Shown here: positions 1 through 64,000 of the stretch, piece by piece
How the letters are laid out: each line of letters starts with the position of its first letter
Numbering within the stretch: the stretch's first letter is position 1
Origin: Bdellovibrio bacteriovorus
GTDB taxonomy: Bacteria; Bdellovibrionota; Bdellovibrionia; Bdellovibrionales; Bdellovibrionaceae
Length of the DNA: 64,000 nt
NCBI RefSeq assembly: GCF_002208115.1
Contig: NZ_CP020946.1
Span: 3,596,001 to 3,660,000 of the forward strand
Direction: 5' to 3'
Program-made: the position numbers and the translations under genes
The notes under the pieces: model-generated
The model's input: only the letters and a program-made list of their open reading frames with translations
The model's database searches: none
What the model was told of the DNA's origin: nothing

Positions 1-70
1 GAGGACGACCTTGTGCCATGACCAGCACCGGAAGCAGGATAGAAAAAATGACAACGAGACAGGACCTCAA
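1..70 (-). CDS. N-terminal fragment of a secreted protein downstream of the fimbrial-type chaperone (partial)
   Basis: The reading frame runs off the left edge of the window. It opens with a TTG at 68-70 that overlaps the TGA stop of the upstream chaperone gene, with AAGGA about 9 bases before it. The first 23 residues give a typical signal peptide: a short start, a hydrophobic run (LVVIFSILLPVLVM) and a likely cleavage after A-Q. The translational coupling suggests the same operon as the chaperone. In chaperone-usher systems the next gene is often the outer-membrane usher or a subunit, but too little sequence is visible to say which. The gene is likely but its identity is unknown. Confidence 0.5.
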   Translation of the reverse strand, partial: MRSCLVVIFSILLPVLVMAQGRP

Positions 71-819
71 TTCTCAAGATCCTTCAGCTCGATCGTGGCG
101 CTCAACATCTGATTTGCAGGAACGTCCTTGGTTGTTTCAACCTCGGCCGTGGCCGTATCCCCGGCCAGCAGGTTGATGGACTCCACAGCCTTATTCGTGG
201 TCAGATCCGCAATCACGGACTCACCGGCTTTGATCTTCAGATTCTTAAATAACAAAACCTTGTGGGCCTTGCCGTCATTTGCGAAAGTCACCGCCACTTT
301 GCGGGCACCGGTGCGTTTCACGTCTTTGACGACCACTTTCGGCAACGCCCCTTCCGGCACAACGTAAGCTGAGGCCACGTACTGCAAAAGAAATTTTAAA
401 TTCACACTGGTTTTTTTCGGGTCCGAGTTCTTTTCACGAAAATCCACCGGCAGTTGTGAAGCCACCAGGCGATAGGCTTTTTCTTTTCCGTCCTTGATTT
501 CACCAGACCACGACACACGCACGTTGCGCTTTTCCTTCGGCAGCAGCACGACCTGCTCAGGGTAAATCACAAAGTCTTCAGTCTTCGTGCGCACCTCTTC
601 GCCTTTGGCATTGGTGCTGCGGGCGAAGGCTTCGATTTGTACGGGAAGCTTTTCATCACCCGGATTTTCAATCACCAGCACTTGGGTGGATCTTGATCCA
701 CTGGGCGCAAACTCCACAACCATCGGAGAAAATCGGAAGGCCCAGGAAACGGAGGGAATTGCCAAAGCTGCCGAAATCAGAATCAGTGACATTGAAATGA
801 TTTTTGCCATATATCCCAA
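67..819 (-). CDS. Fimbrial-type periplasmic chaperone (PapD-like), 250 aa
   Basis: This is a likely PapD-family periplasmic chaperone, which would donate a beta strand to fold and hold secreted surface subunits before assembly. An N-terminal signal peptide covers about residues 1-27 and ends at SWA-F. The first immunoglobulin-like domain begins with FRFSPMVVEFAPSG, followed by the family pattern of an alternating strand, basic residues and a Pro-rich edge (VIYPEQVVLLPKEKRNVRVSW). A second beta-rich domain fills the C-terminal half. The length matches the family (about 230-250 aa). It sits between a small secreted protein and a truncated signal-peptide protein, and its stop overlaps the start of the latter. 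No complete usher is seen in the window. Family assignment is by sequence pattern. Confidence 0.75.
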   Translation of the reverse strand: MGYMAKIISMSLILISAALAIPSVSWAFRFSPMVVEFAPSGSRSTQVLVIENPGDEKLPVQIEAFARSTNAKGEEVRTKTEDFVIYPEQVVLLPKEKRNVRVSWSGEIKDGKEKAYRLVASQLPVDFREKNSDPKKTSVNLKFLLQYVASAYVVPEGALPKVVVKDVKRTGARKVAVTFANDGKAHKVLLFKNLKIKAGESVIADLTTNKAVESINLLAGDTATAEVETTKDVPANQMLSATIELKDLEN

Positions 820-878
820 TGATAGGGGCTATTTTTGGGCAAAAGAAGACTTCTTAAACCAGTCCTTAACAACTAGTC

Positions 879-1091
879 TTAGGGCGCTTGAACTGTGACG
901 AGAGAAGCCGGAGCCCGCTTGTGAACTACGACTTTAAGGTGAGGTGAATTCTTTGTGATTTGCAGTTCACCGTTCTTGGTTTTCACGTCGACTTTTTCTG
1001 CGACTCTTCCGGAAAAATGCAGCTTATGACTTTTTGCCACCGCCACACCTGAAGCCATCAAAATCGAAAGAAAGACCGCCATGATACGCAT
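879..1091 (-). CDS. Small secreted protein of unknown function, 70 aa
   Basis: A 70-residue protein with a clear signal peptide (about residues 1-19, ending AVA-KS) leaving a basic mature domain of roughly 50 residues rich in Lys, His and Val with an alternating beta-strand pattern. I do not recognise a family. It lies about 60 bases upstream of the chaperone gene and 32 bases downstream of the histidine kinase, all on the minus strand, so it may be the first gene of the chaperone operon or the tail of the kinase operon. A second in-frame ATG three codons in is an alternative start; a GAAGAAAG stretch upstream could serve either. Confidence 0.6.
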   Translation of the reverse strand: MRIMAVFLSILMASGVAVAKSHKLHFSGRVAEKVDVKTKNGELQITKNSPHLKVVVHKRAPASLVTVQAP

Positions 1092-1123
1092 GTCTTTCTT
1101 CTCGGACTAACTGGACTAAAGCT

Positions 1124-3091
1124 TTAGGACATTGGTTGGGGATTCTTTTCCTGGATTGGCGGATACACCGGGATGATCACGATAAACTCTGTGCCTACGC
1201 CCACTTCCGAGCGGGCCTGAATTTCGCCCCCGTGGTTCTGAACAATTCCGTAAGAGATGCTCAAGCCCAAACCGGTCCCCTGTCCGACGCCCTTGGTGGT
1301 GAAGAACGGATCGAAGATTTTTTCCAGGACATCGGCGGACATGCCCTTGCCACTGTCTTGAATTGAGACCTGCACCCAGCCACGTTTGTCCTTGGAACCC
1401 TTGTAGTCCTTCAAAGCCGAAGTGGAAATCCAGATGTGACCGCTGCCTTCAATCGCTTGCACTGCATTGGACAGAATGTTCATAAACACCTGATTCACCT
1501 GGCTGGCATAACAGTGAATCAAAGGAGTTGGCTCGTACTGACGATGAATCTCGATGCGGTTTTTAATTTCACCCTGCAACAGATTCAAGGTGGTGTCGAG
1601 ACTTTGATGAACGTCGATTTCCTGAAGTTTGGCTTCTTCCAGGCGCGAGAAATTGCGCAGCCCCAGAACGATGTCACGGGTGCGGCGGGCCCCGTCCTGA
1701 CAGGACGCCACCAGCTTCGGCAGATCTTTCACGATGTAATCAAACTCGTACTCTTCCTTCAAAGCCGGAAGCTTTGGCGGATCTTTTTCGGCCACTTCAG
1801 CCAGCTCGATCAGTCTTTCCGAGTACTCTTTAAGATGAGTCATGTTGCTGTAAATGAAGCCGATCGGATTATTCAGTTCATGCGCAACACCGGCCACCAA
1901 CTGACCCAGGCTAACCATTTTTGCAGAATGAACAAGCTTGGTCTGAGTGTCCTTAAGTTCTTTGTTGGCCGCTTCCAGCTCGGTGATTTTTTTGCGAAGA
2001 TCCGAACGGGCCACCCAGATTTTTTTGCTCATTTCATTGAAGGATTCAGTCAGAAGGCCGATCTCAGTGTCGTTTTTCACCGGAATGGTGACGGCCTGTT
2101 CCTGGGATTCAAAGGACTGCAGGGCTTCCACCAGTTCGTAAAGCGGCTTCAGCACCCAGCTTGAAGTCACCAGAATCGTCAGAACCAACAGCACAATGAC
2201 AGCACCAACGACGCTGATGAACGCATAGTTCACGTTCTTTAAAACTGCTTTGGCCTCGCTTTTTGAAGCGCCCAAGGCCACATAGAACTTCGTGATACCC
2301 CAGTTCAGCGGATAGATCAAAAAACCATAAGGGGTGCTGCGCACATTCAGATCAAAGAATGGCTCGGCCCCCGGGCGGAAATACGGACGGAAGAAGTCTT
2401 TTTTATAGAGGTAAAAATCCGGATGGCTGGCCACAACAGCCTGGCCGTTGTCCGAGAAAAAGATCAGTTCCAGCTTCAGGCGGCTTTTGATCTTGCCCAC
2501 AAAAGTTTTATTCAGATCCATCACCTGTTCCATGTAACCGACAACGCGGCCCCCGGCCCCGGTGATTTTGGAGATCAAGATCAGATTTACTTTCTGTTTG
2601 TCGCCGAATTCAGCCAAAGAGATTTCACGCTGATCTTTAACCTGCGCCATATACTTCGCAGAAAGGAAGACAGCGTCCTGCACGGGAACAAAGCTGCGCA
2701 CGTTCTCTTTTTCGTCTTTGAAAACCGAGGCCAGCATGCGGCCTTCGCGGTTGAAGAAAGTCAGACTGGAAATATTGTCGGTCTTGATCCACTGGGAAGA
2801 GATATTGCGGATGGTGCCGCTGTCGCCTTCAGCCATGTGATAGACAAGACTTGGATCACGCACATAACGATCCCGCTTTTGCTGAATGCTGGTCAGCAGG
2901 TCCGCCAGAATCAGCTCGACTTCGCGGGCATTGCCGCTCAGGCGCTGGGACAGCTCATGATCGATGGCTTTTTCGTATTTGATCATGGAATAGCCCGTGA
3001 CGAACGCCAGGGGCACGACTGAAAACAGGACGAACCAGATAATCAAGATCGTGCGCAGGGATCGTTTGGGTTTCTTCCGGAGTGTTTTCAC
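1124..3091 (-). CDS. Membrane sensor histidine kinase with periplasmic sensor, HAMP and kinase core, 655 aa
   Basis: A transmembrane two-component sensor kinase. TM1 is at about 13-37 and TM2 at about 288-313, bracketing a roughly 250-residue periplasmic domain probably of the Cache type. A HAMP-like linker and a coiled coil (about 360-390) follow. The phospho-acceptor H-box reads [11 protein letters not shown] with His404; the ATP-binding domain shows the N-box [24 protein letters not shown] and GTGLGLSI. No receiver domain or adjacent response regulator is seen, so its partner is elsewhere. The GTG start overlaps the TGA stop of the anti-sigma-like gene (GTGA), placing it third in a coupled sigma-like/anti-sigma-like/kinase operon. 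The ligand is unknown. Confidence 0.9.
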
Positions 3092-4044
3092 TTTTTGGAT
3101 TCATCCAAAGTGAAGATCAGCCGGATGATCCCGTCCGGCATCACACGAGGGTGTTTTTCTTTGGAAAATTTGGTCTTCCCATAAGTGCCCAGATAGTTCA
3201 TCAGATCCTGATACTTCGCTTCAGGAATTGTAAGGTGATAATACATGGATGTCGGAGTTTTCTTCCAACCCAGCTCCACCGAACCGGCCTTACGACCACC
3301 CAGTTCAAGGATCTTGTCATTGATCTTAGGGCCAATGCTTTCAATGTTAGTCGCAGAGATTTCACCACGATAAAGAAACCCACCGGAGGCCGCCGCAGGT
3401 GCGGTTTCTGCAGGTTTATCCGGCTTTACTGCCACCGCAGCCGGTGCCGCTGGTGTCGGTGTCGCCGATGCCACCGGAACCGGAGTGGCTGCCGCAGGTG
3501 CATCCGGAGTCTTCGCTGTCACGGCTGGAGCCGCCTCTTTAGCCCCTTCATCCACAAATTCCGGAGTCTCCTGCACCACCGTGGTGGTTTCAGTTTTGGA
3601 AACCTCCGCCAGAATCACTTCTTTGGAGCCCGTCAAGGTCCCCAACTGCATGACTTTCTGCCATGGCGTCACGGACAGTAATGTCACAATCACACCGACA
3701 ACGACCAATGCTTCCAATCCCCACTTAAGACCTTGAGGCCATTTGTCGAAGTTGGATTTTTGCATCAAGACTGTGAGATAGCTGGAAGGGGCATTGATTT
3801 GCGAAACAATGGGTTCAGACACACGCGTGTCCGCCAGCAACTCAGCGTACTTCTGGCCATTTTCGATTTTACCCAGATCCAACTGGGCATCGCGCGAAAA
3901 TTTAACATGATCTTCAACCGCAGAACGGCGTTCGGGATCCAGAGTCCCCGTCAAATAATCATAAAGCAGCTCATGCCCGATGAACGGAGAAATCTCTCTT
4001 TTGTTCTTTTTGGAGAGGGGAATTTTATTTTCCTGCTGAGCCAT
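3088..4044 (-). CDS. Membrane anti-sigma-like protein, 318 aa
   Basis: This looks like a transmembrane anti-sigma factor for the upstream sigma-like gene. The cytoplasmic N-terminus (about 20-70) has the helical pattern of anti-sigma zinc-finger domains (LLYDYLTGTLDPERRSAVEDH) but lacks the His-Cys-Cys zinc ligands. One membrane segment lies at about 108-126 (LEALVVVGVIVTLLSV). It is followed by a long Ala/Pro/Thr-rich spacer (about 150-225) and a C-terminal periplasmic domain (about 228-318) whose GG...Y...L.IPEAKYQDLMNYL pattern resembles DUF4349-type domains. It overlaps the sigma-like gene by 20 bases and the kinase by 4. The zinc-free anti-sigma assignment is an inference from context plus pattern. 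Confidence 0.65.
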   Translation of the reverse strand: MAQQENKIPLSKKNKREISPFIGHELLYDYLTGTLDPERRSAVEDHVKFSRDAQLDLGKIENGQKYAELLADTRVSEPIVSQINAPSSYLTVLMQKSNFDKWPQGLKWGLEALVVVGVIVTLLSVTPWQKVMQLGTLTGSKEVILAEVSKTETTTVVQETPEFVDEGAKEAAPAVTAKTPDAPAAATPVPVASATPTPAAPAAVAVKPDKPAETAPAAASGGFLYRGEISATNIESIGPKINDKILELGGRKAGSVELGWKKTPTSMYYHLTIPEAKYQDLMNYLGTYGKTKFSKEKHPRVMPDGIIRLIFTLDESKK

Positions 4045-4495
4045 GCTTTAGTTTACTCACACCTTGGGTCATGCTTCCCAGCTTGCGCAATGCCCGGCCT
4101 AATCTGTATCGAATAGTGCCCTGGGTAATGCCCAAACCAGCCGAAATATCATCATCACTTATCTTCAGGATTTTAGACCAAATAACAGTCAATAGCTCGT
4201 CTTCTGAAGCGGATTTCTGAAATTCACGCCATGGGCCCAGATCGACCGCATCGGGAATCAGCCAACCGGATTCCACAGTGGTGTTGGGACGTCCGCGGGA
4301 CACGCGCACTTTGAATTTGTCCCAGACCGTTTTGGTCGCGGCAACAATAGCTACAGAATTTTGCAAATCAGGATTTCGCGCCTTGCGAGCCCGACAAAGG
4401 GCCAGCGCCTGGGATGAAGCCTCTATCGCTTTTTGATCATCAAGCAGGGCAAAATAGAAAAACAAAGCGATAGATTGTACGTCAGCTTCGGTCAT
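4025..4495 (-). CDS. Small sigma-70-family (ECF-like) factor with clear region 4, 156 aa
   Basis: The C-terminal third is a convincing sigma region 4 helix-turn-helix: VIWSKILKISDDDISAGLGITQGTIRYRLGRALRKLG (in two parts, about 103-139), the part that contacts the -35 element. The N-terminal half is helical but I do not see the usual region 2 signature for -10 recognition, so this is either a very divergent ECF sigma factor or a region-4-only regulator. ATG at 4495 has AAAGG at good spacing. It overlaps the membrane anti-sigma-like gene, the standard arrangement for an ECF sigma and its antagonist, and a histidine kinase follows. Its regulon cannot be read from this window. Confidence 0.7.
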   Translation of the reverse strand: MTEADVQSIALFFYFALLDDQKAIEASSQALALCRARKARNPDLQNSVAIVAATKTVWDKFKVRVSRGRPNTTVESGWLIPDAVDLGPWREFQKSASEDELLTVIWSKILKISDDDISAGLGITQGTIRYRLGRALRKLGSMTQGVSKLKHGSAGK

Positions 4496-4554
4496 AGCAC
4501 CTTTAAGTCCATTCGTGCGTTCGGGGGCACCCTTTCGTGGATGCCCTTACTATA

Positions 4555-5674
<1,120 letters not shown>

Positions 5675-5700
5675 TACTGATATTTAGGCCTTCTCTGAGT

Positions 5701-6732
5701 TTATTTTGACGCAGGTGCACACTGAATCGTAAGGTCGGTCCCCGTCAACTGACCACGGAAGCGAACTTCCAGGCCTTCATTCAGGGTTGTCTCAGCGACC
5801 ATGGTTTTGTCGATATCCAGATCCACCGCTTCAATGGCAATGCGCTCGTCTTGCGCTGCTGCAGCGGGTTTCAGGCGCAAAGTGATTCTTTCTGTCGAGC
5901 GGCCGCGGAAGATTTCACGCTCCACTTTATTGGCAACATCCCACACGATCTCTTCGTCACGACGGGTTTCTTTGCGACCGGATTCAGAGTGAGTCAGCGA
6001 ACACTTCACACGGCGCAGATCGGCTTTGGGACGCTTGAAGGACTTGTCAGACAGACAAACCGCTTCCACTTCCTTTTGAATTTCAAGGTTAGTGACCTTC
6101 AGACTGATCTGCGAACCCAGGCCCGAGCGTACCGAGAACTTGCTGTCACCGCGTTGCTGGTGCAACTGGATTTCACCCAAAGCGGCGCGACCGGTCTGAG
6201 CCGGCGTCAGCAACAAACGGCCTTTGCCATAGGAATCAACCAGGCTGCCCAGAATGTCGTAACCCTGATCGTTCTTCCCGCTCCAGAACATGTCGCGATA
6301 GATCTGACGTCTTTGCGGATTGAACGGATTCATATTCTGCAGGAATGTGCGATCTTTCAAATCCATTCCGTTCACCACACAACGAGCGGTGCTCATCGCC
6401 GGCAAAGTTCCAGGACTGCTGACTTGAGTGTTGGTGGTGCACATGCGGTTGTAAGTTTCCACGCGCATTTCGCGGGCGCAGTTGTTGTTCAAGGCATCGT
6501 TCAGCAAAGCATCGCAGTACGCATTTTTGGAGGTCAGCTTCTGGCGGCCGGTGGTGCAGCCATTGAATTTATATTCGTAGGTGAATTCACCCTGCACATC
6601 CACAGGAGTTGGCGTGGGTGTCGACGTTGTCGGAACCGGAGCCGCACCTCCGCCGCCACCGCCTCCGCCATTAGAGCAGGCCGCCACGGACAAAGCCAAA
6701 ACAGACAAAGCAAGTTGTAGATGAATGCGCAT
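5701..6732 (-). CDS. Lipoprotein of unknown function, 343 aa
   Basis: A predicted lipoprotein. ATG at 6732 has a strong GGAGG six bases upstream; the signal peptide ends in a lipobox VAAC, and the mature N-terminus starts with SN followed by eight Gly, then a Pro/Thr linker. The body has many Cys residues (several pairs between about 60 and 130) and a beta-rich C-terminal half ending in a Cys-containing strand (TIQCAP). I recognise no family. The absence of Asp at position +2 makes outer-membrane sorting likely. It lies 102 bases upstream of the mreB start on the same strand, but mreB has its own promoter. It is divergent from the giant lipoprotein gene. Confidence 0.75.
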   Translation of the reverse strand: MRIHLQLALSVLALSVAACSNGGGGGGGGAAPVPTTSTPTPTPVDVQGEFTYEYKFNGCTTGRQKLTSKNAYCDALLNDALNNNCAREMRVETYNRMCTTNTQVSSPGTLPAMSTARCVVNGMDLKDRTFLQNMNPFNPQRRQIYRDMFWSGKNDQGYDILGSLVDSYGKGRLLLTPAQTGRAALGEIQLHQQRGDSKFSVRSGLGSQISLKVTNLEIQKEVEAVCLSDKSFKRPKADLRRVKCSLTHSESGRKETRRDEEIVWDVANKVEREIFRGRSTERITLRLKPAAAAQDERIAIEAVDLDIDKTMVAETTLNEGLEVRFRGQLTGTDLTIQCAPASK

Positions 6733-6897
6733 GCTATACCTCCACACACGGTCAACACCGCCCTTACTTCAAAGACCCTGCCAACGTCATAATGCAATTG
6801 TTAGAGAACCAGAGGCCCCTTCTGTTACTCCTCTGACAGGTGTGACAATTTGAGACACTTTTCCGCCAGATTTCGCGAAAAACCAGTGATCCTCGTT

Positions 6898-6924
6898 TAA
6901 ATCCGACGAAACATCAGCCGATAA
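6898..6924 (+). promoter_or_regulatory. FliA (sigma-28)-type promoter for the giant lipoprotein
   Basis: TAAA at 6898-6901, a 15-base spacer and GCCGATAA at 6917-6924. This is an exact match to the core of the known flagellar sigma-28 consensus (TAAA, N15, GCCGATAA). A start 6-8 bases downstream falls at about 6931, three bases before the ATG, so the message would be nearly leaderless; no Shine-Dalgarno sequence is present. Confidence 0.6.
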
Positions 6925-6933
6925 GTGTAGTAG

Positions 6934-9900
6934 ATGAACGTAACGGCACTATTGATACTCCTTATCACCGGTCTGGTCTCGGGTTGCACCCTCGTGGGCA
7001 ATCTCACGGACTATAATTCCCTGACGCCGCCGGTTCTGACCGACAGTAACGGAACCAAAATTGAATCCCTGATCATCAATTCTGCCGACAGTCTTTCCAA
7101 CTACAACCTGCGCGGTGAATGCTACTATCCAAATCAAAAAATTGACGTGATCATTCAGCCCAGCCTGAACAGTCTGTCGACGATGGAACCAAAAACCTTC
7201 ACCACCGTCTGCCAGGATGGAAGCTTCAGCCTGGATGTAAATACACAAGGCTGGCCGGATGCGGAATACACTGTCAAGCTGGAAGTGACCTCATTAGCGG
7301 GAGTAAAATCTTCGAACGAAACTGCTGTCACCAAAGACATCATCGCCCCGAATGTCAGTTTCTCCACAGCCCTGCCCGCGGAAGTGGGTAATGCGCTGAT
7401 CGTGGCCCTGCCGGTGGATGGTACTTGCGAAAATGATGACGGACCTGTGTCGATTGTTTCTCAAGGCACGACGCTGGCGACTTTCACGTGCACCAACGGG
7501 ACTTTCAGTGGTCCGGTGGTTGTCGGGGCGCTCAATGACGGCGCGACTGTTTTACAGGTTTCACAAACCGACAGCGCCGGAAACACCGGCACCGCCAACA
7601 GCTCTTCTTTCAATAAAGATTCCATCGCCCCTCTTCTGCCGGTGACCTTCGGTACGTTGGGAAGCGCTCTATCCAACAATGACACGGATCGCACGGTCAC
7701 AGTGACGGTACCAGCGGACGCCACTCAGTATCGCTATGTCGTTGTGAAAGACACTGATTGCAGCAATCAGTGGGCGGCGTTGATGGCTGCCACGCCAGTG
7801 CCTGCCGGGACCCCGGCGACTTTAAGTTTTGCAGGCGATGGCCAATACCGCCTTTGTTTCATTGCCGGAGACCAGGCCGACAACTGGCAACCGGACACGG
7901 CAGTCATTGAATCCGGCGCTGTCACTATCGACACCGTGGGACCGGCTTTGAATATCACAAGTCCTCTCGCTGGCAGCAAACATAAATCCACTGTCACTGT
8001 TTCAGGTACTTGTGAAGCCGGGGCCTCTTTAAATTTTGCCGGCGACTATACGACTTCGCCATCCACCGGCACCTGCAGTGTGGGTGGAACTTTCAGCTTT
8101 AACATCACGCTGACGGCCGGGGATGGGTTGAAAAACTTCACGCTGTCCTCGACTGACGGCGCAGGCAACACGACAAATCACACCGCCTATTCTTTGATTC
8201 GTGACAATGTGATTGTGGCTCCGTCCGTGACGTTAAACACAGCAAGCACCACAAACAACCCTGCCGCGAAGTTCACAGTCAACGACTGCAGTGATGCGAC
8301 TTTCATTCTGATGAAAGAAATCAATGCGCCTCCGGCCCTGGGGGATTCCGGCTGGATCGCCTGCTCGACTGCGGCACAAAACTATACCTTTGATCTGAGT
8401 GCCAATGGCGATCAGCAGGGGCTTCGCAACGTGCGCTTCTATGCCCGTGATGAAGCTGGGAACATTTCCACCGCAACAGTCTTTACTATCACCTATGACA
8501 GCAAGGCTCCCATTTTGACTTTGGATCCGGTGCCGACCCTGGCCATCAATGTCAGCTATCCCTTTGTGGTTTATGTCACCGAAGCCACCGTGACTGCGGC
8601 GGACACTTTGTATTTGGACTATTCCACTGACGGCGGCACCACCTGGAATGTGGCCACCAGCCGTGCGTTGGGACTTGCAGGTCCCATGAACAACAAATCC
8701 TTCACCGTGAATTGGACGCCGAATGCCTACAACACCAATGTGCTGGTGCGCGCGCGTTTGACCGACAGCCACGGATTGACTGGCACCGGCACCAGCAACG
8801 CTTTCGATGTGATCCTGGACACCATCAAGCCCGTTATCACGGCGAGTGAAATGAAAATCAATGGACAGCTTGATCCGGATGATACCGTACGGTCTTACGT
8901 CACCGTCAGCCTGAAAGCGTCAGACGCGGAAACTGCTGTCACCAAGTTCTGCTTAAAGACCACCAACAGCGCTCCGAATGCCTCTGACAGTTGCTGGGTC
9001 AGCGTGAAAGCACCAAAACCAGGCCTTGCTGAACTGCCGACCTTAACCCTGGTGGATTTTGATTTCTTCCTGGGAATCAATTTTGGCAGCTATAGCATCT
9101 ATGCCTGGGTGATGGACGTCGGTGGCAATATCAGCACCAATTCCGCAACCCTTGAAAAAGACTATAACACCATCAACTACATCAACGATCCGCCTCCCCT
9201 GGTGGCAAACTTCCTGACGGTGAATTCGACCACCCCGAATAATCCGCCAAATACTTTTGACATGAACTTTGCCAATGGCGCTGCCGCCCACATCAGTTGG
9301 CAAGCCAGTGACAATGGCACGATCGCCAAGGTCGAACTGTTTTATGCCATCGACGGTCAGCCGTTCACTCTGATTTCAGGTGCACTGGCGAACAATTCCA
9401 GCAATGCGACAGCGTGTGCGTATTCGGCTCCGCGCACGGGTTGTTATCTTTGGAACTCGACTGTTCCCAACGACACTTTCTTCAAGCTGCAGATTCGCGT
9501 GACTGACAACAACGGACAGACCTCTCAGGTCACCAGTCCCCCGCTGAACAGTGGTGCTTACAATCTGATTGCCGGAAACCAGGATCCAGGACATGACGGA
9601 AATGCCAAAAGCACCGTCTTTAATACCAATGTGAACACAGACACCGCGCCCGGCACAGTGCTCGTCACTACCGATGGAAAAATCTTCTTCAACGATTCCT
9701 CTTACGGCATCATTTACATTGATCCGACCACCAACAACTCGAAGGTCCTTTTGCGTCTGGCAAAAGAAAATGAAAATGCCTTTGGCGATGGCATTCCGGT
9801 GGAACAGGCTCGCGCCAAGGCGATCTTGCGTACAGCGCTGGACTATCAGAACCGCATTCTGGTTTATGACCGCGATATGATCCGTCGAATCGACACCAAC

Positions 9901-11787
9901 GTCACACCGATGACAATTGAAACCCTGATTGGTGCGGACCCGGCTGGAAATCTTGGAACGGACACCGCCGACACTGTGGCCGATCCACGGGACTTGAGAA
10001 TCAATCTGATCAAGACTTCGTCTGTTGATGAAACCTGGCCGATCCGCCGACGTTCTCCGTTCATCCCTATGCCTAACGGGGATCTTTATTTCATTTCAGA
10101 AAAACCCCAGACAGCCAAAGACAACGGGGGTCGCATCCGCCTGTATAAAGGTTCTTTGGCGGTTCCGCGTGTGGAAAGCGTGCGATTCTCAGGAGCTGGG
10201 GTCTTTGGTCAACCGGCCTGGGATCTGAACACGATGCCTTATTCATTCTTCAGCTTAAAATTTGACCCTGCGACCAGTGCCATTCAGAAAGCCTACGTTC
10301 AGGCAATCTATAGTGTCCCGGGAAATTCTTACGGCCCGATGACAGAACTTGATCCGGTGACCCTCGTGGGAAATGGTGTTTTCCCGAATCATCCGTTTGG
10401 AAACTCTTCTCTGACTTATTACGACGTCCAGGGCATGGACGGCCGCGTTTACCGCGCCAATCGATCCACCGAAAACGGCGTCAGTCAGTTGCAGGATGAC
10501 GGCACCTGGGTGCGGGTTCTGGGAACCGGTTCTCAAGGGGAATGTGCCGATGGAGTCGATGCGACTTCCTGCCCGGTCGCACTGGATGACGTCTTTGTGG
10601 ACCGTTATGGCCGAATCTTCTTTTCTGCGCGAGGAGTTATCCGCACTGTCGTGAACGGCAAAGTCTATACCCTGTTCGGTCAGCGCAAAGACGCTGGGGA
10701 TGGCGGCTCCGGATTTGATATGCGTCTGGCTTCCGTTACCTACATTGATCACAGTGTGGGCGATGGTGTGATGTTGTTGGATCACCAGCAAAACAAACTG
10801 CGCGAGGTATTCCCGGGGGCATCTCCGGAAGTCCGCCTGGTGGCCGGTGACGGCGCCAATGCGGGAGTCAATTTCGGTATTGCCGCCAATCTGCAGTCCA
10901 TTCTTTTGGGGAACTGGTGGGACCCGAATCAGTTTGCCACCAATCCGGCCAATGGTGATGTTTACATGAACTGCGCCAACAACAAAGTACTGGTCACTCC
11001 TCCAAGCACTTATACGGTCTATCACAGTGTCTGCCGTCTGAATCGCGCCACCGGCCTGTGGGAACAGATGATGAACGGCGAAGGTGCCACACCAAGCCAC
11101 TCTCAGACTTCCATCAATTACGGTGATCTGCAGTTGGTGGGTTATTCTCCAGAGATCGTGGGCTTCAAGGCCGGAAATCTTTTGATGAACAATCTTTACT
11201 GGAACGGAACCGCTCACCACAATGCCACCTTCCGTCTGATCACGCCAACCACCACCCATCACGTCGGTGGTCGCATTAGCGTGGACTCAGATGCTGATGA
11301 CTGTCCGGACGGGCTTTCCACAGACTGCTCATTGGGTGTGAGCGGGGTTCACCGAGTGGCTGCGCCTGTGTATTTTGATCAACTGAGCGGCTGGATGTAC
11401 ACCCCGCCAGTAAATGCCTCAATCCTGACGGCGAAAATGCACGTGCTGTATTCTGGCAACGTCAAGACCTTGCTGACACTGCCGCAGATTCCAAGCGCCT
11501 ATGCTTATGATTCTGCGGGAGCCGCAATTTACTACTGTGGAAATGTCGACAAGAAACTTTATAAGGTCGCGATTCATAATGCGGGAGATCTGGGAAATAC
11601 CGCCGTATGGCCATTGGCTTCCGGGACTCACTTTACCATCACCGAGCTTCCGATGCCGACGGACTCGATTACATGTCAGGGGCGCCGCATTCTGATCAAG
11701 GCCGCTTCGGGACCAAAACCAAAACGCCTGGTCTTTATGGCCATGCAAAATGGTCTGCCGGCCGTTTCGGAATACTTTATTCCTTAA
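6934..11787 (+). CDS. Giant surface lipoprotein with Ig-like repeats and an NHL/propeller-like C-terminal half, 1617 aa
   Basis: A lipoprotein: short signal peptide with lipobox LVSGC (Cys18). The first 800 or so residues carry repeated immunoglobulin-like units, each opening with a D-x-x-x-P signature near residues 134 (DIIAP), 229 (DSIAP), 333 (DTVGP), 523 (DSKAP) and 629 (DTIKP) and containing the GTCE/GTCS and SxDGAGN patterns of bacterial Ig folds. From about residue 890 the pattern changes to repeats of the kind seen in NHL or beta-propeller domains (VLVTTDGKIFFND, DYQNRILVYDRD, DVFVDRYGRIFFS). Such architecture suggests a surface adhesin or carbohydrate-binding protein, but no ligand can be named. 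The frame cannot extend upstream because TAG precedes the ATG. It ends with TAA abutting the glpD stop. Confidence 0.8.
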   Translation: MNVTALLILLITGLVSGCTLVGNLTDYNSLTPPVLTDSNGTKIESLIINSADSLSNYNLRGECYYPNQKIDVIIQPSLNSLSTMEPKTFTTVCQDGSFSLDVNTQGWPDAEYTVKLEVTSLAGVKSSNETAVTKDIIAPNVSFSTALPAEVGNALIVALPVDGTCENDDGPVSIVSQGTTLATFTCTNGTFSGPVVVGALNDGATVLQVSQTDSAGNTGTANSSSFNKDSIAPLLPVTFGTLGSALSNNDTDRTVTVTVPADATQYRYVVVKDTDCSNQWAALMAATPVPAGTPATLSFAGDGQYRLCFIAGDQADNWQPDTAVIESGAVTIDTVGPALNITSPLAGSKHKSTVTVSGTCEAGASLNFAGDYTTSPSTGTCSVGGTFSFNITLTAGDGLKNFTLSSTDGAGNTTNHTAYSLIRDNVIVAPSVTLNTASTTNNPAAKFTVNDCSDATFILMKEINAPPALGDSGWIACSTAAQNYTFDLSANGDQQGLRNVRFYARDEAGNISTATVFTITYDSKAPILTLDPVPTLAINVSYPFVVYVTEATVTAADTLYLDYSTDGGTTWNVATSRALGLAGPMNNKSFTVNWTPNAYNTNVLVRARLTDSHGLTGTGTSNAFDVILDTIKPVITASEMKINGQLDPDDTVRSYVTVSLKASDAETAVTKFCLKTTNSAPNASDSCWVSVKAPKPGLAELPTLTLVDFDFFLGINFGSYSIYAWVMDVGGNISTNSATLEKDYNTINYINDPPPLVANFLTVNSTTPNNPPNTFDMNFANGAAAHISWQASDNGTIAKVELFYAIDGQPFTLISGALANNSSNATACAYSAPRTGCYLWNSTVPNDTFFKLQIRVTDNNGQTSQVTSPPLNSGAYNLIAGNQDPGHDGNAKSTVFNTNVNTDTAPGTVLVTTDGKIFFNDSSYGIIYIDPTTNNSKVLLRLAKENENAFGDGIPVEQARAKAILRTALDYQNRILVYDRDMIRRIDTNVTPMTIETLIGADPAGNLGTDTADTVADPRDLRINLIKTSSVDETWPIRRRSPFIPMPNGDLYFISEKPQTAKDNGGRIRLYKGSLAVPRVESVRFSGAGVFGQPAWDLNTMPYSFFSLKFDPATSAIQKAYVQAIYSVPGNSYGPMTELDPVTLVGNGVFPNHPFGNSSLTYYDVQGMDGRVYRANRSTENGVSQLQDDGTWVRVLGTGSQGECADGVDATSCPVALDDVFVDRYGRIFFSARGVIRTVVNGKVYTLFGQRKDAGDGGSGFDMRLASVTYIDHSVGDGVMLLDHQQNKLREVFPGASPEVRLVAGDGANAGVNFGIAANLQSILLGNWWDPNQFATNPANGDVYMNCANNKVLVTPPSTYTVYHSVCRLNRATGLWEQMMNGEGATPSHSQTSINYGDLQLVGYSPEIVGFKAGNLLMNNLYWNGTAHHNATFRLITPTTTHHVGGRISVDSDADDCPDGLSTDCSLGVSGVHRVAAPVYFDQLSGWMYTPPVNASILTAKMHVLYSGNVKTLLTLPQIPSAYAYDSAGAAIYYCGNVDKKLYKVAIHNAGDLGNTAVWPLASGTHFTITELPMPTDSITCQGRRILIKAASGPKPKRLVFMAMQNGLPAVSEYFIP

Positions 11788-13422
11788 TTAGAAGTGTTTT
11801 TTCCATTCCACTTCGCGGGCCATGTATTCGGTCAGCATGTGCAGTTCTTCTTTCAGGCGGGCTTCGTTCCAGCCCAGCTTTTCCTGGAAGACTGTACCGA
11901 TTTCTTCCATGTGCTTCACCCCGTGATTTCGATCCGCCAGGAACAAAGGCACCCGGCGGGCAAAGAAGTCACGCATATGCAGACACATCGTGGAATCAAT
12001 GGCCTGAGCCGCTTCCAACTGCCAGTAAGTCATGTCAGAGGAGTACTTGTTCAGAATCTCTTCACCTTCCATACCATAACGTTCTGCCAGCAGACGCATG
12101 TCTTCGACAGAATGCCCGGTTTCATGGGCCCATACGTCCGCCTGAACCTTGGCTTGCTGGAAAGCATCCACGCTCGTGTATGGATTAAGTGGCGTGACCG
12201 TGTTTGATTTGGACCAGGTCACACGCTCTTCAAAGGTAAAGAACTTCAACGCCGCTTTGACGGTCTGTTCACACATCAGGCGGTAGGTGGTGTATTTTCC
12301 ACCTGCCACGAAGGTGATTCCACGGTCATCAGACAAGATCGTGTGCTCGCGGCTGGTTTTGCCTTCGGTACTGGAACCGTCAGCCACCAGCGGACGAACA
12401 CCGGCATAGCTGGCGATAATATCGTGAGCCGTCAGGTTGGCGCCCGGGAAGTAATGATCCGTGATCGAAAGCAGATACTTCACATCTTCCGGTGTGGTGG
12501 TTACGTTTTCCGGCGACTCCTTAAAGTCGGTGTCAGTGGTCCCAATAATGATCATCTCGTGACGGGGAATCCCGAAAACAATACGATCACTTTTTTCTGC
12601 TCCCATCACCACGGCACTGGTCAACGGCAGGCGGTGCTTCGGCAGTGTTAAGTGAATGCCTTTGGTGGGGCGAAGAATCTTTTTCCAGTCTTTGAAAATG
12701 CTTTCACCCAGCTCGTCCGTCCACGGGCCCACGCTGCTGATCACATGGCGGGCTTTGACCGTGAAATTTTCCTTGGAATGCTGGTCTTCGCATTTTACAG
12801 ATTGAATCTTTCCGTCCGGACCAAAATTCACGCCCGTGGCTTTTACATAGTTCACACAAAGCGCGCCGTTTTCATTCGCCGATCTCATCGTTTCATGAAC
12901 CAGGCGGTCATCATCCATGTACGCGTCAGAGTAAATGTAAGATCCAAGCAGGTTGTTCGGACGAATCGCCGGCATGTGCTCGATAGACGCTTTGGCATTC
13001 AGACGTTCATGCATCTCCGGGGCCTGGAACAATGACAGGGCATCATACAACCACATGCCCAGACCCATCTTGCCCATGCCCACACGGCTTTCCTGATAAA
13101 GAGGAATCATGAAACGCAACGGATGCACCAAATGCGGCGCCATTTCAAACAAACGGCCCCTTTCATTCAGTGCCTCGAAAACCAGTTTAAATTCCATGTT
13201 TTCCAGATAACGAATGCCACCGTGAATAAGTTTTGAGGACTTTGAAGACGTGCCAGAAGCAAAGTCGCGGGCTTCAATCAAAGCCACACGCATACCGCGC
13301 GCCGACGCATCACGCGCCACCCCTGCTCCGTTGATTCCTCCCCCGATTATCACCAGATCAAAATCCTGGGATTTCATCTTGTTGATATTTTGAATTCTGT
13401 TTGCGAAGGAGAAATTCTTCAT
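11788..13422 (-). CDS. glpD: Aerobic glycerol-3-phosphate dehydrogenase GlpD, 544 aa
   Basis: A membrane-associated FAD enzyme that oxidises glycerol-3-phosphate to dihydroxyacetone phosphate and passes electrons to quinone. The FAD-binding motif IIGGGINGAGVARDAS is at about 25-40, followed by the family signature SGTSSKSSKLIHGGIRYLE and the conserved VSSVGPWTDEL and GGKYTTYR segments. Length is normal. ATG at 13422 has AAGGA eight bases upstream. The gene follows the putative acetyltransferase by 3 bases, so the two are co-transcribed. No glycerol kinase or facilitator is adjacent. In a predator it could consume glycerol-phosphate derived from prey phospholipid; that is inference. Confidence 0.95.
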   Translation of the reverse strand: MKNFSFANRIQNINKMKSQDFDLVIIGGGINGAGVARDASARGMRVALIEARDFASGTSSKSSKLIHGGIRYLENMEFKLVFEALNERGRLFEMAPHLVHPLRFMIPLYQESRVGMGKMGLGMWLYDALSLFQAPEMHERLNAKASIEHMPAIRPNNLLGSYIYSDAYMDDDRLVHETMRSANENGALCVNYVKATGVNFGPDGKIQSVKCEDQHSKENFTVKARHVISSVGPWTDELGESIFKDWKKILRPTKGIHLTLPKHRLPLTSAVVMGAEKSDRIVFGIPRHEMIIIGTTDTDFKESPENVTTTPEDVKYLLSITDHYFPGANLTAHDIIASYAGVRPLVADGSSTEGKTSREHTILSDDRGITFVAGGKYTTYRLMCEQTVKAALKFFTFEERVTWSKSNTVTPLNPYTSVDAFQQAKVQADVWAHETGHSVEDMRLLAERYGMEGEEILNKYSSDMTYWQLEAAQAIDSTMCLHMRDFFARRVPLFLADRNHGVKHMEEIGTVFQEKLGWNEARLKEELHMLTEYMAREVEWKKHF

Positions 13423-13425
13423 GGC

Positions 13426-13881
13426 TTATCCTTTTGTCGTCTTGACGGAAAGAGTTCCCGGTTGCCAGCTTTCGGCCTTGAAAGCTTTTACAGAGTTTGG
13501 CACTCCGTTATCGTTCGGGAAGTACACCCGTTGCAGATGCTTTTCGCGGCCCAGTTTGTAGGCCAGCTCACAAAGTTCATCGCGGGCCTGCAACGAACTG
13601 TACTGCACGTGCTCCACCCACAAGGTCTGCGTCTGTCCATCCAGGAACAACAGCGGCTGGGCAATGAAATAGCCCATCAGCTTGTTGGTGTCCTGCTCCA
13701 CAGCCAGAAAACTCCAGCCCAGGGCGATGTAATGATTCAGGGCCTCAACGCGGAACTTGGAGTTCCAGGTGGCAATCATCCGCTCCATTTCATCCGGATA
13801 GGTTTCTGCGAGTTTTTTATTTTCCAGATCCAAAATCTGTTGCAAATCTTCCGGCTGAATCACGCGGCAATACAGGCTCAT
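13426..13881 (-). CDS. Possible GNAT-type acetyltransferase, 151 aa
   Basis: The beta-strand/helix order (YCRVIQPEDLQQILDLENK at the start, then FLAVEQDTNKLMGYFIAQPL, WVEHVQYSS, ARDELCELAYKLGRE, RVYFPNDNGVPNSVKAFK) follows the GNAT fold, with strand 4 and the later N-A-x-x-F-like region, but the acetyl-CoA loop is not textbook. Substrate unknown. It precedes glpD by 3 bases. The start region is peculiar: a 52-bp tandem duplication has copied the RBS, the ATG and the first 12 codons upstream, creating a 15-codon frame that stops four bases before this ATG (see 13887-13933). Confidence 0.55.
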   Translation of the reverse strand: MSLYCRVIQPEDLQQILDLENKKLAETYPDEMERMIATWNSKFRVEALNHYIALGWSFLAVEQDTNKLMGYFIAQPLLFLDGQTQTLWVEHVQYSSLQARDELCELAYKLGREKHLQRVYFPNDNGVPNSVKAFKAESWQPGTLSVKTTKG

Positions 13882-13952
13882 GCCCTCAGGTCTCCTTGTC
13901 TTCCGGCTGAATCACGCGGCAATACAGGCTCATGCCCTCAGGTCTCCTTGTC
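13847..13952. repeat. 52-bp perfect tandem duplication over a gene start
   Basis: Bases 13847-13900 are repeated exactly at 13899-13952 (period 52, two copies plus two bases). Each copy contains, on the minus strand, AAGGAGACC, the ATG and 12 codons of the putative acetyltransferase gene. Identity is complete, so the event is recent or maintained. Confidence 0.97.
13887..13933 (-). CDS. 15-codon upstream frame created by the tandem duplication
   Basis: In the upstream repeat copy, ATG at 13931-13933 has its own AAGGAG ribosome site and encodes MSLYCRVIQPEDKET before TGA at about 13886-13888. Its first 12 residues equal those of the downstream protein. The AAGGAGACC of the second gene start lies inside its last codons, so ribosomes terminating here could re-initiate on the real ATG. 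Whether it is translated is unknown. Confidence 0.35.
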
Positions 13953-13976
13953 ATTTTACTTTTCATATTTCATACT
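13948..13976 (+). promoter_or_regulatory. Candidate sigma-70 promoter for the HAD phosphatase gene
   Basis: TTGTCA (13948-13953), 17-base spacer, CATACT (13971-13976): 5/6 and 4/6 to consensus. The start would fall at about 13983, two bases before the ATG, and no Shine-Dalgarno is visible, so the message may be leaderless. The -35 overlaps the end of the 52-bp duplication. Confidence 0.4.
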
Positions 13977-13984
13977 AAGACACT

Positions 13985-14728
13985 ATGAAATACAAAGACT
14001 ATTCCACCGACATTTGGAACCGCATAAATACGACACTGGACCAAGTTTTAAAACAGGATTCTGCACCTGTGGCCGCCTTTGATGCAGATGGTACTTTGTG
14101 GGATACCGATCTTGGCGAAACTTTTTTCCATCACCAGATCGACAACAAACTTGTGACTCTTCCACCACAGCCCTGGGAACACTACGAAAACATGAAAGCC
14201 GCAGATCCGCGCAAAGCCTACCTTTGGCTAGCTCAAATCTGTCAGGGACAAAAACTGGAGCAGGTGCACCAGTGGGCTGTCGATGCGGTCAAAGGCCACT
14301 TCCCGGTTCCTGTATTTTTGGAACAAAAGAAATTGATCGATCTGTTTCTTTCCAAAGGTGTGAAAATTTACGTTATCACCGCCTCGGTCAAATGGGCGGT
14401 GGAGCCCGGCGCGGAAATGCTGGGCCTGACCAAAAACGATGTGCTGGGCGTGGAAACAATCGTGGATAACGGCGTGATCAGCGATCGCCAAAAAGGCACC
14501 ATCACTTATCGTGAAGGAAAAGTGGAGGCTCTTCTTGAGGCCACCGGCGGCAAAAAGCCGTTCTTTGCCTCCGGTAACACCATGGGTGACTACAATCTGC
14601 TGCAATCGGCGACGCATCTAAGCCTGGCCGTCAGCGCCGCTTCCCGTGATGACAAGCTCTTCAAAACCGAAAAAGAACTGCAGGAGAACGCTGAAAAGTT
14701 CTCCTGGCTGTCCCATCGTTTTGTCTAG
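13985..14728 (+). CDS. HAD-superfamily phosphatase (phosphoserine-phosphatase-like), 247 aa
   Basis: A soluble HAD-type IB phosphatase. Motif I is AAFDADGTLWDTD (about 31-43, the first Asp being the nucleophile), motif II is the VITASVKW stretch (about 124-131), the Lys and motif III/IV region ends with FFASGNTMGDYNLL (about 193-206) carrying the GD acid. The large helical cap between motifs I and II fits the phosphoserine/phosphocholine phosphatase branch, but the substrate cannot be decided from sequence. No ribosome site precedes the ATG. Its TAG stop overlaps the opposite-strand stop of the outer-membrane protein through a shared CTAG. Confidence 0.8.
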   Translation: MKYKDYSTDIWNRINTTLDQVLKQDSAPVAAFDADGTLWDTDLGETFFHHQIDNKLVTLPPQPWEHYENMKAADPRKAYLWLAQICQGQKLEQVHQWAVDAVKGHFPVPVFLEQKKLIDLFLSKGVKIYVITASVKWAVEPGAEMLGLTKNDVLGVETIVDNGVISDRQKGTITYREGKVEALLEATGGKKPFFASGNTMGDYNLLQSATHLSLAVSAASRDDKLFKTEKELQENAEKFSWLSHRFV

Positions 14729-16086
14729 CGAACAAGCTTGTTCATGTTAAAGCGATAGCTCAGCGTCAGATTGAACTGATTCGCCTTGTTTGGATATTTC
14801 AGATTTTCCTTGGCACCTTTGCGATCCAGCTGGGTGCTGCCGTACTCGAAACCGATATCCAGATTCTTCAGGCCCAAAAGATTGCGGCAAGTGGTGCCGG
14901 CAGCCCAGCCGCGCACCCCGCGCACTTTTTCAAAAGTAAATTCGCCATCAGCAAATGCCGCGTCGGTATTGAACACATGCTGGTTATAGTAGAAATCCCA
15001 GGCGCAGGGTCCCGCTTCCACTCCACGCATCGCCACTTCCACACCGTGGGCTTTTGAATTCACATGCTGGGCATGAGGACGACGACCGTTGCCATCACCT
15101 TGTTTGTTGCGAGTGAAGTCCGCGCGGAAGACGCGCACTTCGGCTTCACCGTACTTGGACGTGAACATGTATCCCAGATAGGTGGTCATATCATCCTGGG
15201 CTCTTTTTTCGCCGGGGAAGCTTCCCACATCTCCGTGCGCTCCGGTCACGCCAATGTACAAGTCATGATTCTTCAAATACGGAGATGACTTGTCGAAGAC
15301 CTTGCGAAGGGCATTGGCCACGCGCAATTCCACCGTGCCACCATAGGCCGGATACGAGTTCGCACGAGAATCCGCCGGATCCAGACTGGATTCACCTTTG
15401 ATCGTGTCCCCGTCCACCACACTGAAGGACGCCAGCAACACGCGGTCCAGCTCTTCTTTCAGTTGATAGTTCATCTGAATCCCTTTGTCATAGCGAACCA
15501 TCAGACCATAGGGAGCTGTCACATAGTAGCGGCTGGGTTTTCCCTGCAAAGGATTTAAGCCGCTGACCGGGAAAGCTCCGGCCAGAACCGTCACGTCCTG
15601 AGAATCAGTCATCTGGATATTGGCACCGATGTTGGCCAGGAACCACGGACGATCCACATATCCATCCGCACGCAAGCGATCCGAGTTGTGGAAGTTCTGT
15701 TCATTTGTTTCGTTATAGTCGAGCACCTGATTTTTCGGGATGGCGCTGATCGAAATAAATATCTGCTTGAAGTGACGATTGGCAAAGGTCTTGGAAATCT
15801 TTCCTTCCACTTCCGTCACCATGTCGCCCATCGAAGTTTCATTTCCTCCCTCACGGCGAAGATCATTGTTGATCACCGCTGCGACTTGCGCGGAAGCAGA
15901 GCCTTCCAAACAGATTCCCTCGTGGTAAATTCCACCCCGGTCGTAACACTCATAGGATTGATCGGCACCTCTCCAATAGGCGTTGGTGTCCCAATGGACA
16001 GTTTTATCTGCAGCTCCCGCAGGGCCCGCAGCAATCAAAAGACTCACTAAGCCCAGCTTGTTCCAGTTCACTGAATTCTTTTTCAT
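14725..16086 (-). CDS. Probable outer-membrane beta-barrel protein, 453 aa
   Basis: The signal peptide (about residues 1-25, ending AGA-AD) is followed by a beta-rich chain of alternating hydrophobic and polar residues and ends in a strand with a terminal aromatic region (NLTLSYRFNMNKLVR), as in outer-membrane barrels. The first mature segment has two Cys in YECYDRGGIYHEGICLEG, perhaps a disulfide loop. I do not recognise the family; a porin-like or surface-exposed barrel is the best description. CAGGAGATATTC precedes the ATG. It is convergent with the HAD gene, with overlapping stops, and divergent from the PAS gene across a 297-bp gap. Confidence 0.65.
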   Translation of the reverse strand: MKKNSVNWNKLGLVSLLIAAGPAGAADKTVHWDTNAYWRGADQSYECYDRGGIYHEGICLEGSASAQVAAVINNDLRREGGNETSMGDMVTEVEGKISKTFANRHFKQIFISISAIPKNQVLDYNETNEQNFHNSDRLRADGYVDRPWFLANIGANIQMTDSQDVTVLAGAFPVSGLNPLQGKPSRYYVTAPYGLMVRYDKGIQMNYQLKEELDRVLLASFSVVDGDTIKGESSLDPADSRANSYPAYGGTVELRVANALRKVFDKSSPYLKNHDLYIGVTGAHGDVGSFPGEKRAQDDMTTYLGYMFTSKYGEAEVRVFRADFTRNKQGDGNGRRPHAQHVNSKAHGVEVAMRGVEAGPCAWDFYYNQHVFNTDAAFADGEFTFEKVRGVRGWAAGTTCRNLLGLKNLDIGFEYGSTQLDRKGAKENLKYPNKANQFNLTLSYRFNMNKLVR

Positions 16087-16289
16087 GAATATCTCCTGTT
16101 TAAGTTTTCAGAAGTTTAGAGATCAATGATCGTGCCATGCGGGTGTTCCGCACCAGTTCCGCAGAGGGTCGGTCCGGCCGGCGCTTATTACAGAGCCTCC
16201 ATGGTAACAGCCGCAAATCCGCTCCCACAGCAACAACCAGCGCTCGGAAACTCACCGAACGTTTCACCCCAGTGACACAGGGAACACCT

Positions 16290-16313
16290 CCACCGAGGCG
16301 GTGGAATATTCCA
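16290..16313. repeat. Hairpin plus palindrome in the divergent gap before the PAS gene
   Basis: CCACCG-AGG-CGGTGG (16290-16304) is a perfect 6-bp hairpin. It overlaps the perfect 12-bp palindrome TGGAATATTCCA (16302-16313). Both end about 20 bases before the -35 of the PAS gene promoter, a common place for an activator or repressor site. The rest of 16087-16383 shows no gene. Confidence 0.45.
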
Positions 16314-16331
16314 TCGAATATCTCATATTTG

Positions 16332-16359
16332 TTGATGCGATTTTTCTGTCGAGTATAAA
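16332..16359 (+). promoter_or_regulatory. Sigma-70-type promoter for the PAS sensor gene
   Basis: TTGATG (16332-16337), 16-base spacer, TATAAA (16354-16359). The start would be near 16366, leaving a leader of about 18 bases that contains GAGGT before the ATG at 16384. Confidence 0.55.
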
Positions 16360-16383
16360 GCGGGCCTTGCACGAGGTGATTCG

Positions 16384-17700
16384 ATGGCTCTGGAAGCCGA
16401 CTTTGCATTGGACGAATTGTTTTTCTCTAAAACTGATTTTAAAGGGCGGATCGAATCAGGCAATCAAGTCTTCGTCAGAGTCAGCGAATACTCTAAGGAC
16501 GAGATCCTGGGACGCCCCCATAACATCATTCGCCATCAGGATATGCCCCGCAGTGTCTTTAAACTGTTCTGGAGCTACCTGCAAAGCAACAGACCCATTG
16601 CGGCTTTTGTAAAAAACAGATCAAAAACCGGCAAGTACTACTGGGTCTTTGCTATGGCCTTCCCCATGAACGATGGCTATCTTTCCATTCGTTTAAAGCC
16701 CACGTCTGTCTTTCTGGGTGAAGTGCAGAAGATCTATGCCGAGCTGGTGCCCCGAGAAAGCACCGGTCTTGGCATTGAGCAAAGCGAAGGTCTGTTGCTT
16801 TCAGAACTTCATAAACGCGGTTTTCACAGCTATGACGCTTTTATGACCCGTGCCCTGCTGGAGGAAATGAAATCCCGGGATCAGTTGCTGCTGCACTATG
16901 AAAAGAAAGTCTTGCAGACAAATAAGCGCTCGGACCGAGTGGGGGAAATGCAGGAAGCTTCAGGCAAATGCACCGACGCCGCCCGGACCGCTTTTGACCT
17001 TGCTGATTCCCTGAACCAGCGCTTTAGCCGCAACAACCAGGCACAGAATATCAGCGACATCTGCCGCGAAGTGCAGATGGTCACCACCAATCTGACCATC
17101 TCGGCCGCCAAACTGGGCGAAGCAGGAAAAACCTTAAGTGTGGTTTCCAAGAATCTGGAAAGACTGGCAATGGAAATTGCCGAAAGTTCCCGGGAGTTTG
17201 ATGAAATCTTCGCCAGCTTCAGTGTCGCGGCTTCGCGCATGTACTTTTCCATGGCCACATCACGCCTGCAAATTGAAATGATGAACCATCTGATTGGTGA
17301 AACCCAAAGCTCCGAACAAGAGGACTTCCTTGTTCAGAACTGTCATCTTTTGAAGGATCTCATTTCAGCAAACTTTGCCGATGTGGAGGAAACTGCCAAG
17401 AAGCTGATCAAAGAAAACAAGTCCCTGAACCGCTCTATCAACATGCTGTCCAAAGTCACCGCAGGGATGGATGTCATCTGTGTCGTGGGAAAGATCGAAA
17501 TGGCCCGGGTAAAGGACTTCTCAAGCTCTTTGGAGTCCTTGCTGGGTGATATGGAAAATCTGACCGCGAGCTTTAAAAAGACACTAAGGTCGATTGAAAA
17601 TGAAAGCCAATGGGGGCTTGTTCGGTCCAGCGAGCTAAAAAACCATCTTTACGTGATTTCTCAAAGTCTTCGCCATGTTGACAACAGCATGATGGCATAA
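16384..17700 (+). CDS. Soluble PAS-domain sensor with helical chemoreceptor-like C-terminus, 438 aa
   Basis: The N-terminal 110 residues form a PAS domain close to that of aerotaxis receptors: FFSKTDFKGRIESGNQVF, SEYSKDEILGRPHNIIRHQD, MPRSVFKLFW, NRSKTGKYYWVFAMAFP. After residue 130 the protein is nearly all helix, with long heptad-like stretches, as in methyl-accepting chemotaxis proteins, but I do not find the conserved hairpin tip that binds CheA/CheW, and there is no transmembrane segment. It is probably a cytoplasmic redox or small-molecule sensor whose output is unclear. It has its own promoter and a strong terminator directly after the stop. Confidence 0.75.
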   Translation: MALEADFALDELFFSKTDFKGRIESGNQVFVRVSEYSKDEILGRPHNIIRHQDMPRSVFKLFWSYLQSNRPIAAFVKNRSKTGKYYWVFAMAFPMNDGYLSIRLKPTSVFLGEVQKIYAELVPRESTGLGIEQSEGLLLSELHKRGFHSYDAFMTRALLEEMKSRDQLLLHYEKKVLQTNKRSDRVGEMQEASGKCTDAARTAFDLADSLNQRFSRNNQAQNISDICREVQMVTTNLTISAAKLGEAGKTLSVVSKNLERLAMEIAESSREFDEIFASFSVAASRMYFSMATSRLQIEMMNHLIGETQSSEQEDFLVQNCHLLKDLISANFADVEETAKKLIKENKSLNRSINMLSKVTAGMDVICVVGKIEMARVKDFSSSLESLLGDMENLTASFKKTLRSIENESQWGLVRSSELKNHLYVISQSLRHVDNSMMA

Positions 17701-17728
17701 AAAAGGCCCACCTTCCGGTGAGCCTTTT
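17701..17728. terminator. Bidirectional intrinsic terminator between the PAS gene and the aminopeptidase gene
   Basis: AAAAGGCCCACC (17701-17712), TTCC loop, GGTGAGCCTTTT (17717-17728): 11 of 12 pairs, with A-rich and T-rich arms that serve both converging genes. Confidence 0.8.
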
Positions 17729-17741
17729 GGGCTTTTAAATT

Positions 17742-19064
17742 TTAAGCCTTGCCGACGACTTTTTCGATATCCGCAATTTCTTTGGGAACTGATGAAGTCA
17801 TGTTTTCAGAGCCAGACGAAGTCACACGCAGATTGTCCTCGATACGAATACCGATACCACGGTATTTCTGAGGAGCTGATGCATCGTCAGCCGGGATGTA
17901 AAGACCCGGTTCGATCGTGAAGCACATATTGGCTTCGATCGGACGTGGCTCGTTCTTTTTAAAGTACAAACCAGCATCATGCACATCCATGCCCAGCCAG
18001 TGGCCGATACCGTGAGGATAATACTTTTTCTGAGCCAAGGCCTGAATCAAATCATCCTTGCGCCCGGACAACAAACCCAAGTCCAACATCAGATCCGTCA
18101 ACAAAGACGTTCCCATGTCGTGCAGGTCTTTAAAGAAAATTCCCGGCTTCACATAGTCGCAGATCTGCTTTTGAACTTTCAAAACACCTTCGTACACACG
18201 CGCCTGCTCGTCTGTGAACTTGCCGTTCACCGGATAGGTGCGCGTGATGTCGCCGGTGTAGTAGTTGAACTCGGCGCCCGCATCAATCAGCAACAGATCC
18301 CCGTCCTTGCAGACCTGATCGTTGAAGTTGTAATGCAAAGTCGTCGCGGCATTTCCGGAAGCCACGATATAGTTGTAACCTTCACGGGCAGAACCTCTCA
18401 TATAGAAGTTGTGTGCCAGCACCCCTTGCACCTGGCGTTCCGTCACCCCTGGGCGGGTGAAGCGCATAGCCGCCAAATGGGCCTGAGCGGAAATTTCACA
18501 CGCTTCACGCAACTGAGTCAGTTCGTATTCAGATTTCACCAGACGAAGTTCACCCAGCAGGATATCCGCATCGTGAATTGCCAAAAGGCCATTCCCCATG
18601 CGCCCTTGAAGAGCTTTCACCGTTTGCAGAATTTCCTGCATCTTGTGATCCATCTCGGTGTTTTTGTACTGACTGTAATAAACGCGGTCGACCTCTTTCA
18701 AAAGCTGAGGCGCCACTTTGGTCAGTTCATCAAATGGATAGGCCTTGTCGATTTTGAACTCGCGCTCGCAGCCTTCCGGACCATAGCGGAAACCATCCCA
18801 GGTTTCTCTTTCCACGTCACGACGGCGCACGAACATCACTGTTTCCGGAGTCAAACCCGGACGGTGAATCAAAACAGACTCAGGCTCTTCCCAGCCGGTC
18901 AGGTAAAACAGATTGGAATCCTGACGATACGGGAAATGACAGTCATGATTGCGGATGTATTCCGGATGAGAAGCCACGACCAGAGCGCCACCTGGGATTT
19001 GCTCCCCGGCTTTTTTTCTTCTTTCGGAAAAGATGTTCATGTCATAGATGGGTTTTCTGCTCAT
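17742..19064 (-). CDS. pepP: Xaa-Pro aminopeptidase (M24B family), 440 aa
   Basis: A cytoplasmic di-metal exopeptidase that removes an N-terminal residue preceding proline. The N-terminal creatinase-like domain (about 1-170) contains HDCHFPYRQDSNLFYLTGW. The catalytic pita-bread domain has all five ligands: LLIDAGAEFNYYTGDITRTYPV (two Asp; given here in parts of a longer run), GIGHWLGMDVHD (His), FTIEPGLY (Glu) and GIRIEDN (Glu). ATG at 19064 is chosen because TAGGAG sits six bases upstream; a longer frame begins inside the preceding gene. It follows the patatin-like gene by 8 bases, last in the xseA-to-pepP run. It probably helps digest peptides. Confidence 0.93.
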   Translation of the reverse strand: MSRKPIYDMNIFSERRKKAGEQIPGGALVVASHPEYIRNHDCHFPYRQDSNLFYLTGWEEPESVLIHRPGLTPETVMFVRRRDVERETWDGFRYGPEGCEREFKIDKAYPFDELTKVAPQLLKEVDRVYYSQYKNTEMDHKMQEILQTVKALQGRMGNGLLAIHDADILLGELRLVKSEYELTQLREACEISAQAHLAAMRFTRPGVTERQVQGVLAHNFYMRGSAREGYNYIVASGNAATTLHYNFNDQVCKDGDLLLIDAGAEFNYYTGDITRTYPVNGKFTDEQARVYEGVLKVQKQICDYVKPGIFFKDLHDMGTSLLTDLMLDLGLLSGRKDDLIQALAQKKYYPHGIGHWLGMDVHDAGLYFKKNEPRPIEANMCFTIEPGLYIPADDASAPQKYRGIGIRIEDNLRVTSSGSENMTSSVPKEIADIEKVVGKA

Positions 19065-19072
19065 AAATTCTC

Positions 19073-20074
19073 CTAAAGTCCCCATTTGCGGGTAAGACCC
19101 TTCAACTGACGGGCGGCAGAGTCTGCCCCCTTGTTCATGATCTCACGACGCTTGTCGAAATCCATAATACCATAGCTGGACGTATCAAGCGAGATGACAG
19201 TGTCAACTCCTGGCAAAGGCTTATTATACAGTCCCGCGATTTCACTCCATAAGACGTTGTCGGTGGCACTGGACTCCAGGGTGAAGGGTTTTGAACCCCC
19301 CGGGGCCTGCAGCACATTGACCATCACGATATAGTTAGCCCCTTTTTGGCGCAGGTAATTGGCCAGGGCCGTGATGTCGCGAACGCCCGCCACGCTGTTT
19401 TGGTAGGGCTTAAAGAACGGCGGATAGGCCATGCACAGATACATCAACTGATCGATGCCCCCACGGTTCATCAGGTAGACCTGATTCTTCTTTAAGTTGT
19501 AAGACGGACAGGCAAACGGCACTTTGAAGTCTTCCACTTTGGCGCGATTGAAAGCCACCCCGACAAAGTCCTTCAACACCGTCACTTCGTTGTTCTTGTT
19601 CACACCGCCCAGAAGGGATTTTTTCAAAACCTCTTCATCCTTCAGCTTAAACATCTGCCACTCTACATCGTTGGCAAGTTCCTTGTTGGCGTAAAGCGCC
19701 GCCATCGGAGCGGCAAATTCAACTCCACCAATAGCGTAAACCGGAACCTTGGCTCTTTGCAGCTCATGCAGGAATCCGATGTGCGCATAGGTCTTTGCCC
19801 CGCCACCGCCCAGAATCACACCGATCTTGGGCATGGTCGGAATCACCGGCGCCGGAGGCGGTGGTGGCGTTTCAGCCACGTCTTCTTCATCTGATTCCAT
19901 CGGCGGCGGAGTGCCGACATTTTCCGGCGGACGCGGCTGAGTCACCCCCGGACGGCTGGGAGTCGGCTGCGGAGTTTTGCGAATGTCTTCGCGGGTTCTT
20001 AAGTTCTGACAGCTTGCCAGAAACAGGAACAAGACAATCCAGCTAGATTTTTTTGGCAAAAACGAAGAACTCAT
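19073..20074 (-). CDS. Patatin-like lipoprotein lacking the catalytic Ser and Asp (probable pseudoenzyme), 333 aa
   Basis: ATG at 20074 is preceded by AAGGACGGAAATA and gives a lipoprotein signal ending LASC (Cys22). A Pro-rich linker follows, then a patatin fold: oxyanion loop IGVILGGGGAKTYAHIGFLHEL (in two parts) and the nucleophile-elbow position IGGVEFAAPMAALYA. In active patatins this elbow is IAGTSAGALVGALYA, so the Ser is replaced by Glu119, and the usual DGG Asp motif appears as SVAGVRDITAL with no Asp-Gly-Gly. Both catalytic residues are therefore missing while the fold markers remain. It may bind lipid or a protein rather than hydrolyse. It overlaps tlyA by 32 bases. Confidence 0.75.
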   Translation of the reverse strand: MSSSFLPKKSSWIVLFLFLASCQNLRTREDIRKTPQPTPSRPGVTQPRPPENVGTPPPMESDEEDVAETPPPPPAPVIPTMPKIGVILGGGGAKTYAHIGFLHELQRAKVPVYAIGGVEFAAPMAALYANKELANDVEWQMFKLKDEEVLKKSLLGGVNKNNEVTVLKDFVGVAFNRAKVEDFKVPFACPSYNLKKNQVYLMNRGGIDQLMYLCMAYPPFFKPYQNSVAGVRDITALANYLRQKGANYIVMVNVLQAPGGSKPFTLESSATDNVLWSEIAGLYNKPLPGVDTVISLDTSSYGIMDFDKRREIMNKGADSAARQLKGLTRKWGL

Positions 20075-20819
20075 TATTTCCGTCCTTTCCCTGAATCGGA
20101 GATGGGAAGTAGTCGAGAACCTTAAATCCATTTTGCGAACAAAGTTCCTTTATCCGCGTCTCGACTTCTTTATACAGTGAAACATCTTTGACTATACCCC
20201 CCTTGGCAAGGCCGTCAACGCCGACCTCGAATTGGGGCTTCACCAGACTTAAAAGACAGCCTTCAGTCTTAAGAAAAGGTGCCAGTTCCGGAACTATCAA
20301 AGAGATGGAAATAAAAGAGACGTCCATGACGACCAGGTCAAACTTGTCTGGCGGGGTCGCCTGATTGACGGCTTCTTCACGGGAAAGATTGCGGGCATTG
20401 ATGCCCTCGATAACTGTCAGTCGTGGATTGGAACGAAGGCTGCTGTGAACCTGACCGTGGCCCACGTCCACACCCAGCACCAAGCTTGCGCCCTTTTGCA
20501 GAAGACAATCGGTAAAGCCCCCTGTGGAAATACCCACATCCAGAACTTTCAGCCCCTGCACGGAAATCCCGGCTTGCGCCAAAGCGCCTTCCAGTTTCAA
20601 GCCTCCGCGGGACACAAAACGATTCGCCGGACCTGCTTCCACTTCAATCTTTCCCTGATGGGATTCCAAAACGGCGAAGCTTGCCTTTTTCAAAATGCGC
20701 TTTTGCGAATTTTCAATAAGAAAAACCTGACCCGCCTCGATCAGCTCCTGAGCATGAGTGCGCGACTGCGCCAGACCCTTTTCAACAAGATAAAGATCCA
20801 AACGCAGTTTATCGCCCAT
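20043..20819 (-). CDS. tlyA: TlyA-type rRNA 2'-O-methyltransferase / hemolysin A family protein, 258 aa
   Basis: An S4 RNA-binding domain occupies about 1-62 (LRLDLYLVEKGLAQSRTHAQELIEAGQV). The FtsJ-like methyltransferase follows: RFVSRGGLKLEGAL, the SAM-binding DVGISTGGFTDCLLQKGA, GVDVGHGQ, and LVVMDVSFISISLI; KPQFEVG is also conserved. Family members methylate ribosomal RNA 2'-hydroxyls; the same family is annotated as hemolysin A in older work. ATG at 20819 is one base after the ispA stop, so it is co-translated in the xseA-xseB-ispA-tlyA order seen in many bacteria. Confidence 0.93.
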   Translation of the reverse strand: MGDKLRLDLYLVEKGLAQSRTHAQELIEAGQVFLIENSQKRILKKASFAVLESHQGKIEVEAGPANRFVSRGGLKLEGALAQAGISVQGLKVLDVGISTGGFTDCLLQKGASLVLGVDVGHGQVHSSLRSNPRLTVIEGINARNLSREEAVNQATPPDKFDLVVMDVSFISISLIVPELAPFLKTEGCLLSLVKPQFEVGVDGLAKGGIVKDVSLYKEVETRIKELCSQNGFKVLDYFPSPIQGKDGNNEFFVFAKKI

Positions 20820-20820
20820 A

Positions 20821-21690
20821 TTACACCTGACGGTTTTGATTAAAGCTGATCAGATACTCCAGCAGTGGAGCATCGGCAGACACTTTGTGCAGTTCCGCCA
20901 GTGTCGAAGCACTGACATCTTTCAGATAGGTCTTGGTGCCTTCAAGCCCCAGGATACCGGTGAAGCTGCGAAGATCCTGACCTTTTTCGCCGTGATCCAA
21001 AACATCGTCGGCCACCTGGAAAGCAAGCCCCAGGCCTTCGCCGAACTTTTTAAGACTTTCAATTTCTGTGGGTTTAGCCCCGGCAATCACAGCCGCCCCC
21101 TCAACCGCCACACGAATCAAAGCACCGGTTTTAAGACGGTGCAGATGAGTCAGCTCTTCCAGCGACATCTGTTTGTCCCCGGCACGCAGGTCAATCGCCT
21201 GACCGCCGACCATGCCACGAATGCCTGCGGCGGAAGACAACAAGCGCGTCAGTTGCCCGACCAGGAAGCTGCTATCCCCATAGTTTTCAGCAATCAGCAT
21301 GAAAGCTTCGGTCAAAAGAGCATCTCCAGCCAACAACGCAAAATCCTCACCGAACACTTTGTGATTGGTGGGTTTCCCGCGGCGCATGTCATCGTTATCC
21401 ATGCACGGCAGATCATCATGAATCAAAGAATACGTATGAATCATTTCCACGGCAGCAGCGAAAGGCAAGATGCGCTCTTTGCCGGCCCCGAACAATTCAC
21501 CGACCAGCAAAGACAGAACCGGACGGAAACGTTTCCCGCCGTTGGTGGCAGAATAAAGCATGGACTTTCGCAATTCAGAAATGGCGCTGCCGGCTGGCAG
21601 TTCCATATCAGACAGATATTTTTCCACAAACTGGTTCACAGCCTGGGTGCGCGCGGCGATTTCCTGATCAATCTGAATTGCGAGATCCAA
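20821..21690 (-). CDS. ispA: Polyprenyl (farnesyl/geranyl) diphosphate synthase, 289 aa
   Basis: A soluble trans-prenyltransferase that extends DMAPP/GPP with IPP to make short-chain prenyl diphosphates for quinones and undecaprenyl carriers. The first Asp-rich motif is HDDLPCMDNDDMRRGKPT and the second is VADDVLDHGE; NGGKRFRPVL is the IPP-binding segment. Length and the small residue upstream of the first motif fit farnesyl diphosphate synthase. The start is TTG at 21690, with GGAG eight bases upstream and 3 bases after the xseB stop; no better ATG exists before the conserved region. Confidence 0.92.
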   Translation of the reverse strand: MDLAIQIDQEIAARTQAVNQFVEKYLSDMELPAGSAISELRKSMLYSATNGGKRFRPVLSLLVGELFGAGKERILPFAAAVEMIHTYSLIHDDLPCMDNDDMRRGKPTNHKVFGEDFALLAGDALLTEAFMLIAENYGDSSFLVGQLTRLLSSAAGIRGMVGGQAIDLRAGDKQMSLEELTHLHRLKTGALIRVAVEGAAVIAGAKPTEIESLKKFGEGLGLAFQVADDVLDHGEKGQDLRSFTGILGLEGTKTYLKDVSASTLAELHKVSADAPLLEYLISFNQNRQV

Positions 21691-21693
21691 GAC

Positions 21694-21918
21694 TTAGTTC
21701 TCCTCTGGAGTGAAATCAGTGGTCACCGGCTGACCATCAGCCCCCACAGACATCAAAAGCTTCACTTTGGATTCAGCTTCGTTCAAACGCTGATGGCATT
21801 CGCGGGAAAGTTTCACACCTTCCTCGAACAGCTTCAAAGACTCTTCCAGAGCCAGATCGCCTTTTTCCATCTTTTGCACGATCTCTTCCAGACGGCCAAG
21901 TTTCTTTTCAAAATCCAT
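21694..21918 (-). CDS. xseB: Exodeoxyribonuclease VII small subunit XseB, 74 aa
   Basis: The sequence DFEKKLGRLEEIVQKMEKGD and LEESLKLFEEGVKLSRECHQ is the signature of XseB, the small coiled-coil subunit that assembles several copies around XseA to form exonuclease VII, which degrades single-stranded DNA from both ends. Length is typical. The ATG has AGGAGG seven bases upstream, overlapping the end of xseA; the two genes are 1 base apart. Confidence 0.96.
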   Translation of the reverse strand: MDFEKKLGRLEEIVQKMEKGDLALEESLKLFEEGVKLSRECHQRLNEAESKVKLLMSVGADGQPVTTDFTPEEN

Positions 21919-21919
21919 T

Positions 21920-23326
21920 CTATTCCTCCTTCACGCCATCCACGACAGCGGTCACTGAGCCCTGAGCCAGACGGATATCCAAAAGGTCTCCTTTTTTCAC
22001 CTGGCTCGCAGATTTAATTACTTGCGAATTTTTGGTCACGATTGAATAGCCACGCTCAACCACCTTCAGTGGACTGAGACTATCCAGCATAGCCATGACC
22101 TTGCCCATGCGGGCCTTTTTTCTTTCAATCGAAAAATGCAGCGCCTTTTCAGAACGTGCTTTCAGATATTCCAGATCCTTTTTCTTTTCATCGATCAGAT
22201 CCTGAGGGCTTCCCAGTTTCTGACTCATCAGCTCCACCCGGTGACGGCGCTCCGCCAGACGGCGGTTGATCGCAAACTCCAGACGATTTAAAAGATCATC
22301 ATTGCGAAGCTCCAGATCCTGCAAGCGGCGCTTCGGATCGACCAGACGCTTGGAAAGACCCCGCATCTTTTCACGCAGGAACTTCATCTTCTTTTCAAAA
22401 GTCAGATGCAGCATACGCTCTAGCGAAACAACCTTATTGGCCAGTTCACCCGAACTTTTCGCCACAAGCTCTGCTGCAGCCGACGGGGTCGGCGCACGCA
22501 AGTCCGCCACGAAGTCGGCAATAGTAAAATCAATTTCATGTCCCACGGCAGAGATCACCGGAACCGGACTGGCCGCAATCAAACGCGCAAGACGTTCGTC
22601 ATTAAAGCACCACATGTCCTCAATCGACCCGCCACCACGTCCGACAATCACCACATCCACACCCGGAAGGGCCGTGGCTTTCTTAAAGGCCTCGCAGATT
22701 TGCGGAGCCGCCGCTTCCCCCTGAACGATGGTTGGAACCACCGTCACCTGGATGGCTTTGGCACGACGGGAAAGAACATTCAAAATATCACGAATGGCCG
22801 CCCCGGTCGGGGACGTCACAATCGCAATATGCCTTGGGAAAGTCGGAATCGGTTTTTTACGGGCAGATTCAAACAAACCCTCGGCTTTCAATTTCATCTT
22901 TAGCTGTTCGAAAGCTTTTTGCAAAGCCCCGGCGCCGACCGGCTCCATCATCTCGCACATCAGTTGATAGTTGCCGCGCGGTTCATACACCGTGATACGG
23001 CCGCGCACGATCACTTCCATCCCATCGGTGGGTTTGAATTTTAAGCGGGCGTTGTTGCCACGGAACATCACGGCCGTGATCTGGGAGCGGGAATCTTTCA
23101 GGCTGAAATAAAAATGGCCCGAGGTGTGCGCTTTGAAGTTTGAAATTTCACCCTTCACCCACACCTGCCCGATCTGTCCTTCCAACAACTGTTTCACATA
23201 GATATTCAGCTGTTCAACGGAAAGCACGGAAGGTTCATTGGTCTTCGTCAACAAGTCGGCAGCCCCAAGACTGGCTTGAGCTGAGACATCCGTTTTTCGA
23301 AGTGGCTGATTAGGAGAGTCCGACAT
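21920..23326 (-). CDS. xseA: Exodeoxyribonuclease VII large subunit XseA, 468 aa
   Basis: Catalytic subunit of exonuclease VII. An N-terminal OB fold (LSVEQLNIYVKQLLEG, VWVKGEISNFK, GHFYFSLKD) is followed by the nuclease domain with IAIVTSPTGAAIRDILNVL, VDVVIVGRGGGSIEDMWCFNDE and ISAVGHEIDFTIADFVADLRAPTP, then a long basic coiled coil that holds XseB. I give the ATG at 23326; a GTG at 23350 would add eight residues, and neither has a clear ribosome site. A perfect inverted repeat (23365-23381) lies just upstream and may be its operator. The gene heads the xseA-xseB-ispA-tlyA operon. Confidence 0.94.
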   Translation of the reverse strand: MSDSPNQPLRKTDVSAQASLGAADLLTKTNEPSVLSVEQLNIYVKQLLEGQIGQVWVKGEISNFKAHTSGHFYFSLKDSRSQITAVMFRGNNARLKFKPTDGMEVIVRGRITVYEPRGNYQLMCEMMEPVGAGALQKAFEQLKMKLKAEGLFESARKKPIPTFPRHIAIVTSPTGAAIRDILNVLSRRAKAIQVTVVPTIVQGEAAAPQICEAFKKATALPGVDVVIVGRGGGSIEDMWCFNDERLARLIAASPVPVISAVGHEIDFTIADFVADLRAPTPSAAAELVAKSSGELANKVVSLERMLHLTFEKKMKFLREKMRGLSKRLVDPKRRLQDLELRNDDLLNRLEFAINRRLAERRHRVELMSQKLGSPQDLIDEKKKDLEYLKARSEKALHFSIERKKARMGKVMAMLDSLSPLKVVERGYSIVTKNSQVIKSASQVKKGDLLDIRLAQGSVTAVVDGVKEE

Positions 23327-23364
23327 GGGAGCAGAGGCTAATGCCCCCACCCGGTGGAGTCAAT

Positions 23365-23381
23365 ACATTGAGAGTCAATGT
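23365..23381. repeat. 7-3-7 perfect inverted repeat upstream of xseA
   Basis: ACATTGA-GAG-TCAATGT. It lies between the stop of the small membrane protein gene and the xseA start, 15-40 bases before either candidate start codon, the position of a repressor operator or a leader hairpin. Confidence 0.55.
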
Positions 23382-23382
23382 G

Positions 23383-23601
23383 CTAGAGGGAAGTATACCA
23401 GACGTTCTGAACGGACCACAGGCCGCCCACAAAGAAGCACACCCACCCCAGGGATTTGTGCTTGGCCAAATTGGCATAGGCCTCACCCATGCGTTCCTGC
23501 CCGATGCGCGCCAGAACCGGGTTCTCCAACACAACAACCATCAGGAGTCCATAGAAAAAAACCACGAAGGGAAAAATAAAATCGAGCTTTTCAGGTGTCA
23601 T
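23383..23601 (-). CDS. Small inner-membrane protein of unknown function, 72 aa
   Basis: Two hydrophobic segments (about 7-26, DFIFPFVVFFYGLLMVVV, and about 50-66, SLGWVCFFVGGLWSV) separated by a polar stretch with LARIGQERMGEAYANL. Not a recognised family. I prefer ATG at 23601 over a TTG two codons upstream. No Shine-Dalgarno is present, but CCGATAA ends seven bases upstream on the minus strand, so the message could be leaderless or nearly so. It is followed by xseA 56 bases downstream and might be the operon's first gene. Confidence 0.65.
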   Translation of the reverse strand: MTPEKLDFIFPFVVFFYGLLMVVVLENPVLARIGQERMGEAYANLAKHKSLGWVCFFVGGLWSVQNVWYTSL

Positions 23602-23646
23602 ATTCAATTTATCGGAGCTTTACCGGAAAGTAAGAGTCCGGTTCGA

Positions 23647-23674
23647 TTGACGATACGAAAAGACATGATAGAAT
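23647..23674 (+). promoter_or_regulatory. Sigma-70 promoter for the structured RNA
   Basis: TTGACG (23647-23652), 16-base spacer, TAGAAT (23669-23674): 5/6 at each box. The predicted start at about 23681 coincides with the first base of the RNA's closing stem. Confidence 0.6.
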
Positions 23675-23680
23675 GGTTTA

Positions 23681-23862
23681 CAGAAGGGTTCGACGGCGTA
23701 AAGCTCTATCGAAAATAAACCTTACAAGCATATTTTTGGGGACTGTCCCTGACAATGGTGAGCAAGCTCAGCTCGTACTGAGAAGCCTAAAGTTGTTATC
23801 ATGGTTACCCACCTTAGCTAAAACAGGTTTACTTTTTCAGAGTGGTCTTCGAGCCTTTTTTT
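23681..23862 (+). ncRNA. ssrS: Candidate 6S-like structured RNA, about 180 nt
   Basis: No plausible protein lies here. The 5' end (23682-23693, AGAAGGGTTCGA) pairs with the 3' end (23849-23860, TCGAGCCTTTTT) over 12 positions, including three G-U pairs. Further in, CTCT (23704-23707) pairs with AGAG (23839-23842), and GAAAATAAACCT (23711-23722) pairs with AGGTTTA-ct-TTTTC (23825-23838). A large open centre follows, and an apical hairpin CTCAG-CTCGTA-CTGAG (about 23768-23783). The promoter starts at the closing stem and a T-run ends it. A rod of about 180 nt with an open centre is the 6S RNA architecture; 6S binds housekeeping RNA polymerase. The identity is inferred from shape and length only. 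Confidence 0.5.
23849..23862 (+). terminator. T-run ending the structured RNA
   Basis: The 3' arm TCGAGCC is followed by seven T (23856-23862). The stem partner may be the local GGTC (23844-23847) or the distant 5' arm of the RNA. Confidence 0.5.
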
Positions 23863-23964
23863 ATTTGTCTCAAGCCGAGACAGTCCTGCAAAAAACTTCG
23901 TCATTTCCTCAATAATTTCGATTAAGAAATAGGGCTTTCGCGCGTTCAGCCCACCCCCCGTAAA

Positions 23965-23972
23965 TCCGATAA
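23965..23972 (+). promoter_or_regulatory. FliA-like -10 element before the metalloprotease lipoprotein gene (weak)
   Basis: TCCGATAA ends seven bases before the ATG at 23980. It matches the sigma-28 -10 core, but the expected -35 position reads TCAG rather than TAAA. No Shine-Dalgarno is seen. Confidence 0.3.
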
Positions 23973-23979
23973 GATCTAC

Positions 23980-25950
23980 ATGACTTTGAACCGGATGATG
24001 GCTGGTTTTATCAGCGCGTGGACTCTTATTCTGACAGCTTGTGGTGGTGGCGGCCTTGAAGGCGGCGACTATTCATCCAATGCCCCAGCCTCCCCCGAAC
24101 CGACCTATTACGGCAAACCCACCGATATGGATGCCGCCCAGTCCGTGACCGTCACACTGCCGGCAAAGTTCCTGTATCGGGGCCTGAGCTTCAGTCCGGG
24201 CAGCTCTACCAACGGGCTGACTTCCGTGGTTTCTGCCGCCAATGCCATTCCCATCGCTTTTGCTGAATTCCATATCTACGATTCCTCCGGCACGCGCATC
24301 CAGCAGGGTGAAACAAACACCAATGGGATTGCTTCTTTCATGATCCCGAAGACCACCGGAACCTACACCTTCAAAGTATTCTCGCGCGCCTACAACGACT
24401 ATTTGAAAGTGAGTGTGCTGGCGGATATCTATTCCAACACACCTCACTATGCTGAAAAGTCTTTCACGATCACCGCTGGTGACATTACAGCAGGAACGAA
24501 GGATCTGACATCGACCCCGGTTTATGCCGAAGCCAATGAAAGCATCTCTTCACGCGTTGAGGGTGGTGCCTTCAACATCATGTATGACATCCTGCTGGCG
24601 AATGAATACATCCGCCGCAATATCGGCAAGAACAACGGAGGCACCCCGTCCACGGACACCAACGTGTGGTGGGTGGCCGACAAAGTCACTGTATTCTGGA
24701 AAGCCGGCTTTAATCCTTACTCCTATTTTGGTTCCAACTCCCCGCTGTCTTTTTATTCGCCGGGGGATCGCAAATTATACATTCTGGGCGGCGTGAATGG
24801 GGATGTGAAGTCCTCGGACACGGATCACTTTGACGATTCGGTGATCTTGCACGAATACGGCCACTTCCTGGAAGACGTTTACGGGAACTCTGGATCTCCG
24901 GGTGGGTCCCACACGGGGAACTTTGTGATTGATGCCAGACTTGCGTGGAGTGAGGGCTGGGCCAATTACTTCCAAGCTGCTGTTCTAAGCGGTGCAGATG
25001 CAGCCTTTAACAACGCTGATGAAAATCGCGCACCGACAGACCCTCGCTATCATTATTACGTGGACACTTATGGCTATCGTGCCTCAGGCAACACCGCAGG
25101 TGTCAGCATTTCCTTCAACCTTTGGCAGGATGGAACCGCGGCCAGCTATGACAACACCGCCTCGGACCTTGCCGGGACCGGTACTTTCCGCGAAGTTTCA
25201 GTGTCCCGGGCTCTGTACAAAGCCACTCGCAAAGACGATGCTCAGTACGAAGCCACCAAATACGGTGGTGGCATAACCTTCACCAATATCTGGAAGACCT
25301 TTGCCGGTGAAGACACTTCCGGCCACAAGAAATCCAACCCGATTACCACCAGTCTGGTGAACACAACGACCTATCCGGTACCAAGTGTGGGACTGTTCAA
25401 CAATCTGCTTTCCCGTAACGTTGTCGGTGCCACCGCAAAATGGGATGCGATCTTGACGGAAGAAAAGCAGACCAAGACCACCAAAGACTATGCGTACTAT
25501 CTGGGAACAACCGGGGGCGCCTGCTCGGGCACAACTGAGTTTACTGTCGGCAAAGAAGAACAGCTGATGACCGCCAGAGACAACGTTAAACGTTCAGACC
25601 AGCAGGTGAACAATGACTTCTATCTGTACTATCACGATGGAACTTCCACAACCCTGGCGATGAACTACACAAGCACCAAACTGGATTTGGACCTTATCTT
25701 GTACAAGAAAGACTACGTCTACTTTGAAGACACTTACAGAAATGCCGGATACACTTCGGACTATATCGTGAAGCAAAGCCGCAACGTGGCCACCACCTCC
25801 GAGAGTATTTCTCTAAGCGGCGTTCCGGCGGGATATTACATTCTGAACGTCAAGATCAACGCTTACGGCAAAACAGCATCGCAGATGAACACCAATGCGA
25901 CCTACAGCTTAACCAAAGGGGGGACCGCGATATGTGGAACCGAAAGATAA
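23980..25950 (+). CDS. Lipoprotein with HExxH zinc-protease motif, 656 aa
   Basis: The signal peptide ends in lipobox LTAC (Cys21) followed by GGGG and a Ser/Pro-rich linker. Residues about 80-180 form a beta domain of the carboxypeptidase-regulatory type (AFAEFHIYDSSGTRIQQGET..., GIASFMIPKTTGTYTFKV). The catalytic core has VILHEYGHFLEDVYG with His291, Glu292 and His295, then AWSEGWANYF with Glu325 30 residues later as the likely third zinc ligand, the gluzincin arrangement. A C-terminal beta domain (about 530-656) resembles pre-peptidase C-terminal domains. It is probably a surface or periplasmic metalloprotease, with a possible role in prey digestion (inference). It overlaps the next gene by 19 bases. 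Confidence 0.8.
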   Translation: MTLNRMMAGFISAWTLILTACGGGGLEGGDYSSNAPASPEPTYYGKPTDMDAAQSVTVTLPAKFLYRGLSFSPGSSTNGLTSVVSAANAIPIAFAEFHIYDSSGTRIQQGETNTNGIASFMIPKTTGTYTFKVFSRAYNDYLKVSVLADIYSNTPHYAEKSFTITAGDITAGTKDLTSTPVYAEANESISSRVEGGAFNIMYDILLANEYIRRNIGKNNGGTPSTDTNVWWVADKVTVFWKAGFNPYSYFGSNSPLSFYSPGDRKLYILGGVNGDVKSSDTDHFDDSVILHEYGHFLEDVYGNSGSPGGSHTGNFVIDARLAWSEGWANYFQAAVLSGADAAFNNADENRAPTDPRYHYYVDTYGYRASGNTAGVSISFNLWQDGTAASYDNTASDLAGTGTFREVSVSRALYKATRKDDAQYEATKYGGGITFTNIWKTFAGEDTSGHKKSNPITTSLVNTTTYPVPSVGLFNNLLSRNVVGATAKWDAILTEEKQTKTTKDYAYYLGTTGGACSGTTEFTVGKEEQLMTARDNVKRSDQQVNNDFYLYYHDGTSTTLAMNYTSTKLDLDLILYKKDYVYFEDTYRNAGYTSDYIVKQSRNVATTSESISLSGVPAGYYILNVKINAYGKTASQMNTNATYSLTKGGTAICGTER

Positions 25951-26489
25951 CCATCACCGCAATTCTCTCCCTGGCAGTTGGCGTTTCCGTTTTCTCATTC
26001 GCGGGGAAATCGGAAAACCGTACACCCGCCTCCACTGGCAAGTCCACGTGGCGACCGGCTCCTGTTGGCAAGCATCTGGCTCTTTTCCATGTTGAACTAA
26101 AATCCGAGGACGAAATCCCTGAGTCCGGCAGCGACGAAGTGATCCTTGTCGGCCGCGTTCTGGTGAATCAGACCCTGCAAGGGGATCTGGCATACACCTG
26201 GTCCCTGCCGGAAGGCGTGAGCGTCGTTGACGGCATCACCTCTGACACTTTGTCCGGTGTTAAAATCGGCCAGGTGGTTGAACTAAAAATCACAGTGACG
26301 GGATTCTCGAAAGAAAAACAGAAAGCCATCTCTTTGGCGGTAAAAGCCCTGGCTCAGGAAGAAGTTCTGGGTAATTCAGCGGTGATTGTCAGCCGCAACG
26401 AAGACACCATGGAAGCCACAGCGCCTGACATGAAAAGATCCGCGGAAGAACAACTGGGATCAGAGACAGTCCACCGTCGTCGTAAATAA
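25932..26489 (+). CDS. Secreted protein of unknown function, 185 aa
   Basis: The signal peptide (about 1-25, ending FSFAG) is followed by a beta-rich domain (VILVGRVLVNQTLQGDL, YTWSLPEGVSVVDG, VVELKITVTGFSKEKQ), with an immunoglobulin-like strand order, and a basic tail ending HRRRK. No family recognised. GGGGGG precedes the ATG by eight bases. It starts inside the metalloprotease gene, so the two are coupled and may act together. Its 3' end overlaps the opposite-strand gene by 30 bases. Confidence 0.65.
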   Translation: MWNRKITITAILSLAVGVSVFSFAGKSENRTPASTGKSTWRPAPVGKHLALFHVELKSEDEIPESGSDEVILVGRVLVNQTLQGDLAYTWSLPEGVSVVDGITSDTLSGVKIGQVVELKITVTGFSKEKQKAISLAVKALAQEEVLGNSAVIVSRNEDTMEATAPDMKRSAEEQLGSETVHRRRK

Positions 26490-27125
26490 GAATCCCTTAA
26501 TCTCTCCGTTGCGACGGAGAGAACTGGCATAGCGAGGCTCCACCTCAAAGCGCCGCAGGCCCTCCGAACACAGCTCCCACAATTGATGCTTTCCCACCTG
26601 AAACCTCATGGTCCCGGGGACTTTTCCACTGAGCAGATCCAGAGCCGCAGCAAAGAGGTCGCGAGTCACCGCCTCTTCACGCCCGTAAAGTTTCCACCAC
26701 TCAAGGGTATAGAGTTCTTCCAAGGTGTAGGTTGAAACCTCAAAGAAACGCAAATTGCGGAAGATCTGCAGGTTGTCGCTGGTATAGATCTCAACGATAT
26801 TCGCCATTTCAAGCTTGTCGAAGAAGTCCGAAGAAGGCACAAGGCCCCAACGGCGCAGCGCCTTCCAACAAAAGCGCGGAGAGTCTTTCAGGGAGTAGCT
26901 TTCAGCCTGAACTTCCTGGCAGATCTCCACATAATCTTTTAAAGTCTGCAGAGCCAGGTCTTTTTGGTCATTGGCGAGCCGGCAGAAGTGCGGCAGAGCG
27001 GGGTCATGATAGGGTTTGACTGACAAACCCTCTTTTTCCAGAACCAGGGCGAGGCGCTCACACAACAGACGAAATCTTTCAACCCGGTCTGGAGTTTGCT
27101 TCTGAGCACCTTGCGCTGACTGCAT
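26460..27125 (-). CDS. Last gene of the suf operon, unknown function, 221 aa
   Basis: A soluble, mostly helical protein with no signal peptide. It contains several aromatic-rich stretches (SPRFCWKALRRWGLVPSSDFF, about 80-102; TLEWWKLYGREEAVTRDLF, about 140-160). I do not recognise it. ATG at 27125 is six bases after the nfu stop with GAGGA upstream, so it belongs to the suf operon by position. Alternative roles such as a cluster-delivery partner are guesses. Confidence 0.65.
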   Translation of the reverse strand: MQSAQGAQKQTPDRVERFRLLCERLALVLEKEGLSVKPYHDPALPHFCRLANDQKDLALQTLKDYVEICQEVQAESYSLKDSPRFCWKALRRWGLVPSSDFFDKLEMANIVEIYTSDNLQIFRNLRFFEVSTYTLEELYTLEWWKLYGREEAVTRDLFAAALDLLSGKVPGTMRFQVGKHQLWELCSEGLRRFEVEPRYASSLRRNGEIKGFLFTTTVDCL

Positions 27126-27131
27126 TCATCC

Positions 27132-27692
27132 TCACATCGGGATAACTTCAATTGTTGGATTGAATTGATCCCGCAAAATTCCCTCGATGGCCATCAGTGT
27201 TCCTGAAGTGGCACTTGGGCAGGTTCCACAAGCTCCCTGGTAAAAGACATAAAGCTTGTTATCTTCATATTTCACCACATCCAGATCCCCGCCGTCACCT
27301 TGCAAACCGGGACGGACCGTTTGGTCCAGAATCTCTTCGATCTGCTGGACCTCAGGAGGAAGGCTGGCGCGGCGAAGCTTCTTTTCATCCATCTGGGTCA
27401 CAGCCGGATTATGCGCTGGCATACGGGTCTGAATCACCGAACAAACATTGCGCTGAATCTCTTCCGGATCCGCATCAAAATTATGAGTGATCGTGATCAC
27501 GTTCTGGAAGAAGTGAACCTGACGAACGCCCTCCACCTGGAACAAGGAAGACGCCAGAATGCTCTGCTCAGCTTCCTTGGCATCCGCATAGGTCGCTTTT
27601 CCTTCATTCAAGACGGCGCGATCCAACACGAATTTCCACGCATTAGGGTTTGGAGTTGCCTGAATACGAATCAGTACATCTTGGGTGCTCAT
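27132..27692 (-). CDS. nfu: NfuA/NifU-type iron-sulfur carrier, 186 aa
   Basis: A two-domain Fe-S carrier. The N-terminal Nfu domain begins IRIQATPNPNAWKFVLDR, a signature of Nfu proteins, and the C-terminal NifU domain contains LQGDGGDLDVVKYEDNKLYV and the cluster ligands CGTCPSATSGTL. It takes a 4Fe-4S cluster from the SufBCD scaffold and passes it to target enzymes. It overlaps the sufS end by 4 bases. Confidence 0.92.
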   Translation of the reverse strand: MSTQDVLIRIQATPNPNAWKFVLDRAVLNEGKATYADAKEAEQSILASSLFQVEGVRQVHFFQNVITITHNFDADPEEIQRNVCSVIQTRMPAHNPAVTQMDEKKLRRASLPPEVQQIEEILDQTVRPGLQGDGGDLDVVKYEDNKLYVFYQGACGTCPSATSGTLMAIEGILRDQFNPTIEVIPM

Positions 27693-28918
27693 AACAACAT
27701 CTCCCGGGCCTTCACCACGGCTTTAACCATAGAATCAATATCTTCACGATTATTATACACTGAAAGGGACGCTCTGACGGTGCCTGGAACTCCCAGACGC
27801 GCCATCAGGGGCTGCGTACAATGATGACCAGCTCGGACTGCCACACCTTCCTGGTCCAGAATCTGACCAATGTCAGAGTGGTGAGCCCCTTTCAGATTAA
27901 AGGACAAAATCGCCCCTTTATTCAGAGAGGTTCCATAGATTTTCAAATCCGGAATCTCCAGAAGCTTGCCCGTCGCATAGTTCAAAAGATCCATTTCATA
28001 CTTATGGATTTTATCCAGACCGATCTTTTCAACAAACGTCAGCGCCGCATGCAAACCCACCGCACCTTCCACGTGCGGAGTTCCAGCCTCAAAACGAGTC
28101 GGCACATCATTGAACGTGGTTTTTTCGATCGTCACTTTGGAAATCATGCTGCCGCCCCCTTGATAAGGTGGCATCTGATCCAGAATCTCTTTTTTCCCGT
28201 ACACAGCCCCAAACCCAAAAGGGCCGAAAAGCTTGTGAGCAGAAAACACAAAGAAGTCGCAATCAATCTCTGAAACATTCACCGGCAACTGAGACACGAT
28301 CTGGGCCCCATCCACCAGAACCTTCGCACCGACTTCGTGAGCCAGCTTCGTCAAAAGCTTCATGTCCGTATTGGTGCCCAGAACATTCGAAGAAGCGGTG
28401 AACGCCACCATCTTCGTGCGAGAGTTCAATTTCTTTTTGAAATCTTCAAGATCCAGTTCACCGTTATCCAGAATATCCGCCGCCACAACTTTGGCGCCGA
28501 CTTTTTCCGCGACCATCTGCCACGGCACGATGTTTCCGTGATGCTCCATCACGGTGATCAGGATCTCATCCCCGGCTTTCAAGTTCGAAAGACCCCAGGA
28601 ATTTGCCACCAGATTCACGCCCTCGGTAGTGCCGCGAACAAAGATGATTTCCTCGGACTGACGGGCCCCCAGGAATTCGGCCACCTTCTGGCGGGCCGCT
28701 TCGAAATGCCCCGTCGCCACATCACCCAGATAGTGAGCGCCACGATGAACATTGGAAGTTTCATAAGAATAAAAATGCGCAATACGGTCGACCACCGACT
28801 GCGGCTTCAAAGTTGTCGCCCCACTGTCCAGATAAACCAGGTTCTTGCCATGAACTTTTTGAGTCAAAGCCGGGAACTGGGATCTTACAGAGGCAAATAT
28901 ATCGTCTAGATTGCTCAT
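27689..28918 (-). CDS. sufS: Cysteine desulfurase SufS, 409 aa
   Basis: A PLP enzyme that frees sulfur from cysteine for cluster assembly. Cofactor and substrate motifs are YLDSGATTLKP, VHRGAHYLG, VEHHGN-like ITVMEHHGNIVPW, the PLP lysine loop FFVFSAHKLFGPFG and the catalytic Cys loop RAGHHCTQP. ATG at 28918 is chosen; a longer frame to 28978 would overlap sufD deeply. No sufE is present in the window, so the sulfur acceptor is either elsewhere or supplied by SufU-like activity. Confidence 0.94.
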   Translation of the reverse strand: MSNLDDIFASVRSQFPALTQKVHGKNLVYLDSGATTLKPQSVVDRIAHFYSYETSNVHRGAHYLGDVATGHFEAARQKVAEFLGARQSEEIIFVRGTTEGVNLVANSWGLSNLKAGDEILITVMEHHGNIVPWQMVAEKVGAKVVAADILDNGELDLEDFKKKLNSRTKMVAFTASSNVLGTNTDMKLLTKLAHEVGAKVLVDGAQIVSQLPVNVSEIDCDFFVFSAHKLFGPFGFGAVYGKKEILDQMPPYQGGGSMISKVTIEKTTFNDVPTRFEAGTPHVEGAVGLHAALTFVEKIGLDKIHKYEMDLLNYATGKLLEIPDLKIYGTSLNKGAILSFNLKGAHHSDIGQILDQEGVAVRAGHHCTQPLMARLGVPGTVRASLSVYNNREDIDSMVKAVVKAREMLL

Positions 28919-28923
28919 AACAC

Positions 28924-30183
28924 TTACCGATTCAGGGCAAGGCTGCTGAACGCCTCGTCCAGATGGCGAGACAGCCATTTCTGGATGCTCTCGTCGGAAA
29001 TTTTATAAATCACTTCAGAAAGGAACCCGTAGCTCAGCATCGGGATGGCTTTCTCTTTAGGGATTGCGCGGGATTGCAGATAGAACAGCTCTTCGCGGTT
29101 CAACTGACCCACTGTGGAGCCGTGCGCCGCTTTCACGTCGTCTGCATAGATCTGCAAACAAGGCTTGCTGTCGGCTTCCGCCTTGCCACTTAAAAGCAGA
29201 TTATTGTTCAACTGGGCCGAGTTGGCTTTCTGCGCACCTTTTTCGATGCGAACGGTTCCGCAGAACACGGCACGGGATTCCCCGTCCAGGATGCCTTTGT
29301 AAAGCTGATTGGTATTGCACTCGCCCACTTTATGGTTGATCAAAGACGTGTTGTCCACGTGCTGGGTGCCACGAACAGCGTACACGCCCAGGATTTCTGT
29401 GTTGGAGCCAGGACCGTTCAAGATCACATCCAACGAATGGCGAGACAGACTTGCACCCGTCGCAAATGCCAGACTTTCCACGTTAGCGTCTTTTTCCACC
29501 ACCATGCGGGTGCGACCGATATTCACGGCACTTTCGCTTTCGGCCTGAACACGCACGTACACAAGCTTGGCACTTTCACCAACGTGCACGTCGCTGACCG
29601 AGTTCGCAAAGTAACTGGTGCCCGTCTTGCCGTAATGGCTTTCCAGCACACGCACGGAAGAACGTGCGCCCACTTCAAGGCTGAGGCGAGGAGAAACCAT
29701 CAATGACGGGCCCCCTTCCGCTGACGTGAAGAAGACGAAATTCACAGGTTTTTCCACAGACGTTTCTTTGGCAACACTCACCACGAACGGCTTTGCCATG
29801 TAAGCGCCGTTCAAAGCATCAAAGGTGTCATCAAACTGAGCCGGATACTGGGAAAGTTCTTTTAGACTCACGCCCGCTGGCAATTCAGCCGACAGGGTCT
29901 TGTTCAAAACACCATTGAAGAAAACGATGTTGGCAAATTCTGGGTTCAGATATTTTTTGATTTCAACCAGAGTGTCATGACTTGGCTCAAACGGGCTCAC
30001 TGCGCTTGGCAGGAACGTGCCTTCATTCAAAGCTTTCACGCTGGTATAGTGCCAGGCTTCATCTTTGCGGGTCGGAAGACCTTTATTCAGAGCATAGTCA
30101 TACCCCGCCTTGCGGAAAGCGGACAATGCGCCTTCGGCAGGATTGGATTGACTGAATTTTTCATAGCTCGTTAACAGGTTCAT
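28924..30183 (-). CDS. sufD: Fe-S cluster assembly protein SufD, 419 aa
   Basis: SufD pairs with SufB and SufC as the scaffold complex. The right-handed beta-helix core is indicated by HVGESAKLVYVRVQAE, ILGVYAVRGTQHVDNTSLI and AHGSTVGQLNREELFYLQSRAIPKEKA, the last being the signature His-and-Leu segment of the family. ATG at 30183 has AGGAAG six bases upstream. It sits between sufC and sufS. Confidence 0.94.
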   Translation of the reverse strand: MNLLTSYEKFSQSNPAEGALSAFRKAGYDYALNKGLPTRKDEAWHYTSVKALNEGTFLPSAVSPFEPSHDTLVEIKKYLNPEFANIVFFNGVLNKTLSAELPAGVSLKELSQYPAQFDDTFDALNGAYMAKPFVVSVAKETSVEKPVNFVFFTSAEGGPSLMVSPRLSLEVGARSSVRVLESHYGKTGTSYFANSVSDVHVGESAKLVYVRVQAESESAVNIGRTRMVVEKDANVESLAFATGASLSRHSLDVILNGPGSNTEILGVYAVRGTQHVDNTSLINHKVGECNTNQLYKGILDGESRAVFCGTVRIEKGAQKANSAQLNNNLLLSGKAEADSKPCLQIYADDVKAAHGSTVGQLNREELFYLQSRAIPKEKAIPMLSYGFLSEVIYKISDESIQKWLSRHLDEAFSSLALNR

Positions 30184-30192
30184 AGTCACTTC

Positions 30193-30951
30193 CTATACCG
30201 TCAGCCAGTCGTAGCCTTTTTCTTCCAGCTTCAGCGCCAGTGAGCTGTCGCCAGTCTCAATGATCTTGCCGTTCGCCAAAACGTGAACGTAATCCGGCTT
30301 GATATAATCCAACAGACGCTGATAGTGAGTAACCAGAATGATCGCGTTGTCTTTACGGCGAAGTTTATTCACCCCTTCAGAAACAACACGCAAAGCATCG
30401 ATATCCAGACCGGAATCTGTTTCATCCAAAAGCGCCAGGCGCGGGGACAAAACCGCCATCTGCAGAATTTCATTTTTCTTTTTCTCACCACCAGAGAAAC
30501 CTGTGTTCACCGGGCGATCCAGATATTCAGGTTTCATGCTGACCAGTTTCATTTTCTGATAAAGGAATTCGCGGAACTCACCTTCAGGCATTGGTTCAGA
30601 GCCCTGGTGCTGCAATACAGAGTTGAAAGCCGTGTGCAGGAACGTGAAGTTGGAAACCCCCGGGACTTCAATCGGATACTGGAATGCCAGGAAGATGCCT
30701 TCTTTGGCTCTTTCATCCGGTTCAAGATCCAACAAGTTGGTCATGTTGAAGTTCACTTCGTATTTCACTTCACCTGCAGTGACTTCATAAGCCGGGTGAC
30801 CGGCCAGAACTTTGGAAAGAGTGGATTTGCCAGAGCCGTTCGGGCCCATGATGGCATGAACTTCACCCGGTTTCACTGTCAGGTTCAGACCTTTCAGGAT
30901 TTCTTTTTCTTCAACTCTTGCATGTAGGTTTTTGATCTCTAGTAAATTCAT
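30193..30951 (-). CDS. sufC: Fe-S assembly ATPase SufC, 252 aa
   Basis: ABC ATPase of the scaffold complex. Walker A is IMGPNGSGKSTLSKVLAGHP, the signature is SGGEKKKNEILQ (SufC-type), Walker B is LALLDETDSGLD with the SufC D-loop, and the switch His is in ILVTHYQRLLDYI. It drives the conformational change needed to build a cluster on SufB-SufD. It is separated from sufB by 90 bases that hold two hairpins. Confidence 0.96.
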   Translation of the reverse strand: MNLLEIKNLHARVEEKEILKGLNLTVKPGEVHAIMGPNGSGKSTLSKVLAGHPAYEVTAGEVKYEVNFNMTNLLDLEPDERAKEGIFLAFQYPIEVPGVSNFTFLHTAFNSVLQHQGSEPMPEGEFREFLYQKMKLVSMKPEYLDRPVNTGFSGGEKKKNEILQMAVLSPRLALLDETDSGLDIDALRVVSEGVNKLRRKDNAIILVTHYQRLLDYIKPDYVHVLANGKIIETGDSSLALKLEEKGYDWLTV

Positions 30952-31003
30952 ATTTCACCTTTATTGAGCTGCTTCAGCTACGCTCTGCACTTACTTCAGT
31001 TAC

Positions 31004-31018
31004 GCCGCCCAAGGCGGC
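31004..31018 (-). repeat. Intercistronic hairpin 1 between sufB and sufC
   Basis: GCCGCC-TTG-GGCGGC on the minus strand, a perfect 6-bp GC stem. No T-run follows, so this is not an ordinary terminator. Confidence 0.7.
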
Positions 31019-31026
31019 TCCACTCT

Positions 31027-31041
31027 GTGCGCCCAGCGCAC
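31027..31041 (-). repeat. Intercistronic hairpin 2 directly after the sufB stop
   Basis: GTGCGC-TGG-GCGCAC on the minus strand, a perfect 6-bp stem starting immediately after the sufB TAG. Together with the next hairpin it could stabilise sufB mRNA or mark a processing site. Confidence 0.7.
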
Positions 31042-32499
31042 CTAGCCGACACTATTTTCTAATTTCATTTCGATCAGTTTTACGGCTTCGACAGAGAATT
31101 CCAGAGGAAGCTCTTTAAAGACCTCTTTACAGAAGCCGTTGACCAGCATCGAGATTGTTTTTTCCATATCCAGACCGCGGGACTGCAAATAGAAGATCTG
31201 ATCTTCACTGATACGTGAAGTCGTTGCTTCGTGTTCAATCGTCGCGGTTTTGTTTTTCACTTCAATGTACGGATAAGTGTGCGCACTGCTTTGATCACCC
31301 ACCAGCATGGAATCACACTGGGAATAGTTGCGCGCATTTTCCGCCGAAGGCAGGATTTTCACCTGACCACGGTAGGCATTGGAGGACTTGTCCGTCGAGA
31401 TCCCTTTGGAGATGATCGTGCTTTTGGTGTTTTTACCAATGTGGATCATCTTCGTGCCGGTATCCGCCTGCATCAGATCGTGAGTCAAAGCCACAGAGTA
31501 GAACGCCCCTTCAGAGCCTTCACCCTGCAGGATGCAGGATGGATACTTCCACGTGATTGCAGAACCGGATTCCACCTGGGTCCAGGAGATCTTGGAATAC
31601 TTCCCAAGAGCTTTTCCACGTTTGGTCACAAAGTTATAGATACCACCACGGCCTTCTTTATCGCCCGTGTACCAGTTCTGAACAGTCGAGTACTTGATCT
31701 CGGCATTGTCCAAAGCCACCAGCTCAACAACTGCGGCATGCAGCTGGTTTTCATCACGCTGAGGAGCTGTACAGCCCTCAAGGTAATTCACATAACCGCC
31801 CTCATCACACACCAACAAAGTTCTTTCAAACTGACCGGTGTCTTTGGCGTTGATACGGAAGTAAGTGGAAAGATCAATCGGGCAACGAACGCCTTTCGGG
31901 ATGTAACAGAAAGAACCATCCGTGAAAACCGCCGCATTCAAAGCGGCATAATAGTTGTCCGTGTGAGGCACAACAGAACCCAGATACTTCTTCACCAGAT
32001 CCGGATGTTTATGAATCGCCTCGGAAATAGAACAGAAGATCACACCGGCTTTATCCAAAACCTCGGTGTGAGTCGTACCTACAGACACAGAATCAAACAC
32101 CACATCCACGGCAATACCGGAGATGCGTTTTTGTTCGGTCAGCGGGATACCCAGTTTTTCAAAAGTCTTGATCAGTTCCGGATCCAGATCGTCCAAAGAT
32201 TTTGGTTTCGCAGCTTCATCCGTCGCTTTTTTCGGCGCGGAATAATAGCGAATCGCCTGGAAGTCGATCTTTGGATAGGACACGTGCGCCCACTCGGGTT
32301 CCACCATTGTCAGCCAATGACGGAACGCCTTCAGACGGTATTCAAGCATCCATTCCGGTTCATTCTTTTTCGCAGAGATCAGACGAATGATGTCTTCGTT
32401 CAGACCCAACTGCACCTGGTCTGTTTCAATGTCGGTGGTGAAACCGTATTTGTATTCGTAACTTTCCAGCGGATTGCTGGAGGATTTGTTGTTATCCAT
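31042..32499 (-). CDS. sufB: Fe-S cluster assembly scaffold SufB, 485 aa
   Basis: SufB is the main cluster-building subunit. Conserved segments include [47 protein letters not shown], the [18 protein letters not shown] run with the family Cys, and [23 protein letters not shown] near the end. Length is typical. It overlaps the Rrf2 regulator by eight bases. Confidence 0.96.
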
Positions 32500-32947
32500 G
32501 GGCCACCGCCTCAGAGGATTTTTTCGCTGGCATTGCCACTCTTTCCACCAATAGTTCTTTCAGGCTCAGGCTTTTGTAGAAGTCTGTAAGTCTGTGATTC
32601 AAAGCTGTGATCGGAGACACGATGTTGCAGGTGCCTTGAATTTCACAAGGCGCTTCCTTATGCAGGCATTTCACCAACGCAGTTGGTCCTTCAATCACCT
32701 CAACAAGGTCGTGTATGGAAACCTTCGCCAGGTCTTTCGTGATTTGATATCCGCCATTGGCTCCGTATTCGGCGCGCAAAATCCCGCCCTTTTGGGCCAT
32801 TTGCTGCATCACACGAGCCGTCGCATCAAAAGGTGTATGGAAAGAATCCGACACTTCTTTGGCAGTTGTGAGCTCACCGGGGATCTTTTGGCTCATGTAT
32901 TTCAGAGCCATCAGAGCGTATTCAAGCTTGCGATTGATTTTATTCAT
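32492..32947 (-). CDS. Rrf2-family Fe-S-sensing regulator of the suf operon, 151 aa
   Basis: The N-terminal winged helix ([53 protein letters not shown]) is typical of Rrf2/IscR. Three cysteines, Cys94, Cys101 and Cys107, with C-x6-C-x5-C spacing close to the cluster ligands of IscR, suggest it carries a 2Fe-2S cluster and senses cluster supply. It is the first gene of the suf operon and overlaps sufB. A perfect inverted repeat 54 bases upstream (33001-33021) is a natural operator for autoregulation. SufR is an alternative name, but naming is left open. Confidence 0.9.
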
Positions 32948-33000
32948 GTAAGGTTCCCTTCACCAGCGCCCCTCAGAGAGTCCTCTGCGGACACGGCGTC

Positions 33001-33021
33001 GCTTTCTATCTAATAGAAAGC
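33001..33021. promoter_or_regulatory. Inverted-repeat operator candidate for the rrf2-suf operon
   Basis: GCTTTCTAT-CTA-ATAGAAAGC, a perfect 9-3-9 inverted repeat, lies 54-74 bases upstream of the rrf2 ATG and within the likely promoter. A 5-5-5 repeat AGGCG-AAATA-CGCCT (33035-33049) lies next to it. The gap is shared with the divergent gene at 33145, so the site could control both. Confidence 0.55.
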
Positions 33022-33034
33022 CAATTGAAAAACA

Positions 33035-33049
33035 AGGCGAAATACGCCT
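33035..33049. repeat. Second inverted repeat in the suf divergent gap
   Basis: AGGCG-AAATA-CGCCT, perfect 5-bp arms, 13 bases from the 33001-33021 repeat. Confidence 0.4.
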
Positions 33050-33144
33050 AATTTTAACGTATTTAAGATTGTGACAGGAATCTTTCCTTTAGTTTTGAAA
33101 AAATGTGCTGATTTCACAGTCTTAGGGTGCTATACGAAAGGCCT

Positions 33145-34011
33145 ATGAGAATCCTTTTCATTACCGCTGTCAGCTTCCTTATCCTTGGTATTCTACTGCT
33201 TATGGCCCGTATATGGGGCTTGGGGCAATCCTTCCCAGTTTACGAGCACGCCTTCTTTTCTGGCCCCGCTCCGATCGTGATCGTTAAGGCGGACACTCTG
33301 GAGAAGGTTCAGGAAACCCTGAAACTCAAGCCTGATGCCGTGATCTGGGCCGACGTGCGCATTTCTTCTGATAAAGTGCCGTTCATTTTGCCTGCCAGCC
33401 GGGACCGCGAATTCATCGATATGAAGCTGGCTGAACAGAAAGCCAATCCGACGGCCAAAATCATGGCCGGTGGCAAGTTGTCGGAATACCCATGGGAACA
33501 GATCAACGAATTCTATAAAACCACTCCGGCTTTGAAGGAATACTACGAACAGTTTCCCGAGACTCGTTTTGTTCTGAATATTATAGATAACGTCCATGAC
33601 GTGCATTCCACGGTGGTCAGTGCGATTGATGACCTGAAGCCAAACCCGCGCACCCTGATTCAAAGCGATGCCCTGATCATCATGACCTCTATCAAAGAAC
33701 TGAAGCCCGAGTGGGTGTACGGCACCAGTCAGCCGGATATTATGAGATTACTCAGTTTTGATTCGCTGTGGATTTTGCCTTCGACTCAATTCAAAGGCGA
33801 CGTCTTCATCGCTCCCTTCAAATTGATGAAACGCCCCGCTTTCAACGATGAGATCATCACGGAGATGCGTCGTCGCAATAAAAGAATCTTCCTGGGACCT
33901 ATCGAGAATGAAGCTCAGCTTGCTGAGGCGAGTCGCTATAAGGCCGAGGGCCTGATCACGACGAATTTGCCAGAATTGCTCCGTCTTCTAAACCAAGGTC
34001 CTGCTCAATAG
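33145..34011 (+). CDS. Membrane-anchored GDPD-like protein without the usual catalytic residues, 288 aa
   Basis: ATG at 33145 has GAAAGG upstream. TM segment at about 3-24 (LFITAVSFLILGILLLMARIW) anchors a domain with the strand order of glycerophosphodiester phosphodiesterases: VIWADVRISSDKVPFILPASRD corresponds to the E-x-D-V-x-x-T-x-D-G-x-P-V-x-x-H-D strand (in parts), ending ITTNLPELLRLL like the family C-terminus. But the HRG motif, the E-x-D pair and the HD are not present: the stretch reads IWADVR, so Glu is replaced by Trp, and no His follows. Activity is doubtful. It sits just upstream of the tol genes and divergent from suf. Confidence 0.55.
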   Translation: MRILFITAVSFLILGILLLMARIWGLGQSFPVYEHAFFSGPAPIVIVKADTLEKVQETLKLKPDAVIWADVRISSDKVPFILPASRDREFIDMKLAEQKANPTAKIMAGGKLSEYPWEQINEFYKTTPALKEYYEQFPETRFVLNIIDNVHDVHSTVVSAIDDLKPNPRTLIQSDALIIMTSIKELKPEWVYGTSQPDIMRLLSFDSLWILPSTQFKGDVFIAPFKLMKRPAFNDEIITEMRRRNKRIFLGPIENEAQLAEASRYKAEGLITTNLPELLRLLNQGPAQ

Positions 34012-34071
34012 GTTGATCCAAAATGCATTTGGGCATATCGTTTTAAGACGTACCTTAACGGAGGTCTAGAT

Positions 34072-34809
34072 ATGTCCCCTATTTTTGTCAACGCGGCCCA
34101 GGCTGCACCCTCTGTATCAGTGAACACCAGCTCCATTGATGCTATCGCTCAAGCAAGTCCCATTGTTCAGCTGACTTTGTTGATGCTGATTGTGATGTCC
34201 GTTTTCTGCTGGGCCATCGGTTACTCCAAATATGTCACTTTCAAAAACATGAAACAGTCCGATGAACTGTTCTTGTCCAAATTCTGGAAAGTGAATTCCC
34301 TGGATACGTTGTTTGAAGACATCGACCAATATAAGGACTCTTCTGTCGCCCGCGTCTTTAAAGCTGTGTACCTGGAGATGAAAAAGATCTCTGAGTCCCC
34401 GCTGCTTTCCAAAACCGAAGGCGATAAACCGATCCTTTCCGGCATCGACAACCTGGAACGTGTCCTGAACAAAGCCACTGAAAGCGAGATCTCCAAACTG
34501 GAATCGCGTCTGACCGTTCTGGCAACAACCGGTTCCACCGGTCCCTTCATCGGTCTTTTCGGTACGGTTTGGGGGATCATGGGATCCTTCCACAAAATCG
34601 GTCAGACTGGAACAGCCAGCCTGGCGGTAGTGGCCCCGGGTATTTCTGAAGCCCTGATTGCCACGGCGATCGGTCTAGCAACAGCGATTCCAGCGGTTGT
34701 TTTGTACAACAACTTTATCTCTAAAATCCGCAAGCAGGAAATCGCCCTGAACAATTTCGGCGCGGACTTCCTGAACATCGTTAAACGTAACTTCTTCCAA
34801 GGAAATTAA
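34072..34809 (+). CDS. tolQ: TolQ (ExbB-family) inner-membrane proton channel subunit, 245 aa
   Basis: Three-helix membrane protein that, with TolR, uses the proton gradient to energise TolA. TM1 is at about 30-50 (TLLMLIVMSVFCWAIGYS); the conserved pair TGPFIGLFGTVWGIMGSF and ISEALIATAIGLATAIPAVVLYN covers TM2 and TM3. GGAGG is eight bases upstream. It opens the tolQ-tolR-tolA-tolB cluster and is followed by tolR after 2 bases. Confidence 0.93.
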   Translation: MSPIFVNAAQAAPSVSVNTSSIDAIAQASPIVQLTLLMLIVMSVFCWAIGYSKYVTFKNMKQSDELFLSKFWKVNSLDTLFEDIDQYKDSSVARVFKAVYLEMKKISESPLLSKTEGDKPILSGIDNLERVLNKATESEISKLESRLTVLATTGSTGPFIGLFGTVWGIMGSFHKIGQTGTASLAVVAPGISEALIATAIGLATAIPAVVLYNNFISKIRKQEIALNNFGADFLNIVKRNFFQGN

Positions 34810-34811
34810 TC

Positions 34812-35228
34812 ATGGGAATGAGTGGCGGCGGCGGAAAAAGCCGGGCGACATTAAGCGAAATCAACATCACGCCTTTGGTGGACGTGATGCTGGTGTTGCT
34901 GATCATGTTCATGGTGACGACTCCTTTGATGCAACAGGGGATTGAAGTGGATCTGCCAAAGACCTCTTCTTCCGGTGTTGAAGTCAACGAAGAGCCTTTT
35001 GTACTGGTGATCAATTCAGATCAGAAGATGACCATCGCCAAACAAAAGATCGCCATGACAGAACTGCGCCCGAAACTGAAAGCGATCTTCGAAAATAAAA
35101 AGAACAAACAGGTGTACATTCAGGCAGACCGCAAAGTGGACTATGGCTTCGTCGCGGAAGCTATGGCCGAAGTGCGTGCCGCCGGCATCTTTAACATCGG
35201 TCTGATCACTCAGCCGAAAGATCAATGA
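34812..35228 (+). CDS. tolR: TolR (ExbD-family), 138 aa
   Basis: One membrane helix with the catalytic Asp in NITPLVDVMLVLLIMFMVT, then a periplasmic domain with the family pattern (IEVDLPKTSS, VYIQADRKVDYGFV, INIGLIT-like NIGLITQP). It forms the channel with TolQ and contacts peptidoglycan. The Gly-rich cytoplasmic N-terminus (MGMSGGGGKSR) is common in this family. Confidence 0.93.
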   Translation: MGMSGGGGKSRATLSEINITPLVDVMLVLLIMFMVTTPLMQQGIEVDLPKTSSSGVEVNEEPFVLVINSDQKMTIAKQKIAMTELRPKLKAIFENKKNKQVYIQADRKVDYGFVAEAMAEVRAAGIFNIGLITQPKDQ

Positions 35229-35236
35229 CCTGAGCT

Positions 35237-36097
35237 GTGAACTATTTAGAGGAAAAAGATCAGCAGAATGATGAGCAAGTAACCCGCGGCATAGGGATCT
35301 CCTTTGCCCTGCACGCGCTTATTATTTCGATCTTTACTTTGAAGACCGTCTTCTTTGATCCGGAACCGATTGATTTCTCGCAAGCTGTGCGTGTGGACAT
35401 GGTAGGCTTGCCGGACAAGGTGGAACCCAAAGACCTTGCAGCTCCGGCCAAAGAAAATCCCAAACCGGCTCTTCCTGAAAAAGAAGTCGCCAAAGAACCC
35501 GTAAAAGAAAAGCCGCCTGAAAAGGCTCCGGAAAAAGTGGTGGAAAAGAAAACTCCGCCAAAGCCAGAGCCCGTGAAACTTCCTCCGGCAAAAGCCAAGG
35601 AAGAAGGCATTAATCTGGAAAAAGTAAAATCCCAGCAGCAGAATGCTTTGGATAAACTCAAAGCCATGGCTGCCTTGGAGAAAATCAAAGAAGACGTGGC
35701 GGAAGACAAGAAAAAAGCCGCAGCAGCTGCCGGAACCGGCAAAGCCGCCACCGGAAGTGCCCCTGTGAAAGGCAATGTCCTGTCGCCCGGCACATCTTTG
35801 ACTGGAATCGCCAAGCTTCAGAACGACAACTACATTTCTGATCTGGATCGTCACATCAAACAAAATTGGACAATCCCAGAATGGCTGGCGAAGCGTGATT
35901 ACAAAGCACAAGTGCGTGTGTTCGTGGATTCGCGCGGCAATATTCTAGGCAGAAAAATTGTTAAATCCAGTGGCAATCCCAGCTACGATGAAGAAGTATT
36001 AGCAACCATTGACCGTTCAGCCCCTTTCCCGGCTCCGCCAGAAAAGCTGATCGCTGTATTCTCTGTGGACGGAATCCTGATCGGATTCCCGGAATAA
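35237..36097 (+). CDS. tolA: TolA/TonB-like energy transducer, 286 aa
   Basis: An N-terminal helix (about 20-40, GISFALHALIISIFTLKTVF) anchors the protein. A Lys/Glu/Pro/Ala-rich middle (about 65-185) spans the periplasm and the C-terminal domain (about 200-286: YISDLDRHIKQNWTIPEWLA, VRVFVDSRGNILGRKIVKSSGNPSYD, AVFSVDGILIGFPE) has the TonB/TolA fold. It starts with GTG at 35237, eight bases after tolR. It links TolQR motion to outer-membrane partners. Confidence 0.88.
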   Translation: MNYLEEKDQQNDEQVTRGIGISFALHALIISIFTLKTVFFDPEPIDFSQAVRVDMVGLPDKVEPKDLAAPAKENPKPALPEKEVAKEPVKEKPPEKAPEKVVEKKTPPKPEPVKLPPAKAKEEGINLEKVKSQQQNALDKLKAMAALEKIKEDVAEDKKKAAAAAGTGKAATGSAPVKGNVLSPGTSLTGIAKLQNDNYISDLDRHIKQNWTIPEWLAKRDYKAQVRVFVDSRGNILGRKIVKSSGNPSYDEEVLATIDRSAPFPAPPEKLIAVFSVDGILIGFPE

Positions 36098-36110
36098 CTA
36101 GGAGGACATC

Positions 36111-37496
36111 ATGATGAAACAGATACTGGCCCTTGTTCTGATTATCGGCCTATTCCCTCTTTTCTCCCATGCCCAAAATAACAACGGCATCTATATTAAA
36201 CTGGGTGAAGCTCGCACCAAAAAAAGTCTGATGGCTTTCCCGCCGCTGCAATACACGGGCTCCCCTTCAACGGCACCCCGCAATCAAAGTGTCGGGGTTG
36301 AGATCTTTAATACGATCACCAATGACCTGACCGTTTCTTCCTACTTCCAGTTCATCAACCAGAGTGCGTTCCTGGAAGACACCTCCAAAACGGGTTTGAT
36401 GCCGGCACCAGGCCTGCCAAATGGATTCAAATTCCAAAGCTGGTCTTCGATCGGCGCGGACTTCCTGATCCGTGCAGGTTACTCGGTCGTAGGCAACGAA
36501 GTGACTTTGGAAACTTACACTTATCATGTTCCCCGTGCCGCCTTGGTTCTGGGGAAAAAGTATAAAGGCCCAACCAGCAGCGCCCGTCGTATTGCGCACA
36601 CTTTCGCCAACGACGTGATGAAAGCTCTGACCGGTGTTGAAGGTCCGTTCCTGTCCCGCGTGGTTGTTTCCAGCGACAAGGGCAGCGGCCAAAGCAAAGA
36701 GATCTTCACCATGGACTGGGATGGCGCGAACATGGAACAGGTTTCCAATCACCGCAGTATCTCGATTTCCCCGGCATGGTCCCCGGACGGTAAAAAAATC
36801 GCTTACACTTCCTATGTGAAACGTGTGGGCGCAAAATTCCGCAACGCAGACATGCTGCTTTTGGATCTGACGACCGGGAAAAGATCTTTGGTCTCTTACC
36901 GTCAGGGTATCAACTCAGGGGCGTCGTTCTCTCCGGATGGTCGTCATATCTATCTGACAATTTCTCAAGGCAACAGCCCGGACATCTATAAAATGTCTTT
37001 GGATGGAACCCTGGTGGGCAAAATCACCAATGGCCCGGCCGGAGCCCTGAACGTTGAGCCGACCGTTTCTCCGCAGGGATTGTTGAGCTTCTCTTCTGAC
37101 CGTGCGGGTCGTCCGATGATTTACACTGCGGACGCTGCCGGGAACAATGTGAAACGCATCACTTTTGCGGGTGTGTTTAACTCGTCCCCGTCCTGGTCCC
37201 CGGATGGCAAAAAAATCGCCTTTGCCGGTCAGAGCGACAACAACTTTGATATCTTTGTGATGAACGCCGACGGCACCGGAATGATCCGTCTGACTTCTGC
37301 GAAAAAACCAAACGGTCGCATGGCCAGCAACGAAGACCCTTCGTTCTCTCCGGATGGAAGATTCGTGATGTACACGTCCAACCGCACGGGGAAAAATCAG
37401 ATCTATATTTCCACCGTGGACGGGACTGAAGAGCGTCGTGTGACCAACGACAACAACAACTACTACAAGCCAAAATGGTCCAACAACATTGACTAA
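36111..37496 (+). CDS. tolB: TolB periplasmic beta-propeller protein, 461 aa
   Basis: The signal peptide (about 1-22, ending SHA-QN) is followed by an N-terminal domain and a six-bladed propeller with WD-like repeats typical of Tol[64 protein letters not shown]. TolB links Pal to TolA during outer-membrane constriction at division. AGGAGG is five bases upstream of the first ATG (a second ATG follows). No pal gene is found downstream in this window. Confidence 0.95.
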
Positions 37497-39789
37497 CTTA
37501 TCCATCGAGGATCAGTTACGGCAGGAGCGCAGCGAGATCTGGTCTCGCTTTGCTGACGCCGCCAAGACCGACTCTATGGCCCCCGATCAAATCTGCCAGC
37601 AATGGAGTGGGGCCGCGGACCTTCTTTTACGCCACGCTTTTGATCACTGCTTTTCCAATCAAAAAATTGCGCTTTTCGCCCTTGGAAAATTGGGGTCGTC
37701 AGAACTGAATTTAAGTTCCGATGTCGATGTTCTGCTGGTCAGCCAGGAAGACTCCCCCCAAAGCCTTTCGGCCTTGCGCAAGTTTCAAAAAATTCTGACC
37801 GAACGAACTGCTGCCGGTTTTGTTTTTCGGGTGGACTTTGACCTGCGCCCCGGCGGCAAACAGGGGCCGTTGATTCCGACCCTGGATCAATTCAAAGACT
37901 ATTATGGCAACTATGGCGAAACCTGGGAACGCCTGGCCTTTGTTCGTCTGCGCCCGATTGCGGGTGATGAAGGCGTGCAAAAGGAAGTATTGGCGTTTGC
38001 GCAGAAGTTTTCTTTCCGCAAGCATCTGGATTTCACCCTGCTGGAAGATTTAAAAACCCTGCGCTCTAAAATTCAGGGGCACTATTGGGAGCGGTCGCAG
38101 GATCAGGTGGTGGATTTAAAGCTGGGCATCGGGGGTATCCGCGATGTCGAGCTTTTCACCCACGCCCTTCAGGTCATTCACGGCGGCCGCGATCTGACTT
38201 TGCAGGTGCGCGGAACCACCGAGGCGTTGTTGCTGCTGGAAATGAAAGAACTTCTGCCTTCTGAAGAAGCCAAATTCCTGCGCCAGCACTATTGGAATCT
38301 GCGCCGTCTGGAAAACTACGTTCAGGCCCTGAACGACGAACAAACCCACTTGCTGGTTTTGACGGAATCCCATCCTGAATTTGTGATGCAGGCCTTGCCG
38401 AATCTGAAGTTCGACATGCTTCGCTGTGATTCCATCGTGAAAAGTCTTTTAGGAGAAGCCCCGAAAGAAATTTCACTGGAAGAAGAACTGAAACGCACCG
38501 GCTTGCCGGATCAGGATCTGCAGGAACTTTGGCAGGAAATCCTGGGGCAGGAAGTGCTTTCCCGCAACAAGGGCCGCGATGAGCTTTCCCGCAAAGCTTT
38601 CCTAGGGGCTTTCCTTGAGACCTTGCAGGAACAACAGGGCGACATCCGCCGGGGCTTATTGCTGTTAAAAGACTTCATCGGCAGCACGCGGGCCAAAGCC
38701 AGTTTCTTTGCGCTGCTGTTGCGCGAAAAAGAACTGCTGCAGGAACTGGCGTGGCTGTTTGGCCATTCACCATATCTTTCCCGCATTCTGTGCAATCGCC
38801 CTGAGCTGCTGGATAGTTTCGTTTACCGGGCACAAGACAAACACTCGGAAGACCTGGGAACCCTGCTGGAAGAGCTGGCTGAAAAGAAGCTTCTTTCTGA
38901 AGTCATCAACGGAAGCGAGTACCTCGAGGATAAAAACCTGCAGCAACTGACGGCGAATCTGACTTCCACCGCGGATTCGGTGGCGACCACGTTGCTGGAT
39001 GCTCTGAAAAAAGAATATCCCTCGAAGCTGCGCATTCTGGCATTGGGTAAATGGGGCGGCCGCGAGATGGGCTTCCGCTCGGATCTGGATTTCATTTTCG
39101 TCGTTCCGGACGAACCGGGTGAAATGGATTATAAGCTCGCCAAACGTTTCATCACCCGTCTGACGGAAAGCCATCGCGGGGGAAACATCTATTCTATCGA
39201 CATGCGCCTGCGCCCTTCCGGCAAAGCCGGCCCGCTGGTGATCGTGCAAAAGGATTTGGAAGACTATCTGCAAACTCAGGCGGCGGCCTGGGAGCGACAA
39301 GCTTACCTGAAGGCCCGCTGGATTGGCGAAAGCACTCACAACAATCTGGGTTTTTTGGATCGGGGGCTTTCATCTGCGGAGCTGGATGAGCTTGAGCGCA
39401 TTCGGACTCAGTTGATGGTTGAAGGAGTTCATCCGAATCTGAAGTACAGCGAGGGCGGTCTTGTGGATGTGGAACTGGCCGCACAAACCGCCGTTTTGAA
39501 AAAGAAGCTCAAGCCCGCCTCGTCGGGAACGACGGATTTGATCAGCGCTTTAGAGGAGAAATCCGGGGTTTTACTCAAGAACTATGACCGACTGCGCCAG
39601 ATTGAGCAGATGCTTCAGCTTGTTGCGTCAGAGTCGCTGGCTGAACTGAGCCCAAATCATGAGTCGTTTCATGCTCTTGCCTTGGCGCTTCATCTGCATC
39701 CCTCAGAGCTTCTGAATGAAGTCTTAAGCCTGCTTCAGGCCAACGTTGCACTTTTGAAGGAACTTGACCCTCGCCGGCTGCCTCACTAA
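37489..39789 (+). CDS. glnE: Glutamine synthetase adenylyltransferase GlnE, 766 aa
   Basis: GlnE adenylylates glutamine synthetase and removes the group, to tune nitrogen assimilation. Two nucleotidyltransferase domains are visible: N-terminal [19 protein letters not shown] with [13 protein letters not shown], and C-terminal [19 protein letters not shown] with [14 protein letters not shown]. The protein is shorter than the E. coli enzyme (about 946 aa), with a reduced middle. The start is TTG at 37489, inside the last codons of tolB, and no ribosome site is obvious. No glnA or glnB is adjacent; the placement after tolB is unusual. The TTG is the only sensible start before the conserved domain. 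Confidence 0.92.
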
Positions 39790-39824
39790 TAGTGAAGGGG
39801 TTGGACAAAAGTCAGGAGACCGCA

Positions 39825-40460
39825 ATGTCGAAGAATATCGATGTTAAGAAGGTATTTTGGATCTACCTTTTTGCATTCCTATTGGCAGCTTTCAGCTTCC
39901 GCGCAGATGCAAAGACAGAATCCAAGGCAAAGGCTACGAAGAAGGGAAAAGACATGATCGCAGTATTTGAAACATCCAAAGGCACTTTCAAAGTAAAGCT
40001 TTTCGCAGATAAAGCGCCGAAAACAGTGGAAAACATCGTGGGCCTGATCGAAGGCACCAAAGAGTGGACTGATCCTAAAACTGGCGAAAAAGTAAAGAAG
40101 CCATTCTATGATGGTCTGACTTTCCACCGCGTGATCAAAGATTTCATGATCCAGGGTGGTTGCCCGCTTGGAACTGGAACTGGCGGCCCAGGCTTCCGTT
40201 TCGAAGATGAGTTCCCAGCCGGCGCTCCGAAACACGACAAACCAGGCATCCTTTCCATGGCGAACGCGGGTCCTAACACAAATGGTTCCCAGTTCTTCGT
40301 AACAACTGTTCCAACTCCTTGGTTGGATGGCCGTCACACTGTGTTCGGTGAAGTTGTTGAAGGTATGGACGTGGTTAAATCCATCGAGAACTCCAAAACA
40401 GGAGCTATGGATCGCCCAGTTGAACCAATCGTGATCAAACACGTAACGATCCAGAAGTAA
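39825..40460 (+). CDS. ppiA: Periplasmic cyclophilin-type peptidyl-prolyl isomerase, 211 aa
   Basis: The family signature is clear: [48 protein letters not shown] and [20 protein letters not shown] signal-like segment ([16 protein letters not shown], about residues 9-24) leads to the Lys-rich pro-region and the cyclophilin domain, so it probably acts in the periplasm or at the membrane. ATG at 39825 has AGGAGA upstream; a longer frame has no ribosome site. It is followed by a strong terminator. Confidence 0.94.
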
Positions 40461-40483
40461 TTTCGAATTCAAATTTGAATACT

Positions 40484-40516
40484 AAAAAAGCCCGGTGGAA
40501 ACACCGGGCTTTTTTT
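40484..40516. terminator. Bidirectional intrinsic terminator after the cyclophilin gene
   Basis: AAAAAAGCCCGGTG-GAAA-CACCGGGCTTTTTTT: 14-bp stem with a GAAA loop and T-run on both strands. A 14-bp palindrome ATTCAAATTTGAAT lies just upstream (40467-40480). Confidence 0.95.
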
Positions 40517-40973
40517 ATTTGCAGAACTGATCGGCCGCGATCCAGTAGGCCGGGGAACAATAGTCCGTCCACTCATTATTCTTATTGGTGGAGTACGCAT
40601 AGAACCAGGTCAGTTTATCGTCCTGGGATTTGAAATGAATCTTGTCCGGCATTTCTGTCGGCTGCTTGCCGTTGATAGTGTAACACCAGCCATAGGCACG
40701 CAGTTCAGTGTCAGAGACAACCTCAATGCTATCCAGACCGATCGGGCTGTTGATGATGGAATTGATGCCTTCGGCAGAACCCACATACGGGATCTTGTTC
40801 GCATCAAAGATTTCAAGGCTCAAGGCACCTACGGACTTTGTCAGATCCGCTTGATAAGTGCCTTCGTGTACAGGAGTGTTTTTGCAGGCGCCAAAGATTC
40901 GCCAGGACACCGCTTGGGCCTGAGATGCTGTCAGCACCACTAGCAGTGGCAGCAACGGCTTAAGAGTTTTCAC
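40515..40973 (-). CDS. Secreted protein of the DUF4430 type, 152 aa
   Basis: Signal peptide about 1-21 (LLVVLTASQAQA). The mature protein has a short domain with GSAEGINSIINSP, YGWCYTINGKQPTE and LTWFYAYSTNKNNEW, the usual pattern of DUF4430 ('transcobalamin-like') domains, in which ligand binding is suspected. Several Cys residues, among them C30, suggest disulfides. Its start overlaps the thioredoxin-like gene by 14 bases, so the two are one unit. Confidence 0.6.
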   Translation of the reverse strand: MKTLKPLLPLLVVLTASQAQAVSWRIFGACKNTPVHEGTYQADLTKSVGALSLEIFDANKIPYVGSAEGINSIINSPIGLDSIEVVSDTELRAYGWCYTINGKQPTEMPDKIHFKSQDDKLTWFYAYSTNKNNEWTDYCSPAYWIAADQFCK

Positions 40974-41310
40974 GACGAACCTCTTCCATATCGATTTCTT
41001 TGGCCTTCACCACGATCTGCTCAAAGATTTCTTCCGGTAAAGCGCCTGGCTGGCTGAAGATGATGTCGCTTTCTTTGATGATCATCAAAGTCGGAATGGA
41101 TTTGATCTGAAACTTGTCCGCCAGCTCCACTTCGGCTTCCGTGTCGATCTTTCCGAAAATCACGTCCGGGTGTTTTGCGGCCACAGACTCAAAGATCGGG
41201 GCAAAACGACGGCAAGGTGCACACCACGTCGCCCAGAAATCCAGAATGATCATGTTGTTGCTTTCAACGATCTCTTGAATGTTGTTCTTGGTGATTTCTA
41301 CGACAGCCAT
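40960..41310 (-). CDS. trxA: Thioredoxin, 116 aa
   Basis: The thioredoxin fold with the active site FWATWCAPCRRF and cis-Pro loop SIPTLMIIKE. The protein has no signal peptide, so it is cytoplasmic. The mixed CxxC spacer APCR differs from the E. coli GPCK but still fits the family. It precedes the secreted DUF4430 protein. GGAGGC is present upstream of the ATG. Confidence 0.92.
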   Translation of the reverse strand: MAVVEITKNNIQEIVESNNMIILDFWATWCAPCRRFAPIFESVAAKHPDVIFGKIDTEAEVELADKFQIKSIPTLMIIKESDIIFSQPGALPEEIFEQIVVKAKEIDMEEVRRENS

Positions 41311-41491
41311 GGGGCCTCCTGTTTTGTGGCGCTAGGCTTATCCCAAATCCCAGAATGAGACAATCACAAGATTTAGACACCCCGGTGCCCGTTTGCGGCC
41401 TCGTCGCGGTATGAGACAAGTCCCGTGCCATTTAATCGCTTTTGAGGGGCCCAAAGCTTGCTTCTATACATTCAGAGACTGAGGTGAAGCT

Positions 41492-44257
41492 ATGAAATGG
41501 TTCTCTAAGATTCTGACTGCCATTGCCGCTGTTAACATGATCCTGGCCCCTGTGGCCCAGGCTGCAGCCAATTGGACTGAAAAAGAGAAAGCTCAACTTG
41601 CCCAGTACCGCGATTTCCTGGAGCCAATGGGTTACACCCTCTATGTCGACAAGGAATCCAAGAAAGCTCAAGTCTTTGATAAAACAACCAAAAAACTGGC
41701 GATGGAAATCCCGTTCGGGGAAGAGAAACAACTTCGCAAGTTCTCTCCAAAATCCATCAATAAAATGATGCTGGATGAAATGGTTCGCATTAAGAATGCT
41801 TCCAAAGCGTCTTTGTCCCACACCGTAAGAAACCTGCCGACGGAATCTGCGATGTTCTTTGTGGCGATGGGTGCGGTAGTGGCCGGTCAATTGATCACAA
41901 ACTATTCGCAAAATCCTGTGGCAATGCAACAGCATATCCAGCACCAGCTTTCACCGATGGGTGTGTTTGGTTTCTTCACTTTCATGTATTCCCAAGGGCT
42001 GACTTCCAACCTGCTTTCCACTTACATCAAGAATCCAAAGTTCCACCACATGATCCCGTACCTGGGCATGACCGTGGGTGCTTTCCTGCAAACTTATCTT
42101 TCTTCTATCGCTTCAGATCCTAACGTGAAAGCCTGTGCGAAGGTTATGATGGGCGGAAAAGTTTCCCAGAAAGACACCGCGGCTGGCGTTGAAGAAGATC
42201 CATGCGGTAAAGCCTACGAATACCTTGTTATCCACAAGAAAATCTGGGAGTACGCTCCGGGCATCGCGTCCATGCTGATTTCATCCGGTGCGGCGGCTTT
42301 GGGTCAGGCTCTTCTGACGAAAGTGGTTTTGCGTGTGACGGGTGTTGATATCGCTGTCTGGCTGACTCCGGGCACGATGCAGGTTAAAGGTCTGCGCCTT
42401 TTGATTGTTAAAGGTCTTCAGATCTCGGCGTTCGTGGCTTTGGACATGTGGTTCAACCGTCATGTGACCTTTGCCTGGAAGAACTTGTTTGATGGTGCTG
42501 ACTTCCACGACATGAACCGCGACATGGTGAACCACGTGAACACCCTGAAAACCGCGAAGTGGAGCGGGTCTACTGACAACTTGAAACATGAAATGAAGCA
42601 CTTCCATCAAAAGATGATGGACTGGCGCATGATCAACATGGCTGAGGTCTATGAAGCTCACCACAACTGGTCTGAAGCTTTGAAAAGCCTGACGAGCATG
42701 TTTAACAGCAGCTATTCCTTCTATAACGATTTCGTGAACGAAATCCGCAACGCCAGATTCAACGAATCCCAGGTGCAGCCCCTGCTGCGCACGGCTCCGC
42801 TGAATGGCGTGACTCCGCTGGATATGGCAGAAGGCCGTGAGGATCTTTATCTGACTCACCCACAGTTTATCGAAGGCATGCAGTTGGATACCGTGGCTGA
42901 AGCAGCGATCAAAGCCGATGCTTTGATGAAGTCCAATAAAGCCAAATATCTCTACCCTGTTGAAAAGAAAACTATCAACGGCATCATCGCAAAACTTTCC
43001 ACGGGCGATCGCGACCAGATCGGTAAAGGTTTGCTGGAGCTGAACAACAACATACGCATTGCCGCTCAGAATGTTTCAAGCTCTCAGAACTATTTCCACG
43101 TGATGAACGAGATCCGCAGCTATATGGGTTCTCCGGATCCATCCCTGGAAGTGGGTCGTGGCTTCGGTCAGGCTTACGAAAAAGCTCCGAGCACAGCAGA
43201 AACTTTGGCTGGCACAAGCTACTACCGTCAGGTGGGTCTGTTTAAAACTCCGAAGATCACGGACTTCCTGGTCATGCAGATGATCTGCGGTCCGGACGTG
43301 GAAGCCAATGGCAAAGTTGTGAAAACTCCAAAAATTGCCGGTGCTCACACGGGCTTCCCGTCTGTGTTCCTGCCACCGACTTTGGCAAATCAAAATGATG
43401 AATTTGATCCGTGCTTTGGTATCAAGGCCGATGCTCCGGTTGAAAGAATCTACAACTGGCCGGTGCGCGCAGCCAGCGGCAAAAGCTATAAGGGCTTTGT
43501 TGAATACCTCGTACACGAAGCCCGTGACAATGCGGTTGGCTCTAAAGAAGAGTCCGCATTCCCGGCTTGGTGGACAGCTAAAACAGAATCCCAGATGCAA
43601 AAGGCCTTTGGTGAATTCTCCAAGAGCTATGACGAAATCGTCGTGAAGATGGTTCGCAAAATGTACAACAACGAACGAAGCAGCTTCAACCGTGGCCCGA
43701 TGGCCAACGGGATCATCAACGCTGTCTTCCAGGAAGAGCGCGTGTACCTGGCTTTGTTGCAGGAAATGCTTCAGCCATCCGCGAAGTTTGATCTGAAGTT
43801 TGAAAATCTGCTGAAGAATGCTCCGACCCATGCAGCGCTGAAGGCTGTTGAAGGTGAGTTCTTTGCTCTGAACAATTTGCTGAAGAAAATCGAAGTTAAA
43901 ACGATCGAAGGCCGCGAAGTGATTCAGTCGCCTTTGGAAAACTATCAGCTCGAAGAGCAAGTGACCAAAATCCAGACCGCCTTGGCGGGCGTATCCACCC
44001 TGCTGGGCGTGGGTGACGCGACGGACGGCGCGGTCGTGACTTTGAATCAGCAACAACGTGATATCGCGGTTCAGGCACTGGAGCAGCTTCAGTCTCTGGC
44101 GCAGGAAGTGATGATGTACGGCTCTATGGCGAACGCAGTGAGCTGGGACAAGATCCGCAATATCAAACGTCTCAATGCGGAACAGGGTCAGTTCCAAAAT
44201 GAGATTCAAGCCAAGATCTCTCAAATGAGAGGCATGGCGATGCCGGGCAAGAACTAG
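41492..44257 (+). CDS. Large secreted or membrane protein of unknown function, 921 aa
   Basis: Begins with a signal peptide (about 1-24, ending AQA-AAN). About five hydrophobic segments lie between residues 110 and 330 (SAMFFVAMGAVVAGQLIT, VFGFFTFMYSQGLTSN, HMIPYLGMTVGAFLQTYL, GIASMLISSGAAALGQAL, LLIVKGLQISAFVALD), so it may be an envelope protein with a membrane core. The C-terminal 600 residues are soluble and helical. No family recognised; probably lineage-specific. The start has TGAGGTGAAGCT before ATG. Its partner 126 bases downstream is another secreted protein. Confidence 0.65.
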   Translation: MKWFSKILTAIAAVNMILAPVAQAAANWTEKEKAQLAQYRDFLEPMGYTLYVDKESKKAQVFDKTTKKLAMEIPFGEEKQLRKFSPKSINKMMLDEMVRIKNASKASLSHTVRNLPTESAMFFVAMGAVVAGQLITNYSQNPVAMQQHIQHQLSPMGVFGFFTFMYSQGLTSNLLSTYIKNPKFHHMIPYLGMTVGAFLQTYLSSIASDPNVKACAKVMMGGKVSQKDTAAGVEEDPCGKAYEYLVIHKKIWEYAPGIASMLISSGAAALGQALLTKVVLRVTGVDIAVWLTPGTMQVKGLRLLIVKGLQISAFVALDMWFNRHVTFAWKNLFDGADFHDMNRDMVNHVNTLKTAKWSGSTDNLKHEMKHFHQKMMDWRMINMAEVYEAHHNWSEALKSLTSMFNSSYSFYNDFVNEIRNARFNESQVQPLLRTAPLNGVTPLDMAEGREDLYLTHPQFIEGMQLDTVAEAAIKADALMKSNKAKYLYPVEKKTINGIIAKLSTGDRDQIGKGLLELNNNIRIAAQNVSSSQNYFHVMNEIRSYMGSPDPSLEVGRGFGQAYEKAPSTAETLAGTSYYRQVGLFKTPKITDFLVMQMICGPDVEANGKVVKTPKIAGAHTGFPSVFLPPTLANQNDEFDPCFGIKADAPVERIYNWPVRAASGKSYKGFVEYLVHEARDNAVGSKEESAFPAWWTAKTESQMQKAFGEFSKSYDEIVVKMVRKMYNNERSSFNRGPMANGIINAVFQEERVYLALLQEMLQPSAKFDLKFENLLKNAPTHAALKAVEGEFFALNNLLKKIEVKTIEGREVIQSPLENYQLEEQVTKIQTALAGVSTLLGVGDATDGAVVTLNQQQRDIAVQALEQLQSLAQEVMMYGSMANAVSWDKIRNIKRLNAEQGQFQNEIQAKISQMRGMAMPGKN

Positions 44258-44383
44258 TTGGTACGCCCTTTGATATATAGAGTGTTGAAACGATTAAACT
44301 AAGCAAGGCGCTTCTGGGATTGGAGAGTCCCAAAAATTGGAGTGCCCTGTTTAAAAAATTAACAAGTACTAAGGAGAGAGAGT

Positions 44384-45085
44384 ATGAAAAAAGCATTTGT
44401 GTTCGGTATGGCAGCCCTGGTGACAACTATGTCCCTGTCTTTGACGGTCCACGCAGCCCCTGGTGCAAAGCCAGCGCGTGAAGCTTTGGTGGAATACACC
44501 AAGCAGGTTAAGGCCGCCGCTTTCGGTAAACGCATGACCTCCAAAGGTTTGGATGCCCAGCAACTGAAAGTCGCTCAAGACAACATCATCAACGAGCTGG
44601 CCCTTCCTTCAGGCAAGAACAATGCTCTTTCCATGGCTCTGAAAGCAGATCCAACCAAGTCCGCACAACGTCTGGACAGCCTGGCAACTATCGTTGCAGC
44701 TAAAAAGATGGCGGCAGAGATTAGCAAAAACGACGCTAACGAAGGTCAATCCATCGATGCAGCAGCGACCGCTTCTGCGAAACTGATGGCAAACTCCTCT
44801 TTGACGGGCGCTCGTAAAACAGCGAAAGACCTGAGCGCGGCTGAGTTGACTGAAACTACCGCGGCATTGTCCAAACTGGAAACTCTGCCAGAGGCTATCT
44901 TGACCAGATTCTCTAAAGCAGAGCGTGACTCTTACACTCAAATCATCGAGCGCCACGACCAGATCGTTGAATCCGGCAAACGCGGCACTTCTGAAGAAGC
45001 ATTTGTAGACGCGATCATGGAAGTCAAAGGCGTGGATAAAGCCAAAGCAATGGAAGTTGTGAAAAAGCTTAAAGAGTGCGTGTAA
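44384..45085 (+). CDS. Secreted helical protein of unknown function, 233 aa
   Basis: Signal peptide about 1-24 (LVTTMSLSLTVHA). The mature part is alpha-helical and Ala/Lys-rich (ALVEYTKQVKAAAFGK, AATASAKLMANSS, VDKAKAMEVVKKLKECV), ending with one Cys. Not a known family. AAGGAG precedes the ATG at good spacing and a strong terminator follows, so it is a single-gene unit probably well expressed. Confidence 0.65.
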   Translation: MKKAFVFGMAALVTTMSLSLTVHAAPGAKPAREALVEYTKQVKAAAFGKRMTSKGLDAQQLKVAQDNIINELALPSGKNNALSMALKADPTKSAQRLDSLATIVAAKKMAAEISKNDANEGQSIDAAATASAKLMANSSLTGARKTAKDLSAAELTETTAALSKLETLPEAILTRFSKAERDSYTQIIERHDQIVESGKRGTSEEAFVDAIMEVKGVDKAKAMEVVKKLKECV

Positions 45086-45108
45086 GAATAAAGAAAATCT
45101 CTACTCCG

Positions 45109-45142
45109 AAAAGCCGGGTCAGCAATGACGCCGGCTTTTTTA
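45109..45142 (+). terminator. Intrinsic terminator after the 233-aa secreted protein
   Basis: AAAAGCCGGGTCA-GCAA-TGACGCCGGCTTTTTT: 13-bp stem with one bulged G and a GCAA tetraloop. It may also end the opposite-strand gene at 45146. Confidence 0.93.
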
Positions 45143-45145
45143 TTT

Positions 45146-45706
45146 TTACTGGCAGTTATTGAATTCTTTGAAGTAGCGCTGGCAGATGGAGTACTGCGAA
45201 TTGCAGTCATTCACATCGGTAGACTGGTAAGTTGCCATGGGGCATTCACGCATGGCTGTTTTTGTAACGACAGCCTGGAAAGATCCCTCCGCATAGACAG
45301 TGTTTCCGCTGACCAGACGATAGTTCACGTTGTTGGTGCCGACTTCCAGCAAAGGCTTTTGGAAAAGGGTGGAAATCCACAGATTGAAAGCATCAGTACT
45401 GATGCCGCGAGCCCCTTGATAGTCTTCTGTTTTGGAGCGATTGGAACCATCCTGATGAAATGCCGTCAGCTCCACTTTCGTCACTCGCGCATCACGAGGT
45501 CCCACGAAATGATCATAAGCCCCCGGTTTCATCACGATATCACGACAAGAATACAATGCCGTTCCGTTGCCGTTAAAACCGCCGCAGATAACACGAACCT
45601 GACCTTGAATTGGAGTGACAGTGAGGGAGTTCCCTTTTTCGAAGCCGACGTTCTGGGCCTGAGCCAAAGAACACAGCGCTGTGATGAAGATAACAAGTCT
45701 TAACAT
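45146..45706 (-). CDS. Secreted protein of unknown function, 186 aa
   Basis: ATG at 45706 gives a signal peptide (about 1-18, ALCSLAQA-QN). The mature protein is beta-rich with GQVRVICGGFNG, YSCRDIVMKPGAYDHFVG and a Cys-rich end (DCNSQYSICQRYFKEFNNC). No family recognised. It lies downstream of the ctp gene by 63 bases and is probably not co-translated. Confidence 0.6.
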   Translation of the reverse strand: MLRLVIFITALCSLAQAQNVGFEKGNSLTVTPIQGQVRVICGGFNGNGTALYSCRDIVMKPGAYDHFVGPRDARVTKVELTAFHQDGSNRSKTEDYQGARGISTDAFNLWISTLFQKPLLEVGTNNVNYRLVSGNTVYAEGSFQAVVTKTAMRECPMATYQSTDVNDCNSQYSICQRYFKEFNNCQ

Positions 45707-45769
45707 GAAAGGCCCCCTCTGCCTTGGATGTGCGGCTAGAGTAGGGCCTCTAAAATTCTTAATCAATAA

Positions 45770-47146
45770 CTAGCGCGTCAAAGCCTTCAAAGTATCCCAT
45801 GCTTTGAGGTAGCTAAATGCTTGATATGCTTGATAATCAGCCTTGAACAGCTTATCGCGCGGCGACAGCTTTTCATCTTTTTTCGATCCCACGTCTTTCC
45901 ACCAAGCCAAAGCTCCTTCTTCTGCGCCCTCTTTGACATCCAGCTTCTCTGCGGCTTTCTCACGATCACCTTTCAAGTGACCGGCAATATCACCTTCACG
46001 AGTTGTGACAGATTTCACAATCGCTTTAGAGAATGCATCTGGATCCACGTCTTCAATTTCAATGTCAGGATGAATACCTTCCGCCTGGATTGAAACACCG
46101 TTCGGCGTGTAGTAACGAGCCACAGTCAATTTCAGACCACTGCCATCACCCAGCTTGATCACCGACTGCACAGAACCCTTACCGAATGTTCTTTGACCTA
46201 CGATCAAAGCGCGTTTGTTGTCTTGCAAAGCACCGGACACAATCTCGCTCGCACTTGCTGTATATTCATTGACCAAGATCACGATTGGGAAGTTTGTGTA
46301 CTGACCTTTTTTAGAAGCCGTCGCCACTTCTTTTTCGTTTTTATTTCGACCGATCGTGGACACGATAGTGCCTTCTTTCAGGAACATATCGCTGACCTTG
46401 ATCGCCTGATCCAGCAAACCACCCGGATTTCTGCGCATATCAATCAACAGACCGGACATGTTTTTGTTGTTCTTGATATGAGTTTCAACAACCTTTTGCA
46501 GATCTTTGGAGGTGTTTTCGATGAAGCTTGTGATGCGCACATAAGCAAAGCCATCGCCCAGATCCGTATACTTCACCGATTTGATTTTCACGCTGCCGCG
46601 AACCACGGTGATGTCACGAGGCTTTTCCTCGTTATCACGAACCACACGCAAAACAATCTTGCTGCCCTTTTTCCCACGCATCATCACAGAGGCTTCGGCC
46701 AGACTCATACCCTTGGTGGTTGTTCCGTCGATAGCCACAACTTTATCCCCAGCCTTGATACCCGCTTCCCAGGCTGGCGCATCTTCGATCGGAGAAATGA
46801 TCGTCAGAATGCCGTTCTGAATGGAAATCTCAATACCCAAACCGCCGAACTCACCGCTGGTCTCTGTTTCAAAGTCCTTGAACATTTCAGGCGGCATGAA
46901 GTTCGTGTGCGGATCCAGTTCGCGCAGCATACCTTTGATCGCACCATAAACCAGCTTTTTGGTGTTCACTTCTTCAACGTAATACTGCTGAATCAGATTT
47001 AGAACCTTACTGAAGTTCTGAAGGTCCGCATACCTTTCCTGGGCAAAGGCTCTTACTTGAAAACCTGTTTCTGCCATGATGAACAAAACCAGCAGAAGGG
47101 CGCCGCCCAAAATATAGGTTTTCCAGTAGCGTTTGAGTGATTGCAT
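45770..47146 (-). CDS. ctpA: Carboxy-terminal processing peptidase (S41), 458 aa
   Basis: A membrane-anchored serine peptidase. N-terminal TM (about 10-28, YILGGALLLVLFIMAE), PDZ domain (about 90-180, GGLGIEISIQNGILTIISPIEDAPAWEAG given here in parts), then the S41 domain with RNNPGG-like MRRNPGGLLDQAI, the catalytic Ser in ASASEIVSGALQDNKRA and the catalytic Lys in GQRTFGKGSVQS. Ctp proteins trim periplasmic proteins, including cell-wall hydrolases. It lies four bases after the envC-like gene, so they form one operon with ftsEX. Confidence 0.95.
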   Translation of the reverse strand: MQSLKRYWKTYILGGALLLVLFIMAETGFQVRAFAQERYADLQNFSKVLNLIQQYYVEEVNTKKLVYGAIKGMLRELDPHTNFMPPEMFKDFETETSGEFGGLGIEISIQNGILTIISPIEDAPAWEAGIKAGDKVVAIDGTTTKGMSLAEASVMMRGKKGSKIVLRVVRDNEEKPRDITVVRGSVKIKSVKYTDLGDGFAYVRITSFIENTSKDLQKVVETHIKNNKNMSGLLIDMRRNPGGLLDQAIKVSDMFLKEGTIVSTIGRNKNEKEVATASKKGQYTNFPIVILVNEYTASASEIVSGALQDNKRALIVGQRTFGKGSVQSVIKLGDGSGLKLTVARYYTPNGVSIQAEGIHPDIEIEDVDPDAFSKAIVKSVTTREGDIAGHLKGDREKAAEKLDVKEGAEEGALAWWKDVGSKKDEKLSPRDKLFKADYQAYQAFSYLKAWDTLKALTR

Positions 47147-47150
47147 AGTG

Positions 47151-48266
47151 TTAGAGTCCTTTCATCCACTGTTGCGGGTCGTAGGGTTCGGAAAAATGTC
47201 TAATTTCAAAATACAGTCCGGAACTGCCGTCTTGCGGGGCTTCACCCACCTGAGCCAGCACCTGAGAACCCGTGACCTCGTCACCAGTGTTCACCTTCAC
47301 TTCTTGTGCATGGGAATAGACGCTGTAGTAGTGATCGCCATGATCCACAATCAGAGTTGTTCCAAAGCCCGGAAGCGTTCCGACATAGGAAACCTTTCCT
47401 TCAAACACGGCTTTGATATTGCTACCCTTGGCCGCGGAGATGAAAATTCCCTTGTGAGTTAAAGTATAGGGGTGATCCTGACCTTTCATAAGTCCAAATT
47501 TGCGGGTGATCACACCTTCAAGAGGTGCAGAAAGCTCACCTTTTTGGTCGGCAAAGGACGGCTTAAAGAGCAAGTCAAACAGTCCGGCATCGTCAATATT
47601 GTACTGCAGGGATTTTTCCCGAAGACCGTTGATTTTATTGATGGCAAAGAGCTTGTTCTTGCGGATTCCATCCAGAAGCTTGCCCTTCAGGTCCTGCTCT
47701 TTGCGCAAGGCTTTTTCCTGGGCAGCGATCTTTTGCTCAACGGTTTTCATGCTGTCCAGTCGCTGCGCCAGGGTCTTGCGTTTGCTTTCCAGATCCTTAA
47801 GGTCCCGGGAATAGTTTTTGATCAATTCAAGATCGCGAGCAGCCACAACACCCAGAATTTTCAGGTTTCTTTCCAAAAACGCTGAGCTGCTGGACGAAAA
47901 CAGGAACCGGGCAATCGAAGGCCCGCCCAGCTTGTACATGGCCCGCAGACGTTCCGCCAAAAGAGTTCTTTGCTGACGGGACTTTAGGTCCAGATCCTCC
48001 ACTTTTTGGGTGAGATTTCGGATATTCACCTCGAGGAAAGCCCGCTGCTGCGACATCTCCCCTTTTTCGGTCACGATCTTTTTGATTTTCTTATTCAACT
48101 GATAAAGAGCCGACAGGACCTGACGTTGCTTCAGCTCGGCATCTTCAAGCTTTTTCTTGGTCGCTTCAAAGTCTTTGGCAAGGTTGTCCACGTCGGTGGG
48201 ATTTGCGGCTTTCGCCCCCAACGACAATGAAAACACCAATGCCAACAGAATCTGTGCAAGCTTCAA
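47151..48266 (-). CDS. envC: EnvC-like murein hydrolase activator, 371 aa
   Basis: Signal peptide about 1-20, then two long coiled coils (about 25-210) as in EnvC, then a C-terminal LytM (M23) domain. The LytM zinc site is degenerate: HKGIFI lacks the Asp, YSHAQ and LYFEIR replace the usual His, so it should bind but not cut. EnvC is known to be such a non-catalytic activator of amidases, worked by FtsEX. The gene is three bases after ftsX, consistent with that role. Confidence 0.85.
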   Translation of the reverse strand: MKLAQILLALVFSLSLGAKAANPTDVDNLAKDFEATKKKLEDAELKQRQVLSALYQLNKKIKKIVTEKGEMSQQRAFLEVNIRNLTQKVEDLDLKSRQQRTLLAERLRAMYKLGGPSIARFLFSSSSSAFLERNLKILGVVAARDLELIKNYSRDLKDLESKRKTLAQRLDSMKTVEQKIAAQEKALRKEQDLKGKLLDGIRKNKLFAINKINGLREKSLQYNIDDAGLFDLLFKPSFADQKGELSAPLEGVITRKFGLMKGQDHPYTLTHKGIFISAAKGSNIKAVFEGKVSYVGTLPGFGTTLIVDHGDHYYSVYSHAQEVKVNTGDEVTGSQVLAQVGEAPQDGSSGLYFEIRHFSEPYDPQQWMKGL

Positions 48267-48269
48267 CGA

Positions 48270-49163
48270 TCACCCCTGACTTCCGGCAAAGCCGTCATTC
48301 ATGCGACGAACACACAGATAAGATCCCAAGGCCCCAAGCCCAGTGCCCGCGATAACAAACACCACCAAAAGCACCGGACCCATAAACTGAATGTGCTCGC
48401 CCAGTTGCAGGAAGCTCAGCTTCGTGATCAGCAGATTTTTGATCCCGATGTAAACGGCAAAACAAAGACCCAAAGACAAGACCGAGGAAACAACCCCCAA
48501 CACCGCTCCTTCCACCAGGAATGGCTTTCGGATCATGGAAGGCGTGGCACCAATCATTTCCAGCACCACAATCTCGTCCTTGCGCGCCTGAACCGAGGCA
48601 CGAATGGCGTTGGACATAACAAACAGGGACGCTGCCAGAATCACCAGACATAACGCGCGCAAGGTCAGCTCGATCGCATTAACCAGTGCAGCGTACTTTT
48701 CAACCCAGTCCTGGCCATAGCTGACTTCATCCACACCCTCCAGTTGACGAAGCTTTCCGGCCATGGACTGCAACACGGTTGTTTGCTCGGCCGCGGCCAC
48801 ATCGGATTTCAGTTGAACCAAAAGACTTGCGGGAATCAGACGAAGCAGTTCTTCATCCTGAGAGATATCCGGAGCATAACTTGCCATCTGGGAACGGAAG
48901 TCACCCAAAGCCTGCTCTTGTGTGACAAACTTCACGCCTGCCACATTTTCATTTTCTTTGATTTTACTTTCAATGTCCTGACGGCCTTTTTCAGAAAGAT
49001 CCTGAGAAAGGTAAACCGTCATCTGCACATCCTCACCCCACAGAGTCAGAATGTTTCTGAAATTCTGAGATACCAAAAGGGCGGCACCCATCACCACAAA
49101 ACACGCGGTCACGACAACCAGGGTGGAAACCTTCAACGCCCAGTTCTTTTGATGTGGTCTCAC
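48270..49163 (-). CDS. ftsX: Cell-division ABC permease FtsX, 297 aa
   Basis: Four predicted TMs (about 18-38, 175-195, 218-245, 265-285) and a large periplasmic loop (about 40-165) with the FtsX-type VYLSQDLSEKG and the LLRLIPASLLVQL region. It couples FtsE ATPase motion to periplasmic hydrolase activators. It overlaps ftsE by 4 bases (ATGA) and precedes envC by 3. Confidence 0.92.
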   Translation of the reverse strand: MRPHQKNWALKVSTLVVVTACFVVMGAALLVSQNFRNILTLWGEDVQMTVYLSQDLSEKGRQDIESKIKENENVAGVKFVTQEQALGDFRSQMASYAPDISQDEELLRLIPASLLVQLKSDVAAAEQTTVLQSMAGKLRQLEGVDEVSYGQDWVEKYAALVNAIELTLRALCLVILAASLFVMSNAIRASVQARKDEIVVLEMIGATPSMIRKPFLVEGAVLGVVSSVLSLGLCFAVYIGIKNLLITKLSFLQLGEHIQFMGPVLLVVFVIAGTGLGALGSYLCVRRMNDGFAGSQG

Positions 49164-49822
49164 TTGGTGTCCCCCACAATCATTCCATCCTGCAGTTGCA
49201 GTGTGCGCTTCTTGCGACGACGAACCATCTCGTGATCATGCGTTGCCACAAAGACGGTGGTCCCTTGAGAGCAAACACGTTCCAGAAGATCCATGATCTC
49301 TTCACTTAAGCGCGGATCCAGATTTCCTGTCGGCTCATCGGCAATCAGCACTCCTGGCTGATGAATGATCGCCCGGGCAATGGCGGTTCTTTGCTGCTCC
49401 CCCCCGGAAACGAAGTCCGGGTACTGATCATGCTTGTGCGCAAGGCCCACCTGCTCCAGCACCTCGTACACACGGCGCTGAATGGCTGGTGCTTTATCGC
49501 CGCGAACCTGCAATGGCAACGCGACATTTTCAAAGATCGTTCGATCCTTCAAAAGTTTGAAATCCTGGAAAATCACACCGATTTTTCGGCGAAAGAACGG
49601 AATTTGGGAATCTCGCATCGTCAATAGATCATGGCCCGCCACCTTCACATCCCCTGATGTGGCGATATCGTAGGCTGAGATCATCTTGAACAGAGTTGTT
49701 TTACCTGCCCCACTGGGACCGGTCAGAAAAACGAACTCACCCTTGTCGATGCGCAAATCAATATTCTTAAGCGCATGAACCGGGCCTGGATAGGTCTTAT
49801 AGACGTGAGAGAATTCAATCAT
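49160..49822 (-). CDS. ftsE: Cell-division ATPase FtsE, 220 aa
   Basis: Walker A FLTGPSGAGKTTLFKMI, signature FVSGGEQQRTAIARAI, Walker B GVLIADEPTGNLDPRLS and H-loop VFVATHDHEMVR. It is the cytosolic partner of FtsX. It starts the ftsE-ftsX-envC-ctp operon, which is a regulated path to peptidoglycan cleavage at division. Confidence 0.95.
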   Translation of the reverse strand: MIEFSHVYKTYPGPVHALKNIDLRIDKGEFVFLTGPSGAGKTTLFKMISAYDIATSGDVKVAGHDLLTMRDSQIPFFRRKIGVIFQDFKLLKDRTIFENVALPLQVRGDKAPAIQRRVYEVLEQVGLAHKHDQYPDFVSGGEQQRTAIARAIIHQPGVLIADEPTGNLDPRLSEEIMDLLERVCSQGTTVFVATHDHEMVRRRKKRTLQLQDGMIVGDTK

Positions 49823-49894
49823 CCCTTCATCTTATGAAAGATGACTGCTGATGAATACTCGCCACAAGTCGAGGTTTTGGTGTTTTTGAAGGAT

Positions 49895-50197
49895 TTAAGG
49901 AAGGCTTCCCGCCATCAGGGTATCAATTATCGTGGTGTGTTGACGGCGCAGGGCCAACTTGATGGCTTCCTCCGACTGAACAGACCCCAGCTTCAAAACA
50001 GTGTCATAGGGTGTTTTGATGGTCTTCATCACAGCTCCGTTGCAGAAGATTCTGCTGACCAGATAAGGATTTTGCGTTCCCCAATCCTCTGTCTGAATGT
50101 GGAACTTCTGACCGCGCACTGTAATATCTGAGTTAAAACCTTTTTGCACCTGCACAAACCTCCCGGAAAAATTAGCAGATTTTACTGTGTTTCTCAT
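49895..50197 (-). CDS. Conserved hypothetical protein, 100 aa
   Basis: A small soluble protein with VRGQKFHIQTEDWGTQNPYL and VSRIFCNGAVMKTIKTPYD, a mixed beta/alpha pattern, and an Arg/His-rich helix near the end. I do not know the family name. ATG at 50197 is preferred; a longer frame to 50293 would run through the divergent gene start. It lies 72 bases after ftsE and is divergent from the DUF481 gene. Function not assigned. Confidence 0.55.
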   Translation of the reverse strand: MRNTVKSANFSGRFVQVQKGFNSDITVRGQKFHIQTEDWGTQNPYLVSRIFCNGAVMKTIKTPYDTVLKLGSVQSEEAIKLALRRQHTTIIDTLMAGSLP

Positions 50198-50268
50198 CAA
50201 TTTTTTCTTGGACGATGAGCGAATTAAAACTAGAGTCAAATCCTGGATAAATAAAAGGAGATTTGTGT

Positions 50269-50979
50269 ATGAAGATGTTCTCGATTGCCGCAAGTGTGTT
50301 CGCCTTGCTTTGTTCGTTCTCTGCCGCTGCGGCTCCGGTTACCGGTGAAGCAGAAGCTGGTGCCGTAATTGTCAGCGGTAACAGTGATTCTGAGAGTTAT
50401 GCTGCGAAAGCAAAAACCACTTACACGCAGGACAAAAATGTTTATTCCGCATTCGGGCGCTACTTAAAAACGGACTCCAACGGTGTTGAATCTGCCCGCA
50501 ACTGGGAAATCGGTGCTCGTTACGAACGTGAACTGACCGACTATCTGGGCGTGTTTGCCGGCCAAAAGGCAGAAAGCGATATCTTCAACGGCTACATCCA
50601 AAGGGACTCTTCCGACTTGGGTTTGAAGTACAGCGTGATCAAATCTGACGAAATGAACTGGTTCTTCGAGGTCGGTTATCGTTATCAGAAGACACTTCCA
50701 ACCACTGGCGGAACGACTCATGACAACATGGGCCGTCTGTTCACCGAATTTAACAAAGCTCTGGATAAAACCTTGTCATTCAAATACTGGGCGGAGTATC
50801 TGCCGAACTTCACAACCACCGATGCTTATTTGTTCAACACGGAAGCTTCCTTGAATGTGATGTTGAACTCTGTGTTCTCTTTGAAGTTGGCTTATCTATT
50901 ACAATATCAAAATTCCATTCCTGCTGATGGCAAGTACACCACAACCACGAGTACAATGAATCTCGTGGCAAAATTCTAA
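50269..50979 (+). CDS. DUF481-type outer-membrane barrel, 236 aa
   Basis: Signal peptide about 1-21 (LLCSFSAAAA). The mature protein is a repeated beta-barrel: EAEAGAVIVSGNSDSESYAAK, GARYERELTDYLGVFAGQK, YFRLGYRYQKT-like EVGYRYQKTLPT, and the Phe-terminated C-terminus (STMNLVAKF) recognised by the BAM machine. DUF481 barrels are salt-stress-related outer-membrane proteins of unknown role. ATG at 50269 has AGGAG eight bases upstream. Confidence 0.85.
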   Translation: MKMFSIAASVFALLCSFSAAAAPVTGEAEAGAVIVSGNSDSESYAAKAKTTYTQDKNVYSAFGRYLKTDSNGVESARNWEIGARYERELTDYLGVFAGQKAESDIFNGYIQRDSSDLGLKYSVIKSDEMNWFFEVGYRYQKTLPTTGGTTHDNMGRLFTEFNKALDKTLSFKYWAEYLPNFTTTDAYLFNTEASLNVMLNSVFSLKLAYLLQYQNSIPADGKYTTTTSTMNLVAKF

Positions 50980-50994
50980 GAAAGGATTGAAACC

Positions 50995-51429
50995 ATGTTT
51001 AAGGAGTTCAAAACGTTTATCATGCGCGGCAATGTTCTGGACATGGCCGTGGGTATCATCATCGGTGCGGCGTTCGGCAAGATTGTTTCTTCATTTGTTG
51101 CTGACGTTTTAACGCCGATTCTTTCACTGGGCCTGGGCAAGGTGGACTTCTCAAATCTTTTTGTCGCCCTGAATGGAGAATCTTATCCAACGCTGGACGC
51201 TGCCAAAGCGGCTGGTGTGGCAACTGTGAACTACGGTATCTTTATCAACATGGTTCTGGATTTTGTTATCGTGGCCTTTGCCATCTTCCTGATTGTGAAA
51301 GCTGCCAACAAGATGAAAAAGGCTGAGGAACCAGCTCCGGTGACCACGAAAGAGTGTCCGGAATGCTGCTCTTCCATCCCGGTGAAGGCCCGCAAATGCG
51401 CTCACTGCGGAAGTGCGGTTGCTTCCTAG
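50995..51429 (+). CDS. mscL: Large-conductance mechanosensitive channel MscL with a C-terminal zinc ribbon, 144 aa
   Basis: TM1 ([26 protein letters not shown] given in parts, about 5-37) and TM2 ([23 protein letters not shown], about 75-100) are the MscL pair that opens at high turgor to let solutes out. An extra 26-residue tail (about 119-144) reads [21 protein letters not shown], two CxxC knuckles of zinc-ribbon type. Some MscL proteins carry such tails, but the role is unclear. It follows the DUF481 gene by 15 bases and is followed by a terminator. Confidence 0.93.
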
Positions 51430-51454
51430 ACCTTTTCAGTTTCAAAACACCTCG

Positions 51455-51481
51455 AAGCCCGGTCCCAAGCCGGGCTTTTTT
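51455..51481 (+). terminator. Intrinsic terminator after mscL
   Basis: AAGCCCGG-TCCCAAG-CCGGGCTT followed by six T. Confidence 0.92.
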
Positions 51482-51532
51482 ATTTTCTTTTCCCGCCTGT
51501 ACTGGCTCTGGCCGAAATCTCATTGTGAGACG

Positions 51533-51560
51533 TAAACCTTTTAGGCAGGTCTGCCGATAA
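51533..51560 (+). promoter_or_regulatory. FliA (sigma-28)-like promoter for the coiled-coil secreted protein
   Basis: TAAA (51533-51536), 16-base spacer and an exact GCCGATAA (51553-51560). The known consensus spacer is 15, so this is one base long. The start would be near 51567, leaving a 40-base leader with GGGGAGGAAATCAA before the ATG at 51607. Confidence 0.45.
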
Positions 51561-51606
51561 TTGGTACTGGTATTGCACCACTCATTATCATCGGGGAGGA
51601 AATCAA

Positions 51607-52998
51607 ATGAATAAGATTTCAAGCTCTAAAAAAAATGCATCTGTCAAAACAGTTATCAACATCCTGAGCGTCCTTTCTTTGGTAGCCCCTTCCGTATCTT
51701 TGGCTGAAGGCCTTAGCTTTACCAAGTCCTCTGAAGAAGTCGCTGAAAGCAAAGCGGCTCGACTGCAATCGCAATGTTCCCAAGCTCGCAGTGAAATCAC
51801 GACTGCTAAGAATAAAATCGCCGAAGCCTGCCGCAAAGCCGGCATGGGTTCAGGATGCGCGGAAAAAGCCGCTGCCTGCTCCGAAACTTTGGGCACTGAT
51901 AGCTTTGACACCACTGACGCCATCGGCACTTTGATGGGTCTTCCGGCCGGCTCCAATATTGGTGGCTCTTGCCCACAGATGAATGGTCGCGACTATTACG
52001 ACGAAAAAAAGCGCCTTGAAACCGAGATCAAAGACACTCAAAAAGACATCGCCGAACTGGCTGATGATGAAGCTGAGATCAAAGAGACGTTCAATACGAC
52101 CATTCAGGAACTGCAACAGGCTCTGACCGATGCCCAACAGGAACTGGAAGAAACTAAGACGTCATTGGATGAGCAAGAGCGTGAAAAGATCTCTGAGTTC
52201 CAGGCCAGCCAAAATGCTGCCAAAGAAAAGCTGCGCGAATACAACTCCAAAATCATCGCTTTGCGTTCTGAGATGACCAATGCCGTTCGTGAAAAAGCGA
52301 CCAAAATGCTGGAATTAACGGCAGAAACATCCAAGTATGCTTGTAATCAGGAATACACCAAGGCCGCTGAATCCTATGGCAAAGTGAACGCGACCTCCAA
52401 CAAAAGCCATATTTCCAAAGCCAAAGCACAAAAAGCTGCGGCTTTGGATGCGTTCAACAAATGTATGAACCGCTTCCAGCAGGCTCGAATTTCTTTGAAC
52501 GAACAAAGTGCCGCAAAAATGGAATCCATCAACGACCAGATCCGCAATGCTGAAGCCAGCACCGACGAACTGAATGATTCTTTGAATCTGGCTTCCACGC
52601 AGTTGGATCAGATGAAAGCGGACACTGCCAAAAGAAAAACTCAGGCCGAAAAGAAGGTCACTGACCTGATGACCCTGACTCAGAACAAGATGCAGGCGGC
52701 TCAGGAAAACATGCAGACCAAACTAAAAGCCCTGGCTACTAAACAGCAGAGCTACACCGAGGCCTTGAACCGGGCGAACAACTCTTTGATGACTTTGGGT
52801 CCTGCGCCAAAACGTGGTGCGGAATACACATCTGAGGAAGCCTCCAGTGAAATCTCCGCGCAAACTGAGATTATTGAAGATGTAAAGGCGACTGTAGCTT
52901 CGAATTCCGAACTGGCCGCTCAATGCCACCTGGGTGATGCAGCAAAAGGATCCTCAAAACGTTCCCGCAGCTCGGGCTCCAAATCAGGCAGAAAGTAA
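51607..52998 (+). CDS. Secreted coiled-coil protein of unknown function, 463 aa
   Basis: Signal peptide about 1-33 (VINILSVLSLVAPSVSLA). Most of the mature protein is coiled coil with Glu/Lys/Gln/Ala heptads (about 130-215 and 270-390), broken by a Cys-containing, less charged stretch (about 60-110: CRKAGMGSGCAEKAAACS) and ending with a basic Ser/Lys/Arg tail (SSKRSRSSGSKSGRK). No known family. A scaffold or structural surface protein is plausible. GGGGAGG precedes the start, and a FliA-type promoter motif lies upstream. Confidence 0.65.
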   Translation: MNKISSSKKNASVKTVINILSVLSLVAPSVSLAEGLSFTKSSEEVAESKAARLQSQCSQARSEITTAKNKIAEACRKAGMGSGCAEKAAACSETLGTDSFDTTDAIGTLMGLPAGSNIGGSCPQMNGRDYYDEKKRLETEIKDTQKDIAELADDEAEIKETFNTTIQELQQALTDAQQELEETKTSLDEQEREKISEFQASQNAAKEKLREYNSKIIALRSEMTNAVREKATKMLELTAETSKYACNQEYTKAAESYGKVNATSNKSHISKAKAQKAAALDAFNKCMNRFQQARISLNEQSAAKMESINDQIRNAEASTDELNDSLNLASTQLDQMKADTAKRKTQAEKKVTDLMTLTQNKMQAAQENMQTKLKALATKQQSYTEALNRANNSLMTLGPAPKRGAEYTSEEASSEISAQTEIIEDVKATVASNSELAAQCHLGDAAKGSSKRSRSSGSKSGRK

Positions 52999-53052
52999 GA
53001 CCCAGCCTTCGGGCCAGTGTCCCTAGACCCTACCCATTTGCACTGTTAGAAT

Positions 53053-53075
53053 GGGGGCTTATTAAAGGAGCCCCC
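53053..53075 (+). promoter_or_regulatory. Hairpin covering the ribosome-binding site of the PBP1A gene
   Basis: GGGGGCT (53053-53059) pairs perfectly with AGCCCCC (53069-53075) across a 9-base loop that contains the first part of the Shine-Dalgarno AAAGGAG (53064-53070), so half of the ribosome site is in the stem. No T-run follows, so it is a leader structure and not a terminator. Confidence 0.55.
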
Positions 53076-53079
53076 CACA

Positions 53080-55755
53080 GTGTTAAAAAAGATCCTGCTA
53101 TTTTGCGTCGCCCTCGGTCTTGTCGGCATCCTCGGTGTCTACCTCATCATTCAGTCTGTCAGATCCGGCCTGCCACAATTGATCACTGTGAAAGACTACC
53201 AGCCCCTGCTGGTCAGTCAGGTCTATGATCGCAACAACAAGAAAATCGGTGAGTTCTTCCGCGAACGCCGCACCTTGGTTCCTTACGAAAAGATTCCAAA
53301 GAATCTTGTTAATGCGTTCCTGGCGGCCGAAGATGATCAGTTCTTCTCGCACAAAGGGATCAATCCCCAAGCGATCTTCCGTGCGGCATTAGCCAACCTG
53401 CGCGCCGGTCGTTCCGTTCAAGGGGGATCGACGATCACGCAACAGGTGGCAAAAACACTGCTTCTGTCCTCTGAAAAAACTCTGACCCGAAAATTGCGTG
53501 ATATTCTTCTGGCAATTGAGATGGAAAAGAATCTGAGCAAGGAAGACATCCTTTTCCTTTACCTGAATCAGATCTATTTCGGTCAGGGAGCTTACGGTGT
53601 TGAACAGGCCGCCCAGACTTATTATCGCAAACCGGTTTCCAAACTGACTTTGTCCGAAATGGCAATCCTGGCGGGTCTTCCTCAGGCTCCTTCCCGTTAC
53701 AGCCCGGTTTCAAATCCTTTGCGCGCCAAAGAACGTCAGATCTATGTTCTGCGCCGCATGGCTGATGTGGGTTACGTTAGCAAAGAAGAGTCCGAAGCGG
53801 CCATCAAAGAGCCGGTGAAGGTTTACGTTCGCGAAAACTACGAAGAGTATGCTCCGTTCTATCTGGAAACTGTTCGTCAGTTGCTGGTGAATCAACTGGG
53901 TGAAGACATGGTTCTGGACAAGGGCCTGAAAATTTACACCAGCCTTGATCTGACCAAGCAAATGGCAGCGCAAGAATCTGTAAAGGAGGGCTTGAAATCC
54001 CTGGATAAGCGTCAGGGTTATCGTGGTCCTTCCAAAAACCTATCTGATGAAGACGCTATTGAAGAGTTCCTGAAAGAAAATCAAAAGAAGCTGATCTCGG
54101 ACTTCACTCCGGAAAGAACCATTCTGCCGGACGGAAAGTTCGCCGATATCGTGCCGGTGAAATCAGCGCAGGATGAAAAGCTGCATCCGTTGCTGCCTCC
54201 GTATATCAAACTGAAAGACACCGTGAATGGTGTCGTTGAAAAAGTCGACGATGCGCTGGGTTTGGTTTACGTGAAACTGCCAGAGACTCGCGGCGTGATT
54301 GACATTGAAACCATGACTTGGGCCCGCAAACCGGATTCCGAGGCTCGCTATGACCTGGCCGCGATCAAAAAACCTTCTGAAGCGCTGAAGAAAGGCGATG
54401 TGATTCTGGTGAAAGTGGTCGCAGATCAATTCAACTCCACTCGACTGGCCAGCAAGAAAAAAGGCCAGCCGACTGCTGCCGCACCCGACTTAAGCAAATT
54501 CATCGGTCTTGAACTGGATCAGGAACCACTTGTTGAAGGGGCCTTGATTTCATTTGATCAGGAAAATCAGGATGTCCTGGCGATGGTGGGTGGATCCAAC
54601 TTCGCAAAAAGTGAATTCAATCGTGCAATTCAAGCTCCCCGCCAGACAGGCTCTGCATTCAAAGCAATCGTCTACGCTTCGGCCCTGGAAAAGGGCTATA
54701 CTCCGGCAACTCCGATCATGGATGCCCCGATTGTATACGAAGAAGGCGGCGCCGCTGACGATGCTGAAGGTCAGGGTGACATGAAGGTTTGGAAGCCATC
54801 CAATCACTCCAAAAGCTTCGGTGGCGACATTCTGTTCCGCAACGCTTTGGTCAAATCTTTGAATATCCCGACAGTAAAAATCATCGAGGATGTTGGTGTT
54901 CCATGGTCTATGGAATACGCTCGTCGCCTGGGAATCTACAGTCCGTTGAATCCGGACTTTACACTGGCCCTGGGCTCCAGCAGTGTGACTTTGTATGAAA
55001 TGACCAAAGCCTTTGCTGAATTTGGTCGCCTTGGAAAAAGACTTTCCCCGCTGCTGATTCACAAGGTGGATGATGCCAATGGCAAGAATCTGCTAAAAAC
55101 CGTGTCTTTGGATGCTCGTTTTGACAAAGAGATCAAAGCCATCAATGACGGTTTCGAAGAGCGTCGCAAAGCCTTCCTGGAAGCCATGAACGATCCAGCC
55201 AAGATCGAAGAAATGAAAAAGAAGGAAGGCAAGAATGCCAAACTTGATCCAAGCATCTTCTTCCAGGATGCTGATCAGCTGATTCGCCCTTCCACTGCTT
55301 ATGTCATGACAACCTTGTTGAAAGGTGTTGTTGAAGACGCTGGCGGTACTGGTGGTCGCGCAAGAGCGGTGGGTCGCGAAGTGGCTGGCAAAACAGGTTC
55401 CACGAACAACTACTTTGACGCGTGGTTTATCGGCTACAGCCCGCAGATCTCCACTGGTGTATGGGTGGGCTTTGACAAAGAAAAAAGCTTGGGTAAAGGC
55501 GAGGTCGGTGGACGCTCTGCTTTGCCGATTTGGGTGGACTACATGAAAGCGGCTCACGAAGGTCTTCCGCAGATGACTTTCCCCGTGCCGGACGGTATTG
55601 TGTTTGCTAATATCGACAGCGAAACAGGTAAACTGGCTTCGGCTTCAACCAAGAAGATCATTCGTCAGGCTTTCGTTGAAGGGACTGAACCTACAGCCGC
55701 TTCGAACAAAGCAGAAGAAGCGACTGACTTCTACAAACAGGATTTATCGGAATGA
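53080..55755 (+). CDS. mrcA: Bifunctional penicillin-binding protein 1A, 891 aa
   Basis: Builds peptidoglycan glycan strands and cross-links them. TM at about 3-25; glycosyltransferase GT51 motifs EDDQFFSHKGINPQAIFRA, RSVQGGSTITQQVAKTLLL, and YLNQIYFGQGAYGVEQAAQ; transpeptidase motifs SxxK in QTGSAFKAIV, SxN in VKSLNIPTV and KTG in AGKTGSTNNYFDAWF. An extra domain (about 325-480) between them is typical of class A PBPs. The start is GTG at 53080 with AAAGGAG partly hidden in a hairpin. It overlaps uvrA by 4 bases. Confidence 0.95.
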   Translation: MLKKILLFCVALGLVGILGVYLIIQSVRSGLPQLITVKDYQPLLVSQVYDRNNKKIGEFFRERRTLVPYEKIPKNLVNAFLAAEDDQFFSHKGINPQAIFRAALANLRAGRSVQGGSTITQQVAKTLLLSSEKTLTRKLRDILLAIEMEKNLSKEDILFLYLNQIYFGQGAYGVEQAAQTYYRKPVSKLTLSEMAILAGLPQAPSRYSPVSNPLRAKERQIYVLRRMADVGYVSKEESEAAIKEPVKVYVRENYEEYAPFYLETVRQLLVNQLGEDMVLDKGLKIYTSLDLTKQMAAQESVKEGLKSLDKRQGYRGPSKNLSDEDAIEEFLKENQKKLISDFTPERTILPDGKFADIVPVKSAQDEKLHPLLPPYIKLKDTVNGVVEKVDDALGLVYVKLPETRGVIDIETMTWARKPDSEARYDLAAIKKPSEALKKGDVILVKVVADQFNSTRLASKKKGQPTAAAPDLSKFIGLELDQEPLVEGALISFDQENQDVLAMVGGSNFAKSEFNRAIQAPRQTGSAFKAIVYASALEKGYTPATPIMDAPIVYEEGGAADDAEGQGDMKVWKPSNHSKSFGGDILFRNALVKSLNIPTVKIIEDVGVPWSMEYARRLGIYSPLNPDFTLALGSSSVTLYEMTKAFAEFGRLGKRLSPLLIHKVDDANGKNLLKTVSLDARFDKEIKAINDGFEERRKAFLEAMNDPAKIEEMKKKEGKNAKLDPSIFFQDADQLIRPSTAYVMTTLLKGVVEDAGGTGGRARAVGREVAGKTGSTNNYFDAWFIGYSPQISTGVWVGFDKEKSLGKGEVGGRSALPIWVDYMKAAHEGLPQMTFPVPDGIVFANIDSETGKLASASTKKIIRQAFVEGTEPTAASNKAEEATDFYKQDLSE

Positions 55756-58700
55756 AGGATATTCACCTCTGGGGGGTGAAACAAAACAATCTTAAGAACA
55801 TTGAGGTCAAGATCCCGGTTGGTTCCATGACTGTGATCTGCGGCCCCAGTGGTTCCGGGAAATCTTCCCTGGCCTTCGAAACTCTGTTTGCCGAAGGTCA
55901 GCGCCGTTTTATCGAAAGCATGTCCAACTATGCCCGTCAGTTTCTGAACAAAGCTCCGAAACCGGACATCGAAGGCATCAATAATATTCCCCCGGCGATT
56001 TCGATTGAACAAAAGAATACGGTTAAAAGCTCCCGATCGACCGTGGGAACCACGACCGAAATCATCGACTATCTTCGACTGCTTTACGAAAAAATCGGGA
56101 AATCCTACTGCCCGACTCACCACTGCCCCACTGAAAAAGAAAGTGTGACCGAAGCCACCGACAAGGTTCTAAAGAACTTTGCCGGAAAGCGCGGTTATCT
56201 TCTGGTAGAAATCAATTCTGAAGGCCGGGTGGCTGAAGGCAAAAAGCTTCATTCACTTCTTTTGCAGGACGGCTACCTTCGTATCTACATCCCAAAAGTG
56301 ACCGAGGTTAAAAAGCCTGCAGCAAAAGCTGCTGGTAAAAAAACCAAAGCTTCCGGCAAGAAGGCCTCCAAAAAAGTGGAGGCTCCAGAAGTCGTTCCCA
56401 CAAATCCTGGCGGCCTGACCAATGAAGAAATGGGTACGGTCGTCGAAATTGGCGAAGCCGCCGCAATCAAAAAAGGTCTGCCTAAAGAAACGTTCTATCT
56501 GGTGATCGACCGTATGTCTTTCAACGAGGATGAACGCGGCCGACTGGCAGATTCACTGACTCAAGCCTATGAAGCCAGCATCAAATACAACACTCATCTG
56601 ATCACCCGCCGAGCGACCATTCTTTCCACTGATGGAGAGCGCCTGCAAGTCAGCGAAGAAGCGTCCTGTCCGGTGTGTGGCTACACTCCGCCACCACTGA
56701 GCTCGAAACTTTTCAGCTTTAATTCTCCGATCGGGGCCTGCCCAACCTGCAAAGGCTTCGGTAATATCCTGGACATCGACGAAGAAAAAGTGATTCCAAA
56801 TCCGAATTTGAGCCTGGCTCAAGGGGCCTTAAGCCCGCTCTGGATGCCCAGTGCGGCTCATGAAAAAAAGCAGCTGCTTGCGTACTGCAAAAAAACCAAG
56901 ATCGACACACACACACCTTGGAAAGACCTTCCAAAAGCGGAACGTGATGTGATCTGGAATGGAAATAAAGATTTCTTCGGCGTGCGGGGCCTGTTTGAAT
57001 ACTTGGATCAGATCAAATACAAAATGCACGTGCGTGTGTTTATTTCCCGCTTCCGCAGTCCGTTCCAGTGCCCGACTTGCAAAGGCGCACGCCTGCGCAC
57101 GGAAGCCAATCACGTTCTAATTGCCAACTCGAATATCAATGATCTTTCCAATTTGACGATTGAGGACCTGAATACCTTCTTCCAAAAACTGGAAGTCACG
57201 CCATTCCAGCAGGAAGTAGCGGGTGAAGTGTTAAAACAAATCCGCTCACGCCTGGAATTCCTGATGCGTGTCGGGGTTCATTATCTGTCCCTAGGACGAG
57301 AAACCCGCACACTGTCCGGCGGAGAATATCAGCGTTTGATCTTGGCCAACCAACTGGGCATGGGTCTTTCTCAAGCCTTGTATGTGTTAGATGAACCGAC
57401 TGTGGGTCTGCACCCGCGCGACAACGACCGCCTGATTTCGATCCTGAAGGATCTTAAAGACCTTGGAAACACCTTGGTCATCGTTGAACACGATCACGAT
57501 GTGATCAAAGCCAGCGAGCACATCATCGAAATGGGTCCTGGCTCTGGATACCTAGGTGGTGAGGTTGTTTACTCTGGCACCACTGAAAAATTCTATGACT
57601 ATGAAAAGTCCAACACCGTTCCGTTCCTGAAGCCTTCCAAAAACTGGCAGGCTTTACGCACGATTCGCCCGGTGGATGTCGATAACTACAAGGTTAAGAT
57701 TGAACTCAAAGGCGCCAAAGGCCACAACCTGAAGAATCTGGATGTGGTCTTCCCGCTGAATCGTCTGGTGACCGTAACGGGCGTCAGTGGCTCAGGCAAA
57801 TCGACTTTGATCTCAAAAACTCTTTATCCGGCCTTGGCTCGCGCTTTGGATATTGAATACATGCCAGCGCAGGACTATTCCGGCTTGGATGGCGTGGAGC
57901 ATATCAAGAACGTACTGCTAATCGACCAGTCCCCGATTGGTAAATCCGCGCGAAGCTCACCGATCACTTACCTGAAGGCGTTTGATGCCATTCGTATGAT
58001 CATGTCGACAACCCCTGAATCCCAGTCCCGTGGTTACACGGCCGGAACCTTCAGTTTGAATGTGGATGGCGGACGCTGCCCGGCCTGCAAAGGCACAGGC
58101 TATGAGGAAATCGACATGATGTTCATGGATAACGTGGTTATCCCATGTGACGTTTGTGACGGTAAAAAGTACCGTCCCGAGATCCTGGAAATTCAGTACA
58201 AAAACAAAAATATTCACGAAATTCTTTCAATGACCGTGAATGAAGCCATGAATTTCTTCGTGGCTCACCCGAATATCCGTAAGCCTTTGAGCGTACTAAA
58301 AGAAGTGGGTCTGGATTACCTGCAACTGGGGCAACCGGCCAATTCTTTAAGCGGTGGGGAATCCCAGCGTCTGAAAATCGCCAAAGAACTGTCTCAAGTC
58401 CAACAGAAGTCCACCCTGTACATCCTGGATGAGCCGACCACCGGTCTGCACTTCCGCGAGGTCGAGCTTTTGATGAAGGTTTTGAACAAGCTGATCGAGA
58501 CTGGCGGCAGCGTCGTCGTCGTGGAGCACAATTTGGATGTGATCCGCGGTTCAGATTATGTGATTGACCTCGGTCCCGAAGCAGGTAAAAAAGGCGGAAA
58601 CATTGTGGCTACGGGCACTCCGGACGACATCATGAAAGTGAAGAAAAGTCTGACGGGGCAATATCTCAAGCGTTATATCGAGAGCCACCAAACCTCGTAA
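55752..58700 (+). CDS. uvrA: UvrA excinuclease ATPase subunit, 982 aa
   Basis: DNA damage sensor of nucleotide excision repair. Two ABC modules: Walker A VICGPSGSGKSSLAFETLFAEG and TVTGVSGSGKSTLISKTL; signatures LSGGEYQRLILANQ and LSGGESQRLKIAKEL; Walker B LYVLDEPTVGLH and LYILDEPTTGLHFRE. Zinc modules CPVCGY...CPTCKGFG and CPACKGTGYEE...CDVCDGKKY are intact. An Ala/Lys-rich insert lies at about 180-215 (KKPAAKAAGKKTKASGKKAS), in or near the UvrB-binding region, and is unusual. The start overlaps PBP1A by 4 bases (ATGA), so repair and wall synthesis are coupled in one transcript. Confidence 0.95.
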   Translation: MKDIHLWGVKQNNLKNIEVKIPVGSMTVICGPSGSGKSSLAFETLFAEGQRRFIESMSNYARQFLNKAPKPDIEGINNIPPAISIEQKNTVKSSRSTVGTTTEIIDYLRLLYEKIGKSYCPTHHCPTEKESVTEATDKVLKNFAGKRGYLLVEINSEGRVAEGKKLHSLLLQDGYLRIYIPKVTEVKKPAAKAAGKKTKASGKKASKKVEAPEVVPTNPGGLTNEEMGTVVEIGEAAAIKKGLPKETFYLVIDRMSFNEDERGRLADSLTQAYEASIKYNTHLITRRATILSTDGERLQVSEEASCPVCGYTPPPLSSKLFSFNSPIGACPTCKGFGNILDIDEEKVIPNPNLSLAQGALSPLWMPSAAHEKKQLLAYCKKTKIDTHTPWKDLPKAERDVIWNGNKDFFGVRGLFEYLDQIKYKMHVRVFISRFRSPFQCPTCKGARLRTEANHVLIANSNINDLSNLTIEDLNTFFQKLEVTPFQQEVAGEVLKQIRSRLEFLMRVGVHYLSLGRETRTLSGGEYQRLILANQLGMGLSQALYVLDEPTVGLHPRDNDRLISILKDLKDLGNTLVIVEHDHDVIKASEHIIEMGPGSGYLGGEVVYSGTTEKFYDYEKSNTVPFLKPSKNWQALRTIRPVDVDNYKVKIELKGAKGHNLKNLDVVFPLNRLVTVTGVSGSGKSTLISKTLYPALARALDIEYMPAQDYSGLDGVEHIKNVLLIDQSPIGKSARSSPITYLKAFDAIRMIMSTTPESQSRGYTAGTFSLNVDGGRCPACKGTGYEEIDMMFMDNVVIPCDVCDGKKYRPEILEIQYKNKNIHEILSMTVNEAMNFFVAHPNIRKPLSVLKEVGLDYLQLGQPANSLSGGESQRLKIAKELSQVQQKSTLYILDEPTTGLHFREVELLMKVLNKLIETGGSVVVVEHNLDVIRGSDYVIDLGPEAGKKGGNIVATGTPDDIMKVKKSLTGQYLKRYIESHQTS

Positions 58701-58711
58701 TCTGGAAACAA

Positions 58712-60433
58712 ATGATGTCACCTGAAATCAAGAAACTCCTGGGCGAACTTAAACAGTACAAAAGCACCCTTTACATCGTCGCCGCAACAGGGATTCTGAA
58801 CGCACTGGCAACCACTCAACTGGCCTATATGATCAAGGGTCTGTTTGACGGGCTGTCTGCAAACCAGCAGCAAGCCATGGCCACCCTTGTGCCGATAGCA
58901 TTGGGTTTGGCTCTGGTTCAGGCGACGTCCCGCTACTTCCACATTTATCTGATGAACTACACGGCTGAACGTGTGGTTCAGGGATTGCGCCAGAAGCTTC
59001 AGCAGAAGTTCATGCGCCTGAATCTGTCCTTCCATAACAACTATGCCGCGGGTTCCGGCGGTTTGATCAGCCGTATTCTGAATGATATTCGCATCATCCA
59101 GGATGGCCTGCGCGTCGTGGCTGACATCTTTCTGTATCCACTGATGCTTGTGGGTTTGTTAATCAATCTGATCCGCATCGACTGGAAGCTGACCCTGGCA
59201 ACCTTCCTGATTGCTCCGTTGATTGCCGTCATTCTAAAAAATATCGCGCGCAGCATGCGCAAGTACATCCCCCAGGAACGCGATGTGATGGAGTACATGA
59301 CCTCCACCATCAAGGAAAGTCTGGACGGCGTTCGCATCATTCAATCCTTCAATCTTGAAAAAGACATGGGCGAGCGCCTGATCAAGGAATCCGACAAGTA
59401 CCTTGGTATTCGCAAGACCATCTACAAACGCCAGGAAGCCAGTGGTCCGGTGACTGAATTCCTGGCCACAGCGATTGTACTTTGTGTGTTCATGTACGTG
59501 AGTTATGAAATCGCCGCTGGTCGCAGCACACCAGGCACATTCGTGGGCTTTGTGGCTTCTCTGCTGATGATCAATCAGCCCATAAAGCGTGTTCAGGAAG
59601 CTTATGTGCGCATTCAGGAAGTGACCATTTCCCTGCGCCGTATCTTTGAAATCATTGAAAACGAATCAGAGGTTCCTCAAGTTGCCAATCCGGTTCCTTT
59701 CCCGAAAGACTGGAAGAAGATCACATATAAAAACGTAAGCTTCAGCTATGGCAAAGAAATGATCCTGAAGAACCTGAATCTTGAAATCAACCGCGGCGAA
59801 GTGGTTGCCCTGGTCGGCGCCAGCGGCAGCGGCAAATCCACCATCGTGAATTTGCTGGAAAGATTCTTTGACCCCACCTCTGGTGAAATCCTGATTGATG
59901 ACGTGAACATCCACCACATCGGTTTGCAGGATCTGCGCCGTAATGTCGCACTGGTGACTCAGGATGTGTTCCTGTTCAGCGATACCATTGAAAAGAACAT
60001 CTGGGCTGGTGATTACAACCGCACCCGCGAAGACATCCCTGCCATGGCAAAGCTGGCCAATGCCCATGACTTCATCATGAAGACACCACAAGGTTATCAG
60101 AGCCGCGTGGGTGACCGCGGAAATCTTCTTTCCGGTGGTGAAAAACAACGCATCAGTATTGCGCGAGCGATGTTTAAAGATGCCCCGGTACTGATCCTGG
60201 ATGAAGCGACCAGTGCCTTGGATACTGCCAGTGAAATTGAAGTCCAAAAAGGTATTGATCACCTGATGGAAGGCCGCACAGCTCTGGTGATTGCACACCG
60301 CCTGTCGACAATTCAAAAAGCTGACAAGATCGTCGTCATGAAATCAGGTGAAATCGCCGAGATCGGAACTCACAAAGACCTCATGTCAAATGAGGGCGAA
60401 TACTTCCGTTTCCACAGTTTGCAACACACTTAG
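58712..60433 (+). CDS. msbA: MsbA-like ABC exporter, 573 aa
   Basis: A half-transporter with six TMs in the N-terminal 320 residues (KSTLYIVAATGILNALATTQ, AQMATLVPIALGLALVQAT-like TM pairs) followed by an ATPase: Walker A LVGASGSGKSTIVNLLERFF, signature LLSGGEKQRISIARAMF, Walker B VLILDEATSALD. Homodimeric exporters of this kind flip lipid A core or related lipids. Substrate is inferred from family only. It follows uvrA by 11 bases. MMSP gives two possible starts. Confidence 0.9.
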   Translation: MMSPEIKKLLGELKQYKSTLYIVAATGILNALATTQLAYMIKGLFDGLSANQQQAMATLVPIALGLALVQATSRYFHIYLMNYTAERVVQGLRQKLQQKFMRLNLSFHNNYAAGSGGLISRILNDIRIIQDGLRVVADIFLYPLMLVGLLINLIRIDWKLTLATFLIAPLIAVILKNIARSMRKYIPQERDVMEYMTSTIKESLDGVRIIQSFNLEKDMGERLIKESDKYLGIRKTIYKRQEASGPVTEFLATAIVLCVFMYVSYEIAAGRSTPGTFVGFVASLLMINQPIKRVQEAYVRIQEVTISLRRIFEIIENESEVPQVANPVPFPKDWKKITYKNVSFSYGKEMILKNLNLEINRGEVVALVGASGSGKSTIVNLLERFFDPTSGEILIDDVNIHHIGLQDLRRNVALVTQDVFLFSDTIEKNIWAGDYNRTREDIPAMAKLANAHDFIMKTPQGYQSRVGDRGNLLSGGEKQRISIARAMFKDAPVLILDEATSALDTASEIEVQKGIDHLMEGRTALVIAHRLSTIQKADKIVVMKSGEIAEIGTHKDLMSNEGEYFRFHSLQHT

Positions 60434-60453
60434 TTCTATGATCTAAATAAAGT

Positions 60454-61644
60454 ATGTCTACTTTATTTGGATCTGAGCTAAGCAGCGCTGTTATCAACAC
60501 CGGTATCGCCACCATCATCCTGATTGTGGCCTTGTCCCTGATGAGCTGGCTTTTTCCGTGGCTGCAGAAAAAAATCAAGTCCCTGCCCCACAGCCAGCTA
60601 CCCGCTTTAAAAATCCACAACTTTGAAATCATCACCGCTCAGGCCCTGACATCTGGCATCTGCAGCCTGCTAAAGGGGCTCCGACTGATTGTTACGCTGC
60701 TGGGTCTTTATTTCTATTTCTCCCTGGTGCTGGGATTTTTCCCCGACACGCAGCACATCTCGGAAAACATGCTTCACTACATTCTGGATCCTCTGAAGGA
60801 AGTACTGAAGACCATCATCGACTACATACCCAAAGCCATTTACGTCGTCGTCATCTGCCTGGTGATGCGTTACATTCTGAAAGTCATCCGCTTGTTCTTC
60901 CTGCGCGTGGAAGGCGGATACTTGAAAATTGAAGGATTCCATCCCGAATGGGCTCACCCAACCTACAATCTGGTGCGAATTCTGGTTCTGGCGTTCACAC
61001 TGATCATCATCTTCCCTCACCTGCCGGGCTCAAGCTCTCCAGCGTTTCAGGGAGTTTCTGTATTCCTGGGGCTTCTGATCTCTCTGGGGTCAAGCTCTGC
61101 CATTTCCAATATGGTGGCAGGACTGGTCATCACGTACATGCGCCCGTTTCAGGTGGGTGACCGCGTAAAACTCGGCACGACGGTCGGTGATGTCGTTGAA
61201 AAAAACCTTCTGGTTACCCGCATTCGTACGATTAAAAATGTGGATGTGACGATCCCGAATTCAAATGTCCTGAACAGCCACATCATCAACTTCAGCGCCG
61301 TTGCTGACACCAAAGGACTGATCCTGAATCCACGAATCACAATTGGTTATGATGTGAACTGGAGAAAGGTGCACGAGCTTCTGCTGGGAGCCGCAGCCCG
61401 CACCGAAGGCGTATTAAAAGATCCGAAGCCGTTTGTTTTCCAGACAGCTCTGGACAACTCCTACGTGCAGTATGAACTGAACGGCTACACCCGTCTTGCA
61501 AACAATTTTGACGATGTGTATTCCGATCTATACAGAAATATTCAGGATTTGTTTAACGAAGCTCAGATTGAAATCATGTCTCCGACCTACCATGCGCTTC
61601 GTGATGGCGAAGGAAAGCACATCCCGCCTGAATATAAGTCTTAG
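60454..61644 (+). CDS. mscS: MscS-family mechanosensitive channel, 396 aa
   Basis: About four TMs before residue 220 and the pore helix with LGLLISLGSSSAISNMVAGLVITYMRPFQVGDRV (given in parts), which is the MscS Gly/Ala pore and the first beta-domain strand. The following beta domain has VTRIRTIKNVDVTIPNSNVLN, a family signature. It releases solute on osmotic downshift. It follows the MsbA-like gene by 20 bases. Confidence 0.93.
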   Translation: MSTLFGSELSSAVINTGIATIILIVALSLMSWLFPWLQKKIKSLPHSQLPALKIHNFEIITAQALTSGICSLLKGLRLIVTLLGLYFYFSLVLGFFPDTQHISENMLHYILDPLKEVLKTIIDYIPKAIYVVVICLVMRYILKVIRLFFLRVEGGYLKIEGFHPEWAHPTYNLVRILVLAFTLIIIFPHLPGSSSPAFQGVSVFLGLLISLGSSSAISNMVAGLVITYMRPFQVGDRVKLGTTVGDVVEKNLLVTRIRTIKNVDVTIPNSNVLNSHIINFSAVADTKGLILNPRITIGYDVNWRKVHELLLGAAARTEGVLKDPKPFVFQTALDNSYVQYELNGYTRLANNFDDVYSDLYRNIQDLFNEAQIEIMSPTYHALRDGEGKHIPPEYKS

Positions 61645-61728
61645 AATGAGACATGCGTACCAGTCCTTGGTCCAGCTTTGCACGCTCTTTAGACAGTCCC
61701 GCTAAAGTTCGTCTACTTTCTTGACGAT

Positions 61729-61746
61729 AAAAGTATCGATACTTTT
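61729..61746. promoter_or_regulatory. 18-bp perfect palindrome upstream of the sigma-54 activator gene
   Basis: AAAAGTATCGATACTTTT, perfect over 18 bases, 26 bases before the ATG at 61772. A second near-copy of its right arm (CGATACTTATGA, 61764-61775) overlaps the start codon; the first (CGATACTTTTGA, 61737-61748) is in the palindrome. The arrangement suggests an operator, perhaps autoregulatory. Confidence 0.6.
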
Positions 61747-61771
61747 GACAGTCACTGAAAGGACGATACTT

Positions 61772-63328
61772 ATGATTAATTGGGATGAGTTTGAACATAT
61801 ACATGTCATCAACAAGCTCAAACAGATTCTCAGCGCGTGGTGGAACATTGACGTTGTTTTCACAGACGAGCGCGGAATGCTTAAAGGTTATGACTCTGAT
61901 AAAGTCACTTTCAGCAACCCGGCAATCACAGCTCTGGTAAGAAAAGAAGCTGGCCAGCAAAGCATCGCAGAACTTGTGACCAAGTCTCTGGATGATCTTC
62001 GCACTTCCCAAAACAGATTCTCCCTGCGCAAGTGGGACATGGTTGGTTTCGATGTGGGTGTATTCCCGATCATGATCGAAAATGACTGTGTGGGTACGGT
62101 TGTGGCTATGGGCTTCTTCCGTGACTCCAACTTCACTTCACGTCTGACAGAAATCCGCGAGCGCCTTGCAGCGTTTGGCATGTCCGGCGAAGTGATTGAA
62201 AAATGTCTGGGCAAGCTGAAATTCCTGGATGATCAGGAGCGCGCTCACTTCAATGAGCTTTGCGAACTGGTGGCTCAGGAAATCGTGACTCTTCACCTGG
62301 AAATCTCTTCCCGTGAAGACCGCATCAAAGAACTGAACAAGGAACTGGGCAACCGTTTCAAGTATGACAACATGATCGGTAAATCCAAACCAATGCAGTC
62401 TCTGTACGCTTTGCTTGATAAGATCAAAGGTGCGGATTCCACAGTGTTGGTACAGGGTGAAAACGGTACAGGTAAGGAATTGATTGCAAAATCAATTCAC
62501 TACAACTCTCACCGCAAAGACAAGCCGTTCGTTATTCAGAACTGCTCCGCGTTCAATGACAACCTTTTGGAATCCGAGTTGTTCGGTCACGTAAAAGGCT
62601 CTTTCACCGGCGCTTTGAAAGACAAGAAAGGTCTTTTTGAAATGGCTGACAAAGGGACCTTCTTCCTGGATGAAATCGGGGATACCTCCCCGCAGATGCA
62701 GGTAAAACTGCTGCGTGTCCTTCAAGAAGGCACGTTCATGCCAGTGGGTGCGACGGAATCCAGAAAAGTGGATGTGCGCATCGTAGCGGCAACAAACAGA
62801 AACCTTAAAGAGATGGTAGAGCAAGGCACCTTCCGTGAAGACTTGTACTATCGTCTGAATGTGATCAACATCCGCGTTCCACCTCTGCGTGAAAGAAAAG
62901 AAGACATCCCTTTCCTGGTGGATTTCTTCCTTAACAAAATTCACGATCAGCAAGGCGGACCAAAACGCCAGATCACCAAACGCGCCCTGGAAAAGTTGTA
63001 TGACTATCCATGGCCGGGTAACGTGCGTGAGCTGCAGAATGAAATCGAAAGACTTTGTGTTCTTTCCGGCGAAGAAACAAAACTGATGGCAGAGCTGCTT
63101 TCCCCGAAAGTTCTGGAAGCTGGCGAAAAGAACAAAGTTCAGGGTTCCCGTTTGCAGGGTAAGCTGAAGGATGCATTGGAAGATCTGGAACGCGAGATGA
63201 TCCGCGAGGGTCTGCGCCGCACAGGTTGGAACAAGTCCAAGCTTGCAAAAGAACTGGGTATCAGCCGCGCAGGTCTTATCATGAAGGTCGAAAAATACGG
63301 CCTGGATAAACGTAAACTGGCGCGCTAA
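61772..63328 (+). CDS. Sigma-54-dependent transcriptional activator, 518 aa
   Basis: A soluble enhancer-binding protein. The N-terminal domain (about 1-180) is a sensor without phospho-acceptor receiver features; SREDRIKELNKELG is a coiled linker. The AAA+ domain (about 205-430) has Walker A QGENGTGKELIAKSIHYN, the sigma-54 loop VKGSFTGALKDKKG, Walker B KGTFFLDEIGDTSPQMQVKL and the R-finger region GNVRELQNE. A Fis-type helix-turn-helix ends it (GWNKSKLAKELGISRAGLIM). ATG at 61772 has AAAGGA upstream; a TTG at 61721 would read through the palindrome. Signal and target genes are unknown. Confidence 0.93.
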   Translation: MINWDEFEHIHVINKLKQILSAWWNIDVVFTDERGMLKGYDSDKVTFSNPAITALVRKEAGQQSIAELVTKSLDDLRTSQNRFSLRKWDMVGFDVGVFPIMIENDCVGTVVAMGFFRDSNFTSRLTEIRERLAAFGMSGEVIEKCLGKLKFLDDQERAHFNELCELVAQEIVTLHLEISSREDRIKELNKELGNRFKYDNMIGKSKPMQSLYALLDKIKGADSTVLVQGENGTGKELIAKSIHYNSHRKDKPFVIQNCSAFNDNLLESELFGHVKGSFTGALKDKKGLFEMADKGTFFLDEIGDTSPQMQVKLLRVLQEGTFMPVGATESRKVDVRIVAATNRNLKEMVEQGTFREDLYYRLNVINIRVPPLRERKEDIPFLVDFFLNKIHDQQGGPKRQITKRALEKLYDYPWPGNVRELQNEIERLCVLSGEETKLMAELLSPKVLEAGEKNKVQGSRLQGKLKDALEDLEREMIREGLRRTGWNKSKLAKELGISRAGLIMKVEKYGLDKRKLAR

Positions 63329-63373
63329 AAAAGGGCACCGACCCTAAAAGAATTACCTAAATGATCGAAACTT

Positions 63374-63412
63374 AGTGGGCTTTAAGAGCAAATCTTAAAG
63401 CCCACTTTTTTT
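63374..63412 (+). terminator. Intrinsic terminator after the sigma-54 activator gene
   Basis: AGTGGGCTTTAAGA-GCAAA-TCTTAAAGCCCACT followed by T-run (seven T): a perfect 14-bp stem. Confidence 0.97.
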
Positions 63413-63519
63413 GCCTAAAACCTCCTAAAATACTGATTCTACAAGGAAATTACAGCACCCCTTAGACTTGGCATTGCTCTTGTAATAGGGAGTCTTTGTG
63501 TAAGGGGTACGTGGTTTTA

Positions 63520-64000
63520 TGCAGACAACATTGGATAGCTCTTTTGTAGAAAGACTAAAGCAGATTCTGGCCAACCGCTATGGGAAGGGTTTACAGATCC
63601 GTCAATTGATGGACCTGTCTGAAGTTTCAGGCGCGGAAGAAATGTTCACGCGGGGGCGTGACCTTCATATTCCTATTCGAGTGAATGGGAACTTTCTGGG
63701 AACAGCTGTGGTGCCATCCGCAGATGATCTGAATAGTGAGAAGCGCACTGGAGTGGCTCAGTTGGTAAGAATGGTGCTGGAACCGGCCATGTACAAATGG
63801 TATCTGGATCAGAAGGAAGCCAACCTGGAAGAACTTAGTAAAGTTCAGCCTAATCTGGACAACGTCCGTCTGTTTGGTGAAGAACCAATGCCTTCCATCG
63901 ATGAGCTTCTGGCCGATAATTCCATCGTGCCCAACGAAGGTCCAGCTGCAGAGCTGATTTCTCACCTGATCCACCTTGAGGGGCGATCAGAAAACAACAA
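63520..64000 (+). CDS. N-terminal part of an unidentified regulatory-type protein (partial, 160 aa visible)
   Basis: The frame from ATG at 63520 stays open to the right edge. It begins MQTTLDSSFVERLKQILANR and contains VNGNFLGTAVVPSADDLNSE, a GAF/heme-like beta pattern, followed by a helix (GVAQLVRMVLEPAMYKWYL). A second helical part follows (NLEELSKVQPNL, SIDELLADNS). The layout resembles the sensor N-terminus of sigma-54 activators such as the neighbour. Only the start is seen, so the assignment is tentative. AAGGGG is upstream at long spacing. Confidence 0.6.

Follow-up and report, generated by a model that had tools for sequence, protein, structure and literature searches.

Four genes on the minus strand of the window, mreB, sig, anti and HK, form a conserved unit. 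The reading we prefer, with a probability of roughly one half, is that sig and anti are one working unit whose ancestors were an ECF sigma factor and a class I anti-sigma factor of the zinc type, making a membrane-held sigma-like switch beside a separable kinase. The window is a stretch of 64,000 nt of Bdellovibrio bacteriovorus (NZ_CP020946.1, 3,596,001-3,660,000; order Bdellovibrionales, class Bdellovibrionia, phylum Bdellovibrionota). Anti would cross the inner membrane, its cytoplasmic helices binding sig and keeping it at the membrane, and its periplasmic ferredoxin-like domain may sense the envelope state. In the split forms, sig could be released and act on DNA through the conserved helix-turn-helix of region 4. 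Sig would more likely be a tethered sigma-like regulator than a stand-alone canonical sigma factor.

Gene order, conservation and promoter of the unit

The unit comprises the following features.

5646..5674, minus strand: promoter-like site, TTGACT and TAGACT with a 17-base spacer; the mreB ATG follows after 47 bases
4555..5598, minus strand: mreB, first gene of the unit (Pfam MreB_Mbl E 7e-153, conserved start, gene order)
4025..4495, minus strand: sig, sigma-like protein of 156 aa (ORF list, Pfam, family profiles)
3088..4044, minus strand: anti, membrane-bound class I anti-sigma-like protein of 318 aa (ORF list, Pfam, homologues)
1124..3091, minus strand: HK, sensor histidine kinase of 655 aa (ORF list, Pfam, HELNNP box)

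The overlaps described in the earlier note are present in the ORF list: 20 bases between sig and anti (4025-4044) and 4 bases between anti and HK (3088-3091). The mreB gene runs from a conserved ATG at 5598 to a stop at 4555 (the ORF list begins from a TTG at 5646). It lies 59 bases upstream of sig on the same strand, and the unit therefore has four genes. A possible link to shape genes nearby had been suggested before; it is closer than first stated, because mreB itself is the head of the unit. The genome carries mreC at 1.45 Mb and, at 2.13 Mb, another mreB with 48% identity, which rules out an mreBCD cluster.

Conservation of gene order had been set as a test beforehand, and the order was conserved. 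We read 126 stretches, of which 108 contained mreB; these are a non-random sample, since stretches were picked via sig, anti or HK matches. All four genes in the order mreB-sig-anti-HK were present in 86 of the 108. In 11 others sig and anti were fused as a single ORF ahead of HK, six had mreB and HK without the pair, four had the pair beside mreB with HK gone from the stretch, and in one sig ended in a membrane helix (L051, which had no score in the tree, was entered as split in this count). The pair came after mreB in all 101 stretches with mreB, sig and anti. Sig and anti ORFs overlapped in 74 of the 86 four-gene stretches, a count that may be overstated because ORF starts were the first possible ones.

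A profile search across the phylum found sig only in the order of the window and in three genomes from another order of its class. At E 0.001 there was a match in 107 of the 140 genomes of the order (in G053 a protein elsewhere in the genome), and none was found in the other 33. A near-identity scan of genome contigs gave six loci, whose titles all name Bdellovibrio or Bdellovibrionaceae. In nine pairs of relatives, sig had a dN/dS (NG86) of 0.02-0.07 and anti one of 0.04-0.07; both are real genes, and chance ORFs are ruled out by the conservation and dN/dS. We consider mreB-sig-anti-HK to be an operon, presumably co-transcribed, that most of the order retains, as do three genomes of a different order in the class.

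Of the 24 genomes of the genus, 22 were aligned, and in them each of the 12 hexamer positions of the promoter-like site shows at least 90% conservation. A consensus scan also picked this site, but with 3 sites found where shuffling predicts 4.4 it has no weight of its own; what counts is the conservation. The promoter of the unit looks sigma-70-like. An ECF-type self-regulated promoter was not seen for the unit in the consensus scan and genus alignment, and ECF-style self-regulation is therefore not indicated.

The sigma-like protein and its membrane partner

Two regions were assigned in sig.

4280..4495, minus strand: sigma-2-like region of three helices, residues 1-72, both sigma-2 marker motifs absent (model, structural match, profile, motif counts)
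4067..4246, minus strand: sigma region 4 with helix-turn-helix, residues 84-143, with GTIRYR at 126-131 (Pfam, profiles)

The strong region 4 claimed in the earlier note is firm in the family, but the window protein alone falls below the Pfam cut-off (Sigma70_r4_2, E 0.0014, 18.6 bits, cut-off 25.7). The same domain matched 28 of 37 sig family members, at best with E 6.3e-08, and in profile-profile comparison with 20 ECFs of the order the whole of sig gave E 4e-07 and region 4 alone E 6.8e-07. In the recognition helix of the split forms, R131 was kept in 54/54 and GT..R in 47/54; these unfused rows were 15 chosen from 49 of the family and 39 of the wider group, with L169, a fusion that keeps the R and has no GT, excluded. 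Region 4 had lower dN/dS than the other half in all seven computable of nine pairs (0-0.03 vs 0.03-0.11); in many pairs dS approached or exceeded saturation, and dN/dS could not always be computed. Judged by its sequence, sig carries an ECF-type region 4.

The claim that region 2 is not recognisable holds by sequence and is doubtful at the level of the fold. Sigma70_r2 (PF04542) was not found for the 37 sig members among the 25 families listed of 26, nor in four further sigs. In the sig model (mean pLDDT 53.7), residues 1-72, of low confidence, align with sigma-2 of AlgU, SigW, SigH and sigma-E. The best structural match was AlgU (Z 8.0, rmsd 2.3, 69 aligned), and a Z of 8 for a helical bundle may be chance. 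The first 28 entries of the structural list were all sigma-factor or polymerase-initiation entries matched within sig residues 1-75, and Foldseek with the sig and anti models gave no match below E 0.001. The region-2 profile alone was weak (E 0.0099), with the register as expected (20-42 on 46-68); 4 of 200 column shuffles matched or beat the sigma-2-like alignment.

The sigma-2 marker motifs were rare in sigs, the [DE]xxQ[EDT] type in 1/54 and W[LIM] in 5/54, against 20/20 each in the comparison ECFs, a figure that is partly built in because the ECFs were selected by a region-2 match. These are the core-binding and melting motifs of region 2. Region 2 of sig looks eroded: the modelled helices resemble sigma-2, but the motifs are mostly gone. 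Because region 2 is without the core-binding and promoter-melting motifs, sig is probably no stand-alone canonical sigma factor.

Three parts were assigned in anti.

3730..3999, minus strand: cytoplasmic anti-sigma-like domain, residues 16-105, zinc-less (H46, S50, A53) (zf-HC2 just under cut-off; Hx3Cx2C counts)
3667..3723, minus strand: transmembrane helix, residues 108-126 (hydropathy)
3100..3393, minus strand: ferredoxin-like domain in the periplasm, residues 218-315, better conserved than any other part of anti (model, structural match)

An anti-sigma-like protein with a helical N-terminus, a membrane helix and no zinc ligands had been proposed. The N-terminal class I anti-sigma domain is supported by homology (its helices are low-confidence in the model), a single membrane helix follows it at residues 108-126, and the protein is zinc-less, but one ligand, H46, is still present. 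The zinc site appears eroded from the sequence, with S50 and A53 at the Cys positions of Hx3Cx2C. The match of zf-HC2 to the window protein was just under the cut-off (E 3.1e-04), and six of 26 members matched at E 0.05; the anti of L154 passes (25.1 vs cut-off 22.2), and that of L152, with the full zinc motif, aligns across the anti-sigma domain. Only 3 of 103 anti homologues (L152, L153 and L154, which belong to a different order of the class) have Hx3Cx2C, so that loss versus gain of zinc rests on three outgroup proteins; two of the 103 were cut before the domain, and in the 11 fused ones the first 200 residues were scanned. According to the available part of PMC7406223, the Hx3Cx2C site is found in about 56% of known class I members and absent in about 44%, and at least one membrane helix in about 65%. 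The zinc site is thus not required for membership.

The anti model (AlphaFold2) had a mean pLDDT of 54.6, with 79-92 when residues 221-318 are taken in blocks of ten, and 10 of the 12 invariant columns of the anti alignment (A4) were at residues 252-308. The ferredoxin-like domain gave middling structural matches to PilO (Z 6.2) and PulM (Z 5.8). Apart from zf-HC2, no Pfam family matched more than one of 26 members. No solved structure matched below E 0.03, and the few matches there were lay in other parts of anti. In these searches and in Foldseek (nothing below E 0.001) no known family was found for the periplasmic domain.

Co-variation was computed given HK kinase and MreB in 80 loci, with fused, short or odd loci left out; the permutations allow for shared ancestry via these two controls only. 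With the anti-sigma domain, r was 0.335 for sig region 2 (0/500 permutations), 0.229 for whole sig (6/500) and a weak 0.128 for region 4 (26/500). Between sig and the HK sensor there was no co-variation (r -0.077).

The pair might also be read as a working ECF sigma factor with a diverged region 2, which anti sequesters and regulated proteolysis frees to bind core RNA polymerase and open its own promoters, as in the RpoE/RseA type. The sigma-2-like and sigma-4 regions stand in the correct order and register, region 4 is strongly constrained, a class I anti-sigma-like membrane protein is co-encoded, and zinc-less anti-sigmas are common. This reading is doubtful in view of the scarce region-2 motifs, the missing Pfam region-2 match among the families listed and the sigma-70-like promoter.

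Fused forms and the histidine kinase

The 11 fused homologues, each an ORF of 438-524 aa, stand between mreB and HK; a hydropathy scan detects a membrane helix in 10 of them and none in L050. The recognition-helix signature GT..R is kept in 0/11; ten of these rows are one genus, so this does not represent eleven separate events. Fusions lie at three places of the MreB+HK tree, a quick tree with long branches including L169 and L050. The sigma-like part of the fused forms had dN/dS of 0.16, 0.09 and 0.14 (NG86, three pairs, dS near or above saturation) and looks constrained despite the lost signature, which suggests a function needing no DNA reading. A profile of ten fused proteins showed their region 4 to be homologous to that of sig (E 2.8e-10); its N-terminal half alone matched sig at E 0.0085 and the ECFs at 0.1, both weak, and the sig profile recovered 3/11 fused proteins at E 0.001.

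This low dN/dS without the signature, the persisting homology of region 4 and the invariable place of the pair after mreB would suit a sigma fold serving as the protein-binding part of a membrane complex with MreB and/or HK, with no DNA output. We hold this to be decidedly unlikely: the split forms keep the recognition helix, six stretches have MreB and HK but no pair, and the fused dN/dS values come with dS near or above saturation. Somewhat easier to accept, but still unlikely, is a sigma factor that is leaving transcription. In the Bdellovibrio lineage, the mreB-locked pair would have shed its region-2 motifs and later fused in one genus and two other lineages, with the DNA-reading signature lost in that genus and one of these lineages and the fold selected as a part of membrane signalling tied to MreB elongation machinery. 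A decaying relic retained through co-transcription with mreB is hardly credible. Loss of zinc and of the region-2 motifs, fusion with signature loss and complete loss in some lineages might look like decay, but dN/dS stays far under 1 whether the forms are split or fused, and sig is matched in most genomes of the order.

A membrane-held switch of sig and anti, which we favour, leaves the kinase as a separate part. Its domains are as follows.

2225..2992, minus strand: periplasmic sensor of HK (hydropathy; flanking transmembrane helices 2993-3049, 2168-2224)
1814..1909, minus strand: HisKA with HELNNP box, phospho-acceptor H404 (codon 1880-1882) (Pfam just under cut-off)
1166..1504, minus strand: HATPase_c catalytic domain (Pfam E 3.7e-25)

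HK has the HAMP, HisKA with phospho-His and HATPase_c of a sensor histidine kinase; HAMP and HATPase_c are above their cut-offs, and HisKA reaches 24.7 bits against 26.9. The HELNNP-type box was present in 100 of 101 HK homologues, the sole miss being a truncated one. As the earlier note had it, the kinase carries a periplasmic sensor between two transmembrane helices and is without a response regulator, none being seen among the seven typed ORFs between 67 and 13422. Of its central interpretation, the sigma-like/anti-sigma-like pair is supported by profiles, weak fold evidence, co-variation and fusion, but the idea that kinase and anti-sigma respond to one signal was not: HK and the pair are lost independently, and sig does not co-vary with the HK sensor. 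For the same two reasons a signalling unit of kinase and pair is not supported. HK homologues from another class had no mreB in the 14 stretches read. HK is most likely a separate envelope sensor encoded with MreB and separable from sig and anti.

A PhyR-like partner switch, where phosphorylation by HK would make anti release sig or another sigma factor, is very improbable. HK does belong to the mreB-sig-anti unit, and kinase, sigma-like and anti-sigma proteins correspond to the PhyR-NepR-EcfG set (PMC8999054, as far as available). PhyR-NepR also appears in the structural list of the sig model (Z 6.0, rmsd 3.9, 114 aligned). But Pfam gave no receiver-domain match in sig or anti, and the independent losses and the lack of sensor co-variation count against it too.

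Comparison with known systems

A literature search found no publication on the Bdellovibrio mreB1 operon, Bd0210-Bd0214 or Bdellovibrionota anti-sigma, and among papers on MreB with anti-sigma factor and ECF sigma operons none was on Bdellovibrio by title. In genome G003, which we take to be HD100, sig precedes rpoD (202 kb vs 229 kb). The sigma genes in the available part of PMC3464611, with bd0242 (rpoD) as lowest tag, do not include sig. Both MreB proteins of Bdellovibrio are reported to be essential, their separate roles being unexplained (PMC6985089). An operon in which one MreB is encoded with an envelope kinase and a sigma-like switch held at the membrane might couple in-prey growth to wall state. 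Split, fused and lost forms in one order also offer a natural series in which to see how far a sigma factor can be reduced with the fold kept.

Like RpoE/RseA, SigW/RsiW and AlgU/MucA, sig and anti are adjacent and overlap in most loci. Sig has sigma-2-like and sigma-4 regions, and anti has an N-terminal helical domain, one membrane helix and a periplasmic domain. They differ from those pairs in the lost region-2 motifs and zinc site, in having mreB and HK in the unit, in the sigma-70-like promoter and in the ferredoxin-like periplasmic domain without a Pfam match. The 11 fused homologues resemble IutY-type fusions (ECF243; also ECF48/52/53), with N-terminal sigma, C-terminal anti-sigma, membrane helix and periplasmic part, and in IutY a proteolytic fragment is the active sigma factor (both from the accessible part of PMC8999054). 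Unlike IutY, the fused homologues are without the recognition-helix signature.

With PhyR of the EcfG/NepR/PhyR system, the locus shares a histidine kinase, an anti-sigma and a sigma-like protein whose role may be other than that of a sigma factor (PMC8999054 and PMC8103513, each in part). Unlike that system, sig and anti have no receiver domain, anti is in the membrane, and HK and the pair are separable. In the same species, Bd0743 and Bd0881 (RpoE-like, B. bacteriovorus HD100) are sigma-like as sig is; they are reported without an anti-sigma neighbour in the part of PMC3464611 available, whereas sig has one.

The putative switch and its locus

We think that the locus most likely encodes a membrane-held sigma-like switch. 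Anti would hold sig at the membrane, its periplasmic domain would read the envelope, and in the split forms (sig and anti as two ORFs) sig would be released to act on target genes via region 4. HK, whose gene shares a unit with mreB, sig and anti, may serve as a second sensor that is separable from the pair; mreB-sig-anti-HK is probably co-transcribed. The three ORFs are as follows.

4025-4495, minus strand, sig (sigma-like protein)
3088-4044, minus strand, anti (zinc-less anti-sigma-like membrane protein)
1124-3091, minus strand, HK (sensor histidine kinase)

The genome is a single contig of 3.77 Mb. The three overlapping ORFs described in the earlier note were borne out, all on the minus strand, with overlaps of 20 bases (sig/anti) and 4 bases (anti/HK). 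Upstream on the same strand is mreB, with a conserved ATG at 5598 and its stop 59 bases from sig. A promoter-like site, TTGACT-N17-TAGACT, ends 47 bases upstream of this ATG, and 12 of 12 hexamer positions are at least 90% conserved (22 of 24 genomes of the genus); the consensus scan picking this site performs no better than shuffled sequence. Membership of this mreB in a mreBCD cluster was rejected: a lone mreC stands elsewhere in the genome (G000:C1 1449774-1450217). The same genome has a second mreB (G000:C1:2132486-2133508), 48% identical to that of the window.

A PapD-like chaperone gene (67-819) follows HK on the same strand; 13 of 65 other family stretches have a relative in that position, and several of the 65 are too short to tell. 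A DAO-type (glycerol-3-phosphate oxidoreductase-like) gene precedes mreB, in the same orientation, in all three stretches typed (L189, L190, L193). The window has it at 11788-13422 (minus), and an ORF without Pfam match (5701-6747, minus) and a 1617-aa ORF on the opposite strand (6934-11787) lie between, as if inserted. In L038 (kdesi) residue 143 is the first of the mreB ORF, which directly adjoins a shortened ORF upstream; this looks like the loss of a segment, by deletion or assembly error. In L083 (G019) a TAA cuts anti short.

Distribution and gene order

Of 66 genomes in the family, 50 had a sig match (E 0.01), 62 had anti and all 66 had HK (E 1e-40). Sig was present in 107 of 140 genomes of the order (E 0.001), the match in G053 sitting elsewhere in its genome, and in 106 of 368 of the phylum (E 1e-08). 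Outside the window's order, within the phylum, it occurs in three genomes only, all of the same class.

We read 126 stretches around homologues, window included. Of the 18 without mreB, four were truncated contigs and the remaining 14 came from genomes of another class. The gene order, which the earlier note had proposed to check in other genomes, is conserved: 86 of the 108 mreB-bearing stretches have mreB-sig-anti-HK, 11 have sig and anti in one ORF between mreB and HK, six have mreB-HK without the pair, four have mreB-sig-anti with HK absent from the stretch, and in one (L169) mreB is accompanied by a sig ORF ending in a membrane helix.

In L149 (2.4-Mb genome) and L168 (1.8 Mb), mreB and sig are kept, HK is absent from the stretch, and anti (133 or 118 aa) ends after the membrane helix; here the core of sig and anti has outlasted the sensor parts. 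HK homologues of the other class (15 genomes) show 33-58% identity over the matched part, and no mreB was beside them in the 14 stretches read. In three stretches typed from that class, the homologue adjoins a MlaD-type lipid-transport gene in L177 and L180, not in L174.

Domains of sig, anti and HK

The earlier note saw no recognisable region 2 in sig, and this holds in part. Pfam recognised region 4 alone (28 of 37 members, best 6.3e-08), but a predicted model of low confidence (mean pLDDT 53.7, with ten-residue blocks at 60-85 over residues 1-60) shows three helices then four. A structural comparison superposes its residues 1-72 on the sigma-2 region of AlgU (Z 8.0, rmsd 2.3, 69 aligned; such Z is common for helical bundles), and also of SigW, SigH and sigma-E. 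With Foldseek, the first 18 rows were all sigma-factor or polymerase entries, none significant (best E 0.16). Against 20 ECFs, the full profile gave E 4e-07, mainly from region 4 (alone 6.8e-07). For the N-terminal part the values were E 0.022 with the whole ECF profile and 0.0099 with just the N-terminal half of that profile; the latter alignment was in the register expected, and 4 of 200 column shuffles scored as high. Of 54 sigs, 1 has the sigma-2 motif of [DE]xxQ[EDT] type and 5 have W[LIM], versus 20 of 20 of these ECFs for each, a score partly built in because the ECFs were chosen from region-2 matches. In our reading sig has an ECF ancestry, region 4 having been kept and region 2 eroded. 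That sig alone serves RNA polymerase is doubtful.

Anti has a single membrane helix (residues 108-126) and lacks a full zinc site: the His of Hx3Cx2C is kept and Cys lost. Only three of 103 homologues have the complete motif, and these are the three from the other order of the class; one of them exceeds the zf-HC2 cut-off. The simplest reading of these sequences is that zinc was lost in the window's order. About 44% of known class I anti-sigma domains have no zinc (PMC7406223), so this state is ordinary. The periplasmic domain holds 10 of 12 invariant columns and has no Pfam family; its predicted model is ferredoxin-like (pLDDT 79-92 by blocks) and matches PilO (Z 6.2) and PulM (Z 5.8) to a middling degree.

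A HELNNP-type box is present in 100 of 101 HK homologues (the miss is truncated), and simple patterns found G1 in 88 and G2 in 94, some misses being truncated. The unit has no response regulator, as the earlier note said. Such kinases are common in general, so this absence alone is not remarkable.

Pairing of sig and anti, and known systems

Distances were correlated given HK kinase and MreB (80 loci, 500 permutations). Region 2 of sig co-varies with the anti-sigma domain (r 0.335, 0/500), above the two sig halves with each other (0.229); region 4 with that domain is weaker (0.128, 26/500). Whole sig gave 0.229 with the anti-sigma domain (6/500), 0.143 with the periplasmic domain (21/500) and -0.077 with the HK sensor (439/500).

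Natural fusions carry both parts in one chain. Their N-terminal part, taken as a profile of ten, shows homology to sig (E 5.5e-10), mainly via region 4. On the MreB+HK tree, where long branches call for caution, the fusions occupy three positions (one genus; G030; G125) and the absences at least two. Among 14 genomes of genus g17, 10 are fused, three have neither gene and one has a contig beginning inside HK. R131 is kept in 54/54 split sigs; the region 4 recognition-helix signature GT..R is found in 47/54 split and 0/11 fused proteins. By NG86, with high dS, dN/dS of the fused sigma-like part was 0.16, 0.09 and 0.14 in three pairs, and lower than that of the anti-sigma part (0.26, 0.23) in both computable pairs. 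The sigma-like part appears retained, in a role other than that of a canonical DNA reader. The L169 fusion keeps Arg, so this loss is not general to every fusion.

Open-licence literature, mostly surveyed at listing level, gave no description of an mreB-sigma-anti-sigma-kinase operon. Lambert et al. 2012 list the HD100 sigma genes from bd0242 (rpoD) upward (PMC3464611); in G003, taken as HD100, the gene for sig precedes rpoD and is thus absent from that list in the part of the paper available. Sigma/anti-sigma fusions such as IutY are already known (PMC8999054). In those, the portion set free acts as a working sigma factor, whereas the fused homologues here lack GT..R in all 11.

Follow-up and report, generated by a model that had tools for sequence, protein, structure and literature searches.

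A FliA-type promoter abutting the start codon of a giant lipoprotein gene in Bdellovibrio bacteriovorus, one member of a genome-wide class with near-fixed spacing

The gene for a giant lipoprotein of Bdellovibrio bacteriovorus is preceded by a promoter-like sequence that ends a few bases before the start codon. This raises the question of where its mRNA begins, which sigma factor directs its synthesis and whether the arrangement is peculiar to this gene. The window, i.e. the whole stretch of DNA analysed, covers 64,000 nucleotides; the features of the locus are as follows.

6897-6901, + strand: -35 box TTAAA (TAAA core 6898-6901), recognised from the sequence, the published consensus and TAAA-like boxes in orthologues
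6917-6924, + strand: -10 box GCCGATAA, recognised from the sequence; CCGATAA intact in five of nine orthologues
6932, + strand: predicted start of transcription at a T/A step, judged from genes with the 7-base spacing and from Escherichia coli aer
6934-11787, + strand: giant lipoprotein of 1617 aa, with Ig-like repeats in the N-terminal half and lipobox Cys18

Read base by base, TAAA (6898-6901) is followed by 15 nucleotides, by GCCGATAA (6917-6924) and, after a spacer of 9 bases (GTGTAGTAG), by ATG 6934, exactly as an earlier note on this DNA had described; as also noted there, the sequence upstream of this ATG contains no GGAG-like Shine-Dalgarno (SD) element. Two stop codons, TAG TAG, end the frame upstream of the ATG, and a signal peptide with a lipobox (LVSG, then C18; MNVTALLILLITGLVSG before C18) follows within 18 codons, so that no other start is plausible. 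The 1617-residue frame is real and conserved, with 93-38% identity in nine relatives; its lipobox is kept in the orthologues, its C-terminal half is conserved, and a copy that is 76% identical occurs in B. bacteriovorus kdesi. The signal peptide itself (MNVTALLILLITGLVSGC, 6934-6984) is unusual in that its n-region has neither lysine nor arginine; more distant orthologues begin MRN, and the loss of K/R accompanies a start codon shifted one codon inward. The Ig-like repeats and lipid anchor point to a role at the cell surface. Searches of NCBIfam and the PDB gave no confident function, no relative of the protein or of its conserved C-terminal half was found by sequence in the PDB, and a structure prediction of residues 870-1617, made from two sequences only, reached a pLDDT of 28.5.

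The identity of the promoter relies on several kinds of evidence. The site, TTAAA-N16-CCGATA, differs by one mismatch from the Bdellovibrio sequence TTAAG-N16-CCGATA and has exactly its spacing; that sequence is reported for 92 of 140 mapped attack-phase promoters of B. bacteriovorus (Karunker et al. 2013, PMC3627812). Compared with the E. coli -35 consensus TAAAGTTT (PMC2859248), the TAAA core alone is matched. Of nine orthologues, five (L008, L009, L010, L011 and L015) have kept the -10 box unchanged, 6-10 bases ahead of the start codon, together with recognisable TAAA-like -35 boxes; in L012-L014 the box reads CCGATGA or CCGAAGG, and in L016 it is displaced. The genome has one fliA gene above the family cut-off (TIGR02479, 280.5 bits versus a cut-off of 189.6). 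Sequence, conservation in orthologues, the published attack-phase consensus and the presence of fliA thus support 6897-6924 as a FliA promoter, as the earlier note had proposed. Dependence of the gene on FliA would be expected from this, and attack-phase expression would follow from the promoter together with the facts on its class given below. The view that expression follows motility is too narrow, FliA being thought in B. bacteriovorus to be a global attack-phase regulator of surface proteins, proteases and flagella alike (PMC3627812).

The likeliest transcription start is A6932, leaving a leader of 2 bases, with 6930-6932 possible and hence a leader of 2-4 bases. In E. coli aer, the mapped start lies 6 bp beyond the sigma28 -10 octamer (PMC2859248), a distance that therefore allows 6930-6931 here; A6932 is favoured over 6931 because of the comparison with genes having a 7-base gap between CCGATAA and ATG. 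The start at about 6931 and the 3-base leader put forward earlier lie within error of this position, although a 2-base leader is the likelier one.

A search of the whole genome (a single contig of 3,769,537 bp, genus Bdellovibrio) for the motif, recommended in the earlier note, gave six sites of TAAA-N13..17-GCCGATAA versus one for the reversed pattern. It was extended to CCGATAA followed by ATG. For gaps of 4 to 12 bases, 8, 10, 5, 35, 14, 11, 6, 10 and 3 cases were counted, i.e. a sharp peak at gap 7 with 35 cases versus 8.4 per other gap. At this gap, 33 of the 35 open a reading frame of at least 50 aa, whereas the other gaps average 3.75 such cases (P = 2.7e-20). Gaps 6, 8 and 9 contain some further likely real members, the giant lipoprotein gene (gap 9) included, and the class is estimated at roughly 30-45 genes. 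Genes of the L007/L008 type begin one codon further in than their relatives, whose start reads ATG CGG AAC (gap 9 versus 6), and this accounts for the slight departure of the giant lipoprotein gene from the usual spacing. The nearly leaderless mRNA predicted by the earlier note is strongly supported by sequence as one case of a class with fixed spacing across the genome, so the arrangement is shared and not special to this gene.

Several properties of the gap-7 sites point to promoters placed against start codons. A pyrimidine stands 21 bases before the box in 32 of 33 cases, versus a random 19 of 37 at gaps 4, 5 and 10-12, and this weak -35 trace marks CCGATAA at gap 7 as a promoter element. 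ATG prevails among the start codons, with 35 cases versus 14 of GTG and TTG together; the latter (control, 6) mostly lie within longer frames and form no comparable peak. This bias agrees with the preference of leaderless initiation for AUG in E. coli (PMC9031893). In 29 of 33 gap-7 genes the ATG directly follows a C or T, versus 11 of 16 SD-bearing genes of the window, which may be taken as modest evidence for a leaderless start. No clear spacing peak was found in the genome for TATAAT-N-ATG, and plausible genes begin at no more than a minority of its sites with gap 6-7. A link of the arrangement to FliA is thereby suggested, although TATAAT is just one form of the sigma70 box. Among family members and related giant lipoproteins, 25 of 36 have a CCGATAA box matching in at least six of seven positions at gap 6-10, versus 0.7% of shuffled upstream sequences; the set includes orthologues, so its members are not independent. 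Paralogues of the giant lipoprotein, here and in other species, mostly have the same box just before the start. Two further class members occur in the window, together with two genes that have SD sequences.

23966-25950, + strand: second class member, a 656-aa lipoprotein-like frame (CCGATAA 23966-23972, N7, ATG 23980)
23383-23615, - strand: third class member, a 72-aa membrane protein (CCGATAA 23615-23609, N7, ATG 23601)
51533-52998, + strand: leadered contrast, with a FliA-type promoter TAAA-N16-GCCGATAA (51533-51560), an SD leader GGGGAGGAAATCAA-ATG and a 463-aa frame (51607-52998)
5701-6732, - strand: neighbouring contrast, a divergent, lipoprotein-like gene preceded by a normal SD (GGAGG-TATAGC-ATG)

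The genes for the 656-aa and 72-aa proteins are divergent (23383-25950), and similar pairs, 0.4-3 kb apart, occur in genomes G006, G015 and G019.

The products of the class are diverse, with an inclination to the cell surface. Nine members, eight at gap 7 and one at gap 6, are MAT-type (mosaic adhesive trimeric) fibre genes recognised by the N-terminus ...LTYQGRI; two MAT-type members were checked with NF053851, and one of them also matches the MAT structures 8oml, 8ol4 and 8ond. Strain HD100 has 21 MAT proteins (PMC11003981), and attack-phase cells display tagged MAT proteins on their surface (Caulton et al. 2024, PMC10769870), a paper in which the words 'promoter' and 'FliA' are absent. The giant lipoprotein is not a MAT fibre: the MAT N-terminal domain (NF053851), present in L167 and L093, is absent from it, and it has Ig-like repeats and a lipid anchor signal instead. 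Other members encode giant Ig-repeat lipoproteins, a phospholipase D-like lipoprotein, a papain-like protease, a solute-binding protein, PilZ and FlaG proteins, a sigma54 activator, secreted proteins and proteins without family. By a simple hydropathy rule, 24 of 33 members have a hydrophobic N-terminus versus 19 of 52 frames of the window (P = 0.002). In contrast, six flagellin genes have a long leader, with a clear SD in five or six of them, so the arrangement is not simply the look of every FliA gene. Since several other FliA-type promoters in the genome also precede SD leaders, leadered and leaderless mRNAs alike seem to be driven by FliA, the leaderless kind leaning to the cell surface.

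Collectively, these data make it probable that a sigma28 promoter is fused to the start of the giant lipoprotein gene and that the mRNAs of the class are leaderless, or nearly so, in attack phase. RNA polymerase would start about 2 bases before the AUG at the giant lipoprotein gene and, in most other members, at the AUG itself or a few bases before it. Laying GATAA over the sigma70 TATAAT hexamer would put the A of the gap-7 ATG at +1, and from the aer start, 6 bp past the octamer, leaders of 0-2 bases at gap 7 and of 2-4 bases for the giant lipoprotein gene are expected. FliA would be the main determinant of the output of these genes, as neither an SD nor a 5′ UTR could serve for control, and ribosomes would have to load on a 5′-terminal AUG. 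Across the class, exact transcription starts, FliA dependence, attack-phase expression and leaderless translation are what we infer from promoter sequence and spacing. Several points speak against this reading: the aer distance taken literally leaves 1-2 bases before the AUG at gap 7 and not none, four orthologues (L012-L014 and L016) have a degraded or displaced -10 box, the giant lipoprotein gene has gap 9 and not 7, and reporters lacking a ribosome-binding site are weak in attack-phase cells, as discussed below.

Other explanations have to be weighed against a promoter fused to the start codon. A match beside the start codon could be fortuitous: TAAR-N16-CCGATA taken alone is a weak marker in the genome, with 21 sites versus 12 for the control and some matches inside genes. 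Membership in the class (P about 1e-20) and conservation of the box in orthologues and paralogues make such a coincidence extremely improbable. Alternatively, CCGATAA near the AUG might act as a signal in the RNA or DNA, read in translation or by a regulator, rather than as a promoter box, an idea suggested by a distance to the AUG (7 bases) that is kept more tightly than the -35 region. It is very unlikely, however, as CCGATAA corresponds to the sigma28 -10 box published for mapped attack-phase promoters (PMC3627812), has a -35 trace at the right distance and also occurs far upstream of SD-leadered genes; by our own reasoning, it is not complementary to the anti-SD either. An SD-like role of CCGATAA in particular was rejected given the -35 trace and the published transcription starts.

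A more serious alternative accepts the FliA promoter and assumes that its RNA is poorly translated, a second promoter upstream giving a longer-leadered mRNA that is translated. It agrees with the weakness in attack-phase cells of reporters lacking a ribosome-binding site (PMC12622784), although those reporters were not native leaderless fusions, and the A+T-rich upstream sequence could hold putative weak sigma70 boxes. Yet no SD lies before the ATG at a distance usable by a longer leader, so that an upstream start is no cure for the missing ribosome-binding site, and nothing would then keep the spacing at 7 bases in about thirty genes. This alternative therefore seems unlikely, and a sigma28 promoter fused to the gene start is preferred. 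A bolder extension of the preferred reading supposes a distinct leaderless translation programme in attack phase, in which FliA mRNAs starting at the AUG serve adhesins and surface lipoproteins and flagellins stay SD-leadered; it is rather doubtful. If true, attack-phase ribosomes would favour leaderless mRNAs, and the switch to growth would change both the genes transcribed and the kind of mRNA translated.

Leaderless mRNAs and FliA promoters are each already known; what is new is that the promoter arrangement forms a genome-wide class with fixed spacing. The closest system is the FliA attack-phase regulon described by Karunker et al. (PMC3627812) in the same group of organisms, with the same TTAAG-N16-CCGATA consensus and similar kinds of genes (surface proteins, proteases and chemotaxis), of which the class genes are presumably part. 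The main text of that report has nothing on leaderless mRNAs, mRNA 5′ UTR length or a fixed 7-base spacing to the AUG, and a search of the open-access literature found no report of leaderless mRNAs or of a leaderless FliA regulon in Bdellovibrio. Leaderless genes described elsewhere (Zheng et al. 2011, PMC3160421; Leptospira, PMC5243855; review, PMC9031893) likewise have a -10 box at a short fixed distance, no SD and a preference for AUG. However, the survey by Zheng et al. considered sigma70-like TANNNT boxes only, whereas the box here is of the sigma28 type; large numbers of other leaderless genes were judged unlikely in that survey. A precedent within the FliA/WhiG family is Streptomyces whiH, cited in the same survey as leaderless with the sigmaWhiG -10 box GCCGACAA; there a single developmental gene of an actinobacterium is concerned, in Bdellovibrio a regulon of surface proteins. 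The class would form a leaderless regulon associated with a single alternative sigma factor and a single life stage, and its common promoter architecture links prey-recognition fibres with giant surface lipoproteins.

The arrangement is conserved within the genus. In 24 Bdellovibrio genomes, 568 cases occur at gap 7 versus 230 at gap 11 (totals summed by hand); because CCGATAA-N11-ATG occurs 230 times, a reversed-pattern control is judged too lenient, and the contrast between these two spacings is the fair one. CCGATAA-N7-ATG may serve as a simple picker of candidate attack-phase genes in any Bdellovibrio genome, and the class helps to mend start-codon calls. It also advises caution with reporters to which a ribosome-binding site is added, as they alter the native mode of initiation, and it makes selective translation of leaderless mRNAs by a non-growing predator testable. 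Beyond Bdellovibrio, the excess is weaker, and gap-7 counts are lower and overlap the background. In one genome of the same order and another family (G057), 26 cases of CCGATAA-N7-ATG face one of the lenient reversed control, and the arrangement may extend beyond the genus.

A few further loci deserve mention. The class member encoding a GAF-sigma54 activator (L126, G000:C1:2000592-2000608) has a gap-7 FliA-type start, and a link from FliA to sigma54 genes is possible. At L037 (G000:C1:188184-188209), TAAAG-N16-CCGATA precedes an SD-leadered gene whose product has an N-terminus, MALIPYVIEQTSKGERSYD, resembling ClpP. Finally, the minus strand of the window at 1124-4495 encodes a sigma-70 region 4 protein, a zinc-finger protein (possibly an anti-sigma factor) and a histidine kinase, in a cluster adjoining mreB (4555-5646).
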